Shown one piece after another: positions 1-23,124 of a DNA stretch of 23,124 nt (positions within the stretch are counted from its first letter, which is position 1; each line of letters starts with the position of its first letter). The stretch is from a virus. The notes under the pieces were generated by a model, which was given only the letters and a program-made list of their open reading frames with translations, searched no databases and had not been told where the DNA came from. Location: the IMG/VR virus record IMGVR_UViG_3300044797_000116, positions 1 to 23,124 of that record; one strand, given 5' to 3'. A program made the position numbers and the translations under genes.

Positions 1-2
1 CC

Positions 3-368
3 GGGTCCTCTGTGTCGACGGACTCATCGAGTAATGTCTTGCTATCGCCCATCAGCGGCCAGTACGTGGGTATCTCCAGTCACATCGCGGCCACCCAGGC
101 CAACGGGATCACTACCAGCTCCTGCGGGTCTGGCTCATCGGTCACATCCGGGTCCAACGACACCAGAGGAAACATTCACGTGGGGTCGGGCGCCACGGCA
201 TGCACGGTGGTTTTCAGTTCCGGCTACCCGACGGCCCCGGTGTGCGTGATAGCCTCCACCAGCACGACAGGCGCGGGTCTGTATATTTCGTCTGTCGCCA
301 CCGGTCAGTTCGTGGTAGCTGGTACGGTTATAGCCGGCTCTCATTTTAACTATCAATGCTTTCAATAG
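3..368 (+). CDS. Phage fibre-like structural protein, C-terminal part (5' truncated)
   Basis: The reading frame is open from the left edge of the window, so this is the C-terminal end of a longer protein and the GTG at position 12 need not be its start. The visible 122 residues are rich in Ser, Thr, Gly and Val with almost no charge, typical of beta-rich phage fibre tips. The segment around TRGNIHVGSGATACTVVFSS followed by TAPVCVIAS resembles a C-terminal fold seen at the end of many phage fibre and virion proteins, where a Gly-rich strand is followed by Cys-Thr-Val-x-Phe and a Thr-Ala-Pro-Val-Cys motif. Its probable role is host binding or capping of a trimeric fibre. The next gene begins 9 bases downstream, and its Shine-Dalgarno (AGGAGA) overlaps this gene's stop codon. 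The family is inferred from composition and motif only. Confidence 0.6.
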   Translation, partial: GSSVSTDSSSNVLLSPISGQYVGISSHIAATQANGITTSSCGSGSSVTSGSNDTRGNIHVGSGATACTVVFSSGYPTAPVCVIASTSTTGAGLYISSVATGQFVVAGTVIAGSHFNYQCFQ

Positions 369-377
369 GAGAACTTT

Positions 378-635
378 ATGAAGCACTTTCTTGTCGCGTT
401 CCTTTTAGTCATGATGGGTTTCATCATGGAAACAAGTGGGCAGACAGCCAACAAAACCCCAGCTCCAGGTCAGCAGCAGGCGCAGGTCTGCCCGAATCTC
501 GCGTATTGTAACGCGATGCTCACCGTGTATAAGTATCAGCAGTCTCAGTACGACTCCAGGGTCACCGCTCAAGTCACCGCGCTTCAGGCGGCGATCGCGG
601 CTATGCCGAGCCCGAGCCCGTCCCCGACCCCCTAA
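378..635 (+). CDS. Small secreted protein with Pro/Ser tail
   Basis: I do not recognise a family for this 85-residue protein. It begins MKHFLVAFLLVMMGFIM, a basic residue followed by a hydrophobic stretch of about 13, which reads as a Sec signal peptide with likely cleavage near SGQ at residues 20-22. It could instead be an uncleaved membrane anchor. The mature part contains two Cys (CPNLAYC) that could form a disulfide in the periplasm, a Gln/Tyr-rich helical stretch, and a low-complexity PSPSPSPTP end. The start is supported by AGGAGA at 367-372, five bases upstream. The Pro/Ser tail resembles the end of the lipoprotein ending at 22372, although the codons differ. A role in lysis (spanin-like) or envelope interaction is possible but not shown. 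Confidence 0.65.
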   Translation: MKHFLVAFLLVMMGFIMETSGQTANKTPAPGQQQAQVCPNLAYCNAMLTVYKYQQSQYDSRVTAQVTALQAAIAAMPSPSPSPTP

Positions 636-662
636 AGCGCACGTCAACCGAAGAGGTTACCT

Positions 663-950
663 ATGGCATCCGGAAAGAAGATCAAAGACATAGAGGATGA
701 AATGGATGACGCAGCTGTGGCTCCCCGGCCTAAGACCAAAACGCCGGAAGAAATGAAGCAGAATCCTAACGATCTCCTCGAGCCAGAGGTCAGCCAGACC
801 CTCAAAGAGCAGCAGGATAAGCTCGATCGCACGTGGCAGGTGGGCATCGGCGAGCAAGATCACGACAAGGAAACTAAGCCAGCCCTGCCCGGATCCGGCG
901 CGAGCGAGGGACGGGGCTCCCACAAGTGGGGAGTGTACGATAACTCCTAA
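663..950 (+). CDS. Small highly charged hypothetical protein
   Basis: This 95-residue protein is not one I recognise. It is hydrophilic and rich in Lys, Glu, Asp and Pro, with no hydrophobic core, signal peptide or Cys, so it may be largely disordered. The N-terminal third (KKIKDIEDEMDD) and the middle (LEPEVSQTLKEQQDKLDRTW) could form short helices. The C-terminus is Gly/Ser-rich and ends WGVYDNS. An AGAGG Shine-Dalgarno at 652-656 sits six bases before the ATG. It lies between the small secreted protein and the metallophosphoesterase, all in the same direction. Codon use matches its neighbours, which supports it being a real gene. Confidence 0.6.
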   Translation: MASGKKIKDIEDEMDDAAVAPRPKTKTPEEMKQNPNDLLEPEVSQTLKEQQDKLDRTWQVGIGEQDHDKETKPALPGSGASEGRGSHKWGVYDNS

Positions 951-998
951 CGCGCCAGCCCTAGACTTATCCACAAATCAGCCGTGTAATTAGGGTCA

Positions 999-2189
999 AT
1001 GGATGAATATACCGTTGACGAGCTGGTAAAAGACCTAAAACGAATAGCGAAGAGGCTGGATCGACCGCCTCACGACTTCGGAGAGTACCAGGCCTCCGGT
1101 GGGAAGTATAAGCACTGGCAGTTCCGGAAGCGCGGTGGCTTCGCAGGCATCATGGTGATGGCGGGTTTCTCCGCGTCGGAGATCACGCTCGCAAAGCTTC
1201 GCACCGATAACAAACACCTGCAGGCCAGGATCGCCGCTCTCGAGGGGATCGCCGTGAGCTCGGCGAGGATGCGCGAGATGATCATGGAGATCGACCCGGA
1301 CTCCATCGAGCCCGACAACGACTGGCTGAAGGGGCCCCAGAAGCCATCCAGGAACCACGGCTTCGCGCAGATGCTCCTGTCGGACATCCACTTCGACGAG
1401 GTGGTGAGGCCGGAGCAGATCGGGGGCTGCAATGCTTACAATCGAGAAGTCGCTACCCGACGCCTTAAGAACACTTTTAGAAACGCCGTCAGGGTTCTCA
1501 AGAGTCACATGTCTAGTCCCAGTTACGACGGGATCGTCTGTAACCTGGGTGGCGATATGCTTAGCGGAAACATCCACGAGGAGCTTGTCGAGACGAACGA
1601 GGCGTGCATCAACGAGTCGATCCTCGCGCTCACGGAGATCCTCGTCGAGGGGATAGGCGGGCTGGCCGACGAGTTCGGAAAGGTGTTCGTCCCATGCGTG
1701 ACCGGCAACCATGGCCGGATGCACCGGAAGCCTCGCGCCAAGAACAGGGCCTTCGAGAATTTCGAATGGCTAATCTATCAGTACGTGGCGCGTTACTTCA
1801 AGAGCGACCCCAGAATAAGTTTTGATATCCCTGACGGGCCGGACTGCGTGTATCCTCTCTATAAGCGCCGCTACCTGTTGACTCACGGGGATCAGTTTCG
1901 GGGCGGCGATGGTGTGGGCGGGATCATGGTCCCGATCATGCGAGGGGCATCTAAGAAGTCAGTACGTCAACAAGCCATAGGCTCTCCGTTTGACGTCATT
2001 CTCATGGGCCACTGGCACCGCTACATACACACCAACGACATCATCATCAACGGCTCAGTGAAGGGCTACGACGAGTACGCCTCTCAGGGAAACTTCCCAT
2101 TCGAGCCGCCCCAGCAGGCCCTCTGGGTGGAGCACCCCGAGTATGGCATGACCTTCCGGTGCCCGATCCTATGCGACAAGGGCAAGTAG
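999..2189 (+). CDS. Calcineurin-like metallophosphoesterase
   Basis: This 396-residue protein carries the complete metallophosphoesterase signature in order: D129-x-H131 in LLSDIHFDE, D186 in GGDMLSG, N237-H238 in TGNHGR, H296 in LTHGDQ, and H338-x-H340 in GHWHRY. These residues normally bind two metal ions and hydrolyse phosphoesters, and phage members may act as nucleases or phosphatases. The third motif is GNHGR rather than the common GNHD/E. Residues 1-57 (ending GGFAGIMVMAG) resemble the homing-endonuclease-associated repeat, a small DNA-binding helical module, and a short helical linker (residues 61-95) follows. That architecture suggests action on nucleic acid, but the substrate cannot be told. 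The Shine-Dalgarno is weak (TAGGG). The next small gene overlaps or abuts the stop. No transmembrane or secretion signal is visible, so it is cytoplasmic. Confidence 0.88.
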   Translation: MDEYTVDELVKDLKRIAKRLDRPPHDFGEYQASGGKYKHWQFRKRGGFAGIMVMAGFSASEITLAKLRTDNKHLQARIAALEGIAVSSARMREMIMEIDPDSIEPDNDWLKGPQKPSRNHGFAQMLLSDIHFDEVVRPEQIGGCNAYNREVATRRLKNTFRNAVRVLKSHMSSPSYDGIVCNLGGDMLSGNIHEELVETNEACINESILALTEILVEGIGGLADEFGKVFVPCVTGNHGRMHRKPRAKNRAFENFEWLIYQYVARYFKSDPRISFDIPDGPDCVYPLYKRRYLLTHGDQFRGGDGVGGIMVPIMRGASKKSVRQQAIGSPFDVILMGHWHRYIHTNDIIINGSVKGYDEYASQGNFPFEPPQQALWVEHPEYGMTFRCPILCDKGK

Positions 2190-2410
2190 TGGTCAGGGCT
2201 GACGTGATCTCTCAGGATTGCGCCATCAAGCTCCTGACCGGACAGAGCAAGGAGCTGAAGGAGGGTGCCTTCGTCAAGTGGATCCACCCCTACTATTGGC
2301 CCGCCCACGCCAAGGACTTTCTCGGGTGCGATTACTTCCATTTAGTCCACTCCCAGTGGGGAATGGGGTTCGTCTACCAAGATTGCCTTCGCCTGGGTTC
2401 GTCGCCGTGA
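2171..2410 (+). CDS. Small hypothetical protein
   Basis: This protein is about 79 residues long and of no family I recognise. It has a mixed, globular-looking composition with aromatic clusters (WIHPYYWPAH, YFHLVHSQWG), which argues against a random ORF. The start is uncertain. ATG at 2171 is chosen by codon preference and overlaps the phosphoesterase by 19 bases. GTG at 2159 is further upstream. GTG at 2189 overlaps the phosphoesterase TAG and has AGGGC just ahead of it, so translation could be coupled at that point. The gene is followed directly by the tRNA-like gene, so it would be the last coding unit of the leading segment. Confidence 0.55.
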   Translation: MRQGQVVVRADVISQDCAIKLLTGQSKELKEGAFVKWIHPYYWPAHAKDFLGCDYFHLVHSQWGMGFVYQDCLRLGSSP

Positions 2411-2421
2411 TAATAATGGGG

Positions 2422-2502
2422 TGTCCCGTAGCTCAGATGGCAGAGTGCGCGTCGGGTTCATGGCTTGACGGGAGGTCGTGAGTTCGAGTCTCACCGGGAC
2501 AC
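2422..2502 (+). tRNA. tRNA-like gene, anticodon CAT (Met-type), enlarged anticodon arm
   Basis: Most of a standard cloverleaf is visible. The acceptor stem is TGTCCCG (2422-2428) with CGGGACA (2495-2501), seven perfect pairs. T8-A9 are at 2429-2430. The D arm is GCTC (2431-2434) with GAGT (2443-2446), and its loop carries GG. The variable loop is AGGTC (2473-2477). The T arm is GTGAG (2478-2482), loop TTCGAGT, then CTCAC (2490-2494). The exception is the anticodon arm, 25 nt (2448-2472) instead of 17. It folds as a roughly nine-pair stem with one G-G mismatch and two G-U pairs, capped by the seven-base loop TTCATGG, giving anticodon CAT. No CCA is encoded: C2502 is followed by CAT. Pairing also extends outside the acceptor stem (G2420-C2503, G2421-C2502, then TAAT/ATTA-type pairs after a two-base bulge). 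It could be a Met/Ile2-type tRNA or a decayed or specialised tRNA-like element. Confidence 0.72.
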
Positions 2503-2566
2503 CATTATAAAAAAAACTTTGTATAGCCCTGATGTTTGTATAGGTTACTGAACTTAAGATACCCCA
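2503..2566 (+). promoter_or_regulatory. AT-rich spacer with repeated TTTGTATAG before head genes, possible promoter
   Basis: This is one of the few AT-rich stretches in the window. It lies between the tRNA-like gene and the head operon. TTTGTATAG occurs twice, at 2518-2526 and 2535-2543, a 17-base period. The copies contain TATAG-type -10-like elements and TTGTAT -35-like elements, but no well-spaced consensus pair is present. A phage-specific promoter or activator site is possible because the head genes begin at 2567. There is only a weak ribosome site (TAAGA) before that start. Confidence 0.3.
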
Positions 2567-3457
2567 ATGGACGTCATAACTCTCAGATCCCTGCCCTCAG
2601 AAGACATCATCAGGCTGAGAAACTCGGCCAAGATCGCGGACTCCCTCGAGAATAAATGGAACGGCAGGTTGGAGCGGGCACTCAACGACGTCACCCGGTC
2701 CTATATCAAAAACCTGGACAAGACGGGCAAGGTGATCGAGCCGTCGCTGATCGACGTCTTCTGCGAGCATTTCTTCGACGTCTCGATCAGGGCTATGCGT
2801 CACGCCATGGGCGAGACCGAGGAGCACAGTTCGCTCCCCAAGAGCACCGGATTAGCCCTGCCCAAGATCAGGATCCCCACCTCACTGAAAGATTTGATGA
2901 GGCTCTACGACCTCTACAGGAAGGGGAAATTCAAGCCAAAGAGGTCCGTCAAGCAGGCGAGGGAAATCCAGAAGCAATATCTCAAGAAGGTCTCCTCGGT
3001 GTGGGAGCGCCACTCGGAGGATTTCAGAGCCGGCGACGTCGCGACCCAAGAAATGGTCGTTCGGAAGATCCGTGAAGCCGCTCAGACCACGACGTCGCGG
3101 GCAAAGAACATTGTACGCACCGAAACGACGAATTACTATAACAAGGCGCGCAAGGAGTTCTACGACGAGTCGGACGACATCACCCATTATCTTTTCGTGG
3201 CTATCCGGGACGCGGCCACGTCTCCCTGGTGCAGCCCCTTGACGACTCATGGGATGCGCGGGAGATCCGGATTGGTCTACGCGAAGAGCGATCCACTGTG
3301 CAATAAGGAAAGGCCGGCCTGCCACCCCGGCTGCCGCAGCGAGTTCCTGCCCCTGAACAGGTTGAACCCAGCCCACCTGCGCTTCATCCAGAACCTGAGC
3401 ATTCAGCGCCGGGAGAACACCTGTTTCCCTTTGCTGAAAGGATGGAAGGCGGCGTAA
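2567..3457 (+). CDS. MuF-like phage head morphogenesis protein (minor head protein)
   Basis: This 296-residue protein belongs to the Mu gpF / SPP1 gp7 family, minor capsid proteins injected or retained near the portal that help procapsid assembly. The signature is in the C-terminal half: RTE at 184-186 followed by TTNYYNKARKEFYD, then RDAATSPWC at 214-222, and CHPGCR at 252-257, a typical Cys/His metal-site arrangement ending with LPLN. The N-terminal 170 residues are helical and charged and would contact portal or scaffold. In related phages this gene directly follows the portal gene. Here it follows a tRNA-like gene and an AT-rich spacer, so the portal lies elsewhere. The gene has only a weak Shine-Dalgarno. 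It is followed after 46 bases by the protease/scaffold gene. Confidence 0.85.
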   Translation: MDVITLRSLPSEDIIRLRNSAKIADSLENKWNGRLERALNDVTRSYIKNLDKTGKVIEPSLIDVFCEHFFDVSIRAMRHAMGETEEHSSLPKSTGLALPKIRIPTSLKDLMRLYDLYRKGKFKPKRSVKQAREIQKQYLKKVSSVWERHSEDFRAGDVATQEMVVRKIREAAQTTTSRAKNIVRTETTNYYNKARKEFYDESDDITHYLFVAIRDAATSPWCSPLTTHGMRGRSGLVYAKSDPLCNKERPACHPGCRSEFLPLNRLNPAHLRFIQNLSIQRRENTCFPLLKGWKAA

Positions 3458-3503
3458 CAGATTCCACTGGTAAGGGCGACTGTCTTCATTTAGGATCAGG
3501 GTC

Positions 3504-5354
3504 ATGTCCGTGTCCAAGCTTATTGCCGGCCAGCATTCATGTGTGGGCCATCTCTCCCAAGGCGACTCGACTCCAGCGGAACATCAGGCGGCCCTCGATA
3601 AGAAGGCGATGATCGTTTACTGCGGCAAGTTCCAGTCCATGGACGGGGAGGTCGAGATCACCGAGGCGCACTGCGACCAGCTCATCGCCAACCATAACGC
3701 TAAGCTCGAGGCTTTCGAGCGATCCGGACAGCGCGACACCGAATTCTTCTCGAAGATGCCGCCCCTGCAGCTGGACCACAGCACCTCGGCGAGGGATACT
3801 GTCGGGCGTGTCGCGGGCAAGCTGAGCAAGGGGACCTTTAAGAATCAGGACGGACTTCCCGTGACCTGCGTGAACGCGGACCGAATCGTCGTTCTCGGCA
3901 AGGGCAACGTGGAGCACGTGGTGGACGGCCGCTGGGCCAACGTGAGCATCGGCGCGGACCTCGAGGCAGGCGTTCTGAACGAGCTCTCGATCACTCCATT
4001 CCCAGCCGCCCCCAATGCCGCACTCCTGTCGAGGAAGCGGATGAACGACTGGAAGACTCACTCCAAGGGGTCCTATAAGGGCTATCCCTACCAGATCGAG
4101 ACCGACGACAACCAGTTTTTCGGCTACGTCGACAACATCGACTTCCAGGGTGTTGACGCCAAGGCCGTTCTGGAGCAGATTAAGAAGTACATTGACTCCA
4201 AGCCGGCCAATCTTGCCGGACCTCCAGGAGAAAAGACGGTCGAGCTTCCGGGAAAAGTGGATGAGGCGAAATGGAGCGAGGCTAAGAAAGCCGCCAAGAA
4301 ATCCTATCCAGATAAGCCAGAGGACGAGAGCTTCTGGAAGATAGTCACGACGATTTACAAAAACGAGGGTGGTGAGTTCCACTCCGAAGGAGATAAGATG
4401 GCTGAGACCAAAGACGAACTGAAGGCCCGACACATGAAAGAGAAGGAGTCTCTCGCTGCCGCCCACACCGACGAGCTGAAGAGCCACAAGCTCGAAGAAG
4501 TGAAGGGTAGGCACGAGGAGCAGATGAAGGCCCTCTCTGAGAAGCACGACGCTGAAATGAAGAAACTCGGCGTCGAAGAAGTCAAGAAGGATGAAGCTGG
4601 GGATCCAGGAGAAGTTAAAAAGCATACCGACGTCGGCGACGAACCAGAGCTTAAGGCTAAGATGGCCGCGATGCGCCCCAAGCTGGTGACTCTGGCGAAA
4701 TCCATCAGGTCCGGCGTCAGCTCCGGCCGTCTCGCTGCCCGCGAGCAGATGATCACGGCCAAGGTCGCGCGACTCCGAGCCGGGGCGAAGATGACCCCCG
4801 CCGAGCAGAAGAAGATCGACCTCGCCGCGCTTTCGAAGTCCAGCGACTCCGAGCTCGAGGCGTTTTTCAAGGGTTACGAGATCCGCGAGGACGTGATCGA
4901 CTCACGATTCCACGGCACCACGAAGGCCCTGAGCCTGGCCAATCTTCAGAAGTTCAGCGCGGACACCCGCCTGAAGGTTCTCGAGGCCGAGGCCCGCATG
5001 TCCGGCATCGGAGCCCCCATGACCGATGACCAGCGCAAGGACATGGCGGCGGCCGAGTCCCTCCCGATGTCCGACCCGCAGAAGGCTGCCGGCGCCGAGG
5101 GCGGATGGGAGCACATGATGAAGCACCTGGCCGGCTTGCTCGGTGAGCACCAGTTCAAGGACGCCGTCCTGGAGCACGTGAAGAAGATGATGGACATGAA
5201 GCACTTGGGAGAGATGGCCCCCGAGCATGCCGAAAACACCGAAAAACAAATGTCTGCTCTTGTAAAAGAGTACAACAAACTGCAAACTGAAGTCCAAGAC
5301 CTCACCGCAATGGTCGGCGAAGCCTTCGGTATTCAGAAAACCGAACTCGAGTAA
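3504..5354 (+). CDS. Mu gpI-like prohead protease fused to scaffold
   Basis: This 616-residue polyprotein joins a capsid maturation protease to an internal scaffold. Residues 35-180 are the protease domain, with likely catalytic H92 in LQLDHSTSARDTVGRV and S148 in WANVSIGADLE. The family-typical strand NELSITPFPAAPNAALLSR (159-177) follows. Residues 185-290 hold an extra module, including a YKGYPYQ segment and the helical WSEAKKAAKKSYPD...FWKIVTTIYKN block seen in phage structural proteins. Residues 299-616 are highly charged and predicted coiled coil (repeated KEKE, HEEQMKALSEKH), then helical with many Met and His, as expected for a scaffold that is degraded on maturation. The gene sits between MuF and the decoration protein, the usual place. 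A strong internal ribosome site precedes Met299 (see the nested gene). The start at 3504 has only CAGGG close by; an in-frame ATG at residue 36 also begins near the protease core. Confidence 0.85.
   Translation: MSVSKLIAGQHSCVGHLSQGDSTPAEHQAALDKKAMIVYCGKFQSMDGEVEITEAHCDQLIANHNAKLEAFERSGQRDTEFFSKMPPLQLDHSTSARDTVGRVAGKLSKGTFKNQDGLPVTCVNADRIVVLGKGNVEHVVDGRWANVSIGADLEAGVLNELSITPFPAAPNAALLSRKRMNDWKTHSKGSYKGYPYQIETDDNQFFGYVDNIDFQGVDAKAVLEQIKKYIDSKPANLAGPPGEKTVELPGKVDEAKWSEAKKAAKKSYPDKPEDESFWKIVTTIYKNEGGEFHSEGDKMAETKDELKARHMKEKESLAAAHTDELKSHKLEEVKGRHEEQMKALSEKHDAEMKKLGVEEVKKDEAGDPGEVKKHTDVGDEPELKAKMAAMRPKLVTLAKSIRSGVSSGRLAAREQMITAKVARLRAGAKMTPAEQKKIDLAALSKSSDSELEAFFKGYEIREDVIDSRFHGTTKALSLANLQKFSADTRLKVLEAEARMSGIGAPMTDDQRKDMAAAESLPMSDPQKAAGAEGGWEHMMKHLAGLLGEHQFKDAVLEHVKKMMDMKHLGEMAPEHAENTEKQMSALVKEYNKLQTEVQDLTAMVGEAFGIQKTELE
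4387..4392 (+). promoter_or_regulatory. Internal ribosome binding site for nested scaffold
   Basis: AAGGAG lies five bases before the in-frame ATG at 4398, inside the protease/scaffold gene. It is a better Shine-Dalgarno than the one at the gene's own start. It falls exactly at the boundary between the protease-plus-linker region and the coiled-coil scaffold region, which makes it unlikely to be a random occurrence. Confidence 0.6.
4398..5354 (+). CDS. Nested scaffold protein from internal start (same frame)
   Basis: Translation beginning at ATG 4398 would give a 318-residue protein identical to the C-terminal half of the protease/scaffold. It would be pure scaffold: charged coiled coil from about residues 1-60, then helical segments rich in Lys, Glu, Met and His. 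The perfect AAGGAG five bases upstream supports use of this start. Phage lambda (C and Nu3) and Mu (I and Z) make a separate scaffold in the same way, from an internal in-frame start in the protease gene. The full-length protein would be incorporated in small amounts and the short one in large amounts, guiding capsid protein assembly. Expression from this start is inferred. Confidence 0.55.
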   Translation: MAETKDELKARHMKEKESLAAAHTDELKSHKLEEVKGRHEEQMKALSEKHDAEMKKLGVEEVKKDEAGDPGEVKKHTDVGDEPELKAKMAAMRPKLVTLAKSIRSGVSSGRLAAREQMITAKVARLRAGAKMTPAEQKKIDLAALSKSSDSELEAFFKGYEIREDVIDSRFHGTTKALSLANLQKFSADTRLKVLEAEARMSGIGAPMTDDQRKDMAAAESLPMSDPQKAAGAEGGWEHMMKHLAGLLGEHQFKDAVLEHVKKMMDMKHLGEMAPEHAENTEKQMSALVKEYNKLQTEVQDLTAMVGEAFGIQKTELE

Positions 5355-5366
5355 GGAGATCAAATC

Positions 5367-5792
5367 ATGGGTTCTCAAGACGCACTCTTTAGTGGTTCAA
5401 TCTTTCGCAAAGACAATCCGATCATCCTTGCGTGCCGGCGTGACCTGGCGGCGTTTATGGGCGCCCGACTCGTTTACAGCGCCTACGACTACATGCCCGG
5501 GCAGGCCCTGGTCCGCGTGACCTCCACCGGTCTTTTCGACCGTTGGTCGAACGCTTCCGGCGGCACCTATGACTCTCCTTGCGTTCTGTTCGACCAGGTC
5601 ACCAACCCTGCTCAGCAGGAGAACAGCGCGGGCGGGACCCTCTCGGGTGTCTCGGGCTCGACGCTGGCAAGGGCTCTCATCAAGGGTATCGTCTACACGG
5701 CGAACCTGATCGATGCCGATTCAGGATTTAAAACCGCGCTGAAGTCGATCGACCGTTTCGACTCGGCGGCAACTCAGCTGACCACGTTCTAA
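5367..5792 (+). CDS. Head decoration protein (lambda gpD-like)
   Basis: This 141-residue protein lies between the scaffold and the major capsid gene, where lambda-type phages encode the trimeric decoration protein that binds and stabilises the expanded capsid. The pattern matches that family: a short N-terminal arm, then YMPGQALVRVTSTGLFDRW, a variable loop, a SPCVLFDQVTNPAQQ region, and LARALIKGIVYTANLI leading to a C-terminal DSGFKTALKSIDRF segment. AAGGAG at 5353-5358 overlaps the previous stop region, eight bases before the ATG, a strong ribosome site consistent with high expression. The next gene follows after nine bases. Assignment is by position and motif pattern. Confidence 0.75.
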   Translation: MGSQDALFSGSIFRKDNPIILACRRDLAAFMGARLVYSAYDYMPGQALVRVTSTGLFDRWSNASGGTYDSPCVLFDQVTNPAQQENSAGGTLSGVSGSTLARALIKGIVYTANLIDADSGFKTALKSIDRFDSAATQLTTF

Positions 5793-5801
5793 GGGGGACA
5801 A

Positions 5802-6977
5802 ATGGCCTTATATACAACTCCTGGTAATGAGTTTTTCACTGACGAGTACACTGCGGTGCTCCAGAAACTGGTGTTCGAAGTCGTCAACGACCCGAGCACC
5901 TACGAGGGCAGCCGCATCCTTCCGGCGGTGGCTATCCCCGTTAAGAAGATCCGAACCGAAGTCATCGAGGCGACGGGCGGTCTGACCAACGAGCACGTCC
6001 GCGGGACCGATGTCCAGTACATCCAGTCCTTCGGCAGCCGCGTCCAGGAGTACATCGCTCCTGAGTACAAGGAAGCGATCCACTACGACGAAGACAAGAT
6101 TCTGAACTTCCGAGAGCTCGGGCAGAACGACCCTTCGAAGCGCGGCGTTCGCCAGCTCATCAACGAGGACATCAAGCGGCTCAACCGCCGGCTCGAGGCC
6201 CGAATTGAGAAGCTCCGATGGGATAACATCTTCCTGGGTGGATTCGTCTACCAGGGCAAGACGTTCTCCTTCGGGATCCCCGCCTTCAACCAGGCGACCC
6301 CGATCACGGGTCTCTGGTCGACGGACGGAATCAGCGCGAACAACTCCGCCAACCCTTTGATCGACATCCGGTACTGGCTCGAGGGCGGCCTCAGCAAGTT
6401 CCGTAAGTACTCGATCATCCGCATGATCATGAACCCCAACACCGCTCGCTGGATCCTGGACAACGCGAACACGCGCTCGTTCCTGACCAGCTTCGGCGCC
6501 AACCCGCTCCTGGGTGAGTACACGGTTCAGAAGGTGCTCGGTCTCCTGATCCCGGGTGCTCCCGAGGTCCGGATCTACAAGGGCTGGTATCAGACTGAGG
6601 CCATCGGCACGGGGACCACGTCCTCGGGCGGGTCTCCCGCTCCCGGACAGATCACGGTTTCCGACGGCATCTACTTCATCCCAGACGGCGCCATCTTCTT
6701 TGAAGCCGCGCTGCCTGGCGGGGATAAGATCGGCGAGTTCGTGGAGGGTATCCACCTCGCCACGGGCACGGTCGACAGCCCTGGCTACGGTAAGTTCATC
6801 GTTCCCGAGGAGTGCATCGCTCCCGGCACGAAGGGCGGACCCGGAAACCCCTATATCGACATCGTGGCCGGCCTGCGCGGCGGCGTGAAGCTCGATCGCG
6901 CATTCGACGTCCTGACGGCCTCGGTCGTGGCATCTCTGCCAGTCCTGGCTAACCTGACGTCCGGCAACAGTCTCTAA
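5802..6977 (+). CDS. Major capsid protein (lambda gpE family)
   Basis: This 391-residue protein fits the E-type major capsid family with the HK97 fold. Visible family traits include the N-terminal DEYTAVLQKLVFEVVNDP and SRILPAVAIP region, the long helical stretch NRRLEARIEKLRWDNIFLGG, the YSIIRMIMNPNTARWILDN strand-helix, and the late GGVKLDRAFDVLTASVVASLP end. Length is near lambda E and other family members. Four hundred or more copies would form the shell. AGGGGG precedes the ATG by a few bases, and an intrinsic terminator follows the gene, consistent with it being the strongly expressed end of a head transcript. No Cys-rich or odd segments are seen, except a Ser/Gly/Pro loop at about 270-283 that may be surface exposed. 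Confidence 0.9.
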   Translation: MALYTTPGNEFFTDEYTAVLQKLVFEVVNDPSTYEGSRILPAVAIPVKKIRTEVIEATGGLTNEHVRGTDVQYIQSFGSRVQEYIAPEYKEAIHYDEDKILNFRELGQNDPSKRGVRQLINEDIKRLNRRLEARIEKLRWDNIFLGGFVYQGKTFSFGIPAFNQATPITGLWSTDGISANNSANPLIDIRYWLEGGLSKFRKYSIIRMIMNPNTARWILDNANTRSFLTSFGANPLLGEYTVQKVLGLLIPGAPEVRIYKGWYQTEAIGTGTTSSGGSPAPGQITVSDGIYFIPDGAIFFEAALPGGDKIGEFVEGIHLATGTVDSPGYGKFIVPEECIAPGTKGGPGNPYIDIVAGLRGGVKLDRAFDVLTASVVASLPVLANLTSGNSL

Positions 6978-6989
6978 GTGTGAATGGCG

Positions 6990-7032
6990 CAACGGGGGCG
7001 AGGGCTAGGAGCCTTTGTCCCCGTTGTTTTTT
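6990..7032 (+). terminator. Intrinsic terminator after the major capsid gene
   Basis: CAACGGGG (6990-6997) pairs perfectly with CCCCGTTG (7019-7026). An inner GGCT (7003-7006) pairs with AGCC (7010-7013), and TTTTTT follows at 7027-7032. This is a strong GC-rich hairpin plus U-tract. It starts 12 bases after the capsid stop. The right arm also takes part in a second palindrome, GTTGTTTT (7023-7030) with AAAACAAC (7033-7040), which would compete with the terminator and may allow read-through control. Confidence 0.85.
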
Positions 7033-7059
7033 AAAACAACCCCCGAAAGGACCCCGACA

Positions 7060-7476
7060 ATGGAAACCCCGACGACCGATACGAACCCACCCGACCAGAA
7101 GCCCCCCACGGATAAGCTCGTGAACCCGCCCAAGAACCAGACCCACATGGTGGCCCCGCAGAAGAAGGGGCAGAAGTCCTATAAGCTGGTGGTGATGCGC
7201 CCGTTCCAGCTGGGCGAGGTGGAATACAAGGACGGCCGCGTCTCGAAGGACTCCACCCGGATGACGAAGGTCGGCGAGATCGTCGAAGTGCCCCGGGCCA
7301 AGGCCAAGGAGCTCTGCGGCAAGATCAACGGCAGCTACGCCTTCTCGGGCGAGCGCTATAACGCCGACAAGGACATCCCGAGGCATGACCTGAGCCTCGC
7401 GCGACTGGCGACAGAGAAGGATTATTTCGAGGCAAAACCGCTCACCCCGATGGAAGACGACATCTTCGCAGAATAG
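7060..7476 (+). CDS. Hypothetical protein between capsid and connector genes
   Basis: This protein has 138 residues from the ATG at 7060, which has GAAAGG nine bases upstream. A TTG further upstream at 7015 would start inside the terminator and is rejected. Residues 1-45 are Pro/Thr/Lys-rich and likely disordered (many PP pairs). The rest is a compact region with YKLVVMRPFQLGEVEYKDGR and a KVGEIVEVPRAKAKELCGK segment, resembling a small beta-rich fold of the type that binds capsid or connector proteins. I do not recognise a named family. Position between the major capsid and the gp36-like gene suggests a virion or head-completion role. Confidence 0.7.
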   Translation: METPTTDTNPPDQKPPTDKLVNPPKNQTHMVAPQKKGQKSYKLVVMRPFQLGEVEYKDGRVSKDSTRMTKVGEIVEVPRAKAKELCGKINGSYAFSGERYNADKDIPRHDLSLARLATEKDYFEAKPLTPMEDDIFAE

Positions 7477-7559
7477 GTCCCGTGGGCTATTCGGGGAGTT
7501 CGCTGGATCTGGGGATGCCTCGGGAGAAATCTCGGGGCGTTTCCGTTTAAGGGGGATAG

Positions 7560-8159
7560 ATGGGTCAGTATTGCTCAGTCAAGAACGTGCAGGAGAGGCT
7601 CCAGGGCAAGGTGAAGTTCAACGAGCCAGGCGGCACCGACCCGAACAAGATGACGCTGGACCTCCTGAACCAGCTGATCTCCGAGGGCGAGAGCCAGCTC
7701 GAGATCGACCTGATGGACCGCTACGACCTGCCCTTCAAGCGGTGGGACGACGCCCCGTTCAGCCAGCTCTTCCCGAGCACGCTCTTCATGATCAAGAACC
7801 TGGCCGAGATGATCTCGGTGATCCGGGTGCTGGAGACCGACTTCGGGCGCGGCACGTCCGTGAACGCGGACAAGTACACAGAAAAGCTTCAGAAGCGCTA
7901 TGACGGCGTTATCGACATGCTCATGGAGAAACAGGAAGAGACCAAGAACACCTCACGTCAGTGGAAGCGTCGGCCCCTTGATGGTCTCAAGGTGGCCTAT
8001 AATAATCAGGGCGACAACGGCTTCAGGGGCCGCGCCTTCAACACGTCCAAGCGCCATGACTCCGCGGACTACGCCCAGCACCAGCAGAACCACCCGGACC
8101 TGAACATCTGGAACGGCGTAGGCCTGGGCCGAGAGGACGGGGACGGCGATGGCCGATAA
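7560..8159 (+). CDS. Head-tail connector, Mu gp36-like (DUF1320)
   Basis: This 199-residue protein has the DUF1320/gp36 pattern: an N-terminal YCSVKNVQERL helix, then LISEGESQLEIDLMDRYDLPF, the motif typical of these head-tail connector adaptors, and a helical middle that continues to residue 130. The last 70 residues are polar and Gly/Asn/Asp/Arg-rich (NNQGDNGFRGRAFN to GREDGDGDGR), longer than usual and probably disordered. These proteins form a ring under the portal that links the head to the tail. The start has AGGGGG a few bases upstream. The 3' end overlaps the following gpG-like gene by 11 bases. Upstream, 7477-7559 holds no gene or convincing hairpin. Confidence 0.75.
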   Translation: MGQYCSVKNVQERLQGKVKFNEPGGTDPNKMTLDLLNQLISEGESQLEIDLMDRYDLPFKRWDDAPFSQLFPSTLFMIKNLAEMISVIRVLETDFGRGTSVNADKYTEKLQKRYDGVIDMLMEKQEETKNTSRQWKRRPLDGLKVAYNNQGDNGFRGRAFNTSKRHDSADYAQHQQNHPDLNIWNGVGLGREDGDGDGR

Positions 8160-8697
8160 CCTCGTCGCGATCGACTTCCGGATGCCCGACTACCTGGAGC
8201 GTTATAGGCAGCACTTCAGGCGGATCCTCGTCGGGATCGCGTCGGACATCCAGACCAACAGGGGCCTGCTGTTCGACGCCGAGGGCGCGTATAACGGGCA
8301 TAACAAGTGGCAGAACCTGGCGAGCGGGAAGAACCTCAAGAAGGCGAAGAACGGGCTCCAGGTCCGACAGATCCTCAGGAAGACCGGGACGCTGAAGAAC
8401 TCGATCGGCCCGGACAACCCCGACGGGTCCCCCGGTAAGGAGGGGTACGTGCGCTTCGAGGGGGACTTCAAAAACGCCGTGGTGAAGGTCGGGACCAACG
8501 TGGCGTATGCCCGGATCCACAACGAGGGCGGGACCATCCAGCACCCGGGCACCGACAACGGATTCGGCAGGGGGATCAAGATCAAGGCCCACGCCATCAG
8601 GATCCCGAAGAGAAACTTCACCGACTGGAACGACGCGGACGCCAAGAATATGAAGCTGTTTCTGAAGAACATGTTGGACGTGCTCAATGGAAGATAA
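8149..8697 (+). CDS. Tail completion / virion morphogenesis protein (Mu gpG-like)
   Basis: This 182-residue protein matches the phage virion morphogenesis family (Mu gpG, P2 gpS type). Key features are LRKTGTLKNSIGPD (residues 76-89), then VKVGTNVAYARIHNEGG, and a C-terminal HAIRIPKRNFTDW segment, which is the usual order of 'L..TG.L..S', 'VGTN..YA.IHQ.GG' and 'IPARPF'. The N-terminal helix bundle with ILVGIASDIQTNRGLLFDAEG is also family-like. It helps complete or stabilise the tail so that heads can join. It overlaps both neighbours by 11 bases, which suggests translational coupling within one operon. Confidence 0.82.
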   Translation: MADNLVAIDFRMPDYLERYRQHFRRILVGIASDIQTNRGLLFDAEGAYNGHNKWQNLASGKNLKKAKNGLQVRQILRKTGTLKNSIGPDNPDGSPGKEGYVRFEGDFKNAVVKVGTNVAYARIHNEGGTIQHPGTDNGFGRGIKIKAHAIRIPKRNFTDWNDADAKNMKLFLKNMLDVLNGR

Positions 8698-9340
8698 GCT
8701 CGACCGGATGACCCCGCAGCTCTTCAAGGACGGACCCGGGGAGCACCTCGCCATGCAGGTCGCCCTCGCGATCAAGAACGAGCGCCACTTCCGGATGGTG
8801 TTCGGGGAGGCCGTCGACGACTACGACCGCGAGGACTACTCCATGAGGGACCTGCCCGCACTGCGGGTTTATAATCCGGGGTACCGCAAGGAACACGAGT
8901 CGCACTACATCAACGGGAACCTCAATATGGACGTGATCCTGCCCGCGTCAATTCGACGGGTGGAGACCGAGGACATCCCCAGCCGCATCGCGACGGCGCT
9001 CCTCCAGCAGTTTCGGAGGCCGGGCTTCTTCGAGCGCATGGTCCAGGCCGTTCCCGGATTGAACGAGTTGGGTAAGGTCTTCGAGGTCGATAAGAACCTG
9101 ACCTTTCAGAACACGCAGATGAACGACGAATGCCCGGTCGTGAAGATAGTCCTGAATTTTCGTATAGACCTGAAGGCATGGGACGCGTATCTTGAAGAGC
9201 AAGGCAGGACCAAGGGTGAACCATTCGACGTCGTACTCGAGGATCTCAAGTTGATCGCCACCACGATCCAGGGCATAGACGACGATGCGAGCGTGAAGAT
9301 CACCCTTCCAGGCCAACCAGTTAAAGTCGGGGGACAATAA
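8687..9340 (+). CDS. Probable tail terminator or gp37-like tail protein
   Basis: This 217-residue protein has no motif I can name with certainty. Its place, between the gpG-like gene and the sheath, is where Mu-like phages encode gp37-type and tail-terminator proteins. Visible features are an acidic region LFGEAVDDYDRED-type near residues 35-55, YSMRDLPALRVYNPG, the strand NGNLNMDVILPASIRRVE, an Arg-rich helix TALLQQFRRPGF, and a C-terminal VVLEDLKLIATTIQGIDDD. The ring-forming terminator role is inferred from position. It begins inside the previous gene (11-base overlap) and ends just before the sheath, whose GGGGGA ribosome site lies inside its last codons. Confidence 0.55.
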   Translation: MEDKLDRMTPQLFKDGPGEHLAMQVALAIKNERHFRMVFGEAVDDYDREDYSMRDLPALRVYNPGYRKEHESHYINGNLNMDVILPASIRRVETEDIPSRIATALLQQFRRPGFFERMVQAVPGLNELGKVFEVDKNLTFQNTQMNDECPVVKIVLNFRIDLKAWDAYLEEQGRTKGEPFDVVLEDLKLIATTIQGIDDDASVKITLPGQPVKVGGQ

Positions 9341-9342
9341 AA

Positions 9343-10548
9343 ATGGGCTTAACTACGATTCCAATTCAGAAGACACCCGGAAATCCTACGCAGATCACCT
9401 ACGCCCCCAACACGGGCATCCCGGGGACGATCCCGCCTCTCGTGGTCATCGGCCACCAGGGCGCGACGGGGGGAATGCTGGCCGGGTCCGCATCCGGGGC
9501 CAACTACGTCCCCGTTCCGATCGTCAACATCGCCTCTCTGCCGGCCGCTTCTGGTGAGGTTCAGGGCTACTTCGGGAACGGGTCCGAGCTCGCCAAGATG
9601 GTCATCGCCGCGATCGCCGCGAACACCGGGACCGGAAACTACGTCAACATCATCGCCATCCCGCTCGCGTCCACGGACACGGCGTGGGGGTCGTCCGGTG
9701 AGGCCCTCACGGCGCTCGACAAGCTCGGATGCGAGTACGTGGCCTCCTGCTACGACGCGCAGACGTCCATGTCGAACAACACGGCGCTCATCAACGAGGT
9801 GTCCACGATGAGCCAGGCGAACCGCACGACCAACGGTCAGTTCGGGTCCATCGCCGTCGCGGTCAACCAGAGCGTGACTCTGCCTTCGACCCTGAATCCT
9901 TACAACTCTGCCTACCTCTCCCCTCAGTGGTTCAGGAACAGCGCCCCGACGCAGCTCGTGGGCGAGATCGCGGCTGCTGTGGCCGCTCAATTGAATGGGC
10001 TGCAGACTCCCTTCAACCCGGTGAACGGCCTCGTGCTGCCCTACACCAATGGCCCCGCCATGCCGAGCGACGCAATCAGCATCGGATTCGGTCTCGAGTC
10101 CGAGACCGCTCTGAAACTGGGATGGGCGCCCCTCAAGGTGCTCAAGAACGGTCAAGTCGCTCAGGTGCGGTCCGTGACCAGCCTCATCCTCGAGTCGGAT
10201 GACGTCACCCCCGTGGTGGATTACTTCGACTGCCAGGACCTGATGGTGCTCTACTTCTGGAGGCAGACGCTCGCGGCCCGGTACGCTCAGCCGGACTTCG
10301 CCCAGGCCAAGGCGTCCGGCACCGAGGCGGCCCTCCTCCTGTCCGAGGTGGTTCGACTGGCCGGCGTCTTCCAGGATAACGGGATGTTCCAGGGCGTGGA
10401 TAACTCGGCGAGGAACTTCGTCGTGCAGAGGAACCAGTCTGACCGCACCCGGTTCGACGTATTGACCCCCGTGGACGTGGTCCCGATCCTGGCCGTAATC
10501 GCAACGAACGTTCAAGCCGGCACTTTCGCCGACGCATTGACTTTGTAA
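9343..10548 (+). CDS. Contractile tail sheath protein (Mu gpL-like)
   Basis: This 401-residue protein is the tail sheath, the outer contractile cylinder. The start MGLTTIPIQKTPG is followed by a classic arrangement: an early beta region (TIPPLVVIGHQG), the alpha/beta core with YVNIIAIPLAST, and the conserved C-terminal part where YFDCQDLMVLYFWRQTLAARY and FVVQRNQSDRTRFDVLTPVDVVPILAVIATN make the core wall of the sheath. Length (401) is at the short end for Mu-like sheaths. GGGGGA precedes the ATG. The next gene is the tube, the normal order. The tail therefore is contractile, so the phage has a myovirus morphology. Confidence 0.88.
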   Translation: MGLTTIPIQKTPGNPTQITYAPNTGIPGTIPPLVVIGHQGATGGMLAGSASGANYVPVPIVNIASLPAASGEVQGYFGNGSELAKMVIAAIAANTGTGNYVNIIAIPLASTDTAWGSSGEALTALDKLGCEYVASCYDAQTSMSNNTALINEVSTMSQANRTTNGQFGSIAVAVNQSVTLPSTLNPYNSAYLSPQWFRNSAPTQLVGEIAAAVAAQLNGLQTPFNPVNGLVLPYTNGPAMPSDAISIGFGLESETALKLGWAPLKVLKNGQVAQVRSVTSLILESDDVTPVVDYFDCQDLMVLYFWRQTLAARYAQPDFAQAKASGTEAALLLSEVVRLAGVFQDNGMFQGVDNSARNFVVQRNQSDRTRFDVLTPVDVVPILAVIATNVQAGTFADALTL

Positions 10549-10560
10549 GGAGACTGACGA

Positions 10561-10992
10561 ATGGCAACCCTATACGCAGACCGAGCCTTTCTCTCCGTCA
10601 ACGGAGCTAAGATCGTCGACCTGCAGTCGATGAACCTGAATAACAACTACAACGCGAAGGCCGTCCCGAACATGACGACCGACGGCTACAACACCGGATT
10701 CGTCCAGGGGAACCACGACATCGACATCGACTTCGAGGTCGCGATCGAGAACGCGCTGGCCTCCCCGAAGATCGAGGAGATCGACTTCGGAGCCAACAGC
10801 GTCCAGCTGAACGTCATGGTCGGGGCCGACCAGTACGTCGCCCAGGGCCTTTTCCGGAAGACGTCGAAGACCTCGGCCGCCGGCATCGGGCAGGAGGCGA
10901 AGAAGAGCTGGACCTTCGGGGCGCTCAGGCTCACGGACGTGGTCGGTAACTCGATCCTATTCCCCCTGACCCTGTCGCTCCAGTCGAGCTAG
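10561..10992 (+). CDS. Tail tube protein (Mu gpM-like)
   Basis: This 143-residue protein lies directly after the sheath and matches the Mu-type tail tube. It has NGAKIVDLQSMNLNNNY near the start, GYNTGFVQGNHDIDIDFEVAIE in the middle, VQLNVMVGADQYVAQGLFRK, and a final beta segment LFPLTLSLQSS. The strand-rich pattern with 'GxxQGNxDI' is typical of tubes that stack as hexamers inside the sheath. A strong AAGGAG lies ahead of the ATG at 10561, fitting a protein needed in many copies. The next gene begins three bases after its stop. Confidence 0.82.
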   Translation: MATLYADRAFLSVNGAKIVDLQSMNLNNNYNAKAVPNMTTDGYNTGFVQGNHDIDIDFEVAIENALASPKIEEIDFGANSVQLNVMVGADQYVAQGLFRKTSKTSAAGIGQEAKKSWTFGALRLTDVVGNSILFPLTLSLQSS

Positions 10993-10995
10993 CCG

Positions 10996-11520
10996 ATGTC
11001 CACCCCGACAGCGCCAGCTAACGAATACCCCAACAGGGACCTCATCCGACATGGGATCAACTTCAGGTTCGACATCAAGCTGAGAAAGCTGTCGCTGAAC
11101 GTGCGGCCGCTCTCGACGATGGAGGAGGACAGCATCTCCCAGTCGGTGCTCGACGACCTGGAGAAGCTCCCCGAGCATAAGCGCACGTCGCTGAAGCAGT
11201 CGGCGCTCCTCAGCATTAAGAAGCTCGAGATGGCCCAGACCTCGGACATCAACATGAAGGACTCGAAGATGACTGCGGTCGAGCTCCAGACGCTCACGCC
11301 GGGCGAGCTGCAGTTCCTTTTCAAGGAGTACATCGCCGGCTGCGACAAGGTGAACCCCAAGATCGAGAGCTTCTCCCAGGAGGAGCTCGCAAAGTGGGTG
11401 GACCATCTAAAAAAAAATTCCAGCGAGGCGGAGACGACGCTGATCGAATCGTCTTTCTACACACTGGTCGGACTCTGTCTCCACTTACTGACGCAGCCAG
11501 AGTCACCCGAGGCCAGTTGA
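10996..11520 (+). CDS. Tail assembly chaperone, 0-frame product
   Basis: This 174-residue protein sits between tube and tape measure, where nearly all long-tailed phages place the tail assembly chaperone. It is helical and charged, with GINFRFDIKLRKLSLNVRPLS at residues 20-40, EEDSISQSVLDDLEKLPEHKR, and TPGELQFLFKEYIAGCDKVN. An A9 run (11409-11417) falls in codons 138-141 (Leu-Lys-Lys-Asn). Codon bias after the run remains high in GC at the third position in frame 0, so the 35 remaining residues (SSEAETTLIESSFYTLVGLC and beyond) look genuinely coding. A -1 shift at the run gives a longer product (separate entry). It would coat the tape measure during tail assembly. Confidence 0.7.
   Translation: MSTPTAPANEYPNRDLIRHGINFRFDIKLRKLSLNVRPLSTMEEDSISQSVLDDLEKLPEHKRTSLKQSALLSIKKLEMAQTSDINMKDSKMTAVELQTLTPGELQFLFKEYIAGCDKVNPKIESFSQEELAKWVDHLKKNSSEAETTLIESSFYTLVGLCLHLLTQPESPEAS
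11409..11417 (+). promoter_or_regulatory. A9 slippery run, candidate -1 frameshift site in tail chaperone
   Basis: Nine consecutive A bases lie in the gene's own frame as CTA AAA AAA AAT. This holds A-AAA-AAA, a recognised slippery heptamer. After a -1 slip following AAA AAA, the frame stays open for 51 codons, to TAA at 11568-11570. After a +1 or -2 slip, the frame stops after a few codons (TGA at about 11441). Only the -1 frame is open, as in programmed frameshifting of phage tail chaperones. Confidence 0.55.
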
Positions 11521-11570
11521 CCTGGATCGCGGTCCATTCTATGGTTTCAGGAGAGAGAAATATTCTTTAA
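11415..11570 (+). CDS. Frame -1 extension of tail chaperone
   Basis: Read in the -1 frame from the A9 run, this stretch encodes 51 residues, KFQRGGDDADRIVFLH and on through TWIAVHSMVSGERNIL. The combined product would be about 191 residues. The extension fills the otherwise empty gap 11521-11570, and its TAA overlaps the AAGGAG ribosome site of the tape measure at 11580. The tail-chaperone G/GT pair in lambda-type and Mu-type phages follows the same layout. Support for the extension is weaker than for frame 0 because no known T-domain motif is seen, and codon third-position bias within 11521-11567 is mixed. A missing or extra A in the assembled run would give the same picture, so read support is decisive. 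Confidence 0.45.
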   Translation, partial: KFQRGGDDADRIVFLHTGRTLSPLTDAARVTRGQLTWIAVHSMVSGERNIL

Positions 11571-11579
11571 GGAGATCGG

Positions 11580-13280
11580 ATGTCCGGCGTAGAAGTTGAA
11601 GTCCAATCACAGCTCGCCAAGATCGTCCAGGACCTCGAGAACATCAAGAAGGCCTCCGAGGACGTCTCCAATACACTTAAGGGTACAGGCGAGAACGTCG
11701 GAAAGGCCGTGGATAACCAGACCAAGAAGGTTCAGAACTCCCTGGAGCAACTGAAGAACTTCGGCCGTCGGGTTGCCGACCAGCTCAAGCAGGACTTCAT
11801 GGCGATGGGGTCCGTCGCCTCACTGGGCGCCGGGATGAAGCTCTCGTCCCAGTTCAGCGGGTCCGTGAAGGAGGCCGTAAACCTGTCGGATACGGTCAGG
11901 AAGCTGGGGTCTGTCTTCGGCATTGCCCGGTCGGAATTCGCGGGCTTTCAGTCGATGCTATCCAAGGGTTTCGGCGACATCGGCGCATCCTCCACGGCCG
12001 CCGCAAACGCCATTACTGGGCTTTCCCAGACCGGGGTGCGGGGTCAGGGCAATCTCGTGGCTTACGCCAAGACGGCGGCCCAGCTGGCCTCTATTGGCGG
12101 GCAGCAGGGGCAGGAGGGCGACATCGCCAAGGGGATGACCGGCGTCATCTCGGCCAGGGGCGGAAACGTCAACGACATGAAGAGCCAGGAGGCGGTGAGT
12201 CGAGAGATCCTCCAGATCCGCAACGCCACGGGCGCCTCCATCACGGACATCACGAAGTCGTTGACCGGGATGTATGGGGGGTCGAACCAGAGCTTCCAGA
12301 AACGGCTCGCAGGAGGCGGATCCACCACTCTGGCGACCGCCGCCATGATGGCCCCAGGATCGACCGCTTTCATCGAAAATTACCTCAAGCAGGGTAAATA
12401 TGAGAGCGCCGGGACCCAGGCCAGGGGCATGGGCAACATCCTCGGTAAGAACGGGGAGATCGACAACAAGCAGATTCAGGCGATCATGGGCCAGGCGAAG
12501 AGCGCCGGCGGCGGGGACGTGCAGCAGGGCCTCAAGAGCGCCTTCGGGATGTCCACCGAGGAGGCCCAGGGGTTCATCCGCCTCTCCGAGGTGATGAACA
12601 AGTCCGGGGACGCCATCAACGGCGCACACAAGTCCATGACCAACATCAACAAGGAGTTTCAGGAGACCCGGAGCCTCGGCGACTCCTTCAGGGCTAACGT
12701 CAACAAGGTCAAGGGGCTCATGGCCCCAGGCATCGGCGGGCTCACCCAAGGTGCCACTGACCTGCTGGGCAAGGCCAGCCAGACCACGGGCGGTGCTGTC
12801 GCCACGACAGCGGGAGCGGGACTTCTCGCCGCAGTTCTCACGGGCGGGGGACTCAGGGGAATCGGCGGACTGCTCGGCGGCGAAGCCAAGTCCAGGGCGA
12901 TCGAGGCCGCCACGGGAGAGAAGGTTCAGAAGGTCGAGGTCATCAACTTCCCCGGCGGATTCGGATCGGTCCCGAGCGCGGCCAGCGGGATCGGCGGATT
13001 CCTCGGCAAGGCTGGGCTCGTGGGCGCAGCCGGGGCAGCGGGCTACGGGGTCGGGACCGTTGCGAACATGGGCTTGGATAAGTTCACGCAGGGCAAGACC
13101 TCCGAGGGCTTCCAGGGCAACGCCATGGAGAGGCTGTTCTTCAAGCTCGACCAGCTCATCGGTGGCGAGTCAGCCAAGGCTATCAACGCCGGTAACCGCG
13201 TGGGCGTCGACGTGCACATCAAAGAGAAGCCGAAGACCTTCCAGACGACGGCCAGGCCGAGCAGGGGAACCAGTCAATGA
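11580..13280 (+). CDS. Tail tape measure protein
   Basis: This 566-residue protein follows the chaperone and sets tail length. The N-terminus is a helical coiled coil (IVQDLENIKKASEDVSNTLK), followed by a large Gly/Ala/Ser/Gln-rich helical region, with repeated GxxG segments such as ALTGLSQTGVRG-like turns. A hydrophobic part at about 405-440 (GGAVATTAGAGLLAAVLTGG) and another near 475-500 (GLVGAAGAAGYGVGTV) could insert into the host inner membrane during genome entry. By the usual 0.15 nm per residue it predicts a tail of about 85 nm, short for a myovirus. AAGGAG lies five to six bases before the ATG, overlapping the frameshift stop. The 3' end overlaps the next gene by four bases (ATGA). 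Confidence 0.85.
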   Translation: MSGVEVEVQSQLAKIVQDLENIKKASEDVSNTLKGTGENVGKAVDNQTKKVQNSLEQLKNFGRRVADQLKQDFMAMGSVASLGAGMKLSSQFSGSVKEAVNLSDTVRKLGSVFGIARSEFAGFQSMLSKGFGDIGASSTAAANAITGLSQTGVRGQGNLVAYAKTAAQLASIGGQQGQEGDIAKGMTGVISARGGNVNDMKSQEAVSREILQIRNATGASITDITKSLTGMYGGSNQSFQKRLAGGGSTTLATAAMMAPGSTAFIENYLKQGKYESAGTQARGMGNILGKNGEIDNKQIQAIMGQAKSAGGGDVQQGLKSAFGMSTEEAQGFIRLSEVMNKSGDAINGAHKSMTNINKEFQETRSLGDSFRANVNKVKGLMAPGIGGLTQGATDLLGKASQTTGGAVATTAGAGLLAAVLTGGGLRGIGGLLGGEAKSRAIEAATGEKVQKVEVINFPGGFGSVPSAASGIGGFLGKAGLVGAAGAAGYGVGTVANMGLDKFTQGKTSEGFQGNAMERLFFKLDQLIGGESAKAINAGNRVGVDVHIKEKPKTFQTTARPSRGTSQ

Positions 13281-14470
13281 GCCTCAATCTAAATAACCCG
13301 GCCGACTTCGCGACCGCCACTCTGTCGAACCTATCGACGGCCCTCTCAAATCTGCTGGGGTCCAGCCAGTGGAGCATCCAGGAGGCGGCCTACGGAGTGG
13401 ATCCGAACAACCTAGTTCTTTTCCACGTGTTCAAGACCAATGAGAACTACACGGCGGCGCTCGATCAGGTCCAGGACGTCATCTCTCGCCGGGTGCCCGA
13501 GTATAAGTTCCCTTACGTCGATGGGCAGGGGACGGACGACCTGGGCCGTGAAGCGTCAACCTACGAGTTCGACGCCATCATTCATGGGCCGAATTATTAT
13601 AACGCGTACGTCCGACTGATCAACGAGCTGAATAAGCCCTTCCAGGGGACACTGCGCCATCCCGTAAACGGGCTGATCACCGTCAAGTTCACCGGCGGCC
13701 GCGTGACTCATCGATCCAAGGAACGGCAGGCCGTGATCCTCCACATGACCTTCGTGGAGAGCAACGTAAACATCTCCCTGACCACCACTAAACCCACTCT
13801 GAAGACCACGCTGGCGAACGCCGCCGCCTTCCTGTCGTCCGTGGCAAGCCAGATCACGCAGGTCCAGGGTTACGCGGCGGTCGCATCGAGCGCCCTCCTG
13901 GCCGCGAACGCCACGATCGCCTCCTTCTCCGCAGGCTTCACGAGCTTTCTTGTTTCTCTCAACACCAGCTTCAACAATGGGACATCCGCGGACCTTCCTG
14001 GGTTGCTGCCAGCGAACTCTGCCGCCGGGACCACGTCCTTCCCGGTCGCCACGGCCACCACGGGTGTCTACGCGGACCTGACGCCGGCGGAGATTCAGGC
14101 TCAGACGACCGCCCCGGTGAGCGCGGCTCAGGCCCAGATCCTGCTCAGCGATTTGGTGACCAGCGCGAACGCCACGATCGCCGCCATCGAGGGCATCAGC
14201 GGGGGTCAGGGCGCACTGATTTATTATGACACCACGAATAATATCCGGCAGTCTATCCAGGCCGCTAAGAGCGCCCTCCTGCTCTGCCTGCAAACGTCCA
14301 ACTCCCTGGTCACGAGTTACACGGTGCCGGTGCTCATGTCGATCCGGGAGGTCTGCTTCGCTAACAACATCCCCGTCGATAACAGCCAGGACGTGCTCAC
14401 GATGAACCCGGGCCTCCTCTCGGCCAACTATATTCCGCAGGGGACTGTCCTGCAGATCCCGAGCGCCTGA
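13277..14470 (+). CDS. DNA circularisation-like baseplate/tail protein (Mu gpN-like)
   Basis: This 397-residue protein has the DNA-circularisation N-terminal domain pattern of Mu gpN: FPYVDGQGTDDLGREASTYEF (about residues 78-98), then IIHGPNYYNAYVRLINELN and GTLRHPVNGLITVKFTGG. Despite the name, gpN in Mu is a baseplate hub/tail protein. The central part is Ala/Thr/Ser-rich and low in charge, and the C-terminus (QDVLTMNPGLL...LQIPSA) ends with a hydrophobic, LysM-like short segment, so it may contact the hub. It begins within the tape measure's last codons (ATGA) and its TGA overlaps the next ATG (TGATG), so the baseplate genes are translationally coupled. Confidence 0.75.
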   Translation: MSLNLNNPADFATATLSNLSTALSNLLGSSQWSIQEAAYGVDPNNLVLFHVFKTNENYTAALDQVQDVISRRVPEYKFPYVDGQGTDDLGREASTYEFDAIIHGPNYYNAYVRLINELNKPFQGTLRHPVNGLITVKFTGGRVTHRSKERQAVILHMTFVESNVNISLTTTKPTLKTTLANAAAFLSSVASQITQVQGYAAVASSALLAANATIASFSAGFTSFLVSLNTSFNNGTSADLPGLLPANSAAGTTSFPVATATTGVYADLTPAEIQAQTTAPVSAAQAQILLSDLVTSANATIAAIEGISGGQGALIYYDTTNNIRQSIQAAKSALLLCLQTSNSLVTSYTVPVLMSIREVCFANNIPVDNSQDVLTMNPGLLSANYIPQGTVLQIPSA

Positions 14471-15681
14471 TGAGCCAGCTCTCGGACTTCATCGTCAAGA
14501 ACGGGCGGTCGCCCCAGATCAGCCTGGTGATCACGCCCCTGAATGGCGGGCCCCAGGTTAACCTCACCAACTTCATGTCGTACCATTTCACCGACTCGAT
14601 CCTCATCCCCATCAACCAGTTCCAGTTCACTTTCACGCTGCCCTCCGTGCCCGGCAGCATCGATAACTACGTCAACGAGGGCGACATCGCGGAGCTTTAC
14701 GCGGGGGAGTTTCTCGTCTCGACGGGCCTCATCGATGCCATCACGGTGGAGACGACCTTCGAGGGCGACATCATCACCGTGATCGGCAGGAGCCTGATCG
14801 GCCAGCTCGAGGACCAGAGCGCCGTGAACATCCAGAATAAGCCCATGTTCGGCAACCACGTCCCGCTGGCTACGGCGGTGGGGTCGATGATCCAGTTCAC
14901 TCGGATACGTGGCCTCGGGAATCAGGCCGCCCCCACAGGCAACTTCCTCTTCGCGACCGAGCCAGGGGAGACCAAGCTGTCCGCCCTCACCCGCTTCATC
15001 GAGCCGCTGAACTGCGTGATCTGGAGCAGCAACGACGGTTACCTCATCGTCGGCAGGCCCAACATGGGTCAGGCCCCGTCCGGATCCCTGGTCATGGACC
15101 GGACTAATAGGACCTCGAACGTTACCAGCATGAAGGTCACGCGGGCCTCGACTCAGATCCCGAACATCATACTGGCTCTGTGGACCGGGCAGGAAACCGT
15201 TCAGGCTAATGTCCCTCAGCAGGCCGTGAATAACCCCGCTGACGGCCCGTCAACACTGCGCCGGCAGGGGCACAAGGTCCAGAAGTGCGTCGTAGTGTCC
15301 ACGCCTTCCGGGAGCGACCCGCAGTCCCTCTCCGACGCGAACGCCTTCAATGCATACGGGTCCAACATTATGCAGGCCTACGCCCTCAGGGAGATCGCCG
15401 GGGCTAACGTCAACGAAGTGCAGGTCCAGGCGAACATGAAGGGCCACTTCAACGACGACCTGGAGCCGTTCATGATCGACCGAGTTTACTCCGTCAATTA
15501 CGACCGCGGTGGGGTCGACGAGGCGATGTATCTTTTCGAGGTGGAGTACTCTCTCAACGACCTGAAGACCGGTCCTCAGAGTTCCCTGCACCTCTGCAGG
15601 CTCGGGACCATCGTCGCAGGGGCCCGACAGAAACCCGTGACGACAATCTTTACCGACTCGGGTAAGCTACCCACGCTATGA
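14470..15681 (+). CDS. Baseplate hub protein (Mu gp44-like)
   Basis: This 403-residue protein follows the order of Mu gp43-gp44: the trimeric hub into which the spike docks. Typical parts are an N-terminal beta domain (LTNFMSYHFTDSILIPINQF), the GDIAELYAGEFLVSTGLIDA segment, VIGRSLIGQLEDQSAVN (the common 'GRsl..dLvdcs' motif), and a VQANMKGHF...PFMIDRVYSV region near the end with VDEAMYLFEVEYSLN. Position immediately before the gp45-like spike supports it. It starts by TGATG overlap and ends with a four-base ATGA overlap, so expression is coupled. Confidence 0.82.
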   Translation: MSQLSDFIVKNGRSPQISLVITPLNGGPQVNLTNFMSYHFTDSILIPINQFQFTFTLPSVPGSIDNYVNEGDIAELYAGEFLVSTGLIDAITVETTFEGDIITVIGRSLIGQLEDQSAVNIQNKPMFGNHVPLATAVGSMIQFTRIRGLGNQAAPTGNFLFATEPGETKLSALTRFIEPLNCVIWSSNDGYLIVGRPNMGQAPSGSLVMDRTNRTSNVTSMKVTRASTQIPNIILALWTGQETVQANVPQQAVNNPADGPSTLRRQGHKVQKCVVVSTPSGSDPQSLSDANAFNAYGSNIMQAYALREIAGANVNEVQVQANMKGHFNDDLEPFMIDRVYSVNYDRGGVDEAMYLFEVEYSLNDLKTGPQSSLHLCRLGTIVAGARQKPVTTIFTDSGKLPTL

Positions 15682-16241
15682 CCGAGTCCGACATCATCAA
15701 GCTGATCAACGCGCAGGTTAAAAAGCAGCTCAACGTCATCCTGTCCGGACAGTCCGGAAACGCAGCGGACGACGGCCATGGAAACTATTCCGAGGACATC
15801 CAGAACATGTTCACTGGGATGGACGGCATCACGTCCAGGCCGGTGTCCCATCCCTACGGGTTCGCCTCCAAGGCCCCCGACGGTACGACTCAGGTCACCG
15901 CCAAGCAGGGGGACCACACGGGGAACAGGCTGGTCATCGGGCACCGCGCCGCCGACCGTCCGTCGGATCTGGGTGACGGCGAGACCTGCGTCTACTCGAG
16001 CTCAGGATATAGGATAGTCTGGAAGCAGGGCAGCATTATGATCGGTAAGGGGACCCAGCTGGAGCCCCTGATCCTCGGGCAAACCCTGAACACGTTCCTC
16101 ACGAGCCTCCTGACCGATATCATCGCCCACACACACGCCTCACCCGGCGCTCCGCCCACGAATATCGCCGACTTCCAGCAATTGCTGACAAACACGCTCA
16201 ATGCGAATAAGATCTTGGTTGAAGACGGAGGCGGAGAGTAA
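15678..16241 (+). CDS. Baseplate spike protein (Mu gp45-like)
   Basis: This 187-residue protein matches the Mu gp45 family. The N-terminus is a helix (MTESDIIKLINAQVKKQL), the middle holds SRPVSHPYGFASKAPDGTTQ and the QGDHTGNRLVIGHR...DLGDGETCVYSS OB-fold strand region, then SGYRIVWKQGSIMIGKG, beta-helix-type strands. H151-x-H153 in IIAHTHASPG matches the HxH pattern which, in P2 gpV and Mu gp45, binds an iron ion at the spike tip. Here it lies before a helical end of about 30 residues, so the metal role is uncertain. Trimers would pierce the outer membrane. It follows the hub and overlaps it by four bases. A TAATG junction links it to the next gene. Confidence 0.82.
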   Translation: MTESDIIKLINAQVKKQLNVILSGQSGNAADDGHGNYSEDIQNMFTGMDGITSRPVSHPYGFASKAPDGTTQVTAKQGDHTGNRLVIGHRAADRPSDLGDGETCVYSSSGYRIVWKQGSIMIGKGTQLEPLILGQTLNTFLTSLLTDIIAHTHASPGAPPTNIADFQQLLTNTLNANKILVEDGGGE

Positions 16242-16483
16242 TGGCGATGGTCGGCGACGCCCTCGGGGCTGCCATTCAGGCTAAGATCCAGGCTATCCCT
16301 GGGATCAGCATCACCAAGCCGGACGAGCTGACCGCTTTCTGTAACGCGCTCGGGGAGGCAATAGTGACCTACATTCAGGCCAACGCGGTAGTTGAGACGG
16401 AGGACACCGTCGTGATTCCCGTCACGTCCGCGACAGGCCTTCCCAGCAACGGTACCGGCACCGGGGTGGGGTTCATTCTATGA
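16241..16483 (+). CDS. Small baseplate-region protein
   Basis: This 80-residue protein lies between the spike and the gp46-like gene, where some Mu-like phages encode a small accessory. It has a helical N-terminal half (MVGDALGAAIQAKIQAIPG, ELTAFCNALGEAIVTYIQANAV) and a Thr/Val-rich C-terminus ending in a Gly-rich VGFIL. I do not recognise a family. It starts right after the previous stop (TAATG) and its last codons overlap the next gene by four bases (ATGA), so it is almost certainly translated as part of the baseplate operon. Confidence 0.7.
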   Translation: MAMVGDALGAAIQAKIQAIPGISITKPDELTAFCNALGEAIVTYIQANAVVETEDTVVIPVTSATGLPSNGTGTGVGFIL

Positions 16484-16848
16484 GCTCGTGGATGATCGAT
16501 CCCGCAACCGGCGATTACCTGATGCAGAACGGATCTCCGATCAGCAGCGACTCGCTCGACAACCCCGCCTACTACCGCATCAGGATCCACCGCTTGAAAT
16601 GGATGTACGCCCCTGATACAAATTACGGGTCCGATCTCTACACTCTCGAGAAGAAGGAAGGGAACGCCGCACTCAACATGATCACGACCGCGCTGCAGCC
16701 CATGGTGGACGACGGGAGAGCCCTGGGTGTCGACCCGGAGTTCGTCACTCCTCAGCCGTCCTCCCGGAACGAGGCCGCGATCAGCGTGGAAATAACCGAC
16801 GCTCAGGGCATTCAGCAGAACCTGACCCTCCCACCTGTAGGAAACTGA
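16480..16848 (+). CDS. Baseplate wedge protein (Mu gp46-like)
   Basis: This 122-residue protein matches the Mu gp46 / gp25-type wedge component. The start SSWMIDPATGDYLMQNGSP, then YYRIRIHRLKWMYAPDTNYGSDLYTL with the typical 'gsW.yd...Gsdl' turn, a central helix with NMITTALQPMVDDGRA, and ISVEITDAQGIQQNLTLPP at the end. Such proteins anchor the first sheath ring. It overlaps the previous gene by four bases and ends one base before the next gene's ATG, the same tight order (46 then 47) as in Mu. Confidence 0.8.
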   Translation: MSSWMIDPATGDYLMQNGSPISSDSLDNPAYYRIRIHRLKWMYAPDTNYGSDLYTLEKKEGNAALNMITTALQPMVDDGRALGVDPEFVTPQPSSRNEAAISVEITDAQGIQQNLTLPPVGN

Positions 16849-16849
16849 T

Positions 16850-18076
16850 ATGGCGGCACCCACACTTAAGACACCCTCGCAGATCCAGCAGGACTACCTC
16901 ATCTATCTCGCCGGCCAGAAGCAGGGCATCAACACGGCCCAGCAGGACTCCGACTGGTGGATCCGCGGAGCGGTTGTTGGTGGTGTCGTGGCGGGTGTGT
17001 ACGCCGACAACCTCATGATCTCAAATGACGCCTTCCCACAGAGAGCCCGCGCAGCCGCCCTCGCTAACTGGCTGCAGACCATCTTCGGACCGGACCCTGT
17101 GAATGGAAACTTTCTTCCGGCGACGTCGTCGAACGGGTATGCCAGCGTGACAGGTAACCCCGGGCAGATCCTCTCGGCCGGCCTGCAGGTGGTCTACGCG
17201 CCCAACGGAAACACCTATGGCGTCTCCGTCAACACGCAGCTGGACCCCATCGCCGGCACCGGTCTCGTCCCGTTCACGTCGATAGCCACTGGGCAGTCCC
17301 AGAATCTCCTCCCCTTCACCGTCCTTAACTTCCCTTCTCCGCCCGCTGGACTGAACTCGACTGCCGTGGTCTCCGCGAGCGGCTTCGCTGACGCCACGGA
17401 TCCCGAGTCCGTGCCGGCCGCGGCCTCCCGGGTGCTCACCCGCATGAGGAATGGAATTACGATTGGCCGTAAGACCGACTACGAGCAGTACGCCAAGCTC
17501 GCCAGCCCGTCCGTGGTCACGGCGCTCGCTGTGCCCCACTGGAACGGCCCAGGGACGGTCGGGGTTTACATCACGTCGGGCACCACCGACATCGACACCG
17601 CCCTGGATAACAACCTTCCCATCAGCCTGCTGCCGTCCCCTCAGCTGATCGCGACCGTGCTCAACTTCCTCCTCGTTAACTACACCGTGCTGACCGACGA
17701 CCTCTCGGTCCTGTCCCCGGTGGAGGTCCCCATCTCCGTCACCGGATTCGTCAGCTACAACAGCGGAACGGGCGCGACGATCCCCTCCAACGAGACGCTC
17801 ACTCAGGCCGATCTCGTCATCAGGGAGATTCAGCGGGCGATCTATAAAACCCCCGTGGGCGGCAGGCAGATCGCCGGCAGCGGCGGCTTTGTTTTCGCCT
17901 CTGACATAGAGCAGACCATCGACATCGCGCTCTCCGACGAGCCATTTGAGACGGGCGGCACCGACCCGATCCTCAGCGATCGAGGCATATATAACCTGTC
18001 CGCCACAGGGAGGAACATATCCGTCGCCCCTAACCAGATCCCCGTGCCCGGGACAATCGTTTTGATAACGGTGTGA
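16850..18076 (+). CDS. Baseplate protein J (Mu gp47-like)
   Basis: This 408-residue protein is of the baseplate J / Mu gp47 type, the wedge protein that links sheath and spike to the fibres. Family features are the N-terminal helix and acidic WWIRGAVVGGVVAGVYADNL, a long strand-rich middle (LSAGLQVVYAPNGNTYGVS), SVPAAASRVLTRMRNGITIGRKTDYEQYAKLASPSVV (the 'R....g...G...dye..A' motif), VGVYITSG, and a C-terminal half with LSPVEVPISVTGFVSYN, a repeat-like wedge domain. Length is normal for this family. Codon use and tight packing (one base between neighbours) fit the baseplate operon. Confidence 0.85.
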   Translation: MAAPTLKTPSQIQQDYLIYLAGQKQGINTAQQDSDWWIRGAVVGGVVAGVYADNLMISNDAFPQRARAAALANWLQTIFGPDPVNGNFLPATSSNGYASVTGNPGQILSAGLQVVYAPNGNTYGVSVNTQLDPIAGTGLVPFTSIATGQSQNLLPFTVLNFPSPPAGLNSTAVVSASGFADATDPESVPAAASRVLTRMRNGITIGRKTDYEQYAKLASPSVVTALAVPHWNGPGTVGVYITSGTTDIDTALDNNLPISLLPSPQLIATVLNFLLVNYTVLTDDLSVLSPVEVPISVTGFVSYNSGTGATIPSNETLTQADLVIREIQRAIYKTPVGGRQIAGSGGFVFASDIEQTIDIALSDEPFETGGTDPILSDRGIYNLSATGRNISVAPNQIPVPGTIVLITV

Positions 18077-18077
18077 G

Positions 18078-18896
18078 ATGCCTCTATTCCTAGGAGCACA
18101 GGACCTCTACCGCATTCTCCAGAGGGAGCTGCCTCCCGACGACGTCTATCCAGACTCGGGGTCCCCGTCCGCTTTTTTCGCCACCTCCGATAACTTCGCC
18201 ATAGCGAAAGTCCTGAGCGACTACTACACCGGCCCGCAGCAGCAGACGTATAACAACGAGTTCGCCATCACCGCCACGGGCGCGAACGGTCGCCTCTCCG
18301 ATCACGAGATCATGTGGCTGGGCGCCCCACTGGATCAGACCCAGTACACCGTGGCCGAGCGCCTGGCCCTGGTGCTGGCGCAGATCCGTTTTCAGCCGGC
18401 GCCGACCCTCTGGAACATCCTCACGCTTGCCCTGACATTCGTGCCCCCTGGAGTCAGGGTGGGCATCGTCCCGTACTACTCGGCCATGCCCTTCGTCTAT
18501 AACGTCCGGATCTACGAGTACACGATGACCCCGCAGGCCCTCATTGCCCTGACGATCGCTCTCACGGCCGCTGGACCCGCCCGGTCGCCCTTTGTCATCA
18601 GCCAGAACGTGAACCTGGCGACCTACAACCTCAACTGGTATCTGCCGAACGCCAGCCAAGCGTCCCTGGTCCAGAACGCCTACGTTGACCCCTCCGGGTC
18701 GCCGATCACCGGCTATACCGGAGTGGTGGACTTCAACACCAATGAGTCATTTGAAATCACCGACCAGCAAGGTAATATCTTGACAGACCAGATGGGTAAC
18801 GCAATTGTGACTCAGTCCGGGCCTGAGACGATCATAACTCAGGGCGGAGATAACATAGACACCCAAGGGGGAGACGACATTGTCACTAATCAATAG
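18078..18896 (+). CDS. Baseplate/tail protein, Mu gp48-like (DUF2313), with repetitive C-terminus
   Basis: This 272-residue protein follows gp47-like as in Mu gp48. The N-terminal half includes LYRILQRELPPDDVYPDSG, a family-like opening, and WLGAPLDQTQYTVAERLALVLAQIRFQPAPTLWNIL. The middle (YTMTPQALIALTIALTAAGPAR) is helical. It probably joins the baseplate to the fibre. The last 50 residues are a low-complexity tail: TDQQGNILTDQMGNAI, then TQGGDNIDTQGGDDI, near repeats of 9 to 10 residues, typical of beta-structured tails in phage virion proteins. Those repeats contain the ribosome site and TTG start of the fibre gene, which overlaps by 17 bases. Confidence 0.75.
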   Translation: MPLFLGAQDLYRILQRELPPDDVYPDSGSPSAFFATSDNFAIAKVLSDYYTGPQQQTYNNEFAITATGANGRLSDHEIMWLGAPLDQTQYTVAERLALVLAQIRFQPAPTLWNILTLALTFVPPGVRVGIVPYYSAMPFVYNVRIYEYTMTPQALIALTIALTAAGPARSPFVISQNVNLATYNLNWYLPNASQASLVQNAYVDPSGSPITGYTGVVDFNTNESFEITDQQGNILTDQMGNAIVTQSGPETIITQGGDNIDTQGGDDIVTNQ

Positions 18897-20409
18897 ACTC
18901 ACACTGCTGCTTTTACTTTTCACCGGTGCCGCCAACGCGGGCACCGTGGAGATCACGGCGCTGCCGCTGGGCAGTGCGGCTACGACGACGAACGCCGATG
19001 TGTTCCCCTTTGTCGATGTCACGGCCAACGCCACTCAGAAGATGACCCTGTGGGACCTGATCAATCTCCCTCCGATAGTCGCGACCTACGCGCCCATTAA
19101 TAACCCGACCTTCACCGGCACCACGGCCGGGTTAAATGGAAGTGGCGCGAACCTCACTGAGCTGAACGGTTCGAACGTTGGGTCTGGCATTGTTTCCCAG
19201 CTATTTGGCGGCACTGGCGTAGCTAGTACCTCCCTTCACACTCACGGGGTGCCCCTTGCGGAGGGGTCATCGCCTTATTCATCGGCAGCGGCCGGCGCGA
19301 CGGGCACGGCTCTGTGTGGAAACGGCGTCAGCGCTGACCCCAGCTTCTGCAGTGTCGTTTTGAATCCCATGACCGGAAACGGGGACATGATTTACGGCGC
19401 GGCCAGCGGGACGGCGTCGCGACTGCCGGCCCCGACCCCCTCGTCTTATGCTGATATTTTGACGTACCCCAGCCCAGGACCCACTCCCTCTCCCGTTTGG
19501 AACATACTCCCGGGCAACACAGCCGTCCTTGCTGTTCCAGCGATGGGCAACCTCCTCACGACCGGATCGACCTCCGGTTATCTATTCGTGGTGAGCCCTG
19601 CGAATGCCACAGTCGGCGCTACCTATACGAATAATTCGGCCACTTTTACAGTTTTGACGACGATCTCGTCCGGGTCCTTTCTTTTCACCTCGATCACCAG
19701 CGGATCGCCGCTATCCAGCGGAACCCTCACAAAGACCGGCGGAACCGGTGACACCTCGATCACCTTCAGCTCAGAGCAAGTTCTGGCGACCTTCGCAGCA
19801 CCCGCGGGGCCCAACCCTCTCATGCTTCATGTTAAGTTCGTCGCAGCCGGCGGCGGGGGCAGCGAAGGGGGCGCGACCCTGACGACCAGTGCCAACCCGG
19901 GAGGCGTTTCTGGACTTTCATGCGGGGTCAACTCCTTCGTCGGCACCGGCGGTGGCGCTGGGACCCAGAATGGCGGCGGCGCTGGCGGCGGCCTGGAGCC
20001 CTCGGTCCTTCCTGCGGGGGTCTTCGGCGAGTGCACCTCCGGAAGCGGGGGCGGGGCCCCTGGCTTCACCCAGGGAGTAGACGCGAGTGCAGTCGGCGGC
20101 GGCGTCGGGGCATCCTCGATCTATGGCGGCGGGGGACAGTCTTACGATAACAACACGACCGGTGGAAGTGCGGCCACCAACTCCGGATCCGGCGGCGGCG
20201 GCGGCGGTAATAACGGTTCTGCCAGCTCCTCATCGGGCGGCGGCGGCGGTTCGGGCGCACACTGCGATTTGTATATCCCCACTGGGACGACCGCGTTTTC
20301 TAAGACCTGCTACTATACAATCGGCCTCGGGGGCGTCGGAGGTACGGGATCCGCCAACGGCGGTCCTGGGGCCGACGGTCGCGTGGACTACTGGTGGAGC
20401 TACCAATGA
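18880..20409 (+). CDS. Glycine-rich tail fibre with N-terminal signal peptide
   Basis: This 509-residue protein starts with TTG at 18880, well supported by AGGGGGAG six bases upstream. Residues 1-20 (MSLINRLTLLLLLFTGAANA) form an unusually clear Sec signal peptide with an ANA|GT cleavage site. Next come VEITALPLGSAATTT and DVFPFVDVTANATQKMTLWDL, the usual start of phage tail-fibre proteins. A low-charge Ser/Thr/Pro/Gly shaft follows to about residue 300. The C-terminal 200 residues are Gly-rich (GGGG runs, a SGGGGG run near 430-455, and paired Cys), ending with TYYTIGLGGVGGTG-like strands and DYWWSYQ. Such Gly-rich domains are receptor-binding tips in several phages. A fibre normally folds in the cytoplasm, so the signal is odd. 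A GTG at about 18942 would give a form without it. It ends in an ATGA overlap with a lipoprotein gene. Confidence 0.78.
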   Translation: MSLINRLTLLLLLFTGAANAGTVEITALPLGSAATTTNADVFPFVDVTANATQKMTLWDLINLPPIVATYAPINNPTFTGTTAGLNGSGANLTELNGSNVGSGIVSQLFGGTGVASTSLHTHGVPLAEGSSPYSSAAAGATGTALCGNGVSADPSFCSVVLNPMTGNGDMIYGAASGTASRLPAPTPSSYADILTYPSPGPTPSPVWNILPGNTAVLAVPAMGNLLTTGSTSGYLFVVSPANATVGATYTNNSATFTVLTTISSGSFLFTSITSGSPLSSGTLTKTGGTGDTSITFSSEQVLATFAAPAGPNPLMLHVKFVAAGGGGSEGGATLTTSANPGGVSGLSCGVNSFVGTGGGAGTQNGGGAGGGLEPSVLPAGVFGECTSGSGGGAPGFTQGVDASAVGGGVGASSIYGGGGQSYDNNTTGGSAATNSGSGGGGGGNNGSASSSSGGGGGSGAHCDLYIPTGTTAFSKTCYYTIGLGGVGGTGSANGGPGADGRVDYWWSYQ

Positions 20410-20582
20410 AGTCCCTGATGATTTTATTGATATTGACGCTCAGCTCGTGCTCATCGGCTAAGCTGAAGAAGTGCCAGCCGTCGGTGGATCCGACGCTGAT
20501 GCAGTGCTCTAAGCGGGTCCAGGGTCAGTACTACATGTGCGAGAAACCGGTGGGGGTCCTCTCCTGCCAGGACCCGCAGTAA
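20406..20582 (+). CDS. Small lipoprotein, possible Rz1-type outer spanin
   Basis: This 58-residue protein starts at ATG 20406, overlapping the fibre stop by four bases (ATGA), with GGTGGAG a few bases upstream. A GTG at 20394 would only add four residues ahead of the signal. MKSLMILLILTLSSC is a lipoprotein signal with lipobox L-S-S-C. The mature 44 residues have four more Cys, Lys, Gln and Pro, which is compatible with a small periplasmic or outer-membrane anchored protein. Its place beside a single-pass membrane protein and the DUF5675-like gene suggests a spanin pair or lysis role. No sequence match to Rz1 is claimed. Confidence 0.68.
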   Translation: MKSLMILLILTLSSCSSAKLKKCQPSVDPTLMQCSKRVQGQYYMCEKPVGVLSCQDPQ

Positions 20583-20595
20583 CGGAGGTTTTGTG

Positions 20596-20844
20596 ATGAA
20601 TAAGCTTTCCCCTGACCTCTGGATCCAGTGGAGGATCATGGCCGCTACATGGCTCGGCCTGCTGGGGTGCTTCTTTGCCTCGATCGACTCCAGGTATACG
20701 CACGCGGACGTGACCGCCGAACGGGTTATTAAGCGCGCCGTCATTGACGCCGAGGTCCGGGATGAGCTAAGGGGTATGCATGAGGAGATCAACCAAATCT
20801 ATATGAAGATGATCCCAGAGGCAGAAAGGCACCACGGGCCATGA
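20596..20844 (+). CDS. Single-pass membrane protein, possible inner spanin or holin
   Basis: This 82-residue protein starts at ATG 20596 with GGAGG at 20584-20588, seven bases upstream; a GTG at 20593 adds one residue. A hydrophobic stretch of about 17 (IMAATWLGLLGCFFASI) lies at 15-31, preceded by DLWIQWR and followed by a polar, charged helical tail with VIKRAVIDAEVRDELRGMHEEINQIYMKM, which could form a coiled coil. A membrane anchor plus a helical periplasmic or cytoplasmic tail fits an i-spanin or holin. It overlaps the next gene by four bases, and follows a lipoprotein, the arrangement expected for a spanin pair. Confidence 0.65.
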   Translation: MNKLSPDLWIQWRIMAATWLGLLGCFFASIDSRYTHADVTAERVIKRAVIDAEVRDELRGMHEEINQIYMKMIPEAERHHGP

Positions 20845-21260
20845 ATCTCACGCTCTCCAGGATTGGTGCGAACGATCACGGCGTCTTCAGCGTCTTGGAG
20901 GATGAGGACGGGCAGACCCTGAGCTGCTGCCTGGAGCACGCCTTCGCCGCCGGAAGTGATGGCTTCATCCCCAAGGTTCCACGTGGAACGTATACCTGCG
21001 TCCGAGGAGTTCACAAGCTCTCAGACCTGATCCCATTTACGACCTTCGAGATCACCGGGGTCCCGAACTTCATGGGCTCTCCTGTGACCGGCATTCTGTT
21101 CCACGTCGGGAACTATAACGGGGACTCGGAGGGCTGCGTGCTCGTCGGCCATGCCTTTCAGGGCAACCCCATGGGTTCCCTTCTAAACAGCCGCGAGGCC
21201 TTCGGTCAACTCATGTCAAAGCTGGACGGCCTGGACGAGTTCCAACTCACTGTCGCTTGA
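20841..21260 (+). CDS. DUF5675-like protein in lysis region
   Basis: This 139-residue protein fits the DUF5675 pattern common in phage lysis regions: an opening 'L.R......T.GVF.VLED', PKVPRGTYTCVRGVHKL (about residues 44-60), FEITGVPN, and ILFHVGNYNGDSEGCVLVG. H88 and S96-x-G98-C99 resemble the HxxG...S-x-G-C arrangement of L,D-transpeptidase domains, so a peptidoglycan-acting enzyme is possible, but the biochemical role of this family is not known to me. It begins inside the previous gene's stop (ATGA). No other cell-wall hydrolase is visible in the window, so this is the best lysis candidate here. Confidence 0.72.
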   Translation: MNLTLSRIGANDHGVFSVLEDEDGQTLSCCLEHAFAAGSDGFIPKVPRGTYTCVRGVHKLSDLIPFTTFEITGVPNFMGSPVTGILFHVGNYNGDSEGCVLVGHAFQGNPMGSLLNSREAFGQLMSKLDGLDEFQLTVA

Positions 21261-21318
21261 CCTTCTCGACTTTTAATGAAAGATTCAGGCCTGAACGTTC
21301 AACCTCAAGGAGAATGAT

Positions 21319-21603
21319 ATGGCAAAGACTGTGAATTTAGGACCCCTGGCTCTTGGTATCGGCATCGTAAGCGGCGTCGCTCAGGTGACGGCCGACGTTG
21401 ATTTGACCGGCTCTCTCGGCGGCGGGAGCGCCGCTGGGGTAGTGACGGGTAAAGTCGGACTGCACGCCGAAGGAGACGTCAGCTCGCAGCAGCTGGCTGA
21501 CCTGGCCGTCACGGCTCTCGAAGCGGCATTCCCGGCGGCCACCGCGCTGCTGGAAATGGTGCGTTCAGGGGTGGATGCCGAGATCCAGAAGCTCACCGTT
21601 TAA
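21319..21603 (+). CDS. Gly/Ala-rich hypothetical protein
   Basis: This 94-residue protein has no family I recognise. AAGGAG at 21308-21313 sits a few bases before the ATG. The first half is hydrophobic and Gly/Ala/Val-rich (NLGPLALGIGIVSGVAQVTAD, then GSLGGGSAAGVVTGK), and the second half is a helix (QQLADLAVTALEAAFPAATALLEMVRSGVD). There is no clear transmembrane segment. The opening could be a beta-rich assembly motif. It is preceded by 58 bases with nothing recognisable apart from the ribosome site, and it abuts the following gene (TAA then ATG at 21607). Confidence 0.62.
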   Translation: MAKTVNLGPLALGIGIVSGVAQVTADVDLTGSLGGGSAAGVVTGKVGLHAEGDVSSQQLADLAVTALEAAFPAATALLEMVRSGVDAEIQKLTV

Positions 21604-21606
21604 TCG

Positions 21607-21981
21607 ATGACGACCTCAGCCTTCCCAGCCCTCACCGAAGCGGAGCAGGTCTTTAAGGACCTGATCTGGAACCCGATGATCTTCGCGGGGGAGAACTGGA
21701 TCGAGGCTGAGGTCCCGTTTCTGGACCTTCCCGTCATCAAGCAGCTGGACGAGGCCACCCTCAACGCCGTGACGGACGCCATCTTCTCCTACGTCTGCGA
21801 GACGGTGGATATCGCCGCGATCCAGCTCAGTAACGCCGCGGCCCAGTCCGCATATGAATCCGCCTCGGAAAACCTGGTCGTAGTCGCCACCGAAAAGGGA
21901 GTCACCTCCGATGAATATAAAACGGCTCTTGCGCAAGAACTTCAGGCTCTGGCTGCTTTCGGTCACCTGGCTGGCGGCTAG
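21607..21981 (+). CDS. Hypothetical acidic helical protein
   Basis: This 124-residue protein is helical, acidic and Ala-rich. It starts MTTSAFPALTEAEQVFKDLI and has aromatic and Leu-rich segments (WNPMIFAGENWIEAEVPFLDLP) before a long helix rich in Ala (LSNAAAQSAYESASENLV). No signal peptide or membrane segment is seen. No Shine-Dalgarno of note precedes the ATG, but the previous stop is only three bases upstream, so coupling is likely. Its last 71 bases overlap the start of a lipoprotein gene in another frame. The family is unknown to me. Confidence 0.62.
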   Translation: MTTSAFPALTEAEQVFKDLIWNPMIFAGENWIEAEVPFLDLPVIKQLDEATLNAVTDAIFSYVCETVDIAAIQLSNAAAQSAYESASENLVVVATEKGVTSDEYKTALAQELQALAAFGHLAGG

Positions 21982-22372
21982 CAGCTGCGTTACGGAGATT
22001 GAAGCACCTTACTGTAACGTGGACGGATTGATCGAGAACGGCGGCGGATGCGCCCACATGATCGCCGGAGATACCTGCTCACTCACCACGGACGAGATCA
22101 TCGACATGATCGACGCACAGCCTACCGACCGCCTTTGCGTGCCGGCCTGCGGTATGCCAATCTGCGCTGAGGATCCGTCGGATCCCAAGAACTATCCTAA
22201 CGCCCTCGTGACAGTTAAGGCCCGTGGGGCGGCGATCATCATGTTCCCCTCCGACTGGGGCGAGAAGAAGACGGAACTTGATACTGCGTGCCGCGAACTT
22301 GGCTCAAAGTGCTCACTGGGTCCGGCAGGTCCATTTCCCAGCCCTAGTCCTTCGCCGTCTCCTGCGGTATAG
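21911..22372 (+). CDS. Cys-rich lipoprotein with Pro/Ser tail
   Basis: This 153-residue protein begins within the previous gene, at ATG 21911 with GGGAG eight bases upstream. The N-terminus is basic (MNIKRLLRKNFR), then LWLLSVTWLAASSC, a clear lipoprotein signal with lipobox ASSC at residue 26. The mature part holds ten or so Cys, a sign of several disulfides in the periplasm (YCNV, GGCAH, DTCSL, LCVPACGMPICAED, DTACREL, KCSL), and it ends in an FPSPSPSPSPAV tail that may be a periplasmic spacer. An outer-membrane anchored role in lysis, superinfection exclusion or host envelope change is possible. The family is unknown to me. Confidence 0.68.
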   Translation: MNIKRLLRKNFRLWLLSVTWLAASSCVTEIEAPYCNVDGLIENGGGCAHMIAGDTCSLTTDEIIDMIDAQPTDRLCVPACGMPICAEDPSDPKNYPNALVTVKARGAAIIMFPSDWGEKKTELDTACRELGSKCSLGPAGPFPSPSPSPSPAV

Positions 22373-22393
22373 TTCCCGTCAGGGGGACTCTCT

Positions 22394-22546
22394 ATGACCT
22401 TCATGGATAACGTGATCATTCTCTCGAAGGAGGGCCGCGCCTGGGCCACCCTGCTGATGCCCGTAATCTCCTCATTCGTGGCCGGTTGGCACCTTCCTCA
22501 GCCAAGCTGGACAAAGACGAGGGTCCGAGATACGCAAGACAGATGA
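22394..22546 (+). CDS. Small membrane protein (50 residues)
   Basis: This short frame encodes 50 residues from ATG 22394 to TGA 22544-22546. GGGGGA seven bases upstream (22382-22387) is a good ribosome site. The sequence MTFMDNVIILSKEGRAWATL is followed by LMPVISSFVAGW, one likely membrane span of about 17 residues, then a basic tail (KTRVRDTQDR). Its stop overlaps the start of the methyltransferase gene by four bases (ATGA), which argues that it is translated. A role as a holin-like or envelope peptide is possible but unproven. Confidence 0.55.
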   Translation: MTFMDNVIILSKEGRAWATLLMPVISSFVAGWHLPQPSWTKTRVRDTQDR

Positions 22547-23124
22547 GGCAGCGGCTCTCTCACAAGTACATCCGGGGTCACGGAATAGAAGTCGGTGGTC
22601 TTCACGCCCCTCTCCCGGTGCTGCCGGGATGCCATGTTGATTACGTCGACCGGATGTCGCTCGAGGACCTCAAGAAGCACATGGATAGGGCTCCGGCGCA
22701 AACCACCGTCATCGTCGACGACGCCGAGAAGCTCCTGAACTTCGAGTACGAGTCGCTCGACTTCATCATCGCCAACCACGTCTTCGAGCACTGCAGGAGC
22801 CCGCTCGAAACACTGTGCGTATGGGCGAATCGACTGAGGCGGGGTGGGATCGTCTACGCGGCCATCCCGGAGAAGAACCATACCTTCGACCGGCCCAGGG
22901 CCGTGACGCCGTTCGCGCACCTGCTGGCCGACTTCGGTCAGGAGGAGACGGATGACGAGGCCCACTACAGGGAGTGGATCTCTATCATCGACGGCATCCA
23001 TGGCGACGAGCTCGAGAGGCGCGTCCGACATTGCGTCTCCGGGAAGGTCAACATCCACTTCCACGTGTGGGACCGGGCCGCGATGGACGAGATATTCCGA
23101 TGGTCCGCCGACATCTTCGACGTC
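22543..23124 (+). CDS. SAM-dependent methyltransferase, N-terminal part (3' truncated)
   Basis: The frame from ATG 22543 stays open for 194 codons to the window edge, so the C-terminus is missing. It begins MRQRLSHKYIRGHGIEVGGL, a basic stretch leading into a degenerate G-rich SAM-binding motif (IEVGGLHAPL). After VDYVDRMSLEDLKKH it has VDDAEKLLNF and FIIANHVFEHCRSPLETL, a type I methyltransferase motif where the acidic and HVFEH residues bind substrate and cofactor, then WANRLRRGGIVYAAIPEK and TPFAHLLADF. This arrangement is common in methyltransferases found beside glycosyl or LPS modification genes and in phages. The substrate is unknown. It overlaps the small membrane protein by four bases, so the two are coupled. 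The truncation hides the C-terminal half. Confidence 0.72.
   Translation, partial: MRQRLSHKYIRGHGIEVGGLHAPLPVLPGCHVDYVDRMSLEDLKKHMDRAPAQTTVIVDDAEKLLNFEYESLDFIIANHVFEHCRSPLETLCVWANRLRRGGIVYAAIPEKNHTFDRPRAVTPFAHLLADFGQEETDDEAHYREWISIIDGIHGDELERRVRHCVSGKVNIHFHVWDRAAMDEIFRWSADIFDV

Follow-up and report, generated by a model that had tools for sequence, protein, structure and literature searches.

Does the gene between the tail tube and tape measure genes of this virus encode one tail assembly chaperone or two, and, if there are two, is it the ribosome or the RNA polymerase that slips at the run of A near the gene's end? We addressed this question in the window, that is, the whole stretch of 23,124 nucleotides, which is a complete IMG/VR contig with a contractile-tail module. 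The initial annotation had seen here a slippery run in a tail chaperone gene, and had read it as a frameshift that makes two chaperone forms with distinct tails.

In terms of gene order, the capsid gene is found at 5802-6977 (phrog_29) and the tail sheath, indicative of a contractile tail, at 9343-10548 on the + strand (phrog_165 tail sheath, E=1e-24). The tail tube gene (10561-10992, +) is assigned by position, with no family match, and shares 48-59% identity with its positional counterparts in relatives. The putative chaperone gene (10996-11520, +) comes after it. The tape measure protein, of 566 amino acids (11580-13280, +), has a weak match to the phrog_28 tape measure family (E=0.02) and homologues that come after the chaperone gene in relatives. 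Downstream are a DNA-circularisation/hub gene, a Mu gp44/P-like gene and a gp45-like gene, followed by the baseplate J proteins. The order sheath, tube, chaperone and tape measure is common to the window and its relatives.

Some other features of the contig were recorded. The only tRNA in the window, a tRNA-Met (CAT) at 2422-2503, lies between the exonuclease-like and head morphogenesis genes, and just past it, at 2509, there is a run of eight A. Between the head morphogenesis and capsid genes, a 616-aa protein (3504-5354) has no PHROGs match and a 547-aa counterpart in the relative L002; by its position, it could be a protease-scaffold fusion. Two further ORFs are also without a PHROGs match: a Gly/Ser-rich putative tail fibre of 509 aa with a TTG start (18880-20409), and an open-ended ORF at the contig end (22486-23124) that looks by eye like a class I methyltransferase (FIIANHVFEHCRSPLETL...).

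The chaperone ORF encodes 174 amino acids in frame 0, the lambda gpG-like short form. The A run occupies 11409-11417 (+) within the codons CTA AAA AAA AAT (11407-11418), exactly where it had been reported. It is precisely nine long and holds A_AAA_AAA in the correct phase. Past the two lysines, frame 0 continues for 34 more residues, giving this form a tail of its own. The -1 frame is open for 53 codons from 11409 (50 beyond the run), ends in QLTWIAVHSMVSGERNIL and stops at TAA 11568-11570; this extension (11409-11570, +) would be the lambda T-like part of a long form. The stop has two bases in common with AAGGAG at 11569-11574 (+), read in the sequence as the tape-measure Shine-Dalgarno, and the tape-measure ATG follows at 11580. 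As for the +1/-2 frame, it closes early, as noted before, with a stop after 8 codons. The initial annotation had counted 51 codons in the -1 frame and 35 residues in the frame-0 continuation, and all its details hold to within one or two codons.

Relatives of this gene are distant. A direct search with the 174-aa protein returned none in viral contigs and none in INPHARED, and relatives were reached via profiles of the capsid, tube and sheath. A search with the window's sheath led to one AT-richer contig, with 45% sheath identity, whose chaperone gene is about 30% identical; there too A9 occurs in the same phase, and the open -1 frame includes LTHGQVTWYFVLSMAAGK, where the window has VTRGQLTWIAVHSMVSGE. 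Altogether, the chaperone gene is present in 33 distinct IMG/VR relatives and in one contig from a metagenome-assembled genome (MAG). The main set consists of 34 contigs, with the window included and duplicates removed; the near-copies L052, L054, L068 and L086 were excluded. The MAG contig L109, with A8 and the -1 tail RLTPGQITWLLVHRLASGD, is the 35th sequence. Across relatives, the frame-0 protein is 20-51% identical to that of the window, and the G+C content of the contigs ranges from 38 to 66%.

Among isolate phages the group has no recognisable relatives of the window's capsid, chaperone or -1 tail (tblastn against the 50,697 records of INPHARED). The only isolate match to the window's sheath was Haemophilus phage SuMu, at 28%, and the sheath of one relative had no match among isolate phages. 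The Bacteroidales-named MAG G001 includes contigs (L058, L109, L111) with the capsid and chaperone gene of this phage family, a possible host hint or a possible binning artefact.

An unbroken run of eight or nine A is found at the same site in all 35 sequences, with A9 in 27 and A8 in 8 (27 and 7 in the main set of 34). Deeper clades (L024-L032, L057, L066, L083-L086) carry the same run. A run of seven was never seen among the 35 loci, and A_AAA_AAG is used in none of them. By comparison, other long ORFs of the 34 loci hold 10 runs of at least eight A in a total of 102,405 codons (nine A8 and one A9). The commonest phase is that of 30 loci, and all 30 have a codon ending in A ahead of AAA AAA (4.8 expected from codon usage) and use AAA for both lysines (7.1 expected); since the loci are related these trials are not independent, even though protein divergence is large. 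Nearly every locus has a further A directly after the two AAA codons, whereas elsewhere the figure is 30%.

Phase is conserved as well, with A_AAA_AAA in frame at 34 of the 35 loci; the exception is L007, which reads GCT AAA AAA AAC. Relatives with A8 arose by substitution (AAA AAA AGC/AGT/ACT, or GCT AAA AAA AAC) and not by an indel, so the relation between the frames is unchanged. In 7 of the 8 loci with A8, it was the 3' A that was lost, with an amino-acid change, and the 5' A is kept. The length of the run is maintained even in loci with a changed codon phase (L007, L008, L057 and L085).

The -1 frame beyond the run is open for 47-87 codons in all 34 contigs, and is also open in the MAG contig. 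Redrawing the codons of an unchanged frame-0 protein would leave the -1 frame open as far as the frame-0 stop in about 7 of the 34 loci, whereas all 34 have it open. The -1 tail has the motif T-x-G-Q-x-x-W, with G and Q in 34 of 34 and T and W in 33 of 34. In 24 loci its W is located beyond the frame-0 stop, as are the next conserved columns (A/V, S, G) in all loci. A variation was found in L057 and L083-L085, where GQ-R-x-W is retained and M replaces the usual H. Modelled alone, the -1 tail forms two helices with moderate confidence. The frame-0 tail is likewise conserved, as ELSxxxLxxxxxxLL. The comparison with related phages that had been suggested earlier therefore finds both the run and a conserved -1 extension in every relative; a true run length of 8 or 10, or relatives with neither feature, had been named as evidence against the frameshift, and none of these was encountered.

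Across the family, frame 0 continues for 25-40 codons after the run, and about 30 codons are read in two frames. In the window this dual-coding overlap spans 11418-11520 (+), and comprises the C-terminal helix tail of frame 0 together with part of the -1 extension, both conserved. At sites where pairs of relatives have the same frame-0 amino acid, codons in the overlap are 50% identical where the upstream part of the same genes predicts 30%; the overlap is thus under more constraint than frame 0 imposes. For serine, codon identity in the overlap is 72%, with 19% expected. By the motif counts and this synonymous constraint, the -1 extension is under purifying selection.

Several readings in which no recoding takes place can be weighed against these data. 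If the -1 ORF were a small gene of its own, with a start within the chaperone gene such as the GTG found in the -1 frame at 11394, the run would be incidental; this is very unlikely, as it leaves A8-A9 runs at 35 of 35 junctions unexplained, and in the window no Shine-Dalgarno-like site for an internal start is present within 24 bases upstream of the run. Still less probable is that the run is a replication-slippage switch (phase variation) or an assembly error and that the true gene has a single frame. Homopolymers are unstable in principle, but no relative has a run length that would fuse both frames, the A8 runs come from substitution and not from indels, and both tails are conserved. Internal start, phase variation and sequencing error were accordingly rejected. 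A functionless coincidence of an A run with an open frame has the least to recommend it and is barely credible. Taken on its own, the window has a probability of 0.44 of an open -1 frame by chance, which makes it weak evidence by itself, but the family is strong evidence: run rarity, codon constraint, motif and -1 openness all rule chance out, and the comparative data refute it. A -2 shift was also considered and rejected. In the window this +1/-2 frame meets a stop within 8 codons, and most loci close it within 1-24, with two exceptions at 40 and 48.

Concerning the identity of the gene, we found no significant sequence match to any known chaperone family. Single-member matches below threshold were obtained to XkdN-like phrog_389 (E=0.002), phrog_1442 TAC (E=0.025) and Phage_TAC_5 (E=0.029). 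The AlphaFold model of the frame-0 protein has a mean pLDDT of 89. In a Foldseek search against viral models, about ten of the best 50 matches are named tail assembly chaperone; they come from unrelated phages, with TM 0.2-0.4, and none reaches E<=0.001. Sequence and fold searches of the PDB gave no credible match, and Rfam gave none. The assignment to the chaperones is thus based mainly on architecture, since the sequence matches are sub-threshold and no fold match has E<=0.001. The name of tail chaperone in the initial annotation agrees with the gene order, the architecture and the weak fold resemblance, with no significant similarity to a known chaperone family behind it. The gene between tube and tape measure very probably makes two versions of the chaperone, as phage lambda does. 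We take it for a G/GT-like tail-assembly chaperone pair produced through -1 recoding, whose kind is known but whose family is new.

From the run, the frames, their conservation and the gene order, which are read directly from the DNA, we infer that the two products probably result from ribosomal slippage at the A run, with the -1 form in the minority. Most ribosomes would stay in frame 0 and produce the 174-aa form, and a minority would shift to -1 at the run and produce a longer form, of about 191 aa, with the T-x-G-Q-x-x-W segment at its end. About 140 residues would be common to the two chaperones, which would have different ends. The shift is most likely a tandem tRNA-Lys slippage on A_AAA_AAA, to which the extra A's may add slipperiness. 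If lambda gpG/gpGT is a guide, the tape measure protein would be coated by the common part, and recruitment of tube subunits would fall to the -1 part; both forms would depart before the tail is completed.

The main alternative is programmed transcriptional realignment, in which the polymerase slips on A8-A9 so that some mRNAs gain one A, and normal translation then yields the long -1 form, with the same end products. We regard it as possible though doubtful, and hold only tentatively that polymerase slippage takes part, alone or additionally. The -1 recoding announced by the initial annotation is strongly supported by 34 relatives; that it is ribosomal had been assumed, and polymerase slippage fits about equally in some respects. 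The one feature that all 35 loci retain, those with a changed phase included, is a run of 8 or more A. Baranov et al. used a conserved 9A with some 8A homologues as a criterion of transcriptional slippage in IS elements (PMC1088944), and Antonov et al. stated a homopolymer of eight or more as the criterion for programmed realignment (PMC3711429). The 27 A9 and 8 A8 loci of this family correspond to such a homopolymer, of length conserved in homologues. Ribosomes in a purified system slid little on A9-A10 (PMC4363877).

As for stimulators of the dnaX/IS type, there is neither a consistent Shine-Dalgarno-like site upstream of the run nor a conserved hairpin or stem-loop; the mean fold z downstream of the run is -0.57, with no peak around it. 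For tssM, a lack of stimulators was used as an argument for transcriptional slippage (PMC4256274). Three more points count against the ribosome. A heptamer of seven bases is sufficient for it, yet A7 never occurs and nearly every locus has an A after the two lysine codons; A_AAA_AAG, a better ribosomal site in E. coli (PMC5009743), is never used; and L007 has no A_AAA_AAA in phase. On the other side, the phase maintained at 34 of 35 loci points to the ribosome, and polymerase slippage demands neither this phase nor the retention of the silent 5' A in 7 of 8 A8 loci. Loss of the 5' A (e.g. CTA to CTG) would be silent and follow codon usage, codons ending in A being rare for the residue before AAA AAA, yet it is the 3' A that is lost, which favours the ribosome. 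By a rough hand calculation that takes the seven A8 loci of the main set as independent, keeping the 5' A in 6 of 7 without a phase constraint has a p of around 1e-4, an estimate weakened by an order of magnitude or so by the fewer independent A8 events that the tree suggests. Furthermore, frameshifting in the tail chaperone has been characterised as ribosomal and as conserved across many long-tailed dsDNA phages (PMC5009743), and the open-access literature that we searched describes no phage tail chaperone with transcriptional slippage. We put ribosomal slippage ahead because the phase is kept and because the phage tail chaperones studied so far use it.

Compared with known systems, the family has in common with lambda gpG/gpGT a location flanked by the tube and tape-measure genes, a -1 shift late in the first ORF, an extension in an overlapping frame and two products with a common N-terminal part. 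It differs in its homopolymeric A8-A9 site, in a sequence without significant similarity to any known chaperone family, and in a frame 0 that runs 25-40 codons past the run, which gives both forms long distinct tails. With phage Mu it shares Mu-like baseplate genes (gp44/P-like, gp45 and DNA-circularisation N-like) and a chaperone gene at the same place, but the Mu tail chaperone uses a -2 shift (PMC5009743, PMC2628397) and here the conserved frame is -1. The cases of transcriptional slippage on A8-A9 (Thermus dnaX, IS elements, Yersinia tssM3) likewise have a length-conserved A8/A9, no obvious stimulator and a fused product from the second frame. Unlike in these, an in-phase A_AAA_AAA is also conserved here.

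Three aspects are new. The relatives are uncultivated contractile-tailed phages that, going by the INPHARED search, had not been described as a group; their slippage site is a homopolymer of conserved length; and the dual-coding overlap of 25-40 codons goes with two conserved tails. The tail-chaperone recoding system thus gains a widespread and unclassified family, in which a slippage site of 8-9 A is kept despite contigs of 38-66% GC and chaperones only about 20-50% identical to that of the window. For annotation, we offer the rule of an A8-A9 run plus a T-x-G-Q-x-x-W tail in -1. As the frame-locked heptamer and the length-locked homopolymer are both conserved, these phages are well suited to asking whether slippage by the ribosome and slippage by the polymerase are combined, and whether a chaperone ratio can be set at the RNA level. 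It is conceivable, if on balance not the expected outcome, that the whole phage family sets the ratio of its two chaperones by polymerase slippage on A8-A9, alone or with the ribosome, as a transcription-level counterpart of the lambda G/GT switch. If transcriptional slippage is true, it would be a new variant of tail-chaperone recoding.
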